A stretch of DNA of 64,000 nt. It comes from an uncultured Flavobacteriales bacterium. Its GTDB lineage: Bacteria; Bacteroidota; Bacteroidia; CAIKAF01. Position 1 is the first letter of the stretch; each line of letters starts with the position of its first letter. Both the position numbers and the translations under genes were made by a program. The notes below the pieces were generated by a model. That model saw nothing but the letters and a program-made list of their open reading frames with translations. It searched no databases and was not told the DNA's origin. Of this stretch, positions 1 through 64,000 are shown piece by piece. The stretch spans positions 62,001 to 126,000 of the forward strand of contig CAILUT010000031.1 of assembly GCA_903837495.1 (NCBI GenBank), given 5' to 3'.

Positions 1-173
1 TATCCTGGTTGATTGCCCAATAAAACGCGGGTTCGGTGGGTTATGGCGGAAGCCCCCCCCGTTGAAAGCGGGACAGAATCTTGGAAGACAAACACATCCG
101 AGTGCTGGATTTTGTAAAAATAACCCAACCAGGGAAGAAAATTGGGTTGATGAATGGCACAGGTAACCGACAT
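1..173 (-). CDS. wbqC: WbqC-like family protein, N-terminal part (runs off the window)
   Basis: The minus-strand frame starts at the CAT at 171-173 and stays open to base 1, giving about 57 residues. It begins with the family signature AIHQPNFLPWLGYF followed by KIQHSDVFVFQD, the usual N-terminus of WbqC-like proteins (PF08889). These are commonly found in Bacteroidota and in O-antigen clusters, with no firmly established reaction. A run of eight C at 53-60 lies inside the gene, but the frame continues through it without a stop. It follows the small secreted protein at 202-715 by 28 bases on the same strand, so the two may be co-transcribed. The family call is secure; the role is unknown, and the C-terminal part is outside the window. 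Confidence 0.85.
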   Translation of the reverse strand, partial: MSVTCAIHQPNFLPWLGYFYKIQHSDVFVFQDSVPLSTGGASAITHRTRVLLGNQPG

Positions 174-201
174 GGTATGGAATAGATTTACCCTTGAGGG
201 A

Positions 202-715
202 TTATTCCTGCACCATAAATTTGCTGAGGCCAACCTGATCTCCCTGATTTAAAATCAAGGTGTACAGGTCTGCAGCCAGCGTTTTTGACGGAATGGTTAA
301 GGCCTGCCTCCCAGCGCTGTAAATGCCTTCGCCGGAAAGCATGGTTTTGCCCTCGGCCCCCATTTAACCACAATTTAAGATTGCCCAAAGCGCCAAAATC
401 AACAACTTGAAATTTAGCAGCAGTAGAAAACAACACATTCCCGGCACAACGGACCCGAATAAAATAAGTGTTTGGTGTTAAAATGGGCAAAAGGGTGTCG
501 CGGCGGCTGGTTTGAACAGTTTGAGAAGTTTGAAAAAGGCTGTCGGTATCCCATTCCAAATCAAAAGTGCTGCAGGCAGAATATTGCCAACGCACAGCAA
601 TTTGGCCTATGCCATGCACGGAAGCATTCAACGGATCCTCTAACAAAGGTCTTTGACTGCGCACAGAGCCAAATAAAAAGGTAAAAACAAAGAAAAAGGC
701 CAAGAATGTCCGCAT
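202..715 (-). CDS. Small secreted protein with T9SS C-terminal sorting tail, frame broken by one base
   Basis: The start is taken at 715 (MRTFLAFFFVFTF), which gives a clean signal peptide; a longer frame from 814 adds hydrophobic but unnatural sequence. After the signal comes about 75 residues of Ig/fibronectin-like character containing TYFIRVRC. At 357-361 a run of five C (G on the coding strand) shifts the frame. Removing one G joins KLWLNG to AEGKTMLSGEGIYSAG and then to LAADLYTLILNQGDQV and SKFMVQE, ending at 202. That joined end looks like a Por-secretion (type IX, type A) sorting domain with its closing KF-V-E. The uncorrected frame instead ends at 188 with unrelated sequence. The repaired protein would have about 170 residues. 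Either a sequencing error or a true frameshift is possible. Confidence 0.6.
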
Positions 716-821
716 TAGGTAAAATCTAGCGTAAAAGTACAAAAGAACCAGCATCAAATAGAGAAGGGTTGGATGGGTGATTGACGGGTTTTGAAAGTCA
801 AAAATACAATTCAAGGGAAAA

Positions 822-898
822 TAAATTTGTGCTTAGCCACATGAAAACAACTTGAAAGTTGTAAAAACTATGAATTGTTTAAAAAACGAGTAAATTTG
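822..898 (+). promoter_or_regulatory. Two TAAATTTG -7-like elements ahead of the glycan locus
   Basis: TAAATTTG occurs at 822-829 and again at 891-898. Both match the Bacteroidota -7 consensus TAnnTTTG. The second is 10 bases before the chosen ATG at 908, so a transcript from it would have almost no leader; the first would give a leader of about 75 bases. No well-spaced -33 TTG box was found for either, so the call is tentative. Confidence 0.35.
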
Positions 899-907
899 TT
901 GCTCAAT

Positions 908-1438
908 ATGATTGAAGGCCTCATCAGTTCCAAAACCCGAATCCGTTTGCTGGTCAAGTTCTTCTTGAACCCAGCCGTTACTGCCTACCTGCGGGAAATC
1001 GCTACCGAATTTGGGGAAAGCACCAACGGAATACGCTTGGAGCTAAACCGGTTAAGCGAAGCTGGGCTTTTGGAATCCGCACCCGAAGGCAAAACCATCC
1101 GATACAAAGCCAACCATGGGCATCCCCTTTTTCCGGAGCTGAAAGCCATCGTTGGCAAGTACACCGGCTTGGACGCCCTAGCTCAGCAGGTTTTTCAGCG
1201 GCTGGGCGAACTCCAAGCGGCCTATTTGGTGGGCGATTATGCCCAAGGGAAAGACAGCGGCATCATTGATGTGGTGCTGGTGGGCAAGGTGGACGAGGCG
1301 GCCCTAAACCAACTGGTTCAAAAAGCCGAAGCCCTGATTTCCCGTCGGATTCGCTGCTTAACCGTTAGTCCTCAGGAATGGCAAGCCTTGCTGGACAAAC
1401 GAACCTTTGAACGGCCCATGTTGGCCTGGTCGGCCTAA
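908..1438 (+). CDS. Winged-helix transcriptional regulator with nucleotidyltransferase-like C-terminal domain
   Basis: 176 residues from ATG 908 (MIEGLISSKTRIRLLVKF). An in-frame ATG at 875 adds 11 residues not typical of the family. Residues about 1-72 form an ArsR/MarR-like winged helix, with REIATEFGESTNGIRLELNR as the recognition region and a wing near KTIRYKAN. Residues about 90-170 look like a nucleotidyltransferase-type fold (AYLVGDYAQGKDSG, then IDVVLVG). In Bacteroidota this architecture is very common as the first gene of capsule and O-antigen clusters, which fits its place directly before the ABC permease. Local control of the locus is an inference. No DNA target is visible. Confidence 0.8.
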   Translation: MIEGLISSKTRIRLLVKFFLNPAVTAYLREIATEFGESTNGIRLELNRLSEAGLLESAPEGKTIRYKANHGHPLFPELKAIVGKYTGLDALAQQVFQRLGELQAAYLVGDYAQGKDSGIIDVVLVGKVDEAALNQLVQKAEALISRRIRCLTVSPQEWQALLDKRTFERPMLAWSA

Positions 1439-1512
1439 GTTTCGCCGGCCTTTTTTAACCTGCCCTTTTGTTCCAAGAATTGGGACTCAAAGGGCGTAGC
1501 TGTGCAACATGC

Positions 1513-2337
1513 ATGTATAAAATAGAACCGCACCCCCCTTGGTATAAGCTCAACTTGAAGGAGCTTTGGACCTACCGAGATTTGATTTTGATTTTTGTAC
1601 GCCGGGACATTGTTTCCATGTACAAGCAGACCATCTTAGGCCCCCTTTGGTTTTTCTTGGCCCCCCTGTTCACGGTTTTAACCTTTACCTTGGTGTTTAA
1701 CCGAATTGCCGGGCTTAGCACCGATGGTTTGCCAGCCCCCCTGTTCTACCTGACGGGGACCACCCTTTGGAATTATTTTCAACAAAGTTTTTTAGGGGCT
1801 TCTGGCACCTTTGTTTCCAATGCCCAACTCTTTGGCAAGGTTTATTTTCCTAGGCTTGCAGCCCCCTTGGCATTGGTTGTTTCCAACCTGTTTAAGTTCT
1901 TTATACAATTTGGAATGCTGATGGTTTTTTGGACCTATTATTGGCAGCAAGGCCTTGTTGCCCCTTCGCTTAAAATGCTCTATTTGCCCTTGTTTTTGGT
2001 CTTGATGGCTCTGCTGGCCTTGGGTGTCGGATTGTTGGTGTCGTCCCTGACCACCAAGTACCGCGATTTAAGCTATTTTTTGGGTTTTGGGGTTACCCTG
2101 CTTATGTATGCCAGCCCGGTCATTTATTCCATGAATCAGGTGCCGCCTCAATATCAGGGTTTGGCGAACTGGAATCCACTGGCCCCTGTGCTGGAAGGGT
2201 TCCGGTATTGCCTGACAGGGGCCGGGCAATTGTCCTGGTCCGGGCTGGGATTCAGCACCCTCATCGCTCTGCTCTTGCTAACGGTTGGGGCTTTTATGTT
2301 TAACCGAACCGAGAAAACCTTTATGGATACCGTATGA
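1513..2337 (+). CDS. wzm: ABC-2 type polysaccharide export permease (Wzm)
   Basis: 274 residues starting at ATG 1513 (MYKIEPHPPWYKLNLKELW); an upstream TTG at 1468 is less likely. The N-terminus has the amphipathic helix and YRDLILIFVRRDI typical of O-antigen ABC permeases. About six membrane segments follow, with LGPLWFFLAPL near residues 40-50 and YASPVIYSM near the last third. It would form the membrane channel that exports lipid-linked glycan across the inner membrane. The stop overlaps the start of a truncated wzt by four bases (ATGA), the usual wzm-wzt coupling. Because that wzt copy is broken, its working ATPase is probably the intact wzt at 15961. Confidence 0.9.
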   Translation: MYKIEPHPPWYKLNLKELWTYRDLILIFVRRDIVSMYKQTILGPLWFFLAPLFTVLTFTLVFNRIAGLSTDGLPAPLFYLTGTTLWNYFQQSFLGASGTFVSNAQLFGKVYFPRLAAPLALVVSNLFKFFIQFGMLMVFWTYYWQQGLVAPSLKMLYLPLFLVLMALLALGVGLLVSSLTTKYRDLSYFLGFGVTLLMYASPVIYSMNQVPPQYQGLANWNPLAPVLEGFRYCLTGAGQLSWSGLGFSTLIALLLLTVGAFMFNRTEKTFMDTV

Positions 2338-2561
2338 GGCCGGCATTAAAAATAGAAGGGGTATCCAAGCAATACCGCTTAGGCAGGGTAGGGGCTTCCA
2401 GCTTAAGGGACGATGTGCAGCGGATTTGGGCAGGGATTCAACTTTCGCCCAGTCCTTTTTTAAGCCGTGACGAGGCCAATGACCGAACTAAAAAAAGCGA
2501 GGATGCCTATGTCTGGGCATTGAAAGACATCAACTTTACGGTGAACCCCGGAGATGTTTAG
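2334..2561 (+). pseudogene. wzt: Truncated wzt (ABC export ATPase), N-terminal 75 residues only
   Basis: The frame starts inside the wzm stop (ATGA) and encodes MRPALKIEGVSKQYRLG through VWALKDINFTVNPGDV, then stops at 2559-2561. The intact wzt at 15961 aligns along this entire stretch (KPALKIS..SKQYRLGSVGASSLKDDV, then SEDAYVWALKDINLTVNPGE) and continues into its Walker A. The fragment ends just before the Walker A, so it cannot bind ATP. By eye the two DNA sequences differ at many positions, so this is an old divergent paralogue rather than a recent duplication. The following 17 bases show no wzt sequence before the aminotransferase begins. Confidence 0.85.
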
Positions 2562-2578
2562 TATTATTCACCGCATCC

Positions 2579-3676
2579 ATGCCCGGTCCAAACCTGCTTA
2601 ATATTTCGGTTACCCGTCCGTTTTTGCCACCTGAATCAGAAGTGGAGGGTTTAATAAGGGGGGTTTTCCGGCGCAACCACCTGACCAACCACGGTCCGCT
2701 CAACATGGAATTGAACCAGCTTTTGGAATCCAGGGTCTCCCTGCATCATGCGTACGTTTCCAACGGCACCATCTCCCTGCAATTGCTCTTAAAATCCTTG
2801 GGCTGTTCTGGCGAGATTGTTACCACCCCTTTTTCGTACGTGGCCACCACCAATGCCATTCTTTGGGAAGGCGGCACACCCGTTTTCGCAGATGTTGACC
2901 CTAAGACCTGCAACGCAAATCCTGAAGCGGTGGAACGGGCTATAGGAACCAACACCAAAGGGTTGCTCTTTACCCATGTGTATGGAATCCCTTGCGATGT
3001 AGCGGCCCTTGAAAAAATCGCCGAAAAGTATGGAATATGGTTGGTTTTTGATGCCGCCCATGCCTTTGATGTACAGTATAAAGGCAGGTCCTTGTATTCC
3101 TATGGCACCGCCGCCTCTGCCAGCTACCACGCCACCAAAATTTTCCATACCGTTGAGGGCGGTGGAGTGTATTCCAAAGATCTGGGATTAATGAGGGCCG
3201 TTCGGCAGCTGATGAACTTTGGACATACCAGCCCAGAGACCTTTGACCGTCCGGGCATCAACGCCAAGAATTCGGAATTCCATGCGGCCATGGGACTTTG
3301 CATTCTTCCCCACATGCCTGAAATCATTGCCCGGCGCAAAGCCTTGTCGGAACGCTACGAGGCTCAAATTCCTAAGGGACTCAGCCGCCCCATTCTGCCC
3401 GAGGAAACGGAATACAACTACGCTTACTATCCTGTTTTTTTTCCAAATCAGGAGGCTTTGTTGCAAACCAAAGCTGCATTGGAACAGGCAGGAATTGGCA
3501 CCCGCCGGTATTTTAACCCCTCTCTAAATACCCTCCCTTATTTAAGCGAAACCCAAGCTTGCCCGGTTTCAGAGGACCTCAGCAGCAGGGTGCTTTGCCT
3601 CCCCCTGTATCCCGATTTAAGAGACTTGGACCAGGAATACATTTTAGACCATTTACATCGCAATTTTACGGAATGA
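2579..3676 (+). CDS. DegT/DnrJ/EryC1 family nucleotide-sugar aminotransferase (VioA-like)
   Basis: 365 residues, full length for the family. It has the fold-type I pattern: GEIVTTPFSYVATTNAI, then DAAHAFDVQYKG and the PLP-lysine block YHATKIFHTVEGGG with Lys187, then GINAKNSEFHAAMGL. The sequence around these blocks resembles VioA, which makes dTDP-4-amino-4,6-dideoxyglucose from the 4-keto-6-deoxy sugar using glutamate and PLP in the cytosol. The next gene overlaps by four bases and encodes a sugar N-formyltransferase, supporting a 4-formamido sugar as the joint product. No rmlA or rmlB is in the window, so the keto-sugar must come from elsewhere. It could instead use the GDP-4-keto sugar made by Gmd (perosamine type). 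Confidence 0.85.
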   Translation: MPGPNLLNISVTRPFLPPESEVEGLIRGVFRRNHLTNHGPLNMELNQLLESRVSLHHAYVSNGTISLQLLLKSLGCSGEIVTTPFSYVATTNAILWEGGTPVFADVDPKTCNANPEAVERAIGTNTKGLLFTHVYGIPCDVAALEKIAEKYGIWLVFDAAHAFDVQYKGRSLYSYGTAASASYHATKIFHTVEGGGVYSKDLGLMRAVRQLMNFGHTSPETFDRPGINAKNSEFHAAMGLCILPHMPEIIARRKALSERYEAQIPKGLSRPILPEETEYNYAYYPVFFPNQEALLQTKAALEQAGIGTRRYFNPSLNTLPYLSETQACPVSEDLSSRVLCLPLYPDLRDLDQEYILDHLHRNFTE

Positions 3677-4401
3677 ATGCACCTGTTTTATTGGTCCTTA
3701 CCGACAACCTCCAAATGCTGGGCGAGTTCAGAACCCGTGCGGTACATCACCGACACACCCGCTTTCATTATGCCTTTAGTCCCGAAAACGAGCAAGCCGA
3801 AGAGTTCATTCGCAGGGGATGCTTCCCATTGAGCGTGCATAAGGACTTTGAGCAAATTCTGCGCGATTATACCAAGGTCCTTTCCATCCACAGCAAGCAG
3901 GTTTTCCCGGCCAAGCTGGTCAACACCTTGCCCTGCTATAACTTGCATCCCGGCCTTAACCCTTACAACCGAGGCTGGTCGCCTCAGGTTTTTTCCATTT
4001 TAAACAAGCTGCCACTGGGAGCCACGTTGCACGAAATGGTGGAAAAGGTCGATGCCGGTCCAATAATTGATCAGATAGAAGTTAAAGTGGAGTCTTGGGA
4101 CACCTCTGAAACCGCCTATGCCAAGGTCATCGCTGCGGAATGCGAATTGCTGGACACCCATTTAGGCTCTATTTTGAATTCAAGCTATGTTGCACGTGCG
4201 CCCCACATTAAAGGCAATTTCAACACACTAGCCCGTTTTCAGGCTTTGATGCCCCTGGATTTGAATGAACCAGCCACCTTCGGGGAATGCATAGACCGCT
4301 TGCGGGCCTTGAGCCATCCACCCTATTGGAATGCCTATTTTATTGATGGAGATGGCCGAAAGGTGTTTGTTCGGGTTGAGACCTTTGTGGAGGGGGAATA
4401 G
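3673..4401 (+). CDS. Sugar N-formyltransferase (formyl-THF dependent; VioF/QdtF type)
   Basis: 242 residues from ATG 3673, overlapping the aminotransferase stop as ATGA; the frame extends upstream but without support. The formyltransferase core has YNLHPGLNPYNRGWSPQVF with Asn90 and His92, and EMVEKVDAGPII with Asp127. These form the Asn-His-Asp triad that transfers formyl from N10-formyltetrahydrofolate to an amino sugar. The C-terminal region (RALSHPPYWNAYFIDGDG) matches the small accessory domain of this family. Coupling with the upstream aminotransferase points to a formamido-dideoxyhexose such as Qui4NFo. Whether the acceptor is a dTDP or a GDP sugar cannot be decided from the sequence. 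Confidence 0.85.
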   Translation: MNAPVLLVLTDNLQMLGEFRTRAVHHRHTRFHYAFSPENEQAEEFIRRGCFPLSVHKDFEQILRDYTKVLSIHSKQVFPAKLVNTLPCYNLHPGLNPYNRGWSPQVFSILNKLPLGATLHEMVEKVDAGPIIDQIEVKVESWDTSETAYAKVIAAECELLDTHLGSILNSSYVARAPHIKGNFNTLARFQALMPLDLNEPATFGECIDRLRALSHPPYWNAYFIDGDGRKVFVRVETFVEGE

Positions 4402-4457
4402 GGGAATTAAGGCCACTAGAAAGGCAATAAAATCCCGAAAAAAATCCAATACCTTTC

Positions 4458-5663
4458 GTGAACCACCCCAAATCTGTATCTGTTGCGGTTTTGTCTTTGT
4501 TTTCGCATGCCCTGTATTCGGACAAAACAAAAGCCATGGGCGGAGCAGAACGTAGGGCCTATTATTGGCTACGTCTGTTGCAGGAATCCGGCTTTTCGGT
4601 TTCGGCGGTTTTGGCTCATCAAGAAGCCGTTGCCAAGGATTTTAAATCCCGCTTAAGTACCCCTTGGCCCTTGTACGAACATCCAAAATACAGGGCCGAC
4701 GGGCATGTTGTTCGAGCAAAAGAGGGCAGAACCGGCCTGATGCCGCGTCTTAGAGACAAGTTCTTGTCGCTGTTAAACAGGCCGCTTCCCAATGCGACAG
4801 AACAAAATGCCCTGTTGGGCACGGCGGTGTACCGTCAGATTGACGCGGATGCCTATGTGGCCTTTGGCTTAACCAATGCCGCCAACGAATTGGCTCGATT
4901 TTGTTCTGCTCAGGGCAAGCGATTTATTGTCAGTATTGCCTCTGAGGTGGATTTCGATTTTTTAAAGCAGCCCGAAGGAAAAGACGCTTACGACAGCAAA
5001 CGGGAACTGAAAGCAGAAACCTTGGCTTTGGCAACCTTTGTTGTGGCTCAAACACCTGCGCAAGCCCAAACACTAAAGCAGATCGGCCTTCCTAGTTCAA
5101 AAATCAGGATTGTTTTTAACCCCATCGCGGCATTGGCATTGCCCGCGCAACTCCAAGGAAAAAGGGTGTTGTGGATTGGTAAATCAGATGCCAATAAAAA
5201 TCCGAAGGCGGTGTTGGAGCTTTCAAAACACCTTCCCCAATTGGAATTTTGTTTGATTTTTGGGGACGATTTTGATGCAAGGCAGGCTGCTGAATTTCAG
5301 GATCAAAAGAACATTCAGGTTGTATCGGGGGTACATCCAAACCGCATACGACCGTACTATTTGGATTCTTTTTGCTTGCTTTCAACGGCGTATGCCGAGG
5401 GGTTTCCCAACACCTTTCTGGAAGCCTGGGAGGCCGGCATTCCTGTTGCTTCCTTGCATGTGGACCCTGAAAACCTGCTTAGCCAAAATGGGCTAGGGTT
5501 TATGGCTTCAGGAAATGTAGAAGCCTTGGCTGCGGTATTGATGGAATGGGCCAAAAGCCCAGCGGCTTCACAAGAAATAGGACAAAGGGGCCGCAAGTAC
5601 ATTGAAACCCACCACAATCCAGAGCAGATTCGAATTCAATTGGAACAGATGTTTAAGGTATGA
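4458..5663 (+). CDS. GT4-type glycosyltransferase, first of a tandem paralogous pair
   Basis: 401 residues from a GTG start at 4458; the first in-frame ATG is 26 residues later, inside the conserved MGGAERR acceptor loop, so GTG is preferred. The GT-B fold shows GGAERRAYYWLRLLQESGF near the N-terminus, VLWIGKSDANKNP at the start of the donor domain, and the retaining-GT motif EGFPNTFLEAWEAG (EX7E). It is strikingly similar to the next gene through the whole length (YEHPKYR versus YHPKYR, VDFDFLKQPEGKDAYDS versus VDLDFIFEPNGRDMYGA, SLHVDP in both), so the two arose by tandem duplication. Donor and acceptor are unknown. Confidence 0.8.
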   Translation: MNHPKSVSVAVLSLFSHALYSDKTKAMGGAERRAYYWLRLLQESGFSVSAVLAHQEAVAKDFKSRLSTPWPLYEHPKYRADGHVVRAKEGRTGLMPRLRDKFLSLLNRPLPNATEQNALLGTAVYRQIDADAYVAFGLTNAANELARFCSAQGKRFIVSIASEVDFDFLKQPEGKDAYDSKRELKAETLALATFVVAQTPAQAQTLKQIGLPSSKIRIVFNPIAALALPAQLQGKRVLWIGKSDANKNPKAVLELSKHLPQLEFCLIFGDDFDARQAAEFQDQKNIQVVSGVHPNRIRPYYLDSFCLLSTAYAEGFPNTFLEAWEAGIPVASLHVDPENLLSQNGLGFMASGNVEALAAVLMEWAKSPAASQEIGQRGRKYIETHHNPEQIRIQLEQMFKV

Positions 5664-6871
5664 GCCAAAGAGTCCAAATCGGCATCTATTCCCTGTTCGC
5701 TCAAAATGCAATGAGAAGCAGCCATCACCGACTGGGAGGGGCAGAAAAGCGAAGTCTGTTGTTTGCAACCATGTTGGCCGAAGAGGGTGTTCCGACAGGA
5801 ATTCTCATGGCCGATCCTGGGCGTTTTGGGCGGCTGCGCCAAACCAAATCAGGCATAGTGCCCTTGTACCACCCAAAATACAGGCTGCGGAGCCATGGCA
5901 TTCAAATACAAAAGCCGGTTTTTCGGTCCAGCCTTTCGGCCAGACTGCAAGACAAGATACGAAGCAGCGTCGGCCTACCTATAATTAATACCCCTGAAAA
6001 GGCTAAGAAAGCCGCTTTTGCCCCTTTCTATAAGGCTGGAGCAAGCCTGTGGGTGGGCTTGTCTTTGAACGATTCCATGCTGGAATTGGCGGAATTTTGC
6101 CAAGAAGCCGGCAGTACATTTTTGTTGGGTTTAGCAGGAAATGTAGATTTGGATTTCATTTTTGAGCCCAATGGGCGAGACATGTACGGAGCCAGTCGGG
6201 AAAAAAAGAGAAAAGCCATGGAATTGGCATCTGCGGTTTTGGTTCAAAATCGGTTTCAAGAGAAAACCCTTCGGCATTATTTTCCCCAGAAACCCATATA
6301 TGCATTGCCCAATCCCATTGTAGTTCCGAAAGTGTTCAGCGAACATCCTGTTAGATCGGGGGCTATTTGGATTGGGAAAATGGATTCGAACAAAAACCCC
6401 AAGGCATTGCTTCGTTTTGCTAAAAAGTTGCCCCAGCTAACCATCAGCATGGTTGCAAATCCGGCTGAACTTGAATTGGAACAAGAGGTGCTTCAAAATA
6501 TGCCGCCCAACATTCAGGTAATTCGCTCAGTTCCCTATGAAGAAACCCAGGCATTGATGGCCAAGGCTCAAGTGCATTTGAGCACCTCATTCCAAGAAGG
6601 TTTTCCCAATACCATTTTGGAGGCGGCCGCGGCAAAAACGCCTACGGTTTCTTTGCACGTGGATCCAGATGAACGAATGAAAGAAGGCCTGTTTGGCTTT
6701 TGCGCCAATGGAGACGAAGACCTCTTTGCCGAGCAGGTTTCTTTGGCTATGCTGCGAAGCCAGCAGGTAGAATCTATGATGGATGCCAGTTGGAACTATG
6801 TTCAGGAAAACCATGCCTACGAACGTATAAAAAAGCGTTGGATTGAAATTGTTAAAACCTTAACCCAATAG
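5660..6871 (+). CDS. GT4-type glycosyltransferase, second of a tandem paralogous pair
   Basis: 403 residues starting four bases inside the previous gene (ATGA), which indicates translational coupling. The N-terminal domain has LGGAEKRSLLFATMLAEEGV; the C-terminal domain has AIWIGKMDSNKNPKALL and the EX7E motif EGFPNTILEAAAAK. It is a close paralogue of the preceding gene. The divergence is large enough that the two could transfer different sugars or act at different steps. No signal peptide or membrane helix is seen, so it should act at the cytoplasmic face of the membrane on lipid-linked glycan. Confidence 0.8.
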   Translation: MSQRVQIGIYSLFAQNAMRSSHHRLGGAEKRSLLFATMLAEEGVPTGILMADPGRFGRLRQTKSGIVPLYHPKYRLRSHGIQIQKPVFRSSLSARLQDKIRSSVGLPIINTPEKAKKAAFAPFYKAGASLWVGLSLNDSMLELAEFCQEAGSTFLLGLAGNVDLDFIFEPNGRDMYGASREKKRKAMELASAVLVQNRFQEKTLRHYFPQKPIYALPNPIVVPKVFSEHPVRSGAIWIGKMDSNKNPKALLRFAKKLPQLTISMVANPAELELEQEVLQNMPPNIQVIRSVPYEETQALMAKAQVHLSTSFQEGFPNTILEAAAAKTPTVSLHVDPDERMKEGLFGFCANGDEDLFAEQVSLAMLRSQQVESMMDASWNYVQENHAYERIKKRWIEIVKTLTQ

Positions 6872-6875
6872 CCTT

Positions 6876-8765
6876 ATGTGTGGAATAGCAGGGATAGTAT
6901 GGCCCGGGAAATCCCCCATTCCATTTGTGGAAACGGCGTTAGCGATGCAACGGCATCGGGGGCCCGACGGAGAAGGGTATTTGGTTGTTGGGGATATCGC
7001 CTTGGTTCACAGCAGACTTTCTATATTGGATTTAAAGGGGGGACAGCAACCGATGGAATCTGCCCGGTTCGCGGTGGTGTTTAATGGGGAGATTTACAAT
7101 TACCTTGAGCTTAAAAAGGAATTGGAGTCAAAAGGGTTAAGGTTCCAAACAAGTTCAGACACCGAGGTGGTTCTTCTAGGATTTGAGCATTGGGGGCTTA
7201 AACTGTTCGGCAAGCTTCGAGGCATGTTTGCCTTGGCCATCACCAATAAAAAAACAGGGCGGCTGACCTTGGCAAGGGATCCGTTCGGAATAAAGCCCCT
7301 GCATTATTTCGCACCCTCAACCGGTTTTGCCTTTTCCAGCGAAATTCGAACCTTGTCCACCTGTTTCGGTTCCCTAATTTCCATTGATCCACAGGCCGTT
7401 TACGCTTTTTTAAACCTGCAGTTTGTTCCCAGTCCGTTCAGTATTTTTAAAGAAATCAAAAAACTGGAGGCGGGGCAGTTTTTGGAGGTTTCTGCCCAAG
7501 GGCAAATCGAAAATTCCGGTTTTTTCTTCTCTCTTTCTGAACCTAACAGCCCCCTACGGCCAAGCGATTTGAGTTATGAGGAGGCATTGAAACAAACAGC
7601 TCATGTAATTCGTGAATCTGTTCAAGCCCACATGTTGGCGGATGTGGAAGTGGGTACTTTTTTATCGGGGGGCATAGATTCAACCTTAATTACCCGCTAT
7701 GCTTCTGAGGTTTCGCCGGGGCAAATAAACAGTTTTTCCATTGGTTTTTCTGCCAAGGCCTACGATGAATCTGCCTATGCTCAAGCGGCGGCATTGAAGT
7801 TAGGAACGCGGCACCACCAATGGACGGTAGATGGGATTTCGGAATTGGATGTTGAGGATATGGTTCGAGCCTATGGAGAGCCTTTTGGAGACAGTTCTGC
7901 CATTCCGACCTATTTGGTTTCAAAGCTTGCGGCCCAGCATGTAAAGGTAGCCTTGACGGGCGATGGGGGCGACGAATTGTTCTTCGGTTACCAACGGTAT
8001 GGGGCCTGGTGGCAAAAAGTACAGCGTTTCTCAGAACATTCTGCCCTAAAAAAAACCTACGTGAAATCGATGCGTAGGCTACTTCCCACCCGGTATGGCC
8101 CCATGTCGGGCGAACCGAGGCCAAACCTCTGGATTAAAAGCATTCAATTGCTTGGGCAACAGGACCTGAATGAATGGATGCCTGGGATCTTGAACCCTAG
8201 CTCATTCGAGGTGTTCAAAAACATGGAACGTTTTTTTGATAAACAGCAACATCGAAACCCAATGGAAATTGCACGTTGGGCTGAATTGAGGTATTATTTG
8301 AGAGAAGATATTTTAACCAAAGTGGACATCGCTTCCATGCGCAACAGCTTAGAAACACGCCCCCCATTGGTGGACTCCAAAATTTGGGATTGGGCCAAAC
8401 AATTGCCACATGAATACATGTTTTCTGTTGAATCTGCACCCTTTGGATTTACAGGAAAACGCATAATTAAAGACCTTTTAGCGGACATGTTTCCTGAGGA
8501 TTTTATTCATCGCCCCAAAATGGGTTTTGGAATTCCTATGCACGAATGGATCAATGAAGGACCACTGACCTCTCTGTTCTTGTCGTCCTTGCATGATTCA
8601 GGCAGCGGGTTGAAAGATTGGTTGGACCTGAACCAGGTTAAAATTTGGCATGAAACGCAGAAAAAATCAGGCCGTTTTGATGTTTCAGGTCAATGGGGTT
8701 TGCTTGTGCTATCTGTATGGATAAACCAATGGAGTTCAAGTTCGGCACCTTCGTTTTATTCCTAA
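6876..8765 (+). CDS. asnB: Asparagine synthetase B-type amidotransferase
   Basis: 629 residues, usual AsnB length. Cys2 in MCGIAGIVW is the Ntn glutaminase nucleophile, with RHRGPDGEG, LSILDLKGGQQPM and NGEIYNY following. The synthetase domain has the PP-loop FLSGGIDST (Ser264-Ser269) and ALTGDGGDELFFGY. The family moves glutamine amide nitrogen to an adenylated carboxylate. In glycan clusters such proteins are thought to amidate uronic acids or other sugar carboxyls rather than aspartate, which is the more likely role here, among glycosyltransferases and with a second homologue at 44595. It starts four bases after the previous stop. The substrate is inferred only from context. Confidence 0.8.
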   Translation: MCGIAGIVWPGKSPIPFVETALAMQRHRGPDGEGYLVVGDIALVHSRLSILDLKGGQQPMESARFAVVFNGEIYNYLELKKELESKGLRFQTSSDTEVVLLGFEHWGLKLFGKLRGMFALAITNKKTGRLTLARDPFGIKPLHYFAPSTGFAFSSEIRTLSTCFGSLISIDPQAVYAFLNLQFVPSPFSIFKEIKKLEAGQFLEVSAQGQIENSGFFFSLSEPNSPLRPSDLSYEEALKQTAHVIRESVQAHMLADVEVGTFLSGGIDSTLITRYASEVSPGQINSFSIGFSAKAYDESAYAQAAALKLGTRHHQWTVDGISELDVEDMVRAYGEPFGDSSAIPTYLVSKLAAQHVKVALTGDGGDELFFGYQRYGAWWQKVQRFSEHSALKKTYVKSMRRLLPTRYGPMSGEPRPNLWIKSIQLLGQQDLNEWMPGILNPSSFEVFKNMERFFDKQQHRNPMEIARWAELRYYLREDILTKVDIASMRNSLETRPPLVDSKIWDWAKQLPHEYMFSVESAPFGFTGKRIIKDLLADMFPEDFIHRPKMGFGIPMHEWINEGPLTSLFLSSLHDSGSGLKDWLDLNQVKIWHETQKKSGRFDVSGQWGLLVLSVWINQWSSSSAPSFYS

Positions 8766-8778
8766 GCCTTCCCCAAAA

Positions 8779-9717
8779 ATGATTGCTGTGTCTGTTGTGG
8801 TTCTTTGTTTTAATCAATCCGAGTTTATTTTGGATTGCCTCAGGGGCATTGCCCAGCAGAAGGGCGATTTCCAATTGGAATTGATCATTAGCGATGATGC
8901 ATCAACCGACAATACGCCTCAACTCATTCAGAATTGGGCTCAGGAGTATTTTCCACAAGCCCGCCTGTTATTTAGGGAAAAAAATGGGGGTGTAGCATTC
9001 AATTGGCTAGATACCATATCTAAAGCCAAAGGCAAGTACATTGCACTGTGCGAAGGCGATGATTTCTGGACCGACCCAAACAAGTTGCAACGTCAAATTC
9101 AAGCCTTGGAATCCAATCCAGATGCCAGCCTTTGCTGGCATGAGGTTGACGTGTTGGAGCAAGGGGTCCTCCGCAGATACCCCTATGCACCCCTGAACAT
9201 GGAAAGGTCGGGCATTAAGGAGGCCATATTGGATCATTCCATCCCGACCTGCAGCATGGTTTTCAAAAACCTGTCGCCATGGAATTGGCCTAGCTTCTTT
9301 TTTAAGGCCTTCAGCATTGATGTATTGGTTCAACTGCACATTCTAATTCAGGGCTATGCACTTAAAACAGAGGGAAAGTTGGCGGTGTACCGACAGCATC
9401 CGGGGGGGGTATCCAAACAGAAAAACAGATTTTGGTTGGCTGCGTTGAACCGACTGGAAATGCTGAGGAAATTCGATGTACATACCCAAGGCAAGTACAG
9501 GCCCTTTATTCAATCGTATATTTTGCGTCAAGCAACCTTGCTTTGGAAGTTTCCCGAACTTCCTTTTTTAAGCCAACGCCGGTACCGGCTGGCCATGCTG
9601 CATTGGTTTGCCCAAAACCCAGCCACCTGGAAAGAAAAAAAAGCCTGGTTTTATACCCTTTTTTTACCTAAAATCTACGACAGATATTTGCTATGGAGGC
9701 AATCCACAGGCCATTAG
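8779..9717 (+). CDS. GT2-family glycosyltransferase
   Basis: 312 residues. The N-terminal GT-A fold begins SVVVLCFNQSEFILDCLRG, then ELIISDDASTDNT, and KYIALCEGDDFW, where EGDD stands for the metal-binding DXD motif. The middle contains WHEVDVLEQG and later VYRQHPGGVSK, as in GT2 enzymes of O-antigen clusters. The C-terminal third is rich in aromatic and basic residues, compatible with membrane association but with no clear helix. It starts 13 bases after asnB and its end overlaps the epimerase by 25 bases, so it is within the same operon. The sugar transferred is unknown. Confidence 0.85.
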   Translation: MIAVSVVVLCFNQSEFILDCLRGIAQQKGDFQLELIISDDASTDNTPQLIQNWAQEYFPQARLLFREKNGGVAFNWLDTISKAKGKYIALCEGDDFWTDPNKLQRQIQALESNPDASLCWHEVDVLEQGVLRRYPYAPLNMERSGIKEAILDHSIPTCSMVFKNLSPWNWPSFFFKAFSIDVLVQLHILIQGYALKTEGKLAVYRQHPGGVSKQKNRFWLAALNRLEMLRKFDVHTQGKYRPFIQSYILRQATLLWKFPELPFLSQRRYRLAMLHWFAQNPATWKEKKAWFYTLFLPKIYDRYLLWRQSTGH

Positions 9718-10616
9718 CAGGTCAGCGCATTGCATTGGTAGGGGGCAGTGGCTTTATTGGGCTTGCCTTAGCCCAAAGGCTTAAAAGCCAAGGGGCAGAA
9801 TGTCTGTTGATTGATCCTTGGGAGCCTGCATTCAAAACGGGTTGTGCTTGGGTCTCGGTTCCATCAGGCAGGCAGGCTTGGTCGGATGTTCTAAAACTCG
9901 TCGATGTATGCATCTATTTGCAATGCTCAACGCTACCTAAATCCTCATTCGACAATCCCATGTTGGAATTGCAAGAGAACGAAAGGCCCCTATTGGAATT
10001 GCTGCCCTTGTTGCTGGAAAACCGAATTAAATTGGTCTATTTTTCCAGTGGAGGGGCCATTTATGGGGAAATAGAAAAGGGGCAGGCCGCCGAAGACCAT
10101 ACCCTAAAACCAATAAGCCCCTATGGGGTTGGGAAGAAAAATGCGGAAACTTGGGTCGATTGGTATTGCTTGCAAGGGTTATCTGCCTTGATTATCCGGC
10201 CTTCTACCGTATATGGTTTTGGGCAAGGAGAGCGCAGCATCCAAGGTGTTGTTCTGGCTATGTTGCATTCAGCAAAAAAAAGGCAATCCTTTGGTTTGCA
10301 AGGCGGCGGAGAACAGATTAAGGATTTTTTATTTTTGGAGGACCTGGTCGATTTTGTTGAACTTGCCCTAGAAAAAAAACTGCAGGGAACCTACAATGTA
10401 TGCTCGGGGGAAGCGGTTTCCTTGAAGACCGTTCTTGAATGGGTTGAAAAAACCACCGGGATACCATTGAAAATCCAGGACTATCCTTCCCATCCCTCAG
10501 ATGTCAGGCGCATGAGTTTAAATTCACGAAAAGCGAATGGGGTAGGTTGGAAGGCGAAAACAACGTTGGAGGAGGGAATAAAAAAGCTATGGAAGGGAAT
10601 TCTGGAAAGAGACTGA
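9693..10616 (+). CDS. NAD-dependent epimerase/dehydratase (extended SDR)
   Basis: 307 residues overlapping the previous GT by 25 bases. The Rossmann motif GGSGFIG lies near residues 17-23, YFSSGGAIYG supplies the catalytic serine region and YGVGKKNAE the Tyr-X3-Lys pair; RPSTVYGFGQG follows. These identify an extended short-chain dehydrogenase of the UDP-glucose 4-epimerase type. It would modify a nucleotide sugar in the cytosol for this glycan, but 4-epimerase, 4-reductase and dehydratase activities cannot be told apart here. The next gene begins inside its 3' end. Confidence 0.8.
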   Translation: MEAIHRPLAGQRIALVGGSGFIGLALAQRLKSQGAECLLIDPWEPAFKTGCAWVSVPSGRQAWSDVLKLVDVCIYLQCSTLPKSSFDNPMLELQENERPLLELLPLLLENRIKLVYFSSGGAIYGEIEKGQAAEDHTLKPISPYGVGKKNAETWVDWYCLQGLSALIIRPSTVYGFGQGERSIQGVVLAMLHSAKKRQSFGLQGGGEQIKDFLFLEDLVDFVELALEKKLQGTYNVCSGEAVSLKTVLEWVEKTTGIPLKIQDYPSHPSDVRRMSLNSRKANGVGWKAKTTLEEGIKKLWKGILERD

Positions 10617-11833
10617 AGCCGGGTATTTTGTATCTGGTCAACGACCTTCAGGCCGGGGGTGCTGAAATGTTTTTAAAGCGGCTGGGAGAGGGTTTAAGCA
10701 AGCATTTCCAACCCTTTATCGGTATTCTAGACAAACAGAATTCTCAAGATGAGTTTAGCCAATTTTTCTTTGAAGGTGGCTGTTGGAAAGAGTTCCCCTT
10801 GTATCATTTTAACGAAGACTCTCTTAGGAATTGGTTGTATTGGAAAGCAAACGCAGCGATGGGCTTGTTTGGAAAGAAGATGGTGTATGAGGAATTAAAG
10901 AAAGGGGAAGAACAAAAGGTATGGCGGCAACGAATTAAAACGCATAACATAGTTTTGGTCAACAGCAACAGTGCTGCGACAGATGCTTTTGTTGCAAAGA
11001 AAATAAAACCCAATATAAATTTACCTTGGGTATTGACCCAACATAGCTCATACAATAAAATACGTTGGAATAAATATTCTACCGAACTCGAATTTATTGA
11101 ACAAGTTTCGGCAGTTTTAAGATTGCCCGAGGCCATTCTATATACGGCCGAGGAAAATCTAGAAATTTATCAGCATGTTGCACTTTCTCCGCACACCCGA
11201 ATCAAAAAGATTTATTTGGGGTATGAGCCTGAGCCAGCTGTTCCAGAAAAACCCCTGCAAACCAAACCGTTAAAACTGTCCATGATGGCAAGGGGAATTC
11301 CCGAAAAAGGATGGGAACAAGCCCTAAAAGCCGTTGAAATTTTGAATGCCGATGCAATTCAGGTTGAGTTTCAAGCCATTTATTCCCCCAGCGAATACAT
11401 GGACTCCCTCCAAGGGCAGTATGCGCATGTGCAGGGTATCCATTGGCAGGGTTATGTTCCAAATCCTGCTTCTATTTTGGCGGAGTCTCATGCCACGCTG
11501 CTGCCTTCCTATTTTCAAGAAAGCCTCCCCTATGCCGTTACTGAAAGTTTGGCCTATGGAACACCCGTTATTACCTTGCCGGTGGCCGAAATTCCCATGA
11601 TGTTGAAAACGGATTTGGGCTTGGCGGGGCAACTTTTGGAGGCCGAATCAAACGGCACGGCGAATATCCACGGTTTAGTAAAGGCCATTCAACGCTACAT
11701 AGACAACCCAGAGCAATGCAGGGAACACAGCATGCGCGCCCGCCTCGCTTTCGCCGAAAAGTTTAGCATGCAAACCTGCCTGAATGAATACAAAGCGGTT
11801 TTTGATGCATTAACTCAACCTACATATTCCTGA
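10589..11833 (+). CDS. GT4-type glycosyltransferase
   Basis: 414 residues from ATG 10589 (MEGNSGKRLKPGILYLVND). A purine-rich GGAGGAGGG about a dozen bases upstream acts as a plausible ribosome site and favours this start over an in-frame ATG at 10547. It overlaps the epimerase by 28 bases. The GT-B architecture has QAGGAEMFLKRLGEGL at the N-terminus, KLSMMARGIPEKGWEQAL opening the donor domain, and SYFQESLPYAVTESLAYGTPV as the EX7E region, with Glu and Glu kept. Cytoplasmic; substrate unknown. Confidence 0.8.
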   Translation: MEGNSGKRLKPGILYLVNDLQAGGAEMFLKRLGEGLSKHFQPFIGILDKQNSQDEFSQFFFEGGCWKEFPLYHFNEDSLRNWLYWKANAAMGLFGKKMVYEELKKGEEQKVWRQRIKTHNIVLVNSNSAATDAFVAKKIKPNINLPWVLTQHSSYNKIRWNKYSTELEFIEQVSAVLRLPEAILYTAEENLEIYQHVALSPHTRIKKIYLGYEPEPAVPEKPLQTKPLKLSMMARGIPEKGWEQALKAVEILNADAIQVEFQAIYSPSEYMDSLQGQYAHVQGIHWQGYVPNPASILAESHATLLPSYFQESLPYAVTESLAYGTPVITLPVAEIPMMLKTDLGLAGQLLEAESNGTANIHGLVKAIQRYIDNPEQCREHSMRARLAFAEKFSMQTCLNEYKAVFDALTQPTYS

Positions 11834-12747
11834 TGCATAGCACAGTTGAGCCTGAAATTTGCCTGGTTTTAACTTGCTTCCAAGAGGCGGAATTGCTCAA
11901 CCGAGCGGTCAATTCAATTTTGGCTCAAACCGACCCTCTCTTTACTACGCTTATAGTATTTGATGCCGGCGACGAAGCCACTCAAAATCTGGCCCGAGAA
12001 CATGCCCGAAAGCATGGATTTCAGCTGATTGAACACAAACAGAACCAAGGCCTGTCGGCCGCCAGAAACACCGGGTTTTCCAATGCGGCAGACTGGGTTA
12101 TGCCCCTTGATGCCGACGACGCTTTACCTCCAACAGCAGTGGCAGACCTACGGGCAGCCATTCATCGGTTCCCAGAATCCGATTTTTTCTTTGGAAATTA
12201 CAGGATAGTACGCAGCGAAACCGACCAGCAGAGCACAGATTGCAGTTCAATTGCCGAGGGTGAACTGCATGGAGGGCCCTTAAATCCTTTCAAACTTACC
12301 GAGAATTGGTCCTTGTTGGGAACCAGCCCCTGCCGTAAAAAGGTATGGGAAGCCGTGGGGGGCTATGATTTGGCTTTTACCAATACCGTTCAAGACCTTG
12401 ATTTTTGGAGAAGGGTTTTGTTGAACGGAGCCCAGGGGCGTTGGATAAATCGAGAAATGTACCATTGGTATAGAACCGAAACGGGGATGAACGCTTCCGT
12501 CAAAGAAGAAGATTTGTTGCCCTTGCGTATAAAAAGTTTGCCTTTTTACGAAAAATTCAACCCTGCGCTTGCCAAACATTATGCCGATTACCTGTATAGG
12601 TATTTCAGCCATAGACGGCTTCGTGACCCCCTGCTAGGTTTACTGCAAGCCCATCCTAATATGTTTAACATTCAAGAAAAGGTTTTGGCCTATGCCATGC
12701 CTGTGCAGCCTCTGTATTCCTTGCTTTATCGTTTTTTTAAGCATTAA
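11833..12747 (+). CDS. GT2-family glycosyltransferase
   Basis: 304 residues; its ATG shares a base with the previous stop (TGATG). GT-A features are CLVLTCFQEAELLNRAVNSI, TLIVFDAGDEAT, LSAARNTGF and the divalent-metal motif DADD within MPLDADDALPP. GGYDLAFTNTVQDLDFWRRV is the usual acceptor-side ED/QD block. It has no strong membrane helices. It resembles the GT2 at 26182 in several motifs (LPLDADD, GLAAARNTG), so the two may be distant paralogues. Confidence 0.8.
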   Translation: MHSTVEPEICLVLTCFQEAELLNRAVNSILAQTDPLFTTLIVFDAGDEATQNLAREHARKHGFQLIEHKQNQGLSAARNTGFSNAADWVMPLDADDALPPTAVADLRAAIHRFPESDFFFGNYRIVRSETDQQSTDCSSIAEGELHGGPLNPFKLTENWSLLGTSPCRKKVWEAVGGYDLAFTNTVQDLDFWRRVLLNGAQGRWINREMYHWYRTETGMNASVKEEDLLPLRIKSLPFYEKFNPALAKHYADYLYRYFSHRRLRDPLLGLLQAHPNMFNIQEKVLAYAMPVQPLYSLLYRFFKH

Positions 12748-12773
12748 GATTCGCGCAGGAAAGCAAAGAACTC

Positions 12774-13772
12774 ATGCAAGGCTATCCCAAAATATCTTTG
12801 GTAACCCCCTCCTTCAATCAAGGAAAATACCTGGAACAGACCATAGATTCCGTACTAAATCAAGGGTACCCGGCCCTTGAATACATGGTGATGGACGGAG
12901 GCAGTACCGACGGAAGCCTAGACATCATAAAAAGGCATGCTGGGCATTTGCATGCCTGGGAATCTGGGCCGGATGGGGGTCAAAGTCAAGCCATAAATAA
13001 GGGGTTGATGCGCAGCAGCGGAGATCTGGTGGGCTGGTTAAATTCCGACGATTTCTTGGAGCCGGGAGCACTGTTTGCCTGGGCCGAAGCATTTAAAAGT
13101 GCCCCCCAAGCTTTGGCGGTTTGCGGAAAAGTAAAGGTTTGGGACGAGGACCGTTTTTCTCACCTTCGGGAACCCTCTTACCTTGGCGAAACAAGAGCCC
13201 AAACCCTGTCAAAAGCAAACATCAATCAAGAGGGAACCCTGTTTAATGGCCCACGCGTTAGAGCTCTAGGTGGGGTTCATCCCGCATTTCAGTATGCCAT
13301 GGATTTAGAATTGTGGTTTAGCCTACTGCTCTACGCCCCTGAAGCCCCACTACTTCAAATTGAAAATACGGTTTCGAATTTCAGGCGCCACCCTCAGGCA
13401 AAATCGAGCATTCAAGCCCAAATGCCGGCAGGAAAGTCCAACATGTTTGCCGAACGGCTTCTTATTATGCAGGCCCTGTCAGAAATCGGCAATCGGGATT
13501 CAAAGTCAGATTTGTTCTTAGCCGCAGGTCTAACAAAACCGTTCCCATATTCCTTAAGGGTTCCCGTTTCTGTTCCACTTGCCCAAGAAATTGCATCCGG
13601 CTTTGTTTTTCAACACAGCTTGTATTTAGAAGACAAGGGTAACAGCAAGGATTTGCTGCGCTGGCTTTTTAGGAGCAAAAGGTCTTGGAACAAAGCCCAA
13701 AAGTCCGATTACCGATTTTTATTGAAAAAAGGATTCATCGACAGTGTGTTTGGTCGTCCTACAAAAGGTTAG
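12774..13772 (+). CDS. GT2-family glycosyltransferase
   Basis: 332 residues. The N-terminus KISLVTPSFNQGKYLEQTID, with EYMVMDGGSTDGSLDII, WESGPDGGQSQAINKGL and GWLNSDDFLEPGAL, is the well-known GT2 subgroup of O-antigen clusters with SDD as the metal motif. QEGTLFNG and YAMDLELW are the expected catalytic-side blocks. The C-terminal 100 residues are less conserved. The gene is followed after five bases by the GT61 gene at 13778. The substrate is unknown. Confidence 0.85.
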   Translation: MQGYPKISLVTPSFNQGKYLEQTIDSVLNQGYPALEYMVMDGGSTDGSLDIIKRHAGHLHAWESGPDGGQSQAINKGLMRSSGDLVGWLNSDDFLEPGALFAWAEAFKSAPQALAVCGKVKVWDEDRFSHLREPSYLGETRAQTLSKANINQEGTLFNGPRVRALGGVHPAFQYAMDLELWFSLLLYAPEAPLLQIENTVSNFRRHPQAKSSIQAQMPAGKSNMFAERLLIMQALSEIGNRDSKSDLFLAAGLTKPFPYSLRVPVSVPLAQEIASGFVFQHSLYLEDKGNSKDLLRWLFRSKRSWNKAQKSDYRFLLKKGFIDSVFGRPTKG

Positions 13773-13777
13773 TAAAA

Positions 13778-14887
13778 ATGCACCCCAGGTTGTTTTTTTT
13801 GTTGTTGATTTTAAAGCCCAAATGCTTGGCTTGGTGGTTGGCAGGAAAAGAAATCGAGGGGCTAACCTATGACAATAGCCCTCCTGAAGGACCAATTTTG
13901 GCCGAGGCCGAAATCTTAGGGTATAAGCCTTTTGGAATATCCGAAAAGGCCTTGCCTTCTAAAACCAGAAACGTTCACGTTCATAAATACCACGCCGCTT
14001 TGGTTTATTCAGAGGGCTTTTGGATAAGCCGAAAAGGTTTGGGACGAATTGGACTAAAGCACCCTTCCGAGGCCAATACCCTTCATGGGTTTTACGTATT
14101 GGAAGCAAGGCTTAAAAGAAAAATACGTCGTATTCATAGCGGAGTTTTGCTGTACAACCGTTGGTCAAGGAACAATTATTACCATTGGATGACCGAAACC
14201 CTGCCTAGGATAAGAGTATGGTCTCTTAAGCCAGAGGCGGCAAATCATCCTTTGCTGATTCCAAGTTCGTTCCCAGACTTTTGCATTGAAAGCATAAAGG
14301 CAATGGCTCCCCACCTGCCAGTTTTTACTTTTTCGGGGGAATTAGAACTCCTTTTGGTAAAACGTCTTTTTTTTATTTCTGAACCTTGGGCCGACATTCC
14401 AAGCAAAAGTTTATTAAGAAAAACCATTGTAGGTCTTTATTCAAACATTGAATTCAACACCAAGCCCAATTTTAAACTTATTTTTGCCCTTCGGAAGGAA
14501 GGGCTTTCTAGGTCTATTTTGAATATTGCCGAGGTTAGGGTTGCCCTTTCCGCAATCCCAGTACACTATGTTGATTTTGACAGTCTGCCTTTTCGTGAGC
14601 AACTTTTATTGATGAGGGGGGCAAGGGGCTTGATTGGTTTTCATGGAGCGAATTTAACCAACCTGATGTTTTTGCCAGAAGGAGGCCTTGTTTTTGAAAT
14701 TAGCTTTCCATTTTTGCAGGCCTCACCTTGGAATCGATTTTGCTACCAACATTTGGCGCAGGCCTGCGGCTTAGATTATACTTTGTTTTTGAATGCCAAT
14801 ACCACCGAAGAGAGTATGGATGGCCCCGTATGGCTGGACGGCCCTAAATTGGCATCGGTTTTAGCTTCAAGATTGCAAAATGCTTGA
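13778..14887 (+). CDS. GT61-family glycosyltransferase (DUF563), first of three
   Basis: 369 residues from ATG 13778, placed five bases after the previous stop; a longer frame overlapping the GT2 gene is not supported. NNYYHWMTETLPRIRVW at mid-protein and FHGANLTNLMFLPEGG near the C-terminus are the two hallmarks of the GT61/DUF563 family. A short hydrophobic start (RLFFLLLIL) could be a membrane anchor. The 3' end overlaps the next GT2 gene by eight bases. Two further GT61 genes lie at 17294 and 29230. Bacterial GT61 enzymes are poorly characterised, so donor and linkage remain open. Confidence 0.75.
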   Translation: MHPRLFFLLLILKPKCLAWWLAGKEIEGLTYDNSPPEGPILAEAEILGYKPFGISEKALPSKTRNVHVHKYHAALVYSEGFWISRKGLGRIGLKHPSEANTLHGFYVLEARLKRKIRRIHSGVLLYNRWSRNNYYHWMTETLPRIRVWSLKPEAANHPLLIPSSFPDFCIESIKAMAPHLPVFTFSGELELLLVKRLFFISEPWADIPSKSLLRKTIVGLYSNIEFNTKPNFKLIFALRKEGLSRSILNIAEVRVALSAIPVHYVDFDSLPFREQLLLMRGARGLIGFHGANLTNLMFLPEGGLVFEISFPFLQASPWNRFCYQHLAQACGLDYTLFLNANTTEESMDGPVWLDGPKLASVLASRLQNA

Positions 14888-15836
14888 ACCTTTTTTTTCA
14901 ATTGTTATCCCATTTTACAACCGAGCTGCGACATTAAGCAGAGCTATTGAGTCGGTAAAAGCGCAAACATTTTCAAACTGGGAACTGATATTGGTTGACG
15001 ACGCTTCTACCGATGGTTCGCTTTCCATTGCTGCATTGGCGGCCCAAGCCGACCAACGCATTAGGGTGTACACGAATGCGGTCAACCAAGAGCGTTGCCG
15101 CAGCAGAAATAGAGGAATAAAAGAAGCCAAAGGTCAATATATTTGTTTTTTGGACAGCGACGACTACCACCTACCTGAACACTTGAGCTTTTTGTATGAT
15201 CGCTTGCATAATCTGGGTTATCCCGAGGCATTTTTATTTACAAAAGCATGGAATGAAAATGCACAGGGGAAAACAGAAGAGAGATTCTGTCCAGATTTTA
15301 ATGGAATTGATCCATATATGTATTTTATTTTATATACCGTTAATCCTCAAAGGTGGTGTGTGCATGCCCGCATTTTTAAAGAGGTTCAATTTGACTCGGA
15401 AATTCCTGTTTGCGAAGATATGGATACCGCCTTGCGTATTTTGAACCGAGGCACACCCATATTTGAAATGAAAGAAAGAACAACGGTGTACGTAGCCTAT
15501 CCAGATAGCTTTACTTGGGGCCACCCCCAAAAGTGGCAAAGAGAGCTGGACGCACTACATTCCATCTTCGCCCGTAGGGAATTTCAATCTAAATTGCCCT
15601 TGGACGCTTGCCGACTTCGCAAAAGTGCTTGCTACTACCATTTAGCAATAGAAAGCTGGAAGCAAAAAAAGCCTGTTGATTTTTATAAACGAGCGTTTTT
15701 GTCTTTTATGCTTTGTCCAAAGGGGTACAACGGAAAAACAAACAAACCACTTTTGGCTATGGCCCTGTATATTTTTCCGGGTATAGGGCCGGTACTGCAA
15801 AAAACAGTGAAACTCGCAAAGGCCGCTCACGCTTAA
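14880..15836 (+). CDS. GT2-family glycosyltransferase
   Basis: 318 residues. It shows FFSIVIPFYNRAATLSRAIE, ELILVDDASTDGSLSI, RCRSRNRGIKEAKG and CFLDSDDYHLPEH (DSDD metal motif). The following PVCEDMDTALRIL block is typical. The same opening (FSIVIPIYNRE, LDSDDCYLPDFL) is seen in the GT2 at 30957, which suggests paralogy. It is the last gene of the first operon stretch: a terminator-like hairpin overlaps its stop and a 124-base gap precedes wzt. Confidence 0.85.
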   Translation: MLEPFFSIVIPFYNRAATLSRAIESVKAQTFSNWELILVDDASTDGSLSIAALAAQADQRIRVYTNAVNQERCRSRNRGIKEAKGQYICFLDSDDYHLPEHLSFLYDRLHNLGYPEAFLFTKAWNENAQGKTEERFCPDFNGIDPYMYFILYTVNPQRWCVHARIFKEVQFDSEIPVCEDMDTALRILNRGTPIFEMKERTTVYVAYPDSFTWGHPQKWQRELDALHSIFARREFQSKLPLDACRLRKSACYYHLAIESWKQKKPVDFYKRAFLSFMLCPKGYNGKTNKPLLAMALYIFPGIGPVLQKTVKLAKAAHA

Positions 15837-15867
15837 CCAGAGTCCAGCTGCGGCCTTGGTTCATTTT
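15819..15867 (+). terminator. Hairpin overlapping the end of the GT2 gene, followed by a T-rich tract
   Basis: AAGGCCGC at 15819-15826 and GCGGCCTT at 15850-15857 are perfect inverted repeats, followed by GGTTCATTTTTA. The 23-base loop is long for an intrinsic terminator. It lies just before the largest gap in this part of the locus and would separate the upstream operon from wzt. Confidence 0.45.
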
Positions 15868-15960
15868 TAAATGAATAGATAAAATTAACAGCCCAATCTA
15901 AAAAACAATTAAAATCACCCCATCACCTTTAAGCCTTCCAAAAATAAGGCATTTAAATAA

Positions 15961-17241
15961 ATGAAACCGGCATTAAAAATTTCTGATCTATCAAAACAAT
16001 ACAGATTGGGGTCGGTTGGGGCATCAAGCTTAAAGGATGATGTGATGCAGTTTTGGGCCCGAATCCAAGGTGCACCAAATCCCTTTTTAAATAAGGGCGA
16101 TCGCAACGACCGAAGCATTAGAAGCGAGGATGCATATGTTTGGGCTTTAAAAGACATCAACTTAACCGTTAATCCAGGCGAAATTTTGGGCCTGATAGGA
16201 AAAAACGGTGCAGGAAAAAGTACCCTTTTGAAAATTTTAAGCCGAATTACCGCGCCCAGTACAGGTAAAATTGAAGTCAATGGGCGGATGGCATCCTTGC
16301 TGGAAGTAGGTACCGGTTTTCACCCTGAATTAACGGGTCGGGAAAACATTTATTTAAATGGGGCAATTTTAGGCATGCGCAGGTCTGAAATCAACCGAAA
16401 GTTGGACGAGATTGTTGAGTTTTCCGGGGTGGAAAGGTACATTGACACTCCCGTAAAACGCTACAGCAGTGGAATGTATGTTCGTTTGGCTTTCGCCGTG
16501 GCAGCCCACTTAGAACCCGAAATTTTGGTGGTTGATGAGGTGTTGGCGGTTGGGGATATCGAATTTCAAAAAAAATGCCTCCAAAAAATGGATTCGGTTG
16601 CTTCGGCCCAGGGAAGAACTATTTTGCTGGTAACCCACAACATGCGCGCCCTTACCAGCATTTGCAAAAAGGCAGTTGTACTTGAACAAGGCACGATTCG
16701 CTTTGTTGGCTCAGCTCCTGAAGCCGTTTCAATATATGAAAAATCCAGCATCTCGATACCTCAAAATGCCCTGGCTGAATGTTATGTTGAAGGACTTTTT
16801 CGGGTTTTGGATGTTTCTATTTACAACCTCCCCCAAAAACAAGGCTCTGTAGGTGTCTTGCTCGACAATGCACCCATACAAATTGCTTTGAGGTTCGAAC
16901 TGCTTGACAGCCGCCCAGAACAGTTTACCCTGATGTTTCATCTCTTGGATGTCAACTCGAATGCCGTGTTTTCTTTTTCTCCAACCTACTTTGATTCTAT
17001 GGTGTTTATTCAAGGCCGGCAAGAACTGAGATGCACAATACCTTCAGAATTTCTAAATTCAGGAACCTACAGTATTCTGCTATTGCTTATGAAAAACGAA
17101 ACAACCCCTCTATTAAGAACCGAAAATCTCCTGTATTTTGATTTGATTCCAGGGGGGCGACCTTTTGGTAAAAACGACATCGCCCAGCCAGGCCATGTAC
17201 GGCCTAAATTCCACTGGAATTTAATCACCGACTTAATCTAA
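15961..17241 (+). CDS. wzt: ABC-type polysaccharide export ATPase (Wzt) with C-terminal glycan-binding domain
   Basis: 426 residues. The Walker A GKNGAGKST is at 80-88, the signature SSGM at 169-172, the Walker B VVDE ends at 193, and the switch histidine region is LLVTHNM. Residues about 270-426 form the extra beta-sandwich domain that in Wzt proteins recognises the finished glycan terminus. It would power export through the Wzm permease at 1513. The first 70 residues are paralogous to the truncated copy at 2334. A 124-base intergenic stretch with a terminator-like hairpin precedes it, so it may have its own promoter. The distance from wzm (over 13 kb) is unusual, as the two are normally adjacent. 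Confidence 0.92.
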   Translation: MKPALKISDLSKQYRLGSVGASSLKDDVMQFWARIQGAPNPFLNKGDRNDRSIRSEDAYVWALKDINLTVNPGEILGLIGKNGAGKSTLLKILSRITAPSTGKIEVNGRMASLLEVGTGFHPELTGRENIYLNGAILGMRRSEINRKLDEIVEFSGVERYIDTPVKRYSSGMYVRLAFAVAAHLEPEILVVDEVLAVGDIEFQKKCLQKMDSVASAQGRTILLVTHNMRALTSICKKAVVLEQGTIRFVGSAPEAVSIYEKSSISIPQNALAECYVEGLFRVLDVSIYNLPQKQGSVGVLLDNAPIQIALRFELLDSRPEQFTLMFHLLDVNSNAVFSFSPTYFDSMVFIQGRQELRCTIPSEFLNSGTYSILLLLMKNETTPLLRTENLLYFDLIPGGRPFGKNDIAQPGHVRPKFHWNLITDLI

Positions 17242-17293
17242 ATTTAGCTAGAATGGAGGTGATTTAATTTCCAGCCAATCTTATCCAAAACCC

Positions 17294-18379
17294 ATGCCCC
17301 CCCTCAAGGTTGTTTTACCTGAACCCCATTTTGTTGATCCCGATGTGTTGGGGTTTGTCAACAAATATCCCTCTTACCAGCTACCCCAACCAAGGATTTC
17401 AACCGAGTCAAACGCGTTCGTTTCCCATTACGGTTTGGTTTCAAAATACGGCTGGTTAAACAGGCACTGCATGCCCAACCTGTTCCCGCCCAACGACATT
17501 GCTCAATTTTGGGCCCTTCAAAAAGAAGTGGCCTTTCAAGAAGCCGTTTGCCGATTCGGCAGCAGCCTTAAAGTGAAAAACCTGGGCCCAGCCCATTCCT
17601 ACCTGCTTATTCACCACAAATGGTTTGGGTATTCTTTTTGGATGACCTGCTACATGCCCCGGCTGCTAAGGGCTATGGATGCGAATCTAAGCCCAGCACC
17701 CAAGCTTTTGGTTTCCAACCGATGGAAAAACTTCGAGTACGTAGCCTCCAGCCTGTCCACCTGTCCCCTTGAATGGGAATGCTTGGATTTGGACGAGCAT
17801 GCCTTTGTTTCAAGGTTGATTCTTCCCCATGCCCGAAAGGCCAGCTCCTATCATCACCCGGCCGAAATACAGCGGGTGGTACAGCATTTTTTGTCGGCCT
17901 TTGAAATTCAGCCCCAGTCCCATACCCGTAAAATTTGGATACACCGTTCCGAAAAAAGCCGCAGGGCTCTGTTGAACGAAGATGAGGTGTTGGCTACGGT
18001 GCAAAAGGCTGGATTTGAACCCATCGTTTTTGAGGCCCTAACCTTAAAGCAGCAAATTGAATTGATGCAACAAACCAAGGTCTTGGCTGGATTGCACGGG
18101 GCGGGACTAACCAATTTGATGTTTTTGCCGGCAAACAGCACTGTTTTGGAATGCCTGCCCGAAGAATTTGCGGCCTATGCACACCCCTTTCCCTTCCGAG
18201 CCTTGGCCCATGCAGTACAGGTAAAGTATGCTCTAACGGGCATGGATCAGCGCCAAAATCAATTCAAGTGGGTTCAGCCCCAAAACGCGAAAACCTTCGT
18301 TCGCCTTCAAAAAGTAAATGCCCCCCGGTGTTTTGACCTTGATAAATTAACCAAAGCCTTGGAATGCTGCGCAAGCTAA
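17294..18379 (+). CDS. GT61-family glycosyltransferase, second of three
   Basis: 361 residues. The GT61 landmarks are WFGYSFWMTCYMPRLL and LAGLHGAGLTNLMFLPANS, together with KIWIHRSEKSRRAL, the Arg-rich strand that precedes the final domain. There is no signal peptide or clear membrane helix. It resembles the protein at 29230 in the central block (LLVHSPWFSYYFWITECLPR there), so the two are probably paralogues. It overlaps the next, membrane-protein gene by 16 bases. Linkage and substrate are unknown. Confidence 0.75.
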   Translation: MPPLKVVLPEPHFVDPDVLGFVNKYPSYQLPQPRISTESNAFVSHYGLVSKYGWLNRHCMPNLFPPNDIAQFWALQKEVAFQEAVCRFGSSLKVKNLGPAHSYLLIHHKWFGYSFWMTCYMPRLLRAMDANLSPAPKLLVSNRWKNFEYVASSLSTCPLEWECLDLDEHAFVSRLILPHARKASSYHHPAEIQRVVQHFLSAFEIQPQSHTRKIWIHRSEKSRRALLNEDEVLATVQKAGFEPIVFEALTLKQQIELMQQTKVLAGLHGAGLTNLMFLPANSTVLECLPEEFAAYAHPFPFRALAHAVQVKYALTGMDQRQNQFKWVQPQNAKTFVRLQKVNAPRCFDLDKLTKALECCAS

Positions 18380-19710
18380 ACAAGCCCCTCTGCCTGCCTA
18401 TGCTGGGTGGTGTATGGTTGTTGTTTTCGCATCTGTTGTTTTGGGTCTATGCTCCACTGTTTGACATTACACCCGATTATTTTGATTACTTCAGCGTGGC
18501 CGACAGCTGGCTAAAGGGCCAATTTGGGAATTACCAAGGCGTTTTGATCGACCTTCCCCTAGGCTTGCCCATGCTTCTTTTCCTAAAATCCTTTTTTGGA
18601 ATTTCTACGCCCGCTTACATAGGCATACAAAGTATAGCCATGGTCTTGCTTTACCTATGGCTATCTGTTGTTTGGACTCGGAAATGGGGCTGGTACGGAG
18701 GCTTCTCGGCCTTGCTGCTTGCTGCTTACCTTTCAGATGGCTATTCCCTGGCTTTGTTCACCGCGCCCTTGACCGAACCCCCATTTTTCTTGTTGTTGTT
18801 GCCGATGCTCAGCTTGCTGCCTTCGATTTTGAGTTCGACTCCCAAACTCAAACATTCCATGGCTTTTGGAATTTTGCTGATGCTTTTGCCTCTATTCCGG
18901 TCCAACGGCATACTGCTCTGGCCTTGGGCTTTGGGCATTTTAAGCTATTTGTTTTTTGTTAAATCCAAGGCATTTAAACCGTTGCTGGCAACCTTGCTTG
19001 CCTCGGGCCTATTCTTAATGGGCTTAAGTTGGCTTTTGGTTGGCTATCCGAACTACGGAAACACAGGGCGGCTTTTGGCCTTGGTTCAGGGAGCTAAAAC
19101 CAAATCAATGGTTCAAGACCAATCCGACCAAAGGCCAACAGTGAGCTTGAATGGGCCAATGTACCTCTATAACCTGGCCTTTGATCGGCCTTCTTTTTAC
19201 TATACCCTTTTGCCCGCACGCATTGAAAAGCACTTGGTGAATCAAAAACTGAACTGGTCTGCCTACCGGATGTACGATGATGCCACCTTGGTTCCCGAAC
19301 GATGGCGCCTTTCCTTATTAAACGAAATGCAAGAGATAGACAAGAGCCATCAAATCCAAAATCAAGCCAAGCAAGGCAGATTTAGTGCCGAGAAATCCAG
19401 CGCCCTTCCTTTGAAGATATACCATGCAGGCTACGTGCTGCATAGCCTTGTTTTGAACCATGCCCTTTGGCTGGGATTGGCGGCAGCGCTTTTGTTTGCT
19501 GCGGCCTTCAAAATGGGTGGGCCTGCGACCCAAGATGCCTTATTTTTGTGGTTGTTGGCATTGCTGTATTTAATTCTGACCCTGGCTTTGGATTTTAGTT
19601 TGTCAATACACCTGCCCCGCTATGGCTTTCTTCAAGATTTCATTCCTTATTTGATAGTTCCTTTGGGCATTCGCCTGATGTTCAAAAAAACACACCCCCA
19701 TGCTCCATAA
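18364..19710 (+). CDS. Polytopic membrane protein, possible GT-C glycosyltransferase
   Basis: 448 residues with about ten hydrophobic segments. The first periplasm-facing loop has ITPDYFDYFSVADSWL, an acidic aromatic loop like those of GT-C enzymes (GT39/GT83 type), which use polyprenyl-phosphate sugars. The next gene is a DPM1-like GT2 that could make such a donor. A soluble loop of about 120 residues lies between residues 230 and 350. No family motif is certain, so an undefined membrane protein is the fallback description. It overlaps the GT61 upstream by 16 bases and the GT2 downstream by 11 bases, so it belongs to this operon. Confidence 0.55.
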   Translation: MLRKLNKPLCLPMLGGVWLLFSHLLFWVYAPLFDITPDYFDYFSVADSWLKGQFGNYQGVLIDLPLGLPMLLFLKSFFGISTPAYIGIQSIAMVLLYLWLSVVWTRKWGWYGGFSALLLAAYLSDGYSLALFTAPLTEPPFFLLLLPMLSLLPSILSSTPKLKHSMAFGILLMLLPLFRSNGILLWPWALGILSYLFFVKSKAFKPLLATLLASGLFLMGLSWLLVGYPNYGNTGRLLALVQGAKTKSMVQDQSDQRPTVSLNGPMYLYNLAFDRPSFYYTLLPARIEKHLVNQKLNWSAYRMYDDATLVPERWRLSLLNEMQEIDKSHQIQNQAKQGRFSAEKSSALPLKIYHAGYVLHSLVLNHALWLGLAAALLFAAAFKMGGPATQDALFLWLLALLYLILTLALDFSLSIHLPRYGFLQDFIPYLIVPLGIRLMFKKTHPHAP

Positions 19711-20797
19711 CAAAACCGTAGCCGTCGTCGTACCCTGCTACAACGAAGAAACCCAAATCACCGAGGTACTCGATTCCATGCCCCAATTCGTGGACCGAAT
19801 TGTCCTGGTGAACGATTGCAGCACCGACCGTACCGCCCAAGTCATCTTGGACTACATCGCCAACCAAGCCCCGGCCCCATTTGCCATCAGCAACATTCTA
19901 AACACCGTTGTGCCCAACCGCTACAACCGCGCCAGCCAAGTGGTTCAAAAATTGCAGCAAGAGGAACTGGGCTTATTCTTGCCTTCTAAGGTTGAAAACC
20001 AACAACCCGAGCAGGAGCGCATTATTTTTATTAATCTGTTGCAAAGCGGCGGAGTTGGTGCCGCCATTGCCCGGGGGTACAAATGGGCAAAAGACCACGG
20101 CATTGACTGCACCGCCGTTATGGCCGGCGATGGGCAAATGGATCCCGATGAACTGGAAAGCATTTGCTTGCCCGTGGTTCAAGAGGGCATAGATTATGTA
20201 AAGGGAAACCGCCTGATTCACCGCAGCGCCCTGCTGGTTATACCCAAAATCAGGTACCTTGGGAATTCCGTACTCTCCATTTTAACCAAAATGGCCAGCG
20301 GCTATTGGCATGTTTCCGACACCCAAACAGGCTACACAGCCCTTTCGAACAAAGGGCTGAATGCCATACGTTTGCATCAGATTTACCCCCGCTACGGCAT
20401 GCCCAACGACATGCTGGTTAAGCTCAACATTGCCTTTTGCAGCCTGCGCGAGGTTGAAATCAAGCCCGTGTACGACGTGGGCGAACAAAGCAAAATGAAA
20501 ATCCTAAAGGTCATTCCCCGCATTGCCTGGCTCCTGTTCAAAGGCTTTTTCCGCCGGCTTTGGCACAAATACCTGTTTCGGGACTTTCACCCCCTATTTC
20601 TGCTCTACCACTTTTCTTTCTTTCTGGGAATAATCTGGTTGCCCTACTTATACAAAGTAAGTAAGGCGATGTGGCTGGGAACAACCATGAACTTCGAAAC
20701 CCTGTTCGCCTTTACCTTTTTGGGCATCTCGTCCATTCAAAGCTTTTTGTTCGCCATGTGGATGGACATTCAAGACAACGAACGCCTGTACAAATAA
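19700..20797 (+). CDS. GT2-family glycosyltransferase, DPM1/ArnC-like, with C-terminal membrane segments
   Basis: 365 residues. VAVVVPCYNEETQITEVLDSM, RIVLVNDCSTDRTAQVI and VMAGDGQMDPDEL (the DXD-type metal site) resemble polyprenyl-phosphate sugar synthases. The domain is interrupted by an insertion of about 50 residues (near residues 55-110) before GGVGAAIARGYKWA. The C-terminal 100 residues contain two or three membrane helices. Such an enzyme could load a sugar on undecaprenyl phosphate for the GT-C-like protein encoded just before it, but that pairing is inferred. It is followed after one base by the glutaminase fusion at 20799. Confidence 0.75.
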   Translation: MLHNKTVAVVVPCYNEETQITEVLDSMPQFVDRIVLVNDCSTDRTAQVILDYIANQAPAPFAISNILNTVVPNRYNRASQVVQKLQQEELGLFLPSKVENQQPEQERIIFINLLQSGGVGAAIARGYKWAKDHGIDCTAVMAGDGQMDPDELESICLPVVQEGIDYVKGNRLIHRSALLVIPKIRYLGNSVLSILTKMASGYWHVSDTQTGYTALSNKGLNAIRLHQIYPRYGMPNDMLVKLNIAFCSLREVEIKPVYDVGEQSKMKILKVIPRIAWLLFKGFFRRLWHKYLFRDFHPLFLLYHFSFFLGIIWLPYLYKVSKAMWLGTTMNFETLFAFTFLGISSIQSFLFAMWMDIQDNERLYK

Positions 20798-20798
20798 C

Positions 20799-22709
20799 AT
20801 GTGCGGAATAACCGGCATATACCTTAGCGACAGCCAACAATTCAGGCCCGAACTTCTGTCTAGGCTGCTTCAGCTTTCGCAGACCAGGGGCAAAGAGGCC
20901 TCGGGCCTGGCCTTGCGCGACAGCCAAACCCTGCGCTTTGTACGCTGCCCCCGGCCCGCCGAAGAACTGATGCGCACGGATGCCTACAAAAATCTAATTC
21001 AGGAGCGGGCCCCGGGCCCCATGTACCTGATTGCCCATTCCCGCTTGGTAACCAACGGCCACGAAAGCCAAAACCACAACAACCAGCCCGTGCACAGCGC
21101 GCCCTGGGTTTTGGTGCACAACGGCATTGTGGTGAATGCCGCCGAACTCTGGCAACAATGGGGAGCCGCACACAAACAGAGCGAGGTGGACAGCGAAGTG
21201 TTGGCAAGGGGTCTCGCCCTGCTCCCCGCCGAACAGCGCAACAGCCTGTTCAGCAGCATAAAAGGAACCGCTTCGCTGATAGCCTTGAATTCCGAATCCC
21301 CGGGCTGGTGGTACGGAAGCAACAACGGCAGCCTGTATTCCTTGCAAAATCCTGCCGGAACCCTGCAGGTGCTGGCTTCGGAACAACCCATGCTGCAGCA
21401 AATCCAAACCGAATTTTCCGACCTTTTCCCCTCGAGTTCCCGCCTGCATGCTCCCCAACTGAGCCAGGGCGAAGAACGGTGGGAGCAAGGAGGGGCAGTG
21501 CCCGTGCAGGAAGTAACCTCGGGACTTTCGGCGCCCATTCAAGCCCCAACCATGCATGGTGCATCGGGTTTGGAGCGCTTTCAGGCCCTTGCAAAGGAAA
21601 CCCAAGAAAGGGTGGACAGCCTGCGGCGGTGCAGCCGCTGCATTTTGCCTGAAACCTTTCCTTACATAGAGTTCGATGCCCAAGGAGTCTGCAACCAGTG
21701 CCGCAACCACCAACCGTTGCAGCCCAAGGGGACTGCCGCATTGCAGGCAGAGGTCCAGCGTTTGGCCCGGCCTGCAGGCCAGAGACCCCAATGTTTGGTT
21801 CCCTTTAGCGGCGGGCGCGACAGCAGTTTTGCCCTGCATTATTTGGTGCATGAGTTGGGCTTAAAGCCCTTGGCCTTCAGCTACGACTGGGGATTGCTCA
21901 CCGATTTGGCCCGACGCAACCAAGCGCGCATGTGCGGAGCCTTGGGAGTAGAGCATATACTAATTTCGGCCGACATCCGCGCCAAGCGGGCCAACGTACG
22001 CCGGAACGTCAGTGCCTGGCTTCGCCGACCCAGGTTGGGCACCATTCCCTTGTTCATGGCCGGCGACAAACAGTACTTTTTCCATGCCGCAAAGCTCATG
22101 AAGGCGTATGGCTTGGATTTGTCGGTAATGGGTGAAAACCTGTTGGAAACCACCCGATTTAAAACCGCTTTTTGCGGCATACCTCCTCGGTTTAATCAGA
22201 CAAAAACCTACCAACTAACGGTGGCCGATAAAGGCAAAATGCTGATGTACTATGGCAAGGAATACCTGCTGAACCCTGCCTATATTAATGCTTCGCTCAT
22301 CGACACCCTGGGCGCTTTTGGCTCCTACTATGCGCTGCCGCACCGCAATCTGAATTTGTTCGACTACCTGCCTTGGCAAGAGCAGCCCTTAGAGCAGCTC
22401 TTGTTGGGGCAATACGACTGGGAAACCGATCCAGAAACGCCCACCACCTGGCGCATTGGCGACGGCACGGCCGCCTTTTACAACTACATCTACTGGTCGG
22501 TGGCCGGCTTTACCGAAAACGACACCTTCCGCAGCAATCAGCTGCGCGAAGGGCAAATAACGCGGGCCGAGGCCCTCAGCAAGGCCCGGGCCGAGAACCA
22601 ACCCCGCTGGGGCGGATTGCAGTGGTATTGTTCCACCATTGGCCTCGACGTGCAAGGCGTACTCAGCCGCATAGCCAGCATGCCCAGCCTAATGCCCATA
22701 GCAAAATGA
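20799..22709 (+). CDS. Ntn-type glutaminase fused to a WbpG/WbuX-like sugar amidotransferase
   Basis: 636 residues. Residues 1 to about 215 are a class II glutamine amidotransferase: Cys2 in MCGITGIYL, QTRGKEASGLAL, AHSRLVTNG, VHNGIVVN and SEVDSEVLARGL. After a linker of about 60 residues comes a WbuX-type PP-loop enzyme: a zinc ribbon (Cys278 and Cys281, then CNQC), the PP-loop FSGGRDSSFA with Ser337-Ser343, and MGENLLETT. WbpG/PseA enzymes activate an acetamido sugar with ATP and use ammonia to form an acetamidino group. Normally the ammonia comes from a separate HisH/HisF pair; here the glutaminase is on the same chain. The exact sugar is unknown. The GC content looks higher than downstream. 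Confidence 0.8.
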   Translation: MCGITGIYLSDSQQFRPELLSRLLQLSQTRGKEASGLALRDSQTLRFVRCPRPAEELMRTDAYKNLIQERAPGPMYLIAHSRLVTNGHESQNHNNQPVHSAPWVLVHNGIVVNAAELWQQWGAAHKQSEVDSEVLARGLALLPAEQRNSLFSSIKGTASLIALNSESPGWWYGSNNGSLYSLQNPAGTLQVLASEQPMLQQIQTEFSDLFPSSSRLHAPQLSQGEERWEQGGAVPVQEVTSGLSAPIQAPTMHGASGLERFQALAKETQERVDSLRRCSRCILPETFPYIEFDAQGVCNQCRNHQPLQPKGTAALQAEVQRLARPAGQRPQCLVPFSGGRDSSFALHYLVHELGLKPLAFSYDWGLLTDLARRNQARMCGALGVEHILISADIRAKRANVRRNVSAWLRRPRLGTIPLFMAGDKQYFFHAAKLMKAYGLDLSVMGENLLETTRFKTAFCGIPPRFNQTKTYQLTVADKGKMLMYYGKEYLLNPAYINASLIDTLGAFGSYYALPHRNLNLFDYLPWQEQPLEQLLLGQYDWETDPETPTTWRIGDGTAAFYNYIYWSVAGFTENDTFRSNQLREGQITRAEALSKARAENQPRWGGLQWYCSTIGLDVQGVLSRIASMPSLMPIAK

Positions 22710-22936
22710 GAAAGGCGTTTATTTGCAATCCTGAATATTTGGGCGCCAATTCCGGCCCTTACTGCTACTCCGCGCTGCGGCATGCCGCTGGGCAGCCCGG
22801 CAGCGGTGGTTCCGCAAAGCTCCACCCCGCCACCGGGGCCCAGCCGCATCCCGCCGCTTGCGGGGTATCCGTGCGGTCCGGGGCGCAGGGCGCTCATGTT
22901 AGAGAAGCTAATCAAAGAAAAAACATTAATTCATGA
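22706..22936 (+). pseudogene. 5' remnant of an unidentified gene interrupted by a GC-rich hairpin element
   Basis: The ATG overlaps the stop of the fusion gene (ATGA), as expected for the next operon gene, and encodes MRKAFICNPEYLGANSGPY. After about 22 codons the frame runs into the GC-rich element at 22771-22905 and yields low-complexity Gly/Ala/Pro/His residues to a TGA at 22934. The first 20 residues look like the start of a real enzyme, perhaps a glycosyltransferase, but are too short to identify. The remainder of the gene is not found in the next 3 kb. Confidence 0.5.
22771..22905. repeat. GC-rich hairpin element (type D) inside a broken gene
   Basis: The segment contains the 12-base palindrome GCGGCATGCCGC (22777-22788) and two long imperfectly complementary arms at about 22787-22809 and 22822-22844, with matching blocks GCTGGGC/GCCCAGC, CCCGG/CCGGG and TGG/CCA. 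A flank reads GTATCCGTGCGGTCCGGGG. Its composition contrasts sharply with the AT-rich sequence that follows. It lacks the conserved loop of the elements at 26030, 48057 and 53390, so I treat it as a separate family. Confidence 0.5.
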
Positions 22937-24138
22937 ACAAACGAAACATACTTGTTTTGTCTTCTTCTTATCCAAAATTCTCAGGGGATGTGAATGGGGT
23001 ATTCATCCATAGCTTTTGTAAAAGCTTAACCAGTAAGTTTAATATTTTTGTCATAGCGCCTTGGGAAAATGGAATTGCAGAAGAAGAGAATTTAGATGGT
23101 GTTCATATCATCAGGCACAAACAATTTCTTTGGAATGTAAACTTTGCCTACGGGATCGGTATAGAGGATAAATTAAAGCAAAACAGACTCCTTTATTTTG
23201 TAGTTCCTTTCTTTTTTTTCTTCCAGATGTTGGAGGTTAGACGAGTGATGCGAGAATATGACATTAGCCTTATTCATGCCCATTGGTTAATTCCCTCGGC
23301 TCTTGTTGCAGTTTTTTATAAAATATTGTTTAAGAGAAAAATACGGATTATAAGCACGGTTCTTGGTTCGGATGTTTGGAGTTTTAATAAAGGATTAAGG
23401 AAGAAAATCCTTGGGTTTGCCTTCGACAAAATCGATGTAATCACGGCACAAAGTGCACCTTTACTTGAGGAGATAATCCACTTGGGTTATAAGGGCATTT
23501 CTTATCTACTTCCCTTGGGCATTGATACCGAAAAATTTAAGCCCAATCATCTGAATAATGATGTTCGAAAAAAACATCAAATCAAAGGGTTTTTTTTACT
23601 GTTTGTCGGAAGCATAATTGAGGGGAAAGGTGTAATAACACTGGTGGAATCAATGGCATTGCTTAAAAAAAGAAATGACAATTTTAAACTTTTAATTGTT
23701 GGCGCGGGCAATCTAGAGCATCGATTGCAACTAATGATTAATCAAAATGGCTTAGAAAACCATGTTGAGATGACTGGGCCTATTCCAAATGAAGAACTTC
23801 CGCCTTTCTTTTCTGGTGCAGATATTTTTGTTCTACCAAGTTTTTCAGAAGGTTTTCCACTTGTGGTAATGGAAGCGATTAGTTCTGGAACGGTGCCCGT
23901 TGTTTCTGATTTGTCCGTTTTCGCTGATAATGAAAATCGAGATGTCTTATTTAACCTTGTTAAGGCTGGGAATGCAGAAAATATAGCAGAAGTATTGTTT
24001 AAATTAATGGATAATCCTGAACAAGTTAAAAAAAGGAAGGATAGTTTGCGAAAATTCGCAGTCGAAAACTATGAAATTACAATTATTGCTGAAAGATATG
24101 CTATAGTGTATGAAGATTTGTTGGAACATTTAACTTGA
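22933..24138 (+). CDS. GT4-type glycosyltransferase in an AT-rich island
   Basis: 401 residues. GT-B features: LVLSSSYPKFSGDVNGVFIHSF at the N-terminus, HAHWLIPSALVA (acceptor domain), LLFVGSIIEGKGVITLVESM opening the donor domain, and EGFPLVVMEAISSG as EX7E. Codon use is clearly AT-rich (AAA, ATT, TTT), unlike the genes before 22700, which suggests separate acquisition. Its ATG overlaps the stop of the remnant frame, but the upstream sequence is the GC-rich element, so how it is expressed is unclear. A 178-base AT-rich gap follows. Confidence 0.85.
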   Translation: MNKRNILVLSSSYPKFSGDVNGVFIHSFCKSLTSKFNIFVIAPWENGIAEEENLDGVHIIRHKQFLWNVNFAYGIGIEDKLKQNRLLYFVVPFFFFFQMLEVRRVMREYDISLIHAHWLIPSALVAVFYKILFKRKIRIISTVLGSDVWSFNKGLRKKILGFAFDKIDVITAQSAPLLEEIIHLGYKGISYLLPLGIDTEKFKPNHLNNDVRKKHQIKGFFLLFVGSIIEGKGVITLVESMALLKKRNDNFKLLIVGAGNLEHRLQLMINQNGLENHVEMTGPIPNEELPPFFSGADIFVLPSFSEGFPLVVMEAISSGTVPVVSDLSVFADNENRDVLFNLVKAGNAENIAEVLFKLMDNPEQVKKRKDSLRKFAVENYEITIIAERYAIVYEDLLEHLT

Positions 24139-24316
24139 TACTCAAATTCAAGTAGATTGATTGAAATCAAAAAATAGACTTAAATAAATTATAATTACTT
24201 ATTACCACATTTTAAAAATTGCAAAATCATTTTTGACAGCTTAATCACCTAAAAATTCTAAATATTGTATTAGCTTAAAATCAATTCAATCAGTTGATTT
24301 CAAAAATTTTACTAGC

Positions 24317-24892
24317 ATGATACGCGAAAAACTAATTAGAGATATGATAATTGGCAAAGAGGTTTTAGACCTTGGAAGCTTGGGCCAGACAAACTCCTAT
24401 TCTCTTTGGAATGATGTATATAAAAACAGTGGATACAAGAGCCTTAAGGGCATTGATTTGGAGGACGCTAGTCAAACAGCTCTTTCCCACTTTAACGTAA
24501 AACCAAGCAAATTACCCTCTGATAGTCGAATTGTTTATGGTAATTTTGAGACGTATCAATTTGGGAAACAATTTGATGTAATTGTTGCGGGAAATTTGAT
24601 TGAACATGTAAACAATCAAGGGCTACTGCTCCAAAATGTTCATCGACACTTAAAAACGGACGGAGTATTTATTTTAACTACTCCGAATTCAAAATGGTTG
24701 ACAGGTTTCCTGAAACCCAATCCGACTCATGTCCTTTGGCATGACGAATTTACTTTAAGGCGGGTGCTGAACATAAATGAATTTGAAATAGAAAAGCTAA
24801 TTTATTATTTTGGTAATAAAAAGAATTACAATTATTTTCTACGAATTCTAGCTTTGAGACAATCTATATTTGTAATCTGCAAAAAGAAATAA
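24317..24892 (+). CDS. Class I SAM-dependent methyltransferase
   Basis: 191 residues. VLDLGSLGQTNS is motif I, KGIDLEDAS the acidic end of strand 2, FDVIVAGNLIEHVNNQG motif IV with the IEH typical of small sugar/lipid methyltransferases, and GVFILTTPNS the later strand. It is short for the superfamily but complete. Codon use is AT-rich like the GT before it and the flippase-like gene after it. It stands alone between gaps of 178 and 176 bases in which I see no other gene. In a glycan cluster it could cap or decorate a sugar; this is inference. Confidence 0.75.
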   Translation: MIREKLIRDMIIGKEVLDLGSLGQTNSYSLWNDVYKNSGYKSLKGIDLEDASQTALSHFNVKPSKLPSDSRIVYGNFETYQFGKQFDVIVAGNLIEHVNNQGLLLQNVHRHLKTDGVFILTTPNSKWLTGFLKPNPTHVLWHDEFTLRRVLNINEFEIEKLIYYFGNKKNYNYFLRILALRQSIFVICKKK

Positions 24893-25068
24893 AATTTTAT
24901 TGAAGCCGTCTCCCTTAATCTAATTTTAATGAATTAAAATTTGGTTTGCATTTAAAAATGTTTGAATACCCACAATGGAAAATTGTGGCGTAAGTTTTTC
25001 AAATTACTTAAGTAGCGATTCTTGTAATGATGAATAGCTAAAATCACCCACAGCCGAGCTTGAAAAAA

Positions 25069-26025
25069 ATGAAAATATTAGTAATCATAAAACATTGGTT
25101 TTCACTGTTCTTAGGCTTAATCCTGTTTTTGGGGGCTGTATATTTTGTTTCAGGTGAACTTGAACAATTAAACATACAGAATTCAATTCATGCTGCCTGT
25201 TTGGGGGTATCCTATGCCTTTTTCTTATTCTTAATTCAAGGGCTAGAACTTAAATTGTTGCTTAAAAGACGCAATTTTTTGCTTGATACAAAAGATACCG
25301 TAACCCTCCCATTCTCGATGAACCTTTGGGGGCATTTTATTCCCGTTCAAGGAGGTTTTTTTTATTTTCTAACCTTTATTAAATCCAAGTACGGCGTATC
25401 TATTTTTTCCCTTACAGGAGCGTATTTCTGGCTCTTTTTTTTAGGCCTGAGCGTTGATGGCATAATGGGTTTGATGTTATTGGTTCAATTCCAGGCCCCT
25501 TACGTGCTAATTTTATTTTTAATGGGCATGGCCTGTTCGGTTTTTGTGTTGCATGCCCTGGCTGGTATTCAACATTTCAAAGACATAGAGGCCGGACCGA
25601 GCTGGAAAGGCAAATTAATTCAGCGCATACAGACAGCCTTAGAGGGCTTTAGCCAATTTAAGGCAGTAGATTACCTGCGCTTTGCCGGCATTTCGGTGCT
25701 CTTGACCGCCTTAAATTCCCTTTGGGGTTGGCAAATATCCAAGGAGTTTGACCTTGGAATTGATTTGGCGGGAGTTTTTTATGCTACCGTTTTGATGCGA
25801 ATAGGGCTTTTGCTAAAAATAACGCCCGGAAATTTAGGTGTTTTGCAATTGGGCAGTGGAGCCGTCTTTTCGGCCTTAGGCTATAGTGCCTCGGCAGGAA
25901 TTTTCATTTCTGTTTGGCAACAAGCCTCCATGCTGCTCGTTTCGATTCCCATTGGCTTGGCAGGAACCTGGCTGAACCGCCACCAATTTTCATGGAAATC
26001 GCTTTTTTACACCACCCGGCCCTAG
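25069..26025 (+). CDS. Flippase-like membrane protein (UPF0104 / lysylphosphatidylglycerol synthase TM region family)
   Basis: 318 residues from ATG 25069; an in-frame TTG nine bases earlier is the alternative. It has about eight hydrophobic segments, with the family features FSMNLWGHFIPVQGGFFYFL, RIGLLLKITPGNLGVLQLGSGAVF and a charged middle loop. This family (AglD/MprF-TM like) is often placed in glycan loci, and flipping of lipid-linked sugars has been suggested. It could support a polyprenyl-phosphate sugar supply in the periplasm. The 3' end runs into the GC-rich hairpin element, whose 5' border overlaps the stop. Confidence 0.75.
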   Translation: MKILVIIKHWFSLFLGLILFLGAVYFVSGELEQLNIQNSIHAACLGVSYAFFLFLIQGLELKLLLKRRNFLLDTKDTVTLPFSMNLWGHFIPVQGGFFYFLTFIKSKYGVSIFSLTGAYFWLFFLGLSVDGIMGLMLLVQFQAPYVLILFLMGMACSVFVLHALAGIQHFKDIEAGPSWKGKLIQRIQTALEGFSQFKAVDYLRFAGISVLLTALNSLWGWQISKEFDLGIDLAGVFYATVLMRIGLLLKITPGNLGVLQLGSGAVFSALGYSASAGIFISVWQQASMLLVSIPIGLAGTWLNRHQFSWKSLFYTTRP

Positions 26026-26029
26026 CGCC

Positions 26030-26155
26030 CCCGATTGCAGTGGAAAGCCCGCAGGGCTTGGGCGGAAGGGCCGGGCAGCGGGCGGAGGCGACTTTAGGAG
26101 CCCACGCAGCGCTCCCCGGCCCCCGACCAAGACCGAGGACTTGCAACGGAAAGCG
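26030..26155 (+). repeat. Conserved-loop hairpin element, copy A
   Basis: The loop GCGACTTTAGGAGC lies at 26088-26101. Arms GGGCCGGGCAGCG (26068-26080) and CGCTCCCCGGCCC (26110-26122) are complementary apart from one base. The 3' flank ACCGAGGACTTGCAACGGAA begins at 26132. The element fills the gap between the flippase-like gene and the GT2 at 26182 and matches copies at 48057 and 53390 in loop, spacing and 3' flank, but not in stem sequence. Confidence 0.75.
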
Positions 26156-26181
26156 GGATGGGCGCCCAAAAATCAACCCCA

Positions 26182-26976
26182 ATGCTTAGCTTGCCATCGG
26201 TAACGGTTGTTGTTCCTTGTTTTAATGCAGGTGGACTGCTGCAAGAAACGCTGAACAGCGTTTTGCCTGCGCTGGAACAGGGTATGGAGGTGGTGGTGGT
26301 GAACGATGGATCGACCGACCTTGAAACCTTAACAATTTTGCACAATATAGACCCTAGAATGCGGGTGCTGCATACCCCAAATCGAGGTCTAGCAGCTGCA
26401 AGAAACACAGGCATTCGCGCAGCAAAAGGACGCTACATTTTCCCTTTGGATGCCGACGATTTGGCTCACCTTCCATTCTTAAATTCTGCCCAAACCCTGC
26501 TTGATGCTAACTCCAATTTCGATGTTGTGGCAGGCGATTATGAAAAATTTGGAGCAGAACAGGGGCGCGTACATTGCCGATGGGATCCCGCGCGTCAATG
26601 GTATGTGAATGGAATTACCGCCAGCTCTATGTTCAGAAAATCGGTTTGGGAAACCACCGGCGGATACGACGAAACCATGAACGAGGGCTATGAAGATTGG
26701 GAGTTTTGGCTTTCGGCATTGGCCTCAGGCAAAGAAGTGGCAACATTAAATGAGCTTGCTTTTTTTTACCGCATACGGCCAAACAGCATGGTTCGAAGTA
26801 TGACCTTGCAACAGCATGAACGGTTGCTTGCCTATATGCACCAAAAGCACCATGCTGCTTTTTTGAAGCAATACATTGGGCAGGTAAACGACTTGCAAGC
26901 ACATCGAACCGATTACCGATTGTTGTGCAAGGCCTTGCTCGGCATAGTTATGGCCAAATTGCGTTTGAGAAAATGA
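26182..26976 (+). CDS. GT2-family glycosyltransferase
   Basis: 264 residues from ATG 26182 (MLSLPSVTVVVPCFN). An earlier in-frame ATG at 26158 lies in the border of the repeat element and is less likely. GT-A motifs: VVVVNDGSTDLET, GLAAARNTGIRAAKG, and FPLDADDLAHLP with the DADD metal site; GGYDETMNEGYEDWEFWL is the usual acceptor block. The base composition returns towards that of the locus before 22700. A 106-base gap follows. Substrate unknown. Confidence 0.85.
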   Translation: MLSLPSVTVVVPCFNAGGLLQETLNSVLPALEQGMEVVVVNDGSTDLETLTILHNIDPRMRVLHTPNRGLAAARNTGIRAAKGRYIFPLDADDLAHLPFLNSAQTLLDANSNFDVVAGDYEKFGAEQGRVHCRWDPARQWYVNGITASSMFRKSVWETTGGYDETMNEGYEDWEFWLSALASGKEVATLNELAFFYRIRPNSMVRSMTLQQHERLLAYMHQKHHAAFLKQYIGQVNDLQAHRTDYRLLCKALLGIVMAKLRLRK

Positions 26977-27082
26977 ACAGAATGGAACAGAAGAAAAGCC
27001 CAATGGGCTTAATGCGTTGCTCTATTTGGGGAAAAAGGCAGAAATACAGCGGAACCTTGATTCTGCTTAGCAATATGCAGCC

Positions 27083-28054
27083 GTGAAGGTAGCCGTCGTT
27101 GTATTAAATTGGAATAAGGCGGCCTTAACGCTTCGGGCTGTGCATTCGCTTCTGGCTTCGGTTGCCAAGGCCCAGCATTGGGTGGTGGTGGTGGACAACC
27201 ACAGTGCTGAGCCAGAACGACAAGCCTTGGAAAAGGGCTTGCCAGCCGAGGTGGTTTACATTCCATCCAAAGAAAACCTTGGCTATGCAGGCGGCAATAA
27301 ATTGGGCCTGGATTGGGCCTTAAAGCAGAGTGCCGATGCAATTTGGATTTTGAACAACGATGCCTATGTACGCCCCGACACACTTTCTTTGCTGCTGCAG
27401 GGAGTGGAGCGGTGGAAAGGCCCGGCGGTATTTTCGCATACCACCCTGATGAGCGAAAATCCCGATCGAATTCACTATTCGGGCAGCTATGGGCCGGAAG
27501 AAAGCCCCGACCCGGCCTTTCCCTACGACCGCCGAAAGGGCGAATTGCTTGCCGATTGTAAAAACGATCTGAAAGAAAAGCCCGCGACCTTATTTGGGCA
27601 TTCCTTGTTTATACCCACTGGCATTGTTCGGGCGCATGGCTTTATGGACCCCGACTTCTTTTTGTATTTTGAGGAAACGGAATATTTGTGGAGGTTGCGG
27701 AGGCAGGGGGTGGAGACGGTCTATTTGGCGGAGCCGGTTTGCGTGCACGAGAGCACGGCATCAAAAAAAGATGCATCGGGGGCCGTGGATGCCGAAATAG
27801 CCCTGATTTTAGGCTATTACTACGAACGCAACCGCTGGTATTTCTTGCGTCTGCAAGGCAAGGCCAAGCGGGCAGATGTGGTGCGCCGTGCGGGTGGAAT
27901 AGGGGCTTTGGCCCTTTATTTCATGAAGAATTTCAAGCCGCCTAAATCAGACCAGGCTCGAACCTTGTATTATCAAAACTTGGCGATGTGGCATGCTTGG
28001 TGGGGGGTACGGGGGCGGAGGGTTTTGCCACAACCCAGCAATAGGGATTCTTAA
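27083..28054 (+). CDS. GT2-family glycosyltransferase, rhamnosyltransferase-like
   Basis: 323 residues from GTG 27083, the only plausible start in frame. KVAVVVLNWNKAALTLRAVHS, VVVVDNHSAEPE, NLGYAGGNKLGLDWAL and ILNNDAYVRPDTL belong to the WbbL/RfbF-like GT2 subgroup, where NND replaces DXD. Later FYFEETEYLWRLRRQG-type residues (YFEETEYLWRL) are the family's ED-type acceptor block. The next gene begins four bases after the stop. Rhamnose transfer is common in this subgroup, but the donor here is not established. Confidence 0.85.
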   Translation: MKVAVVVLNWNKAALTLRAVHSLLASVAKAQHWVVVVDNHSAEPERQALEKGLPAEVVYIPSKENLGYAGGNKLGLDWALKQSADAIWILNNDAYVRPDTLSLLLQGVERWKGPAVFSHTTLMSENPDRIHYSGSYGPEESPDPAFPYDRRKGELLADCKNDLKEKPATLFGHSLFIPTGIVRAHGFMDPDFFLYFEETEYLWRLRRQGVETVYLAEPVCVHESTASKKDASGAVDAEIALILGYYYERNRWYFLRLQGKAKRADVVRRAGGIGALALYFMKNFKPPKSDQARTLYYQNLAMWHAWWGVRGRRVLPQPSNRDS

Positions 28055-28058
28055 TGAA

Positions 28059-29183
28059 ATGTCTTTTATGACGGCTCCAACCATTGTAATTCTAATACCT
28101 TCCTTAACTTTAGGGGGTGCCGAAAAGCAAGCTTTATTGTTGGCTCAGTGCTTGGTTCGGCATAACCTGGGCAGGCCCATTGTGGTTGGAATTGGCAAGC
28201 CGGGTAAATTAGAGGGTATATTAAAGGAGAAAGGGATAGAAGGAATATCCTTAAATATGGGTTTTGGGTTCCAGCTATCTAGGCGAAAAATGTGGATGAG
28301 GGCTTGGCAATTCAGAAGGAAAATTAGGGCCTTAAATCCGGACTTCGTTGTGCCGCTTACGTTTTGGCCAAATGTGTTGGGCGCATTTTCATGCTTAGGT
28401 CCAGGTTCTGCCGTTTGCATGTGGAATCAACGCTCTGTGGATGCCAATTTGCCCTACTCTCTATTGGAACGCTTATCTAAACATTCGGTTGCTTTGTATT
28501 CAGGCAATAGCCAAATCTCGGCAGACTTTATTCAACAGCGCCACCATTTGCCTTCAAGAAATAAGGTAACCGTTTTACCCAACCTAATCTCAACCGAATC
28601 GTTTGGGCACGAAATGGGAATTTTGAAATCCCACAACGCTCCCCGAGTTCTAATGATGGCCAATTTTTTCCCAGGCAAACGGCAAGACTTGGTTCTAAAA
28701 GGCCTAAAAATCTGGGAAGATACCCACCCCGACAAGGGTATAGAATTGGTTTTTTCAGGAAAAGCTCCTGGGGGGTATTTCGTTGAACAAATTAAGGCCT
28801 TGGCATTTGATTTAAACCTAAAATCAAAGGTTGCATTCTGCCATTTTTCATCGTTGGAAGAGGCTTTGGAAATGGGCATAGATATAGGATTGCTGGCTAC
28901 CGATTCAGAAGGGTATTCCAACAGCATTATGGAGTATATGCAAGCAGGACTGCCCGTTTTGGTTTCAGATATTCCTGCCAATCGTGAGGTCTTGGGCGCT
29001 CAATTAGATAATCAGCTGTTTGGCCCAAGCCCCGAAGAGTTTGCCTCCGCACTTCAAAATTTAATCGAAAAAAAGGAAAATTGGAGCTCTATGGGGCAAG
29101 CGAATAGAGCAGATTTGCTGGCTCGACATTGGGAAAAAGCAGAACAAATATGGATTCAAACCCTCCAGAATGTACTTAAATAA
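28059..29183 (+). CDS. GT4-type glycosyltransferase
   Basis: 374 residues from ATG 28059, four bases after the previous stop; a longer frame overlapping that gene by 62 bases is rejected. PSLTLGGAEKQALLLAQCL, NLIST, LMMANFFPGKRQDLVLKGL and DSEGYSNSIMEYMQAGLPV (EX7E) place it in GT4. It is cytoplasmic with no membrane helix. A 46-base gap separates it from the GT61 gene. Substrate unknown. Confidence 0.82.
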   Translation: MSFMTAPTIVILIPSLTLGGAEKQALLLAQCLVRHNLGRPIVVGIGKPGKLEGILKEKGIEGISLNMGFGFQLSRRKMWMRAWQFRRKIRALNPDFVVPLTFWPNVLGAFSCLGPGSAVCMWNQRSVDANLPYSLLERLSKHSVALYSGNSQISADFIQQRHHLPSRNKVTVLPNLISTESFGHEMGILKSHNAPRVLMMANFFPGKRQDLVLKGLKIWEDTHPDKGIELVFSGKAPGGYFVEQIKALAFDLNLKSKVAFCHFSSLEEALEMGIDIGLLATDSEGYSNSIMEYMQAGLPVLVSDIPANREVLGAQLDNQLFGPSPEEFASALQNLIEKKENWSSMGQANRADLLARHWEKAEQIWIQTLQNVLK

Positions 29184-29229
29184 GCCTTGCCTGCATTGCG
29201 GCGACCAACACATCTGATTCTAAGCTTAA

Positions 29230-30276
29230 ATGGAATTTGAATTTCGTCTGCCGGTTAATTTTCAACCTGAATGGGCACACCTTTTCAAAAAAGACGAGCG
29301 TTACAAGAGCGTAAATTTAGGTGTAAAGCATCTAAGAAATGCCTTTGTTTCAGAAGATGGCCACGTAATTAAAAATGGGTTGCTGGTCCAAGGGTCGGCA
29401 CCCAACATAGGTTTTTCTAATTACGATACCAGCCATTATTTTGACCATTGGCGAACAGGTTTAGAGCAAGCACTGGTAAGTAAGTTTGGGCGAAGCCTAA
29501 AGCGCATCAATTTAGATGCTTCCAAACAGCATTTGCTGGTTCATTCGCCTTGGTTCAGCTACTATTTTTGGATTACGGAATGCCTACCTCGGATTTTAGC
29601 AGTGAAAGAAAGGCATTCAGAGCTTCACCTTATTTATCCGGAAGTATGGGATTCCATTCCCTTTGTGGTCGATTCTTTGGAGCTTTTTCCCGATTTGCGG
29701 AGGGAGCGCATTCCCAATCATTTCCACATGAAGGTTCCCAATTTAATTATGCCCGAAGTGAAGCCTTGGACACCGATGTTTATACCCGAACAAACCCATG
29801 AGGTCCGCGATTTGCTTTTAAACTGGGCAAAAGACACCCCTTCTAAATTTAGCCCCAAAATATACCTTTCAAGGGAACGTTCTGCGCGCAAAAAGTTTAG
29901 CAACGAAGACCTTGCCTTTCAGAACTTAAAGGAGCGCGGCTTTTCTGCTGTATTTTTAGAAGAACTGCCTTTTAAAGAACAAATTGCCACCCTACGCGAT
30001 GCACAAGAAATGGTAGCCATTACTGGGGCAGGAACCATAAATGCCATGTTTATGCCTCCCGAATCAACCTTGTTTGACATCACAAACCAAGATTACCTGC
30101 ACCGAAAACAATACAAGTTTCATTTTTTCAAAATGTGCACATTTTTGAACATTCGGTATGCCGTTTTGTTTGCCCAACCCGAAAGAGATCCCTTGGTTGA
30201 CCACTACAGCAAGCAGAATCTTATCTTTGACCCTGAGGCTTTTTCGATTATGTATAAACAGGTGAGTCAATTATGA
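29230..30276 (+). CDS. GT61-family glycosyltransferase, third of three
   Basis: 348 residues. HSPWFSYYFWITECLPRIL and ITGAGTINAMFMPPES are the GT61 blocks, here with GAGTIN in place of the usual GAxLTN, so the active-site loop has diverged. KIYLSRERSARKKFSNED is the arginine-rich strand also seen in the copy at 17294. The stop overlaps the start of the PIG-L gene by four bases (ATGA), so the two are coupled. Activity is inferred from family only. Confidence 0.72.
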   Translation: MEFEFRLPVNFQPEWAHLFKKDERYKSVNLGVKHLRNAFVSEDGHVIKNGLLVQGSAPNIGFSNYDTSHYFDHWRTGLEQALVSKFGRSLKRINLDASKQHLLVHSPWFSYYFWITECLPRILAVKERHSELHLIYPEVWDSIPFVVDSLELFPDLRRERIPNHFHMKVPNLIMPEVKPWTPMFIPEQTHEVRDLLLNWAKDTPSKFSPKIYLSRERSARKKFSNEDLAFQNLKERGFSAVFLEELPFKEQIATLRDAQEMVAITGAGTINAMFMPPESTLFDITNQDYLHRKQYKFHFFKMCTFLNIRYAVLFAQPERDPLVDHYSKQNLIFDPEAFSIMYKQVSQL

Positions 30277-30911
30277 TATCGTTATCTCCAACTCGAATTT
30301 TAGTTCTGGCTCCCCATACCGATGATGGAGAATTGGGCTGTGGAGGCAGCATTGCCCGGTTGGTTGAAGAGGGACATGAGGTGAAGTGCGTTGCTTTTTC
30401 CATCGCCGAAGACTCTCTGCCTCCCGGCTTTGAGAAAGATGCTCTGGCGCATGAATTTAAACTAGCCATGACGGAGTTGGGGCTTCAACCAAACAACATT
30501 CATTATCACCGTTTTAAGGTTCGGCATTTTCCTGAATTCCGGCAACAAATTCTACAAACTTTGATCGAAATACGGGGCGAATTCCGCCCCGATGTTGTTT
30601 TTCTGCCCAGTTTGAACGACATTCACCAAGACCATCAGGTTATTGCAAATGAAGGATTAAGGGCGTTTAAAAAATCTTCCATTTTGGGCTATGAAATGCC
30701 GTGGAACAACATCGTTTTTGAAACGCGCTGCTTTGTACAACTGCAAGAAAGGCACGTAGAAAAAAAAATTATGGCATTGAAGCACTATAAAACCCAACAG
30801 CACCGCTCGTATTTAAGCGAAGATTTTATCAGAGGATTGGCTAAAACCCGCGGCACTCAATTCGAATCAGACTTTGCAGAAGCTTTTGAGGTCATTCGTT
30901 GGATTATTTAA
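30273..30911 (+). CDS. PIG-L/LmbE-family N-acetyl sugar deacetylase
   Basis: 212 residues. APHTDDGELGCGGSIA (His15, Asp17, Asp18) is the zinc-binding N-terminal motif, with Thr in place of the usual Pro, and NDIHQDHQVIA supplies the HXDH ligands. Such enzymes remove acetyl groups from N-acetylglucosamine-type residues on small molecules or lipid-linked sugars. In this locus it could expose an amino group on the growing glycan for later modification. Start is coupled to the GT61 stop. No membrane helix. Confidence 0.85.
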   Translation: MISLSPTRILVLAPHTDDGELGCGGSIARLVEEGHEVKCVAFSIAEDSLPPGFEKDALAHEFKLAMTELGLQPNNIHYHRFKVRHFPEFRQQILQTLIEIRGEFRPDVVFLPSLNDIHQDHQVIANEGLRAFKKSSILGYEMPWNNIVFETRCFVQLQERHVEKKIMALKHYKTQQHRSYLSEDFIRGLAKTRGTQFESDFAEAFEVIRWII

Positions 30912-30956
30912 GGGTTTTTTGATTCAAGACACCCTTCTTTATAGTTTGAATCCAAG

Positions 30957-31898
30957 TTGACCCCCCCCCTCATTCAAAACGAATTTTTGCCCTTGTTTTC
31001 GATCGTCATTCCCATTTACAACCGGGAACATTTGATGGACGAAACCGTACAATCGGTTTGCAATCAAATTTACCCGCACTGGGAATGCATTTTGGTGGAC
31101 GACGGCTCAAGCGATGGAAGCTGGCAGGTTGTTCAGGATTGGGTCCGCAAAGACGCCCGAATACGGGCTTTGCAACAAGAAAACAAGGAGCGCTCGGCGG
31201 CACGAAATTTCGGAGCCAAACATGCCCAAGGTGAATGGCTTTGTTTTTTGGACAGCGACGATTGCTATTTGCCGGATTTTCTGAGTCATCTTGCCGAACA
31301 GATTCAATCAAACCCAAATCCGCCGGCCTTGTGGATTTCGGATTTCTTTTTGTGGGACGGGGAACAAAACCGGCCTGCTCATGTTCCGCCACCCACCCAA
31401 CCCTTGGCCGATTGGATTTGCCGACACCCTGTTACCCCTTCGCGCGCCTGCGTTCAAGCCTCGGCCTTTTCGCAATTCCAATTTCGAGAAGACATTGTGA
31501 TTGTGGAAGACACCGTTTTGTGGGTTCAGCTGCTCAGCCGCTTTCGGCTGGGATACCTGCCCCGGCCTTTGATGCAGTACCGAATCCACGAAGGCAATTC
31601 CGTCCACAGTTCCAGCCGGGCTGTGTTTAAGCGTTGGCAAGGGCTAAAGGCTTTTTTTAAAACTCCTGAGGCTCGACGGGTTTCCCCCAACATGCGCCGC
31701 TTTATGTTGGCCGATGTGCTGTTTAAAATGGCCGAGTGGGAAGCCAATCAAGGAAACAAATGGACCTCCGCAGGCTACTATCTGAGTTCGCTGAGGCAGC
31801 AAGCCGCAAATCGGCACACGCCCGCAAGGTTGTTTGGCTTGCTTGGATTGATCCCCGGATTTCATCGGTTTTGGACCTTAGTAAAAGCAAAGAACTGA
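30957..31898 (+). CDS. GT2-family glycosyltransferase
   Basis: 313 residues from a TTG at 30957, just downstream of an in-frame stop; no ATG exists before the conserved domain, so TTG is the only start of normal type. FSIVIPIYNREHLMDETVQS, ILVDDGSSDGSW, RSAARNFGAKHAQGE and FLDSDDCYLPDFL are GT2 motifs with the DSDD metal site; EDIVIVEDTVLW follows. It is related to the GT2 at 14880. Its stop shares bases with the ATG of the large fusion gene (TGATG). Confidence 0.8.
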   Translation: MTPPLIQNEFLPLFSIVIPIYNREHLMDETVQSVCNQIYPHWECILVDDGSSDGSWQVVQDWVRKDARIRALQQENKERSAARNFGAKHAQGEWLCFLDSDDCYLPDFLSHLAEQIQSNPNPPALWISDFFLWDGEQNRPAHVPPPTQPLADWICRHPVTPSRACVQASAFSQFQFREDIVIVEDTVLWVQLLSRFRLGYLPRPLMQYRIHEGNSVHSSSRAVFKRWQGLKAFFKTPEARRVSPNMRRFMLADVLFKMAEWEANQGNKWTSAGYYLSSLRQQAANRHTPARLFGLLGLIPGFHRFWTLVKAKN

Positions 31899-34800
31899 TG
31901 GCAAATCGCTTGGCGGTTTTTGTAGAAGACTATCCCTATTCCACGGGAGAGCCCTTTTTTCATGCCGAGTTGAAGGAGCTGATTCCTCAATTCGACGAAA
32001 TTCGGGTGATTTGCAAGCATGCTGTGGCCCGCCGAAAATCTCCGCCCGATTTCGCCTTGCCAGAAGGAGTAGAACTTATAGAACTAAACTCGCGTCCAAG
32101 CACCTGGTCAAAAGTGCTTAGTCTGGTTTGGGTTTTGGTTTCGGGCCGCTGGTTTTCCATATTTAAGGACCTACGCAGAACGAAAACGCCCCTAAATGTG
32201 TACACCTTTAAGGTGGCATTGGCCTACATGGAGTCGGCGGCGCGCATGGAAAAGGAATTGGCCCGGGCATGGAAAGGGCCCTTGAAAGACTGGATTTGGT
32301 ACAGCTACTGGTGCGACGATGCCGCCTATCTGTTGGCCCAATGGCAAAAAAAGGGCAAGATTGACCGCAGTTTTTGTAGGGTACACAACACAGATGTGTA
32401 CATGGAAAGGCATCCCTTTTCCTATTTGCCTTTCCGCAAATTTATTCATGAACAACTGAGCGGAATCTTAGCCATTTCAGACCATGCCCGCCGCTACCTT
32501 TGGGTTCAAACGCCCAGGGCTTCTTCCCGCATTTTGCTGAGCCGATTGGGTGTCCCAAGCCAAGAAGCCATTCCGGCAGCCAATGGAAATCCTTTTCGGC
32601 TGCTTTCCCTGTCAAAAATATCTCCGGTGAAAAACCTAGAGGGATTGATGCAGGCTCTTGCCCAATGGGATGGGCCGGAAATGGAATGGCATCATTTCGG
32701 ATCGGCCTCCAAGGCTCAATACGGGAACGAAATCCAACATAAAATGCAGGAATTGGCTACAGCCAATCCCCGAATTCAGGTTCATGTCCATGGTTTTGTG
32801 CCTCCGGCTGAAATGATGCAACGCATTCGGGCTTTGCAGCCTAATGCCCTAATCAATACCAGTTTTTTTGAGGGGATTCCCGTAAGCATGATGGAGGTGA
32901 GCTCCCTAGGAATCCCTGTTTTGGGCCCAGAAATCTGCGGAGTTCCGGAACTGGTACTCGATGGGGTTTCTGGATTTTTATTGAATCCCAATCAGCCCGA
33001 ATCCATACTTCAAGCGCTTAAAAAGCTGCTGGCGCTGGACGAAACGGAATACAAAGCCCTGCGTCAGGGAAGTTGGCAGGTACAACGCCGGGCTTTTCAA
33101 GACCGTTCAAACTTCAGGCAGCTGGTTTCGCAATTGAAGGGAGAGGCAGAACCACAGCTTGTGTTTGAAGGCGACACGGCGGATGTCGGGGTTTTGTCTG
33201 TGGGCACGGGAAATGTCGGGGTTTGGCTGGATTTTTTTCAAGCCGAGGGCATCAAGGCCATTCCTGTTTCAGAACCGAGCCAAATTCAGGGATGCCAGGG
33301 GTTGGTTTTGCCAGGTGTAGGGCACTTTGACGCGGCCATGCGCCGGCTGAACGAGCCCGAATTCCGAAAAGCCTTAGAAGGGCATTTCCAGAAAAACAAA
33401 CCGGTTTTGGGTGTTTGCTTGGGCATGCAATGCCTCATGCAAAGCAGCGAAGAGGGGGAAGAGCCGGGATTGGGCTGGATTCCTGGTAAAGTTATTTCCT
33501 TGAAAAGCCAAGCTGAAAAGCAAGGAGAGCCCTGGCCTCATGTGGGTTGGAAAGAGGCGGTGTCGGCTCAGGGCGCAAACCTAGGCAGGTTTTATTTTAC
33601 CCATGGATATGCTTGTGCACCGTTGGAAGCGGATAGCATTAGCCATACGTCGGCCTTCGGCTCCGAGCGGTTGGTGGTTGGGCTGCGCAAAGGACAGGTT
33701 TGGGGTTTTCAATTTCATCCTGAAAAGAGCCATGGCCGCGGCCGGGTTTTGCTTCGGGAATGGCTTCGGGAAGCGGGTTTTGCGGTCAGGCCTGAACCGG
33801 TGCCGGTTTCCGAATCTACGCTGGAATCCCCAAAAATCGACTCCCGCACCCTCTTTCTTCTGGTTCGGGATTTCCCTTTTGGGGTGTGTGAACCGCATTT
33901 GGCGGCCGAACTGCAGATTTTGGCGCCCCGTTTCCGAAAGGTGGTTTTGTTGGCCTACCATCCGGGGCCCCGTTCCGAGCGGCCCCTGTTTGGGATCCCG
34001 CCCAACGTTGAAACAATAGATGTGTCGTCGGGCATGCGTTTGCCCAACAAAGTACAGGCCGTATTGAAGTCGGGTTTGCCCCACCGATTGGGGCGTTTGC
34101 TGAGCGACCTGCCCGGTCCACATTGCCTGGGTTTAAAAACGGCATTGGCCTACGAAGCCATGGCCTCAACTTTACAAGGCAATGTGTTGAGGGTTCTACA
34201 GGAAAAAGGGCTGGATGCCCGTTCGGGGATTTGGTATGCCTATTGGACGGACCATGCCGCCTACCTATTGGCCCTTTGGATGCGAAGGAATTGGATACAA
34301 GCCTCCTTAAGCCGAACGCATGGTTCCGACATGTACGCAGAGCGTCACCCTTTGACCTACTTGCCCCATAGGGCTTTTATTTTTTCACAACTGAGTGCAG
34401 TGGCGGTGAATTCGAGCCACGGCATGCACTACCTAAAAACCCGGTATCCAAATCTTAAAGGCCGTTTTTGGCTGGCTCGTCTAGGGGTAGTTGAACAGGA
34501 GCCTTCCGACGTGGAATGGGCCTTACCCGTTCGGCTGGCGTCCCTCTCAGCCATTATTCCCGTAAAGAACCTAGAGTGGATTTTGGATACGTTGGAAGAC
34601 TGGACAGGACCCGAATTGGAATGGCACCATCTAGGCAAGCAGCCTGAAAGCGCATACACGGATGCAATTTTGAAACGGGGAATGGAGGTTTCGGCAGCGA
34701 ATCCTAGGGTAAAAATTTGCTTTCACGGCTATGTACCCGCTGGGGCGGTTTTGAATCGGGTTCGGAGCTTGAAGATTCATGCAATTTTAAACAGCAGCCA

Positions 34801-35083
34801 CTACGAAGGGGTTCCCGTTTCATTGATGGAAGGAATTTCTTTGGGTTTGCCGGGCATAGCCCCTGCTGTTTGCGGAGTGCCCGATGTGGTGGTAGATGGA
34901 TACAACGGATACCTGATTGACCCTCAAAACCCAAGCACTCTGACAAAGGCCATCGAGAGTTTGAGCAATCTGAACGAAAAGGAGTATAGCGAACTAAGAA
35001 AAGGGGCCTTGGCCCTTCAATCGGAACGGTTTTTGGCCTCAGCCAACTACAATCGAATGGCAGGCCTATTGCAAAATCAATGA
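31898..35083 (+). CDS. Three-domain fusion: GT4 - HisH-type glutaminase (WbuY) - GT4
   Basis: 1061 residues from ATG 31898, overlapping the previous stop. Residues 1 to about 425 are a GT4 enzyme (CRVHNTDVYMERHPF, LSLSKISPVKNLEGLMQAL, EGIPVSMMEVSSLG). Residues about 428-628 are a HisH-like class I glutaminase with the oxyanion strand PGVGHFDAAM, nucleophile Cys507 in GVCLGMQ, and His607 and Glu609 in FQFHPEKS, so the catalytic triad is complete. Residues about 648-1061 are a second GT4, clearly paralogous to the first (SRTHGSDMYAERHPL, LASLSAIIPVKNLEWILDTL, EGVPVSLMEGISLG). No Met begins either inner domain. The glutaminase should feed ammonia to the HisF-like barrel and the WbpG-like enzyme encoded next. 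The order GT-HisH-GT is not one I know for this pathway, where HisH is normally a separate small protein. Confidence 0.85.
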   Translation: MANRLAVFVEDYPYSTGEPFFHAELKELIPQFDEIRVICKHAVARRKSPPDFALPEGVELIELNSRPSTWSKVLSLVWVLVSGRWFSIFKDLRRTKTPLNVYTFKVALAYMESAARMEKELARAWKGPLKDWIWYSYWCDDAAYLLAQWQKKGKIDRSFCRVHNTDVYMERHPFSYLPFRKFIHEQLSGILAISDHARRYLWVQTPRASSRILLSRLGVPSQEAIPAANGNPFRLLSLSKISPVKNLEGLMQALAQWDGPEMEWHHFGSASKAQYGNEIQHKMQELATANPRIQVHVHGFVPPAEMMQRIRALQPNALINTSFFEGIPVSMMEVSSLGIPVLGPEICGVPELVLDGVSGFLLNPNQPESILQALKKLLALDETEYKALRQGSWQVQRRAFQDRSNFRQLVSQLKGEAEPQLVFEGDTADVGVLSVGTGNVGVWLDFFQAEGIKAIPVSEPSQIQGCQGLVLPGVGHFDAAMRRLNEPEFRKALEGHFQKNKPVLGVCLGMQCLMQSSEEGEEPGLGWIPGKVISLKSQAEKQGEPWPHVGWKEAVSAQGANLGRFYFTHGYACAPLEADSISHTSAFGSERLVVGLRKGQVWGFQFHPEKSHGRGRVLLREWLREAGFAVRPEPVPVSESTLESPKIDSRTLFLLVRDFPFGVCEPHLAAELQILAPRFRKVVLLAYHPGPRSERPLFGIPPNVETIDVSSGMRLPNKVQAVLKSGLPHRLGRLLSDLPGPHCLGLKTALAYEAMASTLQGNVLRVLQEKGLDARSGIWYAYWTDHAAYLLALWMRRNWIQASLSRTHGSDMYAERHPLTYLPHRAFIFSQLSAVAVNSSHGMHYLKTRYPNLKGRFWLARLGVVEQEPSDVEWALPVRLASLSAIIPVKNLEWILDTLEDWTGPELEWHHLGKQPESAYTDAILKRGMEVSAANPRVKICFHGYVPAGAVLNRVRSLKIHAILNSSHYEGVPVSLMEGISLGLPGIAPAVCGVPDVVVDGYNGYLIDPQNPSTLTKAIESLSNLNEKEYSELRKGALALQSERFLASANYNRMAGLLQNQ

Positions 35084-35808
35084 AACAGGCACCAAGGATT
35101 ATTCCGGTTTTAGGCCTTTTAGATGGGGGCCTTTGGAAGACCCAGGCATTTTCAACTCCACGTTATGTGGGCGACCCCATCAACGCCCTGCGGGTGTTTA
35201 ACGAAAAGGAAGCAGATGAAGTGCTTTTGATGGGTTTTCGGCAAACGCTAACTTCAGCTGAATTGCCCAAAGATTTGCTTAGCCGATTGGCAGGAGAAGC
35301 CCAAATGCCTTTGGGCTATGGGGGTGGAATCCGCAGCTTAGACCAGGTTAAATGGCTGATGGACAAAGGCTTTGAAAAAGTGGTATTCAACACCGCCCTC
35401 GCCGAAAATCCAGGTTTGATTGAAGAATCCGCCAGGCTGATGGGCAGCAGTTCTGTGTTGATCTCCCTGGATTATCGAATCGATGCCAAAGGCAAACGCC
35501 TATGTTATACACGGAGCGGCACACAGCTTTTGGGCATGGATTTGATTTCTGCTGCTGAAAAAGCAGGCAGTCTGGGGGCAGGAGAACTGCTTTTGCATCA
35601 GATCGATGGAGACGGCCTATACACGGGCTATGATGCTGAGGTATTGCAAGAGGTTCAGCCCCATACGCCCCTGCCCTTGGTGTTGGCAGGAGGTTGCCGG
35701 GGCAATCTTGATTTTACCGATGAATCGGCAGCGGGAGCCTCGGGTTTGGCCGCATCATCCTGCTTTGTTTTTTATGGGCGGCACCGGGCGGTTTTGATTC
35801 ATTATTAG
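35080..35808 (+). CDS. wbuZ: HisF-like glycosyl amidation protein (WbuZ / HisF2)
   Basis: 242 residues, overlapping the fusion gene by four bases (ATGA). The (beta/alpha)8 barrel starts PRIIPVLGLLDGG and has TPRYVGDPINALRVFNEKEAD and LGYGGGIRSL. True HisF has Asp11 (IPCLDV) and Asp130 as catalytic acids. Here the first is Gly12; the second is present at Asp131 in ISLDYRIDAKG. Loss of the first acid argues against imidazole-glycerol-phosphate synthesis and fits the WbuZ/HisF2 group, thought to guide ammonia from HisH to WbpG/PseA. The C-terminal segment (GLAASSCFVFYGRHRAVLIHY) is the usual end of the barrel. Confidence 0.88.
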   Translation: MKQAPRIIPVLGLLDGGLWKTQAFSTPRYVGDPINALRVFNEKEADEVLLMGFRQTLTSAELPKDLLSRLAGEAQMPLGYGGGIRSLDQVKWLMDKGFEKVVFNTALAENPGLIEESARLMGSSSVLISLDYRIDAKGKRLCYTRSGTQLLGMDLISAAEKAGSLGAGELLLHQIDGDGLYTGYDAEVLQEVQPHTPLPLVLAGGCRGNLDFTDESAAGASGLAASSCFVFYGRHRAVLIHY

Positions 35809-35816
35809 GTTACAAA

Positions 35817-36920
35817 ATGAAGAAATGCTCCTCCTGCCTTCTTAGCACCCAAGACCAACCCAACCTATCCTTCGATAGCGCAGGCCGGTGTTCCATTTGC
35901 CTCCACTATGCCCAACAGGCACCCCTGAGGCAAAAATCCGCAACCGACCTGGAAACCCTGCTTGCTCAACTTCGAAAAGCGGGGAAAGGCAAACCCTACG
36001 ATGCCTTGATTGGATTAAGCGGAGGCACCGACAGCTCCTACGTGGCCTTGCTTTGCCGGGATTTGGGCTTGCGCGTTCTTGCCGTTCACCTGGACAACGG
36101 ATGGAATTCCGAACGGGCCGTTCTCAACATGGAACGGATTCTAAGCCGCCTGAACATTGATTTGTACACCTATGTGGTTCCCTGGGAAGAGTTTCGAGAT
36201 TTGCAGCGGGCCTACATCCGGGCCGGAGTCATTGACATCGAGGTGTTGACCGACCACGCCATCGCCGCCATCCTGTTTCGCCTGGCCCGCAAATTTGATG
36301 TGGGCTACATTCTAAGCGGAGAGCATTTTGCCACCGAAGGACAATTGCCCTCAAACTGGGTGCACAACAAACTGGACCACCTCAACATTTTGGGGATTCA
36401 CCGGCAGTTTGGCGAAATTCCCATCCATAGCTACCCATTGATGTCCTACTATCGGTACCGCTGGGGCCAAGGAAAGGGGCGGGCCCGATCCATTCCCATT
36501 TTAAATTATGTGGACTACCAAAAGGAGGCGGTTAAACTGCGGTTAAGCCAAGAATTGGGTTGGCAAGATTATGGGGGCAAACACCATGAATCGGTCTTTA
36601 CCCGTTTTTATCAGGCATACATTCTGCCCATTAAGTTTGGCGTGGACAAACGCAAAAGCCATTTGTCCACCCTTATCGCCGCGGGGCAACTCAGCAGAAC
36701 AGAGGCAGAGCAGGAACTAACCAAACCTATATGTCCTCCCGAATTGCTCGAGAAAGACAAACGATTTGTATTGAAAAAGCTGGGCTTTTCTGAAGCCGAG
36801 TTTGACTTTTTTATGGCTCAGCCCCCCGTTCCGCATTTGGCCTATCCCAGCGTAATCCATACCCTCAATCGGATTTCCCGACCTTGGAAGCGGGTAAAAG
36901 GCGTATTTTCGTCCCCATGA
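35817..36920 (+). CDS. wbuX: WbpG/WbuX-like N-acetyl sugar amidotransferase (PP-loop)
   Basis: 367 residues. The zinc ribbon has Cys4, Cys7, Cys25 and Cys28 (KKCSSCLLS and RCSICLHY); the PP-loop is GLSGGTDSS (Ser68-Ser74), followed by VHLDNGWNSERAV and YILSGEHFATEGQLP. The family uses ATP to activate an N-acetyl group on a sugar and replaces its oxygen with ammonia, giving an acetamidino group, as for WbpG (ManNAc3NAmA) and PseA (Pse7Am) in other bacteria. Ammonia should come from the HisH domain at 31898 through the HisF-like protein at 35080. The target sugar is not evident, since no pseudaminic acid or ManNAc3NAcA pathway genes are seen here. Confidence 0.87.
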   Translation: MKKCSSCLLSTQDQPNLSFDSAGRCSICLHYAQQAPLRQKSATDLETLLAQLRKAGKGKPYDALIGLSGGTDSSYVALLCRDLGLRVLAVHLDNGWNSERAVLNMERILSRLNIDLYTYVVPWEEFRDLQRAYIRAGVIDIEVLTDHAIAAILFRLARKFDVGYILSGEHFATEGQLPSNWVHNKLDHLNILGIHRQFGEIPIHSYPLMSYYRYRWGQGKGRARSIPILNYVDYQKEAVKLRLSQELGWQDYGGKHHESVFTRFYQAYILPIKFGVDKRKSHLSTLIAAGQLSRTEAEQELTKPICPPELLEKDKRFVLKKLGFSEAEFDFFMAQPPVPHLAYPSVIHTLNRISRPWKRVKGVFSSP

Positions 36921-39502
36921 GTTCAGCTCCCGTGAAGGTTGTTTTTCTAACCTATTTTTATCCGCCTTGCAGCCTAACGGCGGCCAACCGTGTCAGTGGA
37001 TGGGTGAAGCATCTGCAAGGGGGGCCTATTGCGCCGGTGGTAATTACCCGGAATTGGGATCGGCCCATTGGCCGGGAACGCGATGTGGCTTTGCCCAGCG
37101 GGGAAGCCGTAGAGGTGAAACGGGAAGGTACAGCAGAAATTCATACCGTGCCTTTTCGGCCGCTGCTCCGAGACCGTTTGATCACCGGCCCTCAGTTTTT
37201 TATGATCGCCCCTTTGCGTCGATTGCTGTCGTTGTTTGAACGCTGGCTGGGCCGCTGGATGCCCCGCTGGAATCCCTCGCACCAGGTGGGCGAATATGCC
37301 TTGGAATACCTGCGCAGCAATCCCGATGTGGCCTTGCTGGTGGTGAGTGGAAACCCTTTTCAGTTGTACTATTACGGCTGGAAAGCCAAGAAGGAATTGG
37401 GGATTCCCTGGGTGGCCGATTACCGAGACGATTGGTCCACCAACCGCCTGGTGCCCATTCAAGGTTGGTTCGCAAAGTGGATGCGCAATCTGGACAGCAA
37501 AACCGAAAAACGCTGGGTGGGTACAGCCGAGGCCATTTGCTCGGTGTCAGAAGAGTACGTGGACCGCATATCTGCACTGACGGCCAGGCCGGGGTTTACA
37601 GTTATGAACGGGTTCAACGCCCTGCTGAACTCGCCCGAACCTCCGCAGAACAAGGCATTTACCCTTTTGTACAGCGGATCCTTGTATGCTGCCCAGCCCT
37701 TGGAGGCATTTATGTCGGTATGGACTCAGGTGCTGACCGAATTTCCAAATCTTCCCTGGAAAATCGTATTCCTGGGCCTCAGTTACAGCCCCGCGCAGGT
37801 GGAAAGGGTAAAGCAATCCCTACCCAAGGCCCTTTGGGGCTGGGTGGAGTTTAGCCCTAGAATTCCAGTGGAACAAGCCCTGGAAAGAACCCGACAGGCC
37901 GATGCCTTGCTTATGCTGACCTATCAGCAGCAAGGAATCCCATCCAGCAAACTGTTTGATTATTTGGCCTCTGGCCGCCCGGTGTTGGCCTTTCCCAAAG
38001 ACGGAGACATCATTGAGCGCATTGTTTTGCAATCGCGAATGGGGCAAGTTCTTTCGGATGCGACCGCCCTTGCCGACCACCTTAGGGGGCTTTTGAATGA
38101 ATGGGTAGAAAAGGGCTGCATTGCTGCTCCCGACACCCGTTTTGTAGAAATGTATTCCCGGCAGGCGCAAACGGAACTGCTGCTAAAGAACCTGCAATTC
38201 ATATTGAGCCCCAAGCGAACCTGGATGGTTTTGTGCAACGACTACCCACCCTTGAACGCGGTTGCCGCGGAACGCCCCTCGGCTTGGGTTGCCGATTTGC
38301 TCGACATGGGCGAACGGGTTGTATTGGTTACCAAAAAATGGACGGGGCCCGAAACCCATCCCCGGCATTGGTGGTATGGTGGAAAACCTCAGATTCAACA
38401 ATCGGTGCAAGGGCAACTGACACGCATTTTGGTGCCCAACCGAATGGTTCCTACGGATTGGCTGATGCGCCGTTTTCCGAAAAGGCAGCCCGCCTTGCTG
38501 CGCAAAGCCCTTACCGCCACATGGAATTTATGCAGTTGGTTTAACAGCCGTTTTGACCGCCACGCCCATTTGTACCATGGGGCTGAACACTACCTAGAAC
38601 AGCACAAGGTAGATGTGCTGCTGGCCACCGGAAATCCCTTTCAAAACTTTCGGCATGCCTACCGCTTGCACAAAAAGTTTGGGGTTCCTTGGCTGGCCGA
38701 TTACCGAGACGGTTGGTATTTAAACCAGGAAACCATTCGGCAAAGAGGAATGCTGGCCTTCTTAATTCGGCAGGTGGAATGGAGAAAAGAACAACGCTAT
38801 TTGCAAACGGCGGCCATAGTTACGGCGGCCAGCCCTGCTTTGGCCGAATTTTATACTTTTCTGTTTAACCGAAAGGTGTTTACCCTATTCAATGGTTTTC
38901 GGGACATACCGGAACCCAGGCTGGGTTTTCGGGGCGATGCCCAGAAATTGTGGGTGCACAACGGAACCCTAAAAGCCACCCAAGATGTGGAATTTTTGTT
39001 GGACGCCTTGCTGGTTCCGATCAAAGAGGGAAAATTGCAACCGGGCGATTTGGAACTTCGTTTTGTGGGCTTGGATCATTTTCCGGACCAATGGGAGCGG
39101 GTACGCCATAGGCATACGGAATTGCAACCCTTTTTAAGCGCCACGCCCCGACTGCCCAGAGAGGAAAGTTTGCAGCACAACCTGGCGGCCGATGCCCTTT
39201 TGGCCATTTCAGATCCCGCCTACAACAACATTTACGCCAAGGTGTTTGATTACATCGGTTGCGGCAAGCCCATACTTGTGGTACCCAATGACCCCGGCTT
39301 AATGAACCGCCTGGTGGAAGACCACGGTTTTGGACGTGCTTGTTTTGGGGCTGAGGATTTGGTAGGCCTTGCCTTAGGGGCCGAAATCCTCGAAACCAAT
39401 CCCAACAGCGAAAAACATAAAACAACCTTCCACCGCCGGGCTCAAAGCGAGCGACTAAGGTTGTTGGTTGGGCAACACATATTTAACGAAGATACCGAAT
39501 GA
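36917..39502 (+). CDS. Double glycosyltransferase: two fused GT4-like domains
   Basis: 861 residues from ATG 36917, coupled to the previous stop (ATGA). The first half (about 1-435) has [50 protein letters not shown] and [20 protein letters not shown]. The second half (about 436-861) repeats the plan: [48 protein letters not shown] and [19 protein letters not shown]. The halves are therefore an internal duplication. The sequences resemble WbuB/WecA-neighbour type GT4 enzymes that lack a canonical EX7E. Dual-domain enzymes of this kind can add two different sugars in turn. It is the second consecutive double-GT gene in this locus. Confidence 0.75.
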
Positions 39503-40608
39503 AAAAAGCACTAATAACCGGTGTAACCGGGCAAGACGGAGCCTATTTGAGCCAATACCTCTTGGGTTTGGGCTACGAAGTTCATGGAATCAAGCGAAGG
39601 GCCTCCCAATTGAATACCGACCGCATAGACCATCTTTTCCAGGACCGGCATGAGCAATCGGGCCGCTTCTTTTTGCATTATGGAGACCTAACCGACGGCA
39701 GCAACCTTCAACGGCTGATTGGGGAAATTCGACCCGATGAGCTCTATAATTTGGGGGCAATGAGCCATGTTCAGGTCAGCTTTACCGAGCCGGAATACGC
39801 TGCCAACGTGGACGCATTGGGATTTTTACGCATTTTGGAAGGGGTGCGCGGGCAGGGCTTAGCTCAGCACACCCGTATTTACCAAGCATCTACATCTGAA
39901 CTGTATGGTTTGGTTCAGGAAGTTCCTCAAACCGAACGCACCCCCTTTTATCCCCGCTCTCCCTATGGGGCCGCAAAATTATATGCCTACTGGATTGGCG
40001 TGAATTACCGTGAGGCCTATGGAATGTACATCAGCAACGGGATTTTGTTTAACCACGAAAGCCCACTGCGGGGCGAAACCTTTGTTACCCGCAAAATAAC
40101 AAGGGGGATTGCCCACATGGCCTATGGGAAAAGCCAATGCCTGTGGTTGGGCAACCTAAACGCCGAGCGCGACTGGGGTCATGCCCGCGATTACGTGGTG
40201 GCCATGCATGCCATGCTTCAGTTGGAGCAGGCAGACGATTTTGTAATAGCCACCAACAGAACCACAACCGTTCGGGAATTTGTGCGCATGGCCTTTTCTC
40301 AGGTAGGGGTTAGCCTGGTTTTTGAAGGCCAAGGAAAGGAAGAGGTGGCGAAAGTTGAAACCTGTACCGATGCCCGCTATCCCTTTAAAGCCGGCCAGGT
40401 GGTGGTACGCATCGACCCCAGGTATTTTAGGCCCGCTGAGGTGGACCAGCTTCGGGGCAATCCGGCCAAGGCCAAAGAAAAATTGGGCTGGGAACCAACA
40501 ACCAGCCTAGAAGAATTGGTAACCGAAATGATGGCTGCCGATCTGGAACTGATGGAAAGGGTAAAGGTGCTGGACGGCAAGGGCCTTAAATTTATTGTAC
40601 CCAAATGA
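39499..40608 (+). CDS. gmd: GDP-mannose 4,6-dehydratase
   Basis: 369 residues with ATGA overlap to the previous gene. [18 protein letters not shown] is the NADP-binding Rossmann motif; [16 protein letters not shown] and [12 protein letters not shown] are specific for Gmd, and STSELYG with YGAAK (Tyr156, Lys160) are catalytic. [17 protein letters not shown] and WGHARDYV are also hallmarks. It converts GDP-mannose to GDP-4-keto-6-deoxymannose in the cytosol. fcl follows with a four-base overlap, and manC at 43413 supplies GDP-mannose, so a GDP-L-fucose route is nearly complete in this window. Confidence 0.95.
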
Positions 40609-41546
40609 CAAACAAGATGGATTACTTAAACGGTAGGCATTATGTGGCCGGCCACAGGGGTATGGTGGGCGCCGCCCTGCATAGGGCCTTAATCAACCGC
40701 GGTGCCACCCAGCTTCCCACCCGCACCTCTGCCCAATTGGATTTAAGGGATGCCGCGGCAGTTCGGATGTTTTTTGAAACAGAACGCCCCGATTATGTGT
40801 ATTTGGCCGCCGCCAAAGTTGGAGGCATCTGGGCCAACATGAGCTATCCCGCCTCCTTCATTTTTGACAATCTCCAAATTCAATCCAATGTAATTGAAGC
40901 GGCAAGGGAGTTTGGAGTGCGGAAGCTCCTTTTTTTAGGGTCTTCTTGCATTTATCCAAAACTGGCTCCCCAGCCCCTAAAAGAGGAATATCTAATGGCG
41001 GGCCCCTTGGAGCCCAGCAACGAACCCTATGCCATGGCTAAGTTGGCCGGGATGTCCTTAATCCGGGCTTACCGAAAGCAGTACGGTTGCGATTTTATAT
41101 CGGTTTTGCCCTGCAATTTATATGGGCCTGGAGACAACTACCATCCTCAGCAATCGCATGTGATGGCAGCCCTTTTGCGCAAATTCACAGAAGCAGTACA
41201 GCAAGGCCGAACCGAAGTGGAGGTCTGGGGCAGTGGAAGCCCCCTTAGGGAATTCATGCATTGCGACGACCTGGCCTCGGCTTGTTTGTTCCTGATGGAA
41301 AATTACAGTGATGAAGCCCCGGTGAACATTGGCACTGGAACCGAAATCAGCATCAAGCACCTCGCTTTAAGCATTGCCGAAGCTACCGGTTTTAAAGGGA
41401 ACCTTAAATTCAATCCAGATTATCCCGACGGGACTCCCCGCAAGGTAATGGATTCTTCAAAGTTGTTGGGGTTAGGCTGGTCGCCTTCAATATCTATGAA
41501 AGAAGGGCTCAATTCCACACTGAGTTCTTTACCAAGGTTAGATTGA
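40605..41546 (+). CDS. fcl: GDP-L-fucose synthase
   Basis: 313 residues from ATG 40605, overlapping gmd by four bases; ATG 40617 is an alternative start. [14 protein letters not shown] binds [21 protein letters not shown] and [15 protein letters not shown] are characteristic, and YAMAK contains Tyr142 and Lys146. It carries out the 3,5-epimerisation and 4-reduction of GDP-4-keto-6-deoxymannose to GDP-L-fucose. It is the last gene of the tight overlapping run; a 196-base AT-rich gap follows. Confidence 0.95.
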
Positions 41547-41742
41547 TGTAATGCCTTTTTAGGGTATTTAGGAAAGAAATTTGATCGTTTCGACAAAATA
41601 AAACACCCGCCATTTTTTAAAAATTCAATCAAAAATTCAAATATTTATCAAAAAATTTCTTCAAAGAATCCTGGCCAAACATGGTTATTCAATTTCTAGA
41701 AATCAAACGGGAGAGGAAGGGCTTTACTTCCACCGCGATTTC

Positions 41743-42390
41743 ATGGAAGATAAAAAGGCTTTATTTGGCAATAAAGAAACACTTTGCATTTTAGATGCAG
41801 GAGCTTATATTGGCGAGATGGCCTTGGCCTACCGCCGCCAATTCCCCCAAGCCCGAATATTAGCATTAGAACCCTTTCCTGAAATCCATGAGGTGCTGCT
41901 GCGTAGAACCAATGGCTTCAATATCGAATGTTATAAATTGGCCCTTGCAGATCAAACGGGTGCCGCTGATTTGCAGGTTTTTAATCACGCTCCGGCAAAC
42001 TCTTTATTGACGCCACATCCAAATAGGGGAAACGTCTGGGGTGAAGGTGTTATGAAGCCTAGTGGTTTGATAACCATTAAAACAATATCCTTAGATGACC
42101 TATTTCTTGAATTCGGCATTCAACATTTGGATTTACTAAAATTGGATGTGCAAGGCTTGGAATACAAAATATTGAATGGGGCAAAAGAATTGCTTAAAAA
42201 GGGTGGTGTTGACTTTGTTTACCTAGAACTAATTTTAATGCCAACCTACGATCAGCAGGCTACGCTTTCTGCCTATTTTCATTTATTGGAAGATACAGGA
42301 TTTGAATTGCATAACCTATACAATTTATCCAGCATTCGAGGGCAACTTAGGCAGGTGGACGCCCTATTTAAACGAAAAAATGAACCATGA
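41743..42390 (+). CDS. FkbM-family methyltransferase, start uncertain
   Basis: 215 residues from ATG 41743. LCILDAGAYIGEMALAYRRQFP is the SAM-binding motif I, LALEPFPEIHEVLLRR motif II, and DLLKLDVQGLEYKILNGAKELL the FkbM hallmark. The frame stays open upstream to about 41602 and encodes FLQRILAKHGYSISRNQ, which looks like a normal FkbM N-terminus, yet contains no ATG, GTG or TTG. So either an unusual start is used or the true start codon has been lost. The family methylates sugar hydroxyls or carboxyls. Its stop overlaps the next methyltransferase by four bases. Confidence 0.75.
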   Translation: MEDKKALFGNKETLCILDAGAYIGEMALAYRRQFPQARILALEPFPEIHEVLLRRTNGFNIECYKLALADQTGAADLQVFNHAPANSLLTPHPNRGNVWGEGVMKPSGLITIKTISLDDLFLEFGIQHLDLLKLDVQGLEYKILNGAKELLKKGGVDFVYLELILMPTYDQQATLSAYFHLLEDTGFELHNLYNLSSIRGQLRQVDALFKRKNEP

Positions 42391-43397
42391 TAAAATTCTC
42401 TAAATTAAAATTATTTGGATTGGAAACCATTTGGGAATTGAAACCCAATGAAACCAACCCGGAGGCCATTTTTTGTGAAATGTTTGGGAGAGCTGAAATT
42501 GTTGGGAAGATTCCCCGGTTTGTTAAATCGAAGGAGAATTATTCTTCCAATTTCGGGTTTCAGTGGCTGAAGTTCGCTAAGACACAGTTGGATAGCAGCT
42601 CTGGAATTCCATTAACCCGAGATCGTTTTTTTAACGATACCCAATGGACAATGAACGAATTGAAAGGTAAGAGGGTGTTAGAGGTGGGTTCGGGAGCGGG
42701 TCGCTTTACCGAGATTTTACTTTCTACAGGGGCTCTGGTTTATTCTTTCGATTATTCGGCTGCCGTTGAAGCCAATTTTGCAAATAATTCTGACCACGAA
42801 AACCTGCTCTTGTTCCAAGGGTCGGTTTATGAAATCCCTTTCCCTGACGATTTTTTTGATTTTGTTTTTTGCTTTGGAGTTCTTCAACATACTCCCGACC
42901 CCCCATTGGCATTGCAATCGATGGTGAACAAAATGAAGCCTGAGGGAAAAATTGCTGTCGACAATTATCCCAAGGGAAGTTCAAAAAAAACAAAACGCCC
43001 AAACAGCAATTACCGTAAAGTTGCCCGAAGACTCTCATTTTTGTCAGCCCCAAATTTATTCCGCTTTGTTTGGCTTTACCACCAGGTTTGGTTTCCCATC
43101 GACACCCTTATACGAACCAAACTTTCTCCCTCCGTATATCCTAAAGTACTACATTACATAGGAATTCCCTGTTTTAATTATGTCCATACCATTCCCCTTC
43201 GCTACAACCAACTTAAGGAGTGGGCTATTTTGGACACCTTCGATGCACTAGGGGCAAGGTTCGATATACCAATTACTAAGGAAGAGTTTACTGCTTTGGG
43301 GCTGAAATGCAAGCTGGAACATTTCGAGATTGCCCTAGCGTTTAATGGATACGTTTTAAGAGGAAAGGGCAAAAAACAAAAAACAAGAATCTCATAG
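42387..43397 (+). CDS. Class I SAM-dependent methyltransferase
   Basis: 336 residues, coupled to the FkbM gene (ATGA). VLEVGSGAGRFTEILLSTGA is motif I near residues 95-115, VYSFDYSAAVEAN motif II and FDFVFCFGVLQHTPDPPLAL motif IV. An N-terminal extension with SNFGFQWLKFAKTQLD and a C-terminal region of about 130 residues are common in methyltransferases of glycan clusters. It ends 15 bases from the convergent manC gene, closing the plus-strand glycan locus. Confidence 0.8.
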   Translation: MIKFSKLKLFGLETIWELKPNETNPEAIFCEMFGRAEIVGKIPRFVKSKENYSSNFGFQWLKFAKTQLDSSSGIPLTRDRFFNDTQWTMNELKGKRVLEVGSGAGRFTEILLSTGALVYSFDYSAAVEANFANNSDHENLLLFQGSVYEIPFPDDFFDFVFCFGVLQHTPDPPLALQSMVNKMKPEGKIAVDNYPKGSSKKTKRPNSNYRKVARRLSFLSAPNLFRFVWLYHQVWFPIDTLIRTKLSPSVYPKVLHYIGIPCFNYVHTIPLRYNQLKEWAILDTFDALGARFDIPITKEEFTALGLKCKLEHFEIALAFNGYVLRGKGKKQKTRIS

Positions 43398-43412
43398 CTT
43401 TGCTGAGAGGCA

Positions 43413-44492
43413 TCACAAAACCCCATCCCCCCAGTTCTCCCTCACCACATTCACCACCTCTTTGATTTTTTGCTCGTCCTGAACAGGACAAATCAAAAGC
43501 ACTCCGTTGCTTTCTACCACCAATAGGTCTTTCACCCCTTGCAAGACCACCGGCTTGTTGTTGGGCACATGCACCAAGCAACCTTCGGATTCCAGCGCCA
43601 GAATCCGGTTTCCCACCAATGCGTTGGCCTCTCCAGCCCGCAGGGATTGTTCGCGAAGGGAACCCCAGGTACCCAAATCGCTCCAGCCGATGTTGGCCGA
43701 TACCACAAATACGTTCTCGGCCCGCTCCAATATGGCGTAATCTACACTGATGTTTTTAACCATGGCGTAAATCCGCCGGATTTCCTCTTGGGCATTGGGC
43801 CCCCTCAGCGCCGGAAGGGCCTCCTGAAACAAGGCCGCCTCTTCGGGCATGTGCCGCTCTAAAGCCGCAATAAATTCTGAGGTTCTCCACAAAAAGTTCC
43901 CGGAATTCCACAAGAAATCCCCGCTGTTTATAAAGCTTAGGGCCAATTCCACATTGGGCTTTTCGGTGAAGGTTTTGACCTTGCTGATGCCCTCCACGCC
44001 CGATTCAGAATCCCTGTTGAATTGGATGTATCCGTAACCGGTGTCGGGCCTTGAGGGCTGAATGCCCAAGGTAACCAAGGCGTCCGTTTTCTCCGCAAAA
44101 GCCAGGCCTTTTTCCAACACTTCCAGGAAGGCCGCTTCCTTTGCAATCAGGTGGTCGGCGGCCAATACCACCATGCTCGATTCCGAATCGCGGGCATGCA
44201 ACAGGTAGGCCGCGTAAGCCAAGCATGGAGCTGTGTTTTTGCGGCTGGGTTCGCAGAGCAAGTTCTCTGGCTTTAAATCGGGCAAATGTTCCAGGCAAAG
44301 CGCTCGGTAATCCTCGTGGGTTACCACCACAATGTGGTCGGGGTTAAACATGGGGAGCAAGCGCCGCCAGGTCGCTTGAATCATGCTTTCGCCTGTGCCC
44401 AGCACATCAATGAATTGCTTTGGGTGTTGCCGGGTGGACATAGGCCAAAACCGACTCCCAATGCCTCCAGCCATGATTACCGCGTATCGCAT
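43413..44492 (-). CDS. manC: Mannose-1-phosphate guanylyltransferase
   Basis: 359 residues from the CAT at 44490-44492 (MRYAVIMAGGIGSRFWPMS); an upstream in-frame start at 44540 would place 16 extra residues before the conserved N-terminus. GGIGSRFWPMSTRQHPKQFI is the nucleotide-binding signature, followed by EPSRKNTAPCLAYAA, FTEKPNVELAL, NSGNFLWR and IGWSDLGTWGSL. It makes GDP-mannose from mannose 1-phosphate and GTP, feeding gmd and fcl at 39499-41546. It lacks the C-terminal isomerase domain of bifunctional enzymes. It lies 102 bases downstream of the asnB-like gene on the same strand. Confidence 0.93.
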   Translation of the reverse strand: MRYAVIMAGGIGSRFWPMSTRQHPKQFIDVLGTGESMIQATWRRLLPMFNPDHIVVVTHEDYRALCLEHLPDLKPENLLCEPSRKNTAPCLAYAAYLLHARDSESSMVVLAADHLIAKEAAFLEVLEKGLAFAEKTDALVTLGIQPSRPDTGYGYIQFNRDSESGVEGISKVKTFTEKPNVELALSFINSGDFLWNSGNFLWRTSEFIAALERHMPEEAALFQEALPALRGPNAQEEIRRIYAMVKNISVDYAILERAENVFVVSANIGWSDLGTWGSLREQSLRAGEANALVGNRILALESEGCLVHVPNNKPVVLQGVKDLLVVESNGVLLICPVQDEQKIKEVVNVVRENWGDGVL

Positions 44493-44594
44493 GGAATTTA
44501 GTTGAAGTTCAAAGGTAGGGGCTTCTGCCGATTTTAGCAACCTGACCTTTTGGATGCTTTAATGCTGTTGCAAAGGGGCGCTGTTTCGCCCTGC

Positions 44595-46478
44595 TTATTT
44601 ACGGTGTTCCAAAAACCGCCCCAACGAATACACGTTTTGAAGAAGCCGGTCCCGGTTTTCCTTGCCTTCCCGTTCCTGCTTAAGCATCTGTTCGCAAAAT
44701 GCAGCATTCAGAAAGCGGCTGTTCATCAAGACCGAATCCATGCGGGAGGCAAAGCCGCCTCGGCGCATCCAATCCTGAACGGGGATTTCAAAGCCCATTT
44801 TTTTGTAGTAAGGTGCACCAATGCCGTCTTCCGCCGCCAGTTGGCCCATAGCTCTTTTAAGAATGCCTTTTAAAGAAAAAAGGGAAAACCGAACCTCCAC
44901 CGGAAGGGAAGTCGCAAAATCCACCAAATCGTTGTCTAAAAACGGGAACCGCTGCTCTACGCCTGCCGCCATAAATTCATGGTCCCCAGAAAACAACACA
45001 TTCCCCCCCATAAATACCTTTAGGTCCAAATAGCTCATGGCATCCACGGGGTGCAAGCCCGCGGTGCGCTCTCTGTATTGTTCGTACACCTCAATGGGGT
45101 CGGGCAAAACCATGGATTCCAGCGGACCATTTTTGAAAAGCTGCCTGGCTTGCTCGGGCGAAACAACCTGCTTAAAGAGCAGAAAAGCCCTAAATAAATC
45201 GGGGCTGCAGGCATCGTTGAAACTTTTAAGTTGAAACCGAAGAGGGAGCCGCCCGCTGCCAGCGGGTAGAGCCTGTATTAGGCTGCCCACCAATCCCCGC
45301 CTAAACCACCCTGGCAGCTTGGAATAGCTGCGCATGGCCATTCCGGCGTTTAGGGTTGGATAGCCAGCAAACAATTCGTCGCCGCCCGCCCCACTCAGAC
45401 ATACTTTAAATCCCTGAGCCCGCACCGCCTTGGCCAAATGAACAAAGCCTACATCGCATAAAAAACCATAGGGTTCAGCAAATTGAGCCAGCCGTTCATC
45501 CACCATGGCTAAAAAATCAGACTCCTGAAAGTGGATTAATTGATGGGGAACCCCATACGCTGCAGCCCAAGAACCCGCCCCGGCAGCCTCGTCGAAGGAT
45601 TTCTCAGCATAGCTCAAGGTGAAAGCCGTGGTGCTATGGCCTCCTTTAACCAAGGCCGATAGAATAGAACGGGAATCCAAGCCCGAAGACAACAAGGTGC
45701 TGATGGGCACGTCGGCTACCATTTGGCGTTGCACGGCTTGTCGAAACAAGCGCAAGGCCTCTTCCGCGGCCTCCTGTTTCCCAATTCGGAGTTTGTTCTT
45801 AAAATTAAAGTCCGCAAAGCAATGGGTGGTTTCATGCTCCAGACCAAGGGTCATGCAATGCCCTGCGGGCAACCTGTTTATTCCTGAGTAGATGCTGTGG
45901 GGTTCAGGAACAAACGAAAGCATTAGGTAGTTTGAAAGGGCCTGGGAATTCAATTCAGGCTCAAACCCCAAACCGCCCTTTAGGGCTCTTAATTCACTGC
46001 TAAACAAAAGCCGACCTTGGTCTTTGGCATAAAACAAGGGTTTTACCCCAAATCGGTCCCTGGCCAGCAACAGCCGCTCCATTTTGCTGTCGTACAAGGC
46101 CAAGGCAAACATGCCGTTTAACAGGGGCAAAAACCCAAGACCATGCTGTTCGTACAAATGAACCAGCACTTCGGTGTCAGATTGGGTTGAAAACACATGC
46201 CCTTGCCGTTCCAGTTGAGCACTTAGTTCTTGGTAGTTGTAAATTTCTCCATTTAAAATCACGCAAATGCTGCGGTCTTCATTGAAAATAGGCTGCGCTC
46301 CGCCCTGTAAATCAATAATGCTGAGCCGCCGGTGCCCCAAAGAAACCCCTTGAAACTGAAAAAAACGTTCATCATCAGGGCCTCTGTGGGAAAGGAGGTC
46401 GGACATTTTTTTGAGTTCGGAATCGCTTAAATTTTTAGCTCTCGGAGAAATGGCGATGGACCCAACTATGCCACACAT
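44595..46478 (-). CDS. asnB: Asparagine synthetase B-type amidotransferase, second copy
   Basis: 627 residues on the minus strand. Cys2 in MCGIVGSIA, SHRGPDDERFF, LSIIDLQGGAQPI and NGEIYNY define the glutaminase domain. The synthetase domain carries LSSGLDSRS with Asp268 and LSGAGGDELFAGYP. The PP-loop reads SSGLDS, as is common for AsnB homologues in polysaccharide clusters. As with the copy at 6876, amidation of a sugar carboxylate is the likeliest role. The two copies differ widely in the C-terminal half, so they are not recent duplicates. It is divergently transcribed from the methyltransferase at 46651 with a 172-base AT-rich spacer. Confidence 0.8.
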   Translation of the reverse strand: MCGIVGSIAISPRAKNLSDSELKKMSDLLSHRGPDDERFFQFQGVSLGHRRLSIIDLQGGAQPIFNEDRSICVILNGEIYNYQELSAQLERQGHVFSTQSDTEVLVHLYEQHGLGFLPLLNGMFALALYDSKMERLLLARDRFGVKPLFYAKDQGRLLFSSELRALKGGLGFEPELNSQALSNYLMLSFVPEPHSIYSGINRLPAGHCMTLGLEHETTHCFADFNFKNKLRIGKQEAAEEALRLFRQAVQRQMVADVPISTLLSSGLDSRSILSALVKGGHSTTAFTLSYAEKSFDEAAGAGSWAAAYGVPHQLIHFQESDFLAMVDERLAQFAEPYGFLCDVGFVHLAKAVRAQGFKVCLSGAGGDELFAGYPTLNAGMAMRSYSKLPGWFRRGLVGSLIQALPAGSGRLPLRFQLKSFNDACSPDLFRAFLLFKQVVSPEQARQLFKNGPLESMVLPDPIEVYEQYRERTAGLHPVDAMSYLDLKVFMGGNVLFSGDHEFMAAGVEQRFPFLDNDLVDFATSLPVEVRFSLFSLKGILKRAMGQLAAEDGIGAPYYKKMGFEIPVQDWMRRGGFASRMDSVLMNSRFLNAAFCEQMLKQEREGKENRDRLLQNVYSLGRFLEHRK

Positions 46479-46622
46479 ACCTTAAATAAAATTTTGAATA
46501 ACATCGACTTAAAACGAAATTTAAAAACAATAAAAGTAAACGAATATTCAACATAAAAGGATAATGCCTTGCATTTAGATTTGTGGGCCTGATTTGGCCT
46601 CTCCACCTAAACCGCAAAAACC

Positions 46623-46630
46623 TACCTTTG
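46623..46630 (+). promoter_or_regulatory. TACCTTTG -7 promoter element before the methyltransferase gene
   Basis: TACCTTTG fits the Bacteroidota consensus TAnnTTTG and lies 20 bases before ATG 46651. A TTTG at 46593-46596 could be the -33 box, but the spacing of 26 bases is longer than usual. Confidence 0.4.
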
Positions 46631-46650
46631 CAATACGTTATATACCTCTC

Positions 46651-47388
46651 ATGATCAACTTCAACTTTCTTCAAGAAATTCGCAAATTTGAATTGCAAAG
46701 GGCCATCGCCCATATTCCCCCAGGTTCGCATCTGCTCGAACTGGGGGCCGGGGCAGGCTGGCAGTCCAAATGGCTTTCTGAGGCAGGGTTTATCGTTTCA
46801 GCCATTGATTTGGACAATACCGAATATCTTACCCATCAGGAATATCCAGTTGTTGTGTACGACGGAGTCCATATCCCCTTCCCAGATGCACATTTTGATT
46901 TCGTGTTCAGCTCAAACGTCATGGAGCATGTTCTGGATTTAACCACCATGCATTCCGAAATTTATAGGGTGTTAAAGCCAGATGGGATTGCCTTGCACAT
47001 TTTGCCGAGTACTGCTTGGCGATTTTGGACCAGCTTAACCCACCCCTTGGAGGTTTTAAGGCAACAGTATTTGTTTAGCCGTTCTGCATTTCTAAAGCAG
47101 CCCTTGGCTGTTTTGCGGGCCTTGCTTTCAGACCCCTTTCCTCCGCGACATGGGGAACGCGGCAATACCACTACCGAGCTGTACTTTTTTAGTTCCCTGT
47201 TTTGGCACCGCAATTTTCAACGCAACGGCTTTTCTATTTTGTTGAGCCAGCCTGTTGGATTGTTTTACACCGGCCATTTTCTTAAATCAGCTGCCTGGCC
47301 TATTGCATTGCGTCAAAAACTCGCCCGCATTATGGGCTCAGCCTGCCGCCTTTACTTGCTGAAAAAAGCCCCTACCCCAAAACCCTAA
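46651..47388 (+). CDS. Class I SAM-dependent methyltransferase
   Basis: 245 residues from ATG 46651; the upstream extension to 46594 contains the promoter element and is rejected. LLELGAGAGWQSKWLSEAG is motif I, SAIDLDNTEYL motif II, FDFVFSSNVMEHVLDLT motif IV and GIALHILPSTAWR the next strand. The middle (RHGERGNTTTELYFFS, FQRNGFSI) is as in methyltransferases linked with glycan or lipid modification. The 3' end overlaps the convergent SprT-like gene by 17 bases. Confidence 0.78.
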   Translation: MINFNFLQEIRKFELQRAIAHIPPGSHLLELGAGAGWQSKWLSEAGFIVSAIDLDNTEYLTHQEYPVVVYDGVHIPFPDAHFDFVFSSNVMEHVLDLTTMHSEIYRVLKPDGIALHILPSTAWRFWTSLTHPLEVLRQQYLFSRSAFLKQPLAVLRALLSDPFPPRHGERGNTTTELYFFSSLFWHRNFQRNGFSILLSQPVGLFYTGHFLKSAAWPIALRQKLARIMGSACRLYLLKKAPTPKP

Positions 47389-47998
47389 CCTCCGCCAACC
47401 CCGCCACGCAATACTCCCGGCCATTCCCCAAATCCCGGCACAGGAACCGATTCCGCCTCAAGGCCCCTTTTTTAAACTGCCGCCCGTTCGGCAAGGCAAA
47501 CACGGCGCCCTCGGGCAAATCTTCCAGCCGTATTGCTTGCTGCGGGTCGTAGGCGCGCAGCGCGCGGTACAAACCAGGGTCGGCGCAGGTGCTGGCTTTG
47601 GCTCGGGCCATCGACATCACCAGCTGCTCTTCCAGTTCGGGCGGAAACACGCCCTGACCCAAAAAGCGGTTCGTCAAATCTCTAAAATCAGCCTGCCATT
47701 CCGGGCCGTGCGCCCGGGCCTTCGACCCATACCGCTCCCAAACGCGGTGGTGGGCAAATTCATGGGCCAGGGTAACCAAAAAAGCAAAGGAATTCAAATT
47801 GCCATTGATGGAAATGCGCGGCACCGGCAGCCCCAGTTTCGGCTGCGCCGGGCGGTAATCGCCCAACTTGCTGTGCCTTGGCCGACTAATTCTAAGGTGC
47901 ACCTTTCCATCGGCAAACCATTCTACAACCTCGGGCAGGGCCGCCGCCGGCACATACGGCCGCAATCCACGCTCAAACAAAGCCCGAACATCCTTCAT
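47372..47998 (-). CDS. SprT-like zinc metallopeptidase
   Basis: 208 residues. The HEXXH motif is HEFAHH with His79, Glu80 and His83, preceded by the hydrophobic NSFAFLVTLA and followed by HGPEWQADF, which supplies the third ligand. ISINGNLNSF is the usual SprT beta-strand. The C-terminal part (LPEGAVFALPNGRQFKKG, RNRFLCRDLGNGREYCV) is a small domain found in Bacteroidota SprT-like proteins. The natural substrate is not known. It overlaps the convergent methyltransferase by 17 bases; the repeat element at 48057 lies 58 bases upstream. Confidence 0.82.
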   Translation of the reverse strand: MKDVRALFERGLRPYVPAAALPEVVEWFADGKVHLRISRPRHSKLGDYRPAQPKLGLPVPRISINGNLNSFAFLVTLAHEFAHHRVWERYGSKARAHGPEWQADFRDLTNRFLGQGVFPPELEEQLVMSMARAKASTCADPGLYRALRAYDPQQAIRLEDLPEGAVFALPNGRQFKKGALRRNRFLCRDLGNGREYCVAGLAEVRVLG

Positions 47999-48056
47999 GC
48001 TTCAAATATACATCGAAGATTGCAAAGGGAATATGCTCTTTTTGTAGGGCGGGAAA

Positions 48057-48190
48057 CGGGCTTTCCGAGCTACTCCTCGGTGCCGAGCGGGGCGTTCTCC
48101 GCCCCAAAGTAGCTCCCAAGGTCGCTCTTTGGGGCGGTCAACGCCTGCCGCTCGGCCCCTGTGGGGTAGCTTCGTCAATCCCTCCCGCAG
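48057..48190 (-). repeat. Conserved-loop hairpin element, copy B
   Basis: Read on the minus strand. The loop GCGACCTTGGGAGC is at 48112-48125. The two arms at 48083-48109 and 48127-48155 are complementary over about 27 bases with only small mismatches (blocks CCGAGCGG, GGCGTT and CCGCCCCAAAG). The 3' flank CACCGAGGAGTAGC starts at 48082 and the 5' flank CCCACAGGGGC is at 48155-48165. The 308-base gap between the SprT-like gene and the broken acyltransferase holds this element and nothing else I can name. Confidence 0.8.
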
Positions 48191-48306
48191 GGCGTGGTTC
48201 TTTCATCCCCCAAACTTCCATATTTATGGCATCTTTGCTCATTCTTACCAATACCCCTGACGTAATTCGTAATAATCGTACCTTTTCACTGGTTTTTGTT
48301 TAAAAA

Positions 48307-49381
48307 ATGCGCACGGAACAACTCACTTTCACTCGATTTATTGCTGCAGTTTCAATTGTGGTTTTTCATTTTGGAAAGGGGGCTTTTCCGTTCAACCATT
48401 ATCCATTGAATGTGTTGTTTCAAAAGGCTGAGCTCGCGGTCAGTTATTTTTTTGTGTTGTCTGGTTTTGTTATGATTTTGGCCTATGGAAAATCGGAATA
48501 CATTCCCCCAAGAATGTATTTTGTTAACCGGTTGTTGCGCATTTACCCGGCCTACTTGTTGGCACTATTATGCATGGCTTTTTTTCATTTTATTTCTCCA
48601 TATCCATCCGATTTTAGAGGTTTTTTCCTGAATTTGGCCATGGTTCAAAGTTGGATTCCAGGGTATGCCTTGTCCTTTAACGGCCCCGGCTGGTCTTTGT
48701 CTGTTGAATTGTTTTTCTATTTGTCTTTCCCTTTTCTTTTTAATTGTATTTTCAAACGGTGGCAATGGAAATACCTTCTATTGTTGGGTGTTTTTCTTTT
48801 CCTAATAAGCCAAGCCCTTACCCATCTGCTGCGCTATTGTGATTTTTTAAACCAGAGCCCTCTTTCCAGCACGATTTAACCTATTTTTTTCCTTTAATCC
48901 ACTGGCATGAATTTATTTTGGGCAGTTTGGGAGGTTTGTTTTTTTAAAAGCGGTACGCCCCCGAAATTTGGATGTCCCAATTGTTGTGCTCTCTTTTCTT
49001 TTGGCCTTGGTTTTACTTTACAACAAATGGTTTGTTTTAAACAACGGGCTTCTGGTCTTGATTTTCTTGCCCCTTATTCTATTGATTTCTTCAAATACCG
49101 GCATGTTAACCAGACTTGGCCGTTCAAAATGGGCCGTATTTTTGGGTGAAATAAGCTACGGCATGTACATTTTTCAATTGCCCGTCTTTCTTTTTCTAAA
49201 ATTGGGGTTCAAACAAATAGGCTATTTTCATCCCCTGGTTTTCTTTTACTCGGGCCTTTTTCTTTTGATGGCCGTTTCTGCCGTTTCTTTTCGTTATATT
49301 GAAATGCCCATCCGCGCTTGGATGAAAAAGGAGGCGGGCCACCAATCTACTCAAACCCCACTAATAAAGAATAAAAAGTGA
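48307..49381 (+). pseudogene. Acyltransferase-3 family (OafA-like) gene broken by two frameshifts
   Basis: The N-terminal part from ATG 48307 (QLTFTRFIAAVSIVVFHF, SYFFVLSGFVMIL, GWSLSVELFFY) is a typical acyltransferase-3 membrane enzyme that O-acylates glycans. The frame stops at 48879. Adding one T to the T6 run at 48843-48848 restores FFKPEPSFQHDLTYFFPLI and HWHEFILGSLGG. Adding one T to the T7 run at 48939-48945 then joins it to LDVPIVVLSFLLAL and the rest, ending at 49381 with RYIEMPIRAW. So two single T losses explain the break. Sequencing error, decay or slipped-strand switching are all possible. A repaired protein would have about 358 residues and ten membrane segments. Confidence 0.75.
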
Positions 49382-49470
49382 AAGGTGGCAAAAATTTGCA
49401 TAAACCAATCAAAACGGTTTTATAGGGATAAGGCGGCTCTTTGACAACGAGGTTTTTTTAAAGTTTATCT

Positions 49471-49503
49471 GTTCGGCAAACGTTTATTAAACGTTTGCCG
49501 AAC
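49471..49503. promoter_or_regulatory. Perfect 15-base inverted repeat in a 368-base intergenic region
   Basis: GTTCGGCAAACGTTT at 49471-49485 is followed by ATT and its exact complement AAACGTTTGCCGAAC to 49503. Related words recur nearby: CTCGGCAAAC at about 49609 and CGTTTGGCGAACGG at about 49704. A TACCTTTG -7-like element sits at 49526-49533 and a TATTTTTG at 49720-49727, 22 bases before ATG 49750. It is not followed by a T-tract, so an operator or structured leader is more likely than a terminator. No gene is seen in 49382-49749. Confidence 0.5.
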
Positions 49504-49749
49504 GGAGAATTTGAACTGCCGTTCCTACCTTTGTATTGGTGTGGCGTTTTCCCCTAGTAGCCCCGAATCGGCAGCACGGTGCTAGGCTAAATTTACCCAT
49601 GTGTTTCTGCTCGGCAAACCTGACCAGACTACCCCCTCATTTTTAAGCATTGATTTTTTACCCCCGCCGCAGGCCTTTCCACGAAAGGGATTCAGAACTT
49701 TATCCGTTTGGCGAACGGCTATTTTTGATTTCGGGCCGAACTTTGCCCT

Positions 49750-50592
49750 ATGAATGTACTTCGATCTGACCTGGGAGCCATTTTGGGAGCCCTTTTGCTC
49801 TTTCTGCTTTTGCGCATGTTGTCGCCGGTGTTTTTTCCTGAGGCCGGCCCTACAGACTCGGCAAGCCTGAGCCTGGAACCTTTGCCGCCGGGCTGGGAAT
49901 GGGAGCCCCCAAAGGACCAAGGAACGCGCTTTCCCAACAAAGCCCGCCGCCCAATTTTGCTGCCGGCCCCCGGTACGGCCTTGATGGATTTAAAGGAGCA
50001 AGATTGGGAAAACATGGGCCTTTCGCCCGCCCAAGCCGCATTGGCTTTGCGCTGGCAGCAAGAAGGGTGGCTAAGCCGGCCCGACCGCTTGGACCGGCTG
50101 TCGGTGCTGCCCGGCAGCCTGGTTGCGGAACTGAAACAACGGCTGCGCTTTCCTGAACTAAAACCCCATGAACAAAGGGAAACTACGCCTAAAGCTCAAG
50201 CTCAAACGCTGGACCTGGCCTTGGCCGATTCCCTACAGCTGTTGCAGCTGCCCGGACTGGGGCCCGCCTCGGTTTCTAGAATTTTAATGCACCGCCGCCT
50301 TTGGGGCGGCTGGGTCGATTGGGCCGAATGGAAATCTTTGCCGGGAATGGACTCGGCTCGGCTTGTCAAAATACAAGATAGGATAGGCCCTTTGCCTGCG
50401 GTTCAGCCCCGTTCTTTCCTTTATATATGGTTTCCGGAATTGCAACAGCTCTGGTTTTTGACCCCCCGACAACAAAAGGCCTTGTTAAAATGGAGGAATC
50501 AAACCGGGGCGGCTCAGCCCGACGAATCCAAATGCCGAGAGCTGGGTTTGGACACGGAAAAAATAAAATGGCTTAAAAGGTATCTGAAGTAG
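49750..50592 (+). CDS. Helix-hairpin-helix domain protein with N-terminal membrane anchor (ComEA-like repeats)
   Basis: 280 residues. A single hydrophobic helix at about 9-25 (LGAILGALLLFLLLRML) anchors it, followed by a proline-rich linker. Three helix-hairpin-helix-like segments follow: LMDLKEQDWENMGLSPAQAALAL, DSLQLLQLPGLGPASVSRIL and KSLPGMDSARLVKIQDRIG. Such HhH proteins are widespread in Bacteroidota and resemble ComEA, which binds DNA. Whether this one binds DNA at the cell surface is not shown. It stands alone with an 87-base gap before the acyl-CoA dehydrogenase. Confidence 0.72.
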   Translation: MNVLRSDLGAILGALLLFLLLRMLSPVFFPEAGPTDSASLSLEPLPPGWEWEPPKDQGTRFPNKARRPILLPAPGTALMDLKEQDWENMGLSPAQAALALRWQQEGWLSRPDRLDRLSVLPGSLVAELKQRLRFPELKPHEQRETTPKAQAQTLDLALADSLQLLQLPGLGPASVSRILMHRRLWGGWVDWAEWKSLPGMDSARLVKIQDRIGPLPAVQPRSFLYIWFPELQQLWFLTPRQQKALLKWRNQTGAAQPDESKCRELGLDTEKIKWLKRYLK

Positions 50593-50679
50593 AATGCAAA
50601 ACAGGAGAATGCCCCTGCTTAAATAAGACAAAAATCACTAACTTCGCGCGGCAGCGGAAACGCCTTTAACCTCTCCAAC

Positions 50680-51822
50680 ATGAATTTCAATCCCAGCGAA
50701 AACCAAGCCATGATCGCCCAAATGGTGCGCGATTTTGCCGAAAAAGAAGTACGCCCTTACCTTATGGAATGGGACGAAGCCCAACATTTCCCCATTGACA
50801 CCTTTAAGAAAATGGGAGAGCTGGGCTTGATGGGCGTGTTGGTTCCCGAAGCCTACGGCGGAGCCGGATTGGGATACGAAGAGTACGTAACCGCCATTGT
50901 AGAGCTGTCCAAAGTATGCGGTTCGGTGGGCTTGTCTATGGCCGCCCACAATTCCCTGTGCACCGGACACATTATGATGTTTGGAAACGAAGAACAAAAG
51001 CAAAAACACCTACCCAAATTGGCCACAGCCGAATGGATTGGCGCTTGGGGCTTAACCGAAGCCAACACCGGATCGGATGCCATGCGCATGCGCTGCACCG
51101 CTGTTCAAGACGGAGACTATTGGGTTATCAACGGCACCAAAAACTGGATTACCCATGGTATTTCAGGCGACGTGGCAGTGGTTTTGGTGCGCACCGGAGA
51201 ACTGCTGGATTCCGATGGAATAACTGCTTTTGTAGTAGAGCGGGGTACACCGGGATTTCGTGGGGGCAAGAAAGAAAACAAGCTGGGCATGCGCAGTTCT
51301 GAAACGGCTGAACTGATTTTCGAAAATTGCCGGGTGCACCAAAGTCAAATTCTAGGGCAAGTAGGGCAGGGCTTTAGGCAGTCCATGAAAATATTGGACG
51401 GAGGGCGCATTTCCATTGCGGCGCTCTCCTTGGGCATTGCCAAAGGAGCTTACGAAGCCTCCATTAAATACGCCAAAGAGCGGGAACAGTTTGGGCAGCC
51501 CATTGCCAATTTTCAGGCCATTTCGTTTAAACTGGCCGACATGGCTACCGAAATTGAAGCGGCGGAACTGCTGACCTTAAAGGCGGCCGATTTAAAGAAC
51601 AAGGGATTGCCGGTTACCACCACCTCGGCCATGGCCAAGTATTACGCTTCAGAAGTCTGCGTAAAAGTGGCCACCGATGCCATTCAGATTTTTGGAGGCT
51701 ATGGATACACCAAAGACTTTCCGGTTGAGAAATTTTACCGGGATTCTAAGCTGTGCACCATAGGAGAAGGCACCTCGGAAATCCAAAAATTAGTTATATC
51801 GCGCAACGAACTCAAGGATTAA
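50680..51822 (+). CDS. Short-chain-type acyl-CoA dehydrogenase
   Basis: 380 residues, normal family length. [22 protein letters not shown] opens the N-terminal helical domain; [17 protein letters not shown] is the FAD-contacting strand, [17 protein letters not shown] and [15 protein letters not shown] the C-terminal signatures, the latter containing the catalytic Glu region. It would oxidise an acyl-CoA to the enoyl-CoA and pass electrons to ETF. No partner genes for beta-oxidation are nearby, and it appears to be transcribed alone or with the M23 peptidase gene 17 bases downstream. The chain length of the substrate cannot be read from the sequence. Confidence 0.92.
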
Positions 51823-51839
51823 TTTTACCTTTGCCCTCC

Positions 51840-52625
51840 ATGCAAAAGGCGCTGCAATGTATTGGAATTCTGCTGTTCCCACTAAATATGTGGGCGGGGG
51901 AACCTCCGGCCGGTCCTCCGGCCGAGGAGAAAAAGGTGCCTGCCAGCCATTTGTACATGGATTGGAATCCGGAGGAGATTCACTACAGCGGGCCTTCCTT
52001 GGCCGAAGGCCAATTGTCGCCCGTGGCTTTGATGCGGGCTTCGTGCGACTACCATTCTCCGGTAGCGGGAGCCGTAACCAGCGGGTTTGGCCGACGCTGG
52101 CGCCGCATGCATTATGGCATTGATTTGGATTTGAATACAGGCGATACGGTGGTGGCTGCCTTTGAAGGAATGGTGCGCTATGCCGCCTACAATTCTTCCT
52201 ATGGCAATTTGGTGGTGCTGCGCCACAGCAACGGACTGGAAACCTACTATGCCCATTTGGACTATTTGGGGGTAAAGCCTGGAGAATATTTAGAAGCCGG
52301 TTCTTGGTTGGGATTGGGGGGCAACACAGGCCGCTCTTTCGGTTCGCACCTGCATTTTGAAGTTCGGTATTTGGGCTTGCCTATGGATCCGGCTTCGGTG
52401 ATTGATTTTGAGACCGGACAGGTTCGGTTTGAGGTAGCCGAGCTGTACCGGAAGAACCATGTATTGAAGGTAAAGAACGGCGAAAAATTTTATCGGGTTA
52501 AAGCCGGAGACGATTTGTTTAGTTTGTCTGGGCAGTTTAATATGGATGCCCAAGCCCTGGCCGATTTGAATGAATTGGACGCCGGCGATTTGTTGCCCAT
52601 TGATATGGAGTTGCGGTACCGATAA
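51840..52625 (+). CDS. Secreted M23-family peptidase with LysM-like C-terminus
   Basis: 261 residues from ATG 51840; the frame reaches upstream into the acyl-CoA dehydrogenase but only this start gives the signal peptide (MQKALQCIGILLFPLNMWAG). The LytM/M23 core begins SPVAGAVTSGFGRRWRRMHYGIDLDL, supplying the His and Asp zinc ligands, and ends GSHLHFEVRYLG with the HXH pair. Residues about 215-261 (FYRVKAGDDLFSLSGQFNM) form a LysM-type wall-binding motif. It should cut peptidoglycan crosslinks in the periplasm. TACCTTTG at 51826-51833 could be a -7 element, implying an almost leaderless transcript. Confidence 0.88.
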   Translation: MQKALQCIGILLFPLNMWAGEPPAGPPAEEKKVPASHLYMDWNPEEIHYSGPSLAEGQLSPVALMRASCDYHSPVAGAVTSGFGRRWRRMHYGIDLDLNTGDTVVAAFEGMVRYAAYNSSYGNLVVLRHSNGLETYYAHLDYLGVKPGEYLEAGSWLGLGGNTGRSFGSHLHFEVRYLGLPMDPASVIDFETGQVRFEVAELYRKNHVLKVKNGEKFYRVKAGDDLFSLSGQFNMDAQALADLNELDAGDLLPIDMELRYR

Positions 52626-52666
52626 TACGCTGTTCTAGACACTTAATTTAACTGTGGTTTTATCCC

Positions 52667-53371
52667 ATGGAAAAAGGAAATTTCGAATACATGGGCAATG
52701 AGCTCAGCTTGTTTAAAGACGCGCGCAATTGGAAATCTTATTTTTCTTCAAAAATTGGGAAATACATTGCTGGAGATGTTTTAGAGGTTGGGGCGGGAAT
52801 TGGCGTAAATACAGAGTTTTTGGTTCTGTCAGGATCTTCGATAAAAACAGTAACATTGGTGGAGCCGGATCCAGTACAAGCCAATCAAATTCCAGGAAAT
52901 TTAAGTGCTTGGGGAGGAGAAGCTAGAGTTGTTGCAGGTACAATCGCTAATTTAATGGAAGAGTTTGATAGCATATTGTATATAGATGTCATTGAACACA
53001 TTGAGGATGCCACCGCGGAGCTTCAACGTGCCAAAGAAATGCTTAAGCCGGGAGGGTTTTTAATTGTCTTGGTTCCAGCCTTTGCCTTTCTTTATAGTCC
53101 TTTTGATGCACAAATTGGTCATTTCCGAAGGTATAATCGTAAACTATTAAGGAGTGAGTTGCCTCAGGGATTGATTCGGAAAGAGGAATTCTATTTGGAT
53201 TCCATGGGCTTTTTTGCTTCATTGGCCAACCGATTTCTATTGAAGCAATCGGCACCAACAAAAGCGAACATTCAATTTTGGGACAAAGGTTTGATTCCCC
53301 TATCCAAGGTGACCGATGTTCTCACTTTTAATCAGTTCGGGAAATCATTGGTTGGTGTATATCAAAATTAA
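52667..53371 (+). CDS. Class I SAM-dependent methyltransferase
   Basis: 234 residues. VLEVGAGIGVNTEFLVLSGS is motif I, VTLVEPDPVQANQI motif II and FDSILYIDVIEHIEDATAEL motif IV, with the IEH typical of lipid or glycan methyltransferases. PAFAFLYSPFDAQIGHFRRY is a block seen in the UbiE/Coq5-like group often found with DPM-type GT2 enzymes. Codon use is more AT-rich than the neighbours. It lies between the M23 peptidase and the hairpin element of the next intergenic region; no partner is evident. Confidence 0.8.
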   Translation: MEKGNFEYMGNELSLFKDARNWKSYFSSKIGKYIAGDVLEVGAGIGVNTEFLVLSGSSIKTVTLVEPDPVQANQIPGNLSAWGGEARVVAGTIANLMEEFDSILYIDVIEHIEDATAELQRAKEMLKPGGFLIVLVPAFAFLYSPFDAQIGHFRRYNRKLLRSELPQGLIRKEEFYLDSMGFFASLANRFLLKQSAPTKANIQFWDKGLIPLSKVTDVLTFNQFGKSLVGVYQN

Positions 53372-53389
53372 AGTTAGAAGACTCCCCGC

Positions 53390-53527
53390 CGCCCGCGGCA
53401 GGGATTGAGCCAGCTAGCCCACAGGGGCGAGGCCCCAGGCGGCGCAGGGCAGAGGGGGCGACCTTGGGAGCCACCCGCCGCCCGCGCCGCACGGGCCTTC
53501 GCACCGAGGACTAGCAGCGAAAGCCCG
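53390..53527 (+). repeat. Conserved-loop hairpin element, copy C
   Basis: The loop GCGACCTTGGGAGC is at 53458-53471. The arms at about 53428-53457 and 53472-53501 pair imperfectly through blocks such as GGCGGCGC/GCGCCGC and GGGC/GCCC. The 5' flank CCCACAGGGGC is at 53418-53428 and the 3' flank CACCGAGGACTAGC starts at 53502. Distances from 5' flank to loop (40) and loop to 3' flank (44) equal those in copy B (40 and 43). It occupies the first third of the 450-base gap before actA; the remainder is AT-rich with a small hairpin GAGCCG/CGGCTC at 53621-53638. Confidence 0.8.
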
Positions 53528-53762
53528 CTTGCCGCCCCAACCACCACCCCCAAATCCAGATTTAAGCCCATTTTTTCAAAGCATACCTACTTTTAGGTAG
53601 CGAAAATACCTTGGTTTGCCGAGCCGAATTCGCGGCTCAACACCCTAGTTTTCAGCGCATTTTAAGGTTGAACAGCCAATAGTGTGCTTGTTTAGAATGA
53701 TTCCAATCAAAATAAAAAGGCAAAAAATCCAGCAAAAGGGGCCGAAAAAATCCGAATTCAAT

Positions 53763-53770
53763 TAAATTTG
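53763..53770 (+). promoter_or_regulatory. TAAATTTG -7 promoter element of the act-cox operon
   Basis: TAAATTTG matches the Bacteroidota -7 consensus TAnnTTTG and lies 51 bases before the actA ATG at 53822, the position expected for the first gene of this operon. No clear -33 TTG at the usual spacing is seen, so it is a candidate only. Confidence 0.4.
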
Positions 53771-53821
53771 TGCCACCTTGAGAGAATAAGGTTTTTTAAC
53801 ATAGAGCAATACACGACTCCT

Positions 53822-55186
53822 ATGAGGAATGTTTTACGCCACGCCCGGCTTTTGATGGTAGGACTTTTGATAGCCCTGCCTCACTTTATGCGGGCCGAAG
53901 TCAGTGCAGAGCAAGGAAAACAGTTGTTTAAAGCCAACTGCGCCCGCTGCCACTACGTTACCGATAAACGATTTGTTGGACCCGGTTTGGCCGGAGTTCA
54001 AGACCGCTGGAGCGACGAGGCCAACCTGCTGGCCTGGATTCGCAATTCGTCGGATTACCTTAAAACAGGCGATTCCTACGCTACCAAGCTGTTTGCCGAG
54101 TACAACGGTTCGGTCATGCCCGCTTTTCAGTTGTCGGACGATGAACTTCGATCCATCTTGGCCTACATTGCCGAGCCCGGTGAAGAGGCAAAACCCGCCA
54201 CCGCCGAAACCGATGCAAGCGGTAGCCCTGAAGGTGGAAAAGCAGAAGGCGACAATACCCTGCTTACTTTTGTGTTGATTGGAGCAGCTCTGCTGTTGCT
54301 GATTCTAGCCCGTTCCCTGAACAGCGTTTCAAAAGCGCTGGAAAACGTGCGCCGAGAAAAAGCCGGCGAAGAACCCGTTCAAGAAGAAACCATTAATGTG
54401 GTGGGCAAAGCCGTAGCCTGGATGGCCCGCAACAAACGCCTTACCGCGGTGCTTGCCCTGGTGCTGGTCGGCTCGGTTTCCTACAAAGGTTTTGTAGCCT
54501 TAAATACCATCGGAGTGTACGAAGGGTATCAACCCAAACAACCCATTGCCTTTTCGCACAAACTGCACGTAGGGCAAAATAAAATCGAGTGCCAATATTG
54601 CCACTCGACCGTTGAAAAATCTAAACATGCCAACATTCCTTCGGCCAACGTGTGTATGAATTGCCACAAAGCCGTTCAGGAAGGCCCACAATACGGCAAA
54701 AATGAAATCACCAAAATTTACGCCGCTGTAGGCTGGAATCCGGAGAAGAACGAATACTTTAAGGATTATGCCAAGATGGACAAAGACGAATTGGCCGCTT
54801 TCTATGGCAGCTACTTGGGCGATGAAAATGCGGCGGCCGCGGTAGAACCTTTTATTCAATCGAACATTGAATGGGTGCAAATTCACAAACTGCCCGACCA
54901 TGCTTACTTTAACCACGCTCAACACGTGAAAGTGGGCAAAGTAGAATGCACCACTTGCCACGGCGAAGTGGGGGAAATGGAAGAGGTGTATCAGCATAGC
55001 CCGCTCACCATGGGCTGGTGCATCAATTGCCACCGGGAAACCGAGGTGCAATACGCCACCAACGGTTATTATGAGCGCCTGCACCAATATTATAAGGAGC
55101 ACAAAGGCGAATACGAAATGCGGGAAGGGCAGGCCTTTACCGTAGAAAAAATCGGCGGATTGGAATGTTCCAAATGCCACTATTAA
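53822..55186 (+). CDS. actA: Alternative complex III subunit ActA: cytochrome c domain plus pentaheme domain
   Basis: 454 residues from ATG 53822 (MRNVLRHARLLMVGLLIALP, a signal peptide); a longer frame from 53768 is less likely. Six CXXCH haem sites are present: Cys40-His44 in an N-terminal monohaem domain (QLFKANCARCH), then five at 257, 278, 376, 400 and 449 that form the ActA pentahaem domain. Hydrophobic segments near 145-165 and 205-225 lie between the two parts. It receives electrons from the ActB iron-sulfur chain and hands them on towards the oxidase in the periplasm. The extra haem domain fused before the pentahaem unit makes six haems in all. Confidence 0.92.
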   Translation: MRNVLRHARLLMVGLLIALPHFMRAEVSAEQGKQLFKANCARCHYVTDKRFVGPGLAGVQDRWSDEANLLAWIRNSSDYLKTGDSYATKLFAEYNGSVMPAFQLSDDELRSILAYIAEPGEEAKPATAETDASGSPEGGKAEGDNTLLTFVLIGAALLLLILARSLNSVSKALENVRREKAGEEPVQEETINVVGKAVAWMARNKRLTAVLALVLVGSVSYKGFVALNTIGVYEGYQPKQPIAFSHKLHVGQNKIECQYCHSTVEKSKHANIPSANVCMNCHKAVQEGPQYGKNEITKIYAAVGWNPEKNEYFKDYAKMDKDELAAFYGSYLGDENAAAAVEPFIQSNIEWVQIHKLPDHAYFNHAQHVKVGKVECTTCHGEVGEMEEVYQHSPLTMGWCINCHRETEVQYATNGYYERLHQYYKEHKGEYEMREGQAFTVEKIGGLECSKCHY

Positions 55187-55220
55187 TCCTGTTTCTGTAA
55201 AAATCGTTTGACCTCGGATT

Positions 55221-58200
55221 ATGAGCAACCAACAACACTATTGGAAAGGATACGAAGAACTGGAAAACGAACCTGGCTTTGTGGCTGGCCGCGAAAAGGA
55301 ATTCGCGGAAGATTTGCCCATGGAAGAGTTCCTAGGGAATGAGGCCAACTTGGGGTCCACCCAAACCAACCGCCGGGACTTTTTGAAGTTTTTGGGCTTT
55401 GGCGTTACCGCCGCTACCCTAGCCGCCTGCGAAACGCCCGTAAACAAGGCTATTCCTTACTTGGTAAAGCCCGAAACGATTACCCCCGGCGTTCCCAATT
55501 ACTACGCGTCAACGTATTACGATGGCCGCGACTATTGCCCCGTGGTGGTGAAAACCCGGGAAGGCCGCCCCATTAAACTGAAAGGGAATCCCGCTTCGGT
55601 CTTGAGCCGTGGAGGCAGCAACGCCCGAGTTCAAGGTTCTATACTGGGTCTTTACGACGGAAAGCGCGCTAAAACGGCCATGAAAGGCGGAAAATCCATC
55701 GGTTGGTCTGCCGCCGACAAGGAAATTGCCGAGGCCCTGAAAGCCATTGGAACCGAAGGCAAAAAGGCGGTGTTGATGACCAATACCCTTATTTCTCCTT
55801 CAACCCGTGCAGCGGTAGATTTGTTCTTGACCGCTTATCCTCAGGTTGAACACATTGCCTACGATGCGGTTTCGTACCAAGGCATTCGCCTTGCCCACCA
55901 ACAGGCATTTGGCAAAAGCATTATTCCACACATGGATTTTGCGAAAGCCCGTTCCATTGTTGGCATTGGTGCCGATTTCTTGAACGGTTGGTTGAACAGC
56001 TGCGCATACGAAAGCGGTTACGCCGAATCGCGCTCCCCCGAAAACCCACATATGTCTCGGCATTTTCAGTTTGAAACCGTGATGTCTTTGGCGGGTTCAA
56101 ACGCCGATTACCGTTCCATGATTAAGGCCTCGCAACAAGGAGCTGCCGTGGTGGCTTTGTACAACGCCGTGGCCGAAAAGACTGGAAACAGCAAAGTGGC
56201 CGGAGGCGAAGTGCCTTTCGCTGCCGACATAGCCCGTGCCGCAACACACCTGCTTGCCAACAAAGGCCATGGATTGGTGGTTTGCGGTTTGAACGACCTG
56301 AACGCCCAATATTTGGTGGCCCGCATCAATCAAATGCTGGGCAATTATGGCTCAACCTTGAGCCTGAACACCAGCCTAAATATGTTTGCCGGCAACGATG
56401 CCGCTGCTTTGAAATTGACCGAGCGCATGAAATCGGGCGAAGTACAGGGAGTCATTTTGTACGGAGTGAATCCGGGCTACTCCATGCCCGACGCCCAGGC
56501 CTTCAATCAGGCCCTGGCCGGTTTGAAGTTGTCGGTTTCTTTTGCCGACCGCGCCGAAGAAAGCCCCGCTCAATACTTGCTTCCAGACCACCATTATTTG
56601 GAGAGTTGGAACGACTTTGAAGCCGTAAGCGGACATTTTAGCGTTCAACAGCCTACCATTCATCCCTTGTTTGACACGCGTCAAGCTCAGGAAACATTGA
56701 TGGTTTGGGCCGGACAAGCGCAACGTTCCGACAAGAACAACACCGCTTACCGGGAGTTTATGAAAGCCCGTTGGGTGAATGTGTTTAATCCATTGGGTAA
56801 ATCTTGGGACGGCTTTTTGTATGAAGGCTGCTGGCAGGCTGCTCCGGCGGTGGATGCCACTGCGACTCCGGTTTCTCCGGAGGGTGGTTTGACGGCCACG
56901 GCCGCGTCTGCTGCATTGGCGGTAAAAGCCCCCCAAGGCTATGAAGTGGTATTGTACGAAAAAGTAGGAATGGGCTGGGGCAATCATGCCAACAACCCTA
57001 TTCTTCAGGAACTGCCCGACCCGATTTCAAGGGTAACTTGGGACAACTACATCACCATGGCGCCAGCTGACATGGATGCGATGAAGTTGAACAAAATGAT
57101 GGGTCAAGAGCAACAGGCCAATGTGGTGAAGGTTAGCCTAGGCAACCGTTCGCTGGAATTGCCGGTGTTGGCTCAGCCCGGACAAGCTCCAGGAAGCATT
57201 GGAATCGCATTGGGATATGGGCGGTTGTTTGGCCGAGCCGAACAAGCTACCTTGGGTGCCAATGCCTTTCCGTTTATGGGAACCCAAAACGGAGTTTTAA
57301 GTGCGATAGCCTATGGTGCGAAAATCGATACCACGGCATCAACCTATGGCTTAGCGGGTACGCAGACCCACCATACCATGATGGGTCGGGACATCATAAA
57401 GGAAACATCTTTGAAAGAGTTTAAGGCCAATGCCGCTTCTGGCAATGCCCCAAAAACACAGCATACGAATGTAGCCGATTTGATTCCGGCGGGAGAACAT
57501 GAAGCCCCCATCAGCAAAGTAGATTACTGGCGGGAGTTTAAAATGATCAACCACCGCTGGGGCATGTCGATCGACTTGAATTCCTGCACCGGTTGTGGAG
57601 CCTGCGTGGTTTCTTGCCACGTAGAAAACAACGTTCCGGTGGTAGGCAAAGACGAAGTGCGCCGCTCACGCGACATGCACTGGTTGCGCATTGACCGGTA
57701 TTATACCTCCGATGCCGATCCTTCAACCCGGTATGAGCGGGGGAACAAAGACCATGTGGCCAAGGAGATTCCATCGGCCAACCCAAGGGTGGCTTTTCAG
57801 CCGGTGATGTGTCAGCATTGCAACCACGCTCCTTGCGAAACCGTTTGTCCGGTATTGGCGACCACCCACAGCACTGAAGGGTTAAACCAAATGACCTACA
57901 ACCGGTGCGTAGGAACCCGCTATTGTGCCAACAACTGCCCATATAAAGTGCGTCGGTTCAACTGGTTTAGCTACCACGACAATCAGAAGTTCGATTACTT
58001 TATGAACGACGATTTGGGTAAAATGGTGTTGAACCCAGACGTAACGGTACGGGCTCGTGGGGTGATGGAGAAGTGTTCTTTGTGTGTGCAGCGCATTCAA
58101 GCGGGCAAGTTGACCGCCAAATCGGAAGGCCGCATGGTTGCCGACGGCGAAGTTCAAACGGCTTGTGCAGAGGCCTGCCCCACGAACGCCATTGTTTTTG

Positions 58201-58469
58201 GCGATTTCAACGACGAAAAAGGCAAACTCACCGGATTGGCTCAACACGGCCGTTCTTACTATTTGTTGGAAGAGGTGGGCGTGAAGCCCAACATCGTGTA
58301 TCAAACCAAAGTGCGCAACGTAGATGAGGCTTACGGCCACAAAGCCGCTGCCCATCATGGTGCCGAGCATACCGGGCATGAAGCCGGACATGAAAAAGGC
58401 CACGAAGTTGGAAAAGAGGCCCATTCGGGTTCTGGAAACGAATCCCATAGCGAACATAAATCCCATTAA
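55221..58469 (+). CDS. actB: Alternative complex III subunit ActB (molybdopterin-like and iron-sulfur)
   Basis: 1082 residues. A twin-arginine-like element NRRDFLKFLGFG occurs near residues 49-60, after a short N-terminal extension typical of this group. Residues about 60-760 are the molybdopterin-oxidoreductase-like part, which in ACIII lacks cofactor. From Cys789 a ferredoxin module holds CTGCGACVVSC, CQHCNHAPCETVC, CVGTRYCANNC and CSLC...CAEAC, giving three [4Fe-4S] clusters and one [3Fe-4S] in known complexes. It links quinol oxidation in ActC to ActA. The last 45 or so residues are very rich in His, Glu and Gly (HEAGHEKGHEVGKEAH), an unusual tail. Confidence 0.93.
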   Translation: MSNQQHYWKGYEELENEPGFVAGREKEFAEDLPMEEFLGNEANLGSTQTNRRDFLKFLGFGVTAATLAACETPVNKAIPYLVKPETITPGVPNYYASTYYDGRDYCPVVVKTREGRPIKLKGNPASVLSRGGSNARVQGSILGLYDGKRAKTAMKGGKSIGWSAADKEIAEALKAIGTEGKKAVLMTNTLISPSTRAAVDLFLTAYPQVEHIAYDAVSYQGIRLAHQQAFGKSIIPHMDFAKARSIVGIGADFLNGWLNSCAYESGYAESRSPENPHMSRHFQFETVMSLAGSNADYRSMIKASQQGAAVVALYNAVAEKTGNSKVAGGEVPFAADIARAATHLLANKGHGLVVCGLNDLNAQYLVARINQMLGNYGSTLSLNTSLNMFAGNDAAALKLTERMKSGEVQGVILYGVNPGYSMPDAQAFNQALAGLKLSVSFADRAEESPAQYLLPDHHYLESWNDFEAVSGHFSVQQPTIHPLFDTRQAQETLMVWAGQAQRSDKNNTAYREFMKARWVNVFNPLGKSWDGFLYEGCWQAAPAVDATATPVSPEGGLTATAASAALAVKAPQGYEVVLYEKVGMGWGNHANNPILQELPDPISRVTWDNYITMAPADMDAMKLNKMMGQEQQANVVKVSLGNRSLELPVLAQPGQAPGSIGIALGYGRLFGRAEQATLGANAFPFMGTQNGVLSAIAYGAKIDTTASTYGLAGTQTHHTMMGRDIIKETSLKEFKANAASGNAPKTQHTNVADLIPAGEHEAPISKVDYWREFKMINHRWGMSIDLNSCTGCGACVVSCHVENNVPVVGKDEVRRSRDMHWLRIDRYYTSDADPSTRYERGNKDHVAKEIPSANPRVAFQPVMCQHCNHAPCETVCPVLATTHSTEGLNQMTYNRCVGTRYCANNCPYKVRRFNWFSYHDNQKFDYFMNDDLGKMVLNPDVTVRARGVMEKCSLCVQRIQAGKLTAKSEGRMVADGEVQTACAEACPTNAIVFGDFNDEKGKLTGLAQHGRSYYLLEEVGVKPNIVYQTKVRNVDEAYGHKAAAHHGAEHTGHEAGHEKGHEVGKEAHSGSGNESHSEHKSH

Positions 58470-58489
58470 TTCAATCAATCCTACCGGAT

Positions 58490-59902
58490 ATGCTCATCGA
58501 ATCACCGATACGTCAGCCGCTCATACTGGGCAATAAAACTTACGCTCAGATTACCGACGAAATTGTGCGTCCTATTGAGGGAAGAGCCAATAAATTGTGG
58601 TATCTGGTTTTTACGGTCGCCGCACTTTGTGCTTTATGGGGCCTGGGGTTGATTGCGTACACCTTTGGCACCGGAATTGGGGTTTGGGGTTTGAATAAAA
58701 CCGTAGGTTGGGCTTGGGACATCACCAATTTCGTTTGGTGGGTAGGTATTGGCCATGCCGGAACCCTGATTTCAGCCATTTTGCTCTTGTTCCGCCAAAA
58801 GTGGCGCATGGCCATCAACCGTTCGGCCGAGGCCATGACCGTTTTTGCGGTCATTTGTGCCGCGATGTTCCCCGGAATTCACGTAGGTCGAGTTTGGGTG
58901 GTGTATTGGTTTTTCCCGGTCCCGAATACCTTTGGATCGTTGTGGGTAAACTTTAACTCGCCCCTGCTTTGGGACTTGTTCGCCATATCAACCTATTTCT
59001 CTGTTTCACTTGGATTTTGGTACGTAGGTTTGATTCCAGATTTTGCCACGGTGCGCGACCGGCAGGTGCTTCCTTTTATGAAGAAAATCTACAGCGTTGT
59101 ATCGTTTGGTTGGTCAGGAACCACCAAAAGTTGGCAGCGGTTTGAAGAGGTTTCCTTGGTTTTGGCAGGTTTATCAACGCCATTGGTGCTGTCGGTGCAC
59201 ACCATTGTATCGTTCGACTTCGCTACATCGGTGATTCCCGGTTGGCATACCACGATTTTTCCGCCCTACTTTGTAGCGGGAGCGATTTTCTCGGGCTTTG
59301 CCATGGTGGCTACCCTGCTGTTGATCATGCGTCAGGTGTTGAACCTGCAAGAATACATCACGGTGAACCACCTGGAGTCCATGAATAAAATTATTGTGGT
59401 TACAGGGTCAATAGTGGGAGTGGCCTACATCACCGAATTGGTTATTGCTTGGTATTCAGGGGTTCAGTACGAGCACTATGCCTTCCTGAACCGCGCCACA
59501 GGTCCCTATGCTTGGGCGTATTGGATTATGATGAGCTGCAACGTCATTAGCCCACAGTTGTTCTGGTTCCGGAAAATCCGCCGCAGTCTGTTGGCCACCT
59601 TCCTGTTGTCGATTGTGGTGAACATTGGTATGTGGTTTGAGCGTTTCGTAATTATTGTAACCTCCTTGCACCGGGATTATTTGCCCTCTTCTTGGACCAT
59701 GTTCTATCCAACCTGGGTGGACATTGGAATCTTCATTGGAACCTTGGGTATTTTCTTCACCCTGTTCTTACTTTTCTCTAGGACCTTCCCGGTTATTGCT
59801 ATCGCCGAAACCAAGTCGATTCTGAAAATTTCGGGCGACAATTGGAAGGAGAAAACCGAAAGCAAGTATGCTCAGGTGGGCGAACATGGAGGACATCATT
59901 AA
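58490..59902 (+). CDS. actC: Alternative complex III subunit ActC (NrfD-like quinol-binding membrane protein)
   Basis: 470 residues with about ten membrane helices. The first helix pair follows EGRANKLWYLVFTVAALCALWG; WVGIGHAGTLISAILLLFRQKW and FPGIHVGRVWVVYWFFPVP contain the charged and aromatic residues of the NrfD/PsrC quinol pocket, and HTIVSFDFATSVIPGWHTTIFPPYFVAGAIFSG (positions about 240-270) is a strongly conserved ActC stretch. It oxidises menaquinol at the membrane. The protein ends in GEHGGHH. It is 20 bases after actB and 22 before actD. Confidence 0.94.
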   Translation: MLIESPIRQPLILGNKTYAQITDEIVRPIEGRANKLWYLVFTVAALCALWGLGLIAYTFGTGIGVWGLNKTVGWAWDITNFVWWVGIGHAGTLISAILLLFRQKWRMAINRSAEAMTVFAVICAAMFPGIHVGRVWVVYWFFPVPNTFGSLWVNFNSPLLWDLFAISTYFSVSLGFWYVGLIPDFATVRDRQVLPFMKKIYSVVSFGWSGTTKSWQRFEEVSLVLAGLSTPLVLSVHTIVSFDFATSVIPGWHTTIFPPYFVAGAIFSGFAMVATLLLIMRQVLNLQEYITVNHLESMNKIIVVTGSIVGVAYITELVIAWYSGVQYEHYAFLNRATGPYAWAYWIMMSCNVISPQLFWFRKIRRSLLATFLLSIVVNIGMWFERFVIIVTSLHRDYLPSSWTMFYPTWVDIGIFIGTLGIFFTLFLLFSRTFPVIAIAETKSILKISGDNWKEKTESKYAQVGEHGGHH

Positions 59903-59924
59903 ACAGCATTGAACCGAAAGCGTT

Positions 59925-60473
59925 ATGAGCAAAGCAACCTTATTGGCTAAATTTACCGACCCAGACACCTGCTTGCATGCCTGCGAGCATCTGGTTCAGA
60001 GCGGAGTAAAAGTGCGCGAAGTGTATTCCCCTTTTCCGATCCACGGAATCGATGGAGTGCTAAGCATACCTAAGACTCGGATTTCAACCGCTGCATTTTT
60101 CTATGGAGTAACAGGAACCACCTTAGGCTTTTTGATGATGTGGTACATGAATGTGCAAGATTGGCCGATGGACATTGGCGGCAAGCCCAGTTTCTCGCTG
60201 TTGACCAACCTACCTGCCTTTGTGCCGGTTGGATTTGAAATCACCATATTGATTGCCGCCCATGGCATGATCGGCAGTTTCTTTCTTGCAACCCGTCTTT
60301 TTCCGGGCATGCCAGCAAGAAATCCAGAACCCAGGTCAACCAACGACTTGTTTGTGGTTGAAATTGTGGGTACCGACAACCCCGGCACTGTTTTGAACGA
60401 TTTGAAATCGGATTTAATGAACCATGGAGCCATTGAATGCTCTGACGACGTGCTTCGCTACGAAGACCAATAA
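59925..60473 (+). CDS. actD: Alternative complex III subunit ActD (DUF3341)
   Basis: 182 residues. The N-terminus LLAKFTDPDTCLHACEHLVQSG is a small ferredoxin-like alpha/beta domain; YSPFPIHGIDGVLSIPKTRIS is the DUF3341 signature. Two membrane helices follow near residues 58-75 and 100-120. It is a structural subunit of the complex with no cofactor of its own known. Gene order actC-actD-actE is standard and spacing is tight (22 and 12 bases). Confidence 0.93.
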   Translation: MSKATLLAKFTDPDTCLHACEHLVQSGVKVREVYSPFPIHGIDGVLSIPKTRISTAAFFYGVTGTTLGFLMMWYMNVQDWPMDIGGKPSFSLLTNLPAFVPVGFEITILIAAHGMIGSFFLATRLFPGMPARNPEPRSTNDLFVVEIVGTDNPGTVLNDLKSDLMNHGAIECSDDVLRYEDQ

Positions 60474-60485
60474 TTACCGGAATCT

Positions 60486-61145
60486 ATGAAACGGAACTCT
60501 CGCTTTTCTTTTGCCTTAATCCTGGCTGCCACGGCCACCGGTTTGTTCTCTTGCATCAAAACCGACCCCAACAGCCCTGGGTACGAATACATGCCCGACA
60601 TGTATTACAGCATTGCCTACCGTCCGGGCGAAGCCAACCCCAATTTTGCCGACGGCAAAACCAATCAACCTCCGGTTAATGGAACGGTGGCCCAATCCAA
60701 AGACTCTTTAGGCCTAATCAACTTTGGGGCGTTTCCGTATGCCAACACGCCTGAAGGTCGGGAAAAAGCCATCTTAGAATCGAAAAACCCGCTGGGACGC
60801 TCTGCCTACCACCTAGCCGAAGGCGAGCGCCTGTACAACGTTTATTGCATTGCTTGCCATGGCAAAGAGGGCAAAGGCGACGGTACTGTTGTTAAGGTCT
60901 TGTTGGCCAAAGAAAACTACGGTCTTCAACCTCCCGCTTACAGCAGCGAACAGCTTAAAAACATTTCGGAAGGCCAGATTTTCTATGCCATGCACTTTGG
61001 CAAAGGAAACATGGGCAGCTATGCCTCTCAGCTCTCGGCGGTAGAACGCTGGCAAATTACCCGCTTTGTACAAACCCTGCAAAATCCGGTGGCGACCTCC
61101 GACAGCACAGCTGCAGCTGCTGCCGACACCACCGCTATGAAATAA
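60486..61145 (+). CDS. actE: Alternative complex III subunit ActE (monohaem cytochrome c lipoprotein)
   Basis: 219 residues. The lipobox LFSC puts the lipidated Cys at residue 23. One haem motif, CIACH, spans 121-125 in YNVYCIACHGKEGKGDG, and GNMGSYASQLS near residue 178 offers the axial Met. The C-terminal tail (ATSDSTAAAAADTTA) is low-complexity. It is the mobile or docking cytochrome of the complex, passing electrons from ActA towards the oxidase. Normal order between actD and actF. Confidence 0.93.
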   Translation: MKRNSRFSFALILAATATGLFSCIKTDPNSPGYEYMPDMYYSIAYRPGEANPNFADGKTNQPPVNGTVAQSKDSLGLINFGAFPYANTPEGREKAILESKNPLGRSAYHLAEGERLYNVYCIACHGKEGKGDGTVVKVLLAKENYGLQPPAYSSEQLKNISEGQIFYAMHFGKGNMGSYASQLSAVERWQITRFVQTLQNPVATSDSTAAAAADTTAMK

Positions 61146-61174
61146 CATTAGATAACCGACTAGAAGCTACGCGT

Positions 61175-62350
61175 ATGAACTTTTCTTTGCCCGGTAAAAT
61201 TCGAAACATATTGATGGCCGTCATGGGCGTTGGTCTGCTTGCCCTGATTGGCACCTTTATTATTGACCCTCAATACGGTTGGGCCAACCTGCTGCTGAAT
61301 GCCTTTTGGTTTACTGCTATCTCGTTGGCGGCCACGTTCTTTGTTGCTGTTCACTATGTGGGCGAAGGCGGCTGGCATATCGGATTCAAGCGGGTGCCCG
61401 AAGCCATGGGCCAATACCTGCCCATTGGCAGCGGCATTTTGCTGCTTGTGGTTTTGGGCGGCTATTTTCACATTCACCACCTGTGGCATTGGCTAGATCC
61501 TGAAGTTCAAGCCAACGATGTTATTTACAACACCTCGGGCAAAAAGGTTTGGCTGCAAAACGAGTTTTGGCTGATCCGCACCTTGGTGTACTTAGGTGGC
61601 TGGATTTTCTTCGCCAATAAACTGCGGGCACTTTCGCTGAAAGAAGACCTAGAAGGCGGCATGAGCAGCCATAAATTGGCCTACCAGTGGTCGGCCGGGT
61701 TCCTCGTGTTCTTCGCCGTTACCTCTTCCACCTCCTCTTGGGATTGGCTTATGTCCTTGGATTTTCACTGGTTCAGCACGTTGTTTGGCTGGTATGTTTT
61801 CGCCGGTTTCTTTGTGTCGGCTTTAACCACCATGCTGTTGCTGGTACTTTGGCTAAAACAAAACGGCTATATGCCTCACCTAAACCAAAGCCACATCCAC
61901 GATTTGGCAAAAATGATGTTCGCTTTTAGCATTTTTTGGACCTACCTGTGGTTCTCTCAATACATGCTGATTTGGTATTCCAACATTCCAGAAGAGATCA
62001 ACTATTTCTTAGAGCGTTTTAGCACCGGTTACCAACCCTGGATGGTGTTGATGTTGGGCATCAATTTTGCCTTCCCTTTGATTGTTATGATGCACCGGGA
62101 CGCAAAACGAAACTACAAACTGGCTTTCTTTGCTGGAGTGGTGGTTTTGTTGGGCCACTTTATTGATATGTATCAAATTATTATGCCTGGAGCCATGGCC
62201 AAATATGTGCCTGTCAGCATTTTGTCGGTGTTGGCCATGCTGGGCTTTATGGCTCTGTTTCTGTTCTTTACTTTCCGTGCATTATCGAAGGCGGCATTGG
62301 TTCCCAAGAACCATCCTTTCTTGAACGAAAGCAAACAACATCATATTTAA
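61175..62350 (+). CDS. actF: Alternative complex III subunit ActF (membrane protein)
   Basis: 391 residues with about ten membrane helices, related to ActC but smaller. WHIGFKRVPEAMGQYLPIGSG, SSTSSWDWLMSLDFHWFSTLFGWYVF and FSQYMLIWYSNIPEEINYF are characteristic blocks of the second NrfD-like subunit. It supports the ActC quinol site and membrane assembly; in related complexes it does not carry a redox group. coxB begins 44 bases downstream. Confidence 0.93.
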   Translation: MNFSLPGKIRNILMAVMGVGLLALIGTFIIDPQYGWANLLLNAFWFTAISLAATFFVAVHYVGEGGWHIGFKRVPEAMGQYLPIGSGILLLVVLGGYFHIHHLWHWLDPEVQANDVIYNTSGKKVWLQNEFWLIRTLVYLGGWIFFANKLRALSLKEDLEGGMSSHKLAYQWSAGFLVFFAVTSSTSSWDWLMSLDFHWFSTLFGWYVFAGFFVSALTTMLLLVLWLKQNGYMPHLNQSHIHDLAKMMFAFSIFWTYLWFSQYMLIWYSNIPEEINYFLERFSTGYQPWMVLMLGINFAFPLIVMMHRDAKRNYKLAFFAGVVVLLGHFIDMYQIIMPGAMAKYVPVSILSVLAMLGFMALFLFFTFRALSKAALVPKNHPFLNESKQHHI

Positions 62351-62393
62351 ACCTCTTGACCCTGATTTCTGTTACTCTTTTAACCGATCAACG

Positions 62394-63608
62394 ATGCTTT
62401 TGAACCTTATTTTATTTGCGGTTGTCATACTGGCCATCATCACATCGGCCCGTTTGCTCTTGGTATTCCAGTTTGCCGCTGAATTGCGGGGCAAAAAGGC
62501 CCATGAAATTTCGGATTCCGAGAACAACATGAACGCCTTGCTTACCCTGCTTTCTTTGGTAGGCCTGTTCGCAATGTTCTTTTACCTGACCGCCACGTAC
62601 TACAATGAAAAGTACATACCCGGAGCTGCTTCTGAGCACGGAGTAGAGGTGGACAGTTTATTGAACCTAAACTTTATTGTTATTACCCTGGCGTTCTTCA
62701 TCACTCAGTTGTTGCTGATGTGGTTTGCCTACAAATACCGCTACAACAAAAAACGCCGGGCCACCCACTATGCACACAACGACAAATTGGAAATGATTTG
62801 GACCGTTGTTCCCGCAATTGTGATGGCTGTTTTGGTTTTGAAAGGCCTTATTGTATGGAACCACACCACCAATCCCAGCCCCGATAAAAACACGCTTAAC
62901 TTGGAACTGTACGCCCGTCAGTTCGATTGGACGGCCCGGTATTCTGGCAAAGACAACGCATTAGGAAAAGCCAGCTACACCATGATCAATGGTGGAAACA
63001 TTCTGGGCTTGATTTCGGCGGATGCCATTCAAGAACAACTCACTATTGTTCGCGGCGATTCATTGGTTGTAGATTCTACCGTAACCCTTGGATTTTTGCC
63101 GGCAGAAAAATTAGAGGACGAAAAAACACGCTTGCGCCGTTTGGTACACCAAATTCGCACGGTGGCCGAGTTTGATTATCAATTCAAATCGGGTTCCGAA
63201 TCGTATGCGGCCAGCCACGACGATGTTTTGGTGCGCGACACCATTATTTTGCCGGTAAACCGCCCCGTGAAATTGCACATGCGCTCTCAGGACGTCATTC
63301 ACAGTGCTTATTTGCCCCATTTCCGGGTGCACATGTACTGTGTGCCTGGTTCTGAAACCTATTTCGCCTTTAAGCCCATCACCACGACCAAGGAGATGAA
63401 GAAGAAATTGAACGACCCCGAATTTGAATACCGTTTGTACTGCAACAACATTTGCGGTTCAACCCACTTCAACATGATGTTGCCTGTCCGTGTTGTTTCT
63501 GAAAAGGAATACGCTGCCTGGTTGTCTGCGAAATCCACTTTTGCCGACGAAACCAAAACCCGTCTTGCCAAGATGGGCCTAAAATCAAACTTCGCCAAAA
63601 ACAATTGA
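62394..63608 (+). CDS. coxB: Cytochrome c oxidase subunit II
   Basis: 404 residues. Two or three membrane helices come first (RLLLVFQFAAEL, NALLTLLSLVGLFAMFFYL, FIVITLAFFITQLLLMWFAY), then the cupredoxin domain with VNRPVKLHMRSQDVIHSAYLPHFRVHMYCVPG. The CuA ligands are His303 in DVIHSAY, Cys350 and Cys354 in CNNICGSTH, His358 and Met361. It receives electrons at the periplasmic side and passes them to subunit I. The insertion of roughly 60 residues between the first cupredoxin strands (about 200-265) is longer than in the classic subunit. No C-terminal cytochrome c domain follows. Confidence 0.95.
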   Translation: MLLNLILFAVVILAIITSARLLLVFQFAAELRGKKAHEISDSENNMNALLTLLSLVGLFAMFFYLTATYYNEKYIPGAASEHGVEVDSLLNLNFIVITLAFFITQLLLMWFAYKYRYNKKRRATHYAHNDKLEMIWTVVPAIVMAVLVLKGLIVWNHTTNPSPDKNTLNLELYARQFDWTARYSGKDNALGKASYTMINGGNILGLISADAIQEQLTIVRGDSLVVDSTVTLGFLPAEKLEDEKTRLRRLVHQIRTVAEFDYQFKSGSESYAASHDDVLVRDTIILPVNRPVKLHMRSQDVIHSAYLPHFRVHMYCVPGSETYFAFKPITTTKEMKKKLNDPEFEYRLYCNNICGSTHFNMMLPVRVVSEKEYAAWLSAKSTFADETKTRLAKMGLKSNFAKNN

Positions 63609-63627
63609 TAACTCGATTAAATCAGCT

Positions 63628-64000
63628 ATGAGCGAGCAAACACACAATCCAGCCGTTGATGGACACCTAAGTCAAGAGGTCCACGAATCGCACTCGGTTC
63701 AGCACGGGCACGACGAGCATGCACACCATGGGCACGAGGACCACGGCCATCACCACAAAGAAAGCTTCATTACGAAGTACATCTTTAGCCAAGACCACAA
63801 AATGATTGCCAAGCAGTTCCTGATTACAGGAATGTTTATGGGCCTTGTGGGTATGATGCTGTCCATTTTCTTCCGCCTACAATTGGGCTGGCCCGGCCAA
63901 TCCATGCCCATTCTTGAAACGTTTTTGGGCAAATGGGCCCCCGACGGGGTGTTGGACCCCAATTTTTACCTGGCCGCAGTAACCATACATGGAACCATTT
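63628..64000 (+). CDS. coxA: Cytochrome c oxidase subunit I, N-terminal part (runs off the window)
   Basis: The first 124 residues are inside the window. A soluble N-terminus of about 45 residues is extremely rich in His (HGHDEHAHHGHEDHGHHH), then ITKYIFSQDHKMIAKQFLITGMFMGLVGMMLSIFFRLQLGWPG is the usual first helix of subunit I and YLAAVTIHGTI the start of the second, leading to the haem a ligand region. It is the proton-pumping catalytic subunit. It starts 19 bases after coxB. Confidence 0.95.
   Translation, partial: MSEQTHNPAVDGHLSQEVHESHSVQHGHDEHAHHGHEDHGHHHKESFITKYIFSQDHKMIAKQFLITGMFMGLVGMMLSIFFRLQLGWPGQSMPILETFLGKWAPDGVLDPNFYLAAVTIHGTI

Follow-up and report, generated by a model that had tools for sequence, protein, structure and literature searches.

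A HisH-type glutaminase lies between two related GT4 glycosyltransferase domains in one protein of a putative acetamidino-sugar locus

We analysed a 64-kb stretch of DNA (the window) from a member of a group of uncultured lake bacteria, in which an ammonia-making enzyme, apparently for decorating surface sugars, sits between two sugar-attaching enzymes. Translation of positions 31898-35083 (plus strand) gave a single uninterrupted frame of 1061 residues with 0 internal stops. The domains of the protein are ordered as a GT4 domain (GTa), a complete HisH-type glutaminase and a second GT4 domain (GTb). The GT4-glutaminase-GT4 frame of this length, which had been claimed in an earlier note on this DNA, was thus borne out by translation and by Pfam and NCBIfam matches. 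The start of the fusion gene overlaps the stop of the upstream gene by 1 base, and its own stop overlaps the ATG of hisF2 by 4 bases, so that translation is probably coupled. Table 1 lists the features of the locus.

Table 1. Domains of the fusion protein and genes downstream of it (positions in the window).
Feature	Position	Strand	Residues and evidence
GTa, N-terminal GT4 domain	31898..33142	+	residues 1-415; EX7E motif 325-333; Pfam Glycos_transf_1 at 224-383
Linker 1	33143..33181	+	residues 416-428; fast-evolving; predicted disorder 419-425
HisH2/WbuY-like class I glutaminase domain	33182..33772	+	residues 429-625; TIGR01855, T. maritima HisH match, fold
Linker 2	33773..33835	+	residues 626-646; fast-evolving; predicted disorder 634-647
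GTb, C-terminal GT4 domain	33836..35080	+	residues 647-1061; EX7E motif 970-978; 38% identity to GTa
HisF2 (WbuZ/AglZ-like) partner barrel	35080..35808	+	NF038364, WbuZ (TIGR03572), PF00977 134.7 bits
WbuX/WbpG-type N-acetyl sugar amidotransferase	35817..36920	+	TIGR03573 251.8 bits, cut-off 203.2
Neighbouring double-GT4 protein	36914..39502	+	G001/G004: single-domain orthologue of first half only

Pfam Glycos_transf_1 matched the fusion at 116.5 bits in two stretches (cut-off 26.4), and an EX7E motif is present in both GT4 copies (EGIPVSMME at 325 and EGVPVSLME at 970). The second GT4 had been described as homologous to the first, and alignment of the two over 415 columns agrees with this (38% identity, E 2e-103). 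GTb also clusters with GTa and the GT4 domains of GT4-HisH proteins. An AlphaFold2 model of the whole fusion had a mean pLDDT of 82, indicating good domain confidence, and a low pTM of 0.48, with disordered joints at residues 419-425 and 634-647. The GT4 parts of the model superposed on MshA/BshA-type enzymes with a TM of ~0.75. With the linkers predicted to be disordered, nothing in the single-chain model suggests that the HisF docking face would be blocked.

The three-domain frame was found intact from end to end in two more species of the genus, G005 (VGMT01000005.1, 90% identity) and G002 (CAIKAF010000005.1, 62% identity), which answers the earlier question of whether GT4-HisH-GT4 exists elsewhere. 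A copy in G003 (68% identity) is interrupted by a contig end. Support for the intact joints was drawn from three separate assemblies (G000, the genome of the window, together with G005 and G002) in place of read coverage. Between G000 and G005, dN/dS was 0.14 for GTa, 0.08 for HisH and 0.13 for GTb, with values of ~0.4 in the short joints; the domain values indicate purifying selection on each of the three. The inner domains had also been said to have no start Met of their own, and no in-frame ATG occurs at joint 1 or joint 2. In-frame GTG/TTG codons are located at residues 413, 422, 433 and 435 (joint 1) and at residue 635 (joint 2). Joint 2 of G005 has no GTG/TTG and joint 1 of G002 has a single GTG within the GxGN motif, so there is no internal start conserved in G000, G002 and G005. 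The G000 genome is a draft assembly of 67 contigs, in which an assembly or sequencing error could unite separate genes. However, the architecture is identical in the G005 and G002 contigs and coding selection extends across the whole frame. We rejected an artefact, whose probability is negligible, on the agreement of the three assemblies and the purifying selection in each domain.

The glutaminase domain matched the NCBIfam HisH model TIGR01855 over residues 430-623 at 150.9 bits (cut-off 105.4). The triad C507, H607 and E609 is kept at the positions given in the earlier note, equivalent to C84, H178 and E180 of T. maritima HisH, and the PGVG oxyanion strand (472-475) and CLGMQ elbow are present. 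Foldseek comparison of the glutaminase model with solved HisH chains gave TM scores of 0.83-0.85 and rmsd values of 2.5-2.9. The gating residues W123, Y138 and K181 of T. maritima HisH are also kept in the fusion, as W551, Y566 and K610, which suggests that control of the glutaminase by a HisF-type partner is still in force. The title of PDB entry 2wjz describes a HisH K181A/Y138A mutant with constitutive behaviour.

TIGR01855 is a model of histidine HisH, and a match exceeding its cut-off would be compatible with a role of the domain in histidine biosynthesis. This role is nevertheless highly improbable and was rejected: a genome-wide search of the near-complete G000 genome found no other HisH, and a search for canonical hisF or hisA with PF00977 yielded, besides a partial match of 31.9 bits, just the adjoining HisF2, which is the sole full-length HisA/HisF-family match. 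In the HisH tree, whose deep branches are weak, the fused domains do not cluster with histidine-operon HisH. Given this gene complement and the hisF2 and wbuX genes next door, the HisH domain of the fusion is best read as a dedicated ammonia source for sugar amidination.

HisF2 scored 244 bits against NF038364, its best NCBIfam model (cut-off 310), and 203.8 bits against WbuZ TIGR03572 (cut-off 299.7), and is therefore below both cut-offs; the hisF model trails at 129.8 bits. HisF2 is likewise under the curated cut-offs in most relatives inspected. Judged by their family matches, hisF2 and wbuX are best called the other two parts of an acetamidino-sugar (WbuXYZ/WbpG) system. The known WbuX-WbuY-WbuZ (WbpG-HisH2-HisF2) systems have the same HisH2-type glutaminase, HisF2 barrel and WbuX-type amidotransferase together in a polysaccharide locus, but their glutaminase is a free protein of about 205 aa, whereas here it lies between two GT4s in a 1061-aa chain. 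The fold, the triad and the HisF-gating residues are shared with HisH-HisF of imidazole glycerol phosphate synthase (IGPS), where HisH fusion is also known (yeast HisHF, PDB 1jvn). The fusion partner of HisH in IGPS is HisF; here HisH is fused to glycosyltransferases, in a genome where the searches turned up no further HisH, HisF or HisA of the histidine pathway.

We examined a phylum sample of 394 genomes and a denser class sample of 395 genomes. WbuX was detected in just 34 genomes of the phylum sample, and among the best HisH matches listed from that sample the frames outside the genus were ≤357 aa. The class sample contained three further HisH fusions (G511, G505 and G553). GT4-HisH proteins without a second GT4 are encoded by the congeners G001 and G004 and by G511 of another family. 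The G511 protein is 656 aa long and its GT4 is 43% identical to GTa. All inspected GT4-HisH genes (G000, G001, G002, G004, G005 and G511) are followed by hisF2. In G505 and G553, an independent fusion has joined HisH to an unrelated domain of 450 aa that has no Pfam match and the model of which gave GT-B-type matches (SPINDLY and a UDP-sugar 2-epimerase) with modest scores. The same domain and hisH are separate genes with a 4-base overlap in the congeners G729 and G529, followed by hisF2 and wbuX; fusion or splitting of the adjacent genes thus took place inside one genus.

Related GT4s were also found fused to WbuX. Inspected cases are G007 and G011 in the family of the window genome and G018, G064 and G481 in another family, and the same GT4-WbuX fusion is presumed in G556 and G532 from their equal frame length. 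As in the window, a related GT4 is tethered to amidination machinery in these proteins, but here a single GT4 carries the ATP-using amidotransferase, rather than two GT4s the glutaminase. A separate GT4 gene is found beside hisH2 or wbuX in G056, G087, G085, G531, G507 and G555. In the last three of these genomes, GT4 and wbuX overlap by 4 bases and a divergent hisH2-hisF2 pair is located on the other side. The fusion was not found in viral contigs, and no plasmid record matched 80% of the query at a single place. Our literature search found no paper on a glycosyltransferase-glutaminase fusion, which is weak evidence of absence. The GT4-HisH-GT4 architecture is best called real, conserved and undescribed in the literature searched, and falls within the WbuXYZ acetamidino-sugar system. 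The recurrence is the main and most informative result: two distinct subunits of one pathway have each been joined to transferases.

The GT4 tree unites GTa, GTb and the GT4 domains of every GT4-HisH protein in a single group (87/86). The closest outsider is the unfused gene of G485, and the larger group is supported at 100/100. GTa, GTb, the GT of G001/G004 and the GT of G511 form an open fork, and the GT duplication is not dated by the tree. The second GT4 at the C-terminus is carried by a sub-clade of the genus. Since G001, G004 and G511 carry GT4-HisH without it, the simplest order would be that an adjacent GT4 and hisH2 fused first and that a paralogous second GT4 was added later; alternatively, the second GT4 may have been lost in G001, G004 and G511. 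The existence of these two-domain proteins makes it less likely that hisH was captured between tandem GT copies, the origin proposed in the earlier note. Its other proposal, a HisH2 of an acetamidino-sugar system tethered to glycosyltransferases, is supported: hisF2 and wbuX follow the fusion, the genome shows no HisH, HisF or HisA of the histidine pathway, and several families have related GT4s fused or adjacent to hisH2 or wbuX.

Acetamidino sugars are found in bacterial O-antigens, flagellar glycans and archaeal glycans, and the link between amidination and the assembly of the glycan chain is, to our knowledge, not settled. Transferases have been fused repeatedly to different subunits of the amidination machinery, which supports the view that ammonia release, amidination and transfer are physically coupled. 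We estimate a probability of about 0.68 that the protein is a scaffolded glycosyltransferase-glutaminase that brings these three steps into one assembly. The HisH domain would hydrolyse glutamine, and the ammonia would be channelled through the HisF2 barrel encoded by the adjoining gene to WbuX, which would convert the N-acetyl (acetamido) group of an activated sugar to an acetamidino group. GTa and GTb on the same chain would then transfer the amidinated sugar and/or add the next one, the sugar assigned to each GT4 being putative. We infer the HisH-HisF2-WbuX assembly and its kinetic coupling as parts of this model, and channelling and coupled catalysis may operate in the fusion. The assembly is favoured by the intact frame in three species, by the retained catalytic and gating residues and by the operon with hisF2 and wbuX. 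Against it, HisF2 is below the curated WbuZ/HisF2 cut-offs although these models are its best matches, and some related GT4s lie away from amidination genes (for example, none was found within the stretches read around the GT4s of G024, G068 and G083). GT4 and amidination genes also both tend toward polysaccharide loci, which raises the probability of chance proximity. A glycan-assembly megaenzyme, in which HisH ammonia passes via HisF2 to WbuX and the new amidinated sugar is handed straight to the flanking GTs by substrate channelling, is possible but doubtful.

The fusion might merely fix co-expression and stoichiometry after the stop between overlapping neighbours was lost, with HisH working as usual and the GT4s gaining nothing. 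Sister species of another genus have unfused neighbours with a 4-bp overlap, from which few steps lead to a fusion, and the linkers are variable and predicted to be disordered. We consider this explanation unlikely, because fusions are seen repeatedly and with more than one subunit (GT4-HisH, GT4-WbuX and unrelated domain-HisH), and the fusion is still kept at 62% identity. It is also conceivable that the GT4s handle the sugar preceding or following the amidinated one; the tether would then bring the acceptor, not the amidinated donor, and amidination would occur on a lipid-linked glycan. PseA/WbpG-type enzymes are generally described as using nucleotide-activated sugars, and we regard this alternative as rather improbable. 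It would fit the loss of amidination in Methanococcus maripaludis, which blocks addition of the next sugar: deletion of MMP1081, a WbpG homologue, left sugar 3 without its acetamidino group and sugar 4 wholly gone (unpublished result according to PMC2952790). The MMP1081 case offers an earlier example of a next transfer that depends on amidination.

We prefer the scaffolded glycosyltransferase-glutaminase, and the natural joining of transferases to two amidination subunits, HisH and WbuX, points to a physical complex. The fusions supply candidate proteins for testing such a complex and single out one GT4 clade as the candidate transferase for the amidinated sugar, an assignment that becomes directly testable by experiment.

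A known example of two GT4 modules in a single chain is WbdA of E. coli O9a and K. pneumoniae O3, a dual-module GT4 polymerase with two mannosyltransferase modules, encoded in an ABC-transporter glycan locus (PMC11231755). The 64-kb window likewise encodes a Wzt-like ATPase. The fusion differs from WbdA in the glutaminase between its modules, and the likeness is one of module architecture and type of locus.

The double-GT4 protein encoded downstream of wbuX gained its second module in the same species set as the fusion, and the source of that module is more distant. Since G001 and G004 have one domain where this gene has two, we considered whether both neighbouring GT genes had duplicated internally in parallel, and rejected this because the second half of the downstream gene is not a recent duplicate of its first. 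With a second GT4 gained by each of the two proteins in the same species set, the assembly enzymes of this lineage appear to have grown by two modules.

The 636-aa protein of the window combines a class II glutaminase part (Ntn, Cys2, GATase_6/7) with a WbuX-like amidotransferase domain that scored 114.8 bits, below the cut-off of 203.2, and its orthologues are present in the congeners G002 and G003. From its domains, the product is predicted to be a second, self-contained amidating enzyme at the same locus as the GT4-HisH-GT4 fusion. The genome of congener G005 carries a second wbuX-hisH2-hisF2 set, unfused, at another place.

Coordinates of features in the window and in DNA stretches of relatives (L-numbers)
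Feature	Location	Strand	Basis
PIG-L family deacetylase	window 30273-30911	+	
Double-GT4 protein	window 36914-39502	+	orthology of first half to single-domain GT
wbuX-hisH2-hisF2 set, unfused	L048:900-3409	+	
Class II glutaminase/WbuX-like protein	window 20799-22709	+	domain matches
Wzt-like ABC transporter ATPase	window 15961-17241	+	
GT-B-like domain-HisH fusion	L134:8687-10690	-	
GT-B-like domain-HisH fusion	L135:8781-10790	-	

The PIG-L family deacetylase gene, two genes upstream of the fusion, is kept in G005, G002, and G003; in L043, a gene 54% identical to it adjoins a GT4-WbuX fusion. Congeners G001 and G004 have a single-domain GT as the orthologue of the first half of the double-GT4 protein, whereas the second half originated elsewhere. 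The Wzt-like ATPase suggests glycan export via an ABC-transporter route.

In L134 and L135, an independent fusion event has linked HisH to a GT-B-like domain that is uncharacterised. In both, hisF2 and wbuX adjoin the fusion (in L134, a NeuB gene as well). In L159 and L160, the GT-B-like domain and HisH are instead encoded by two genes that overlap.
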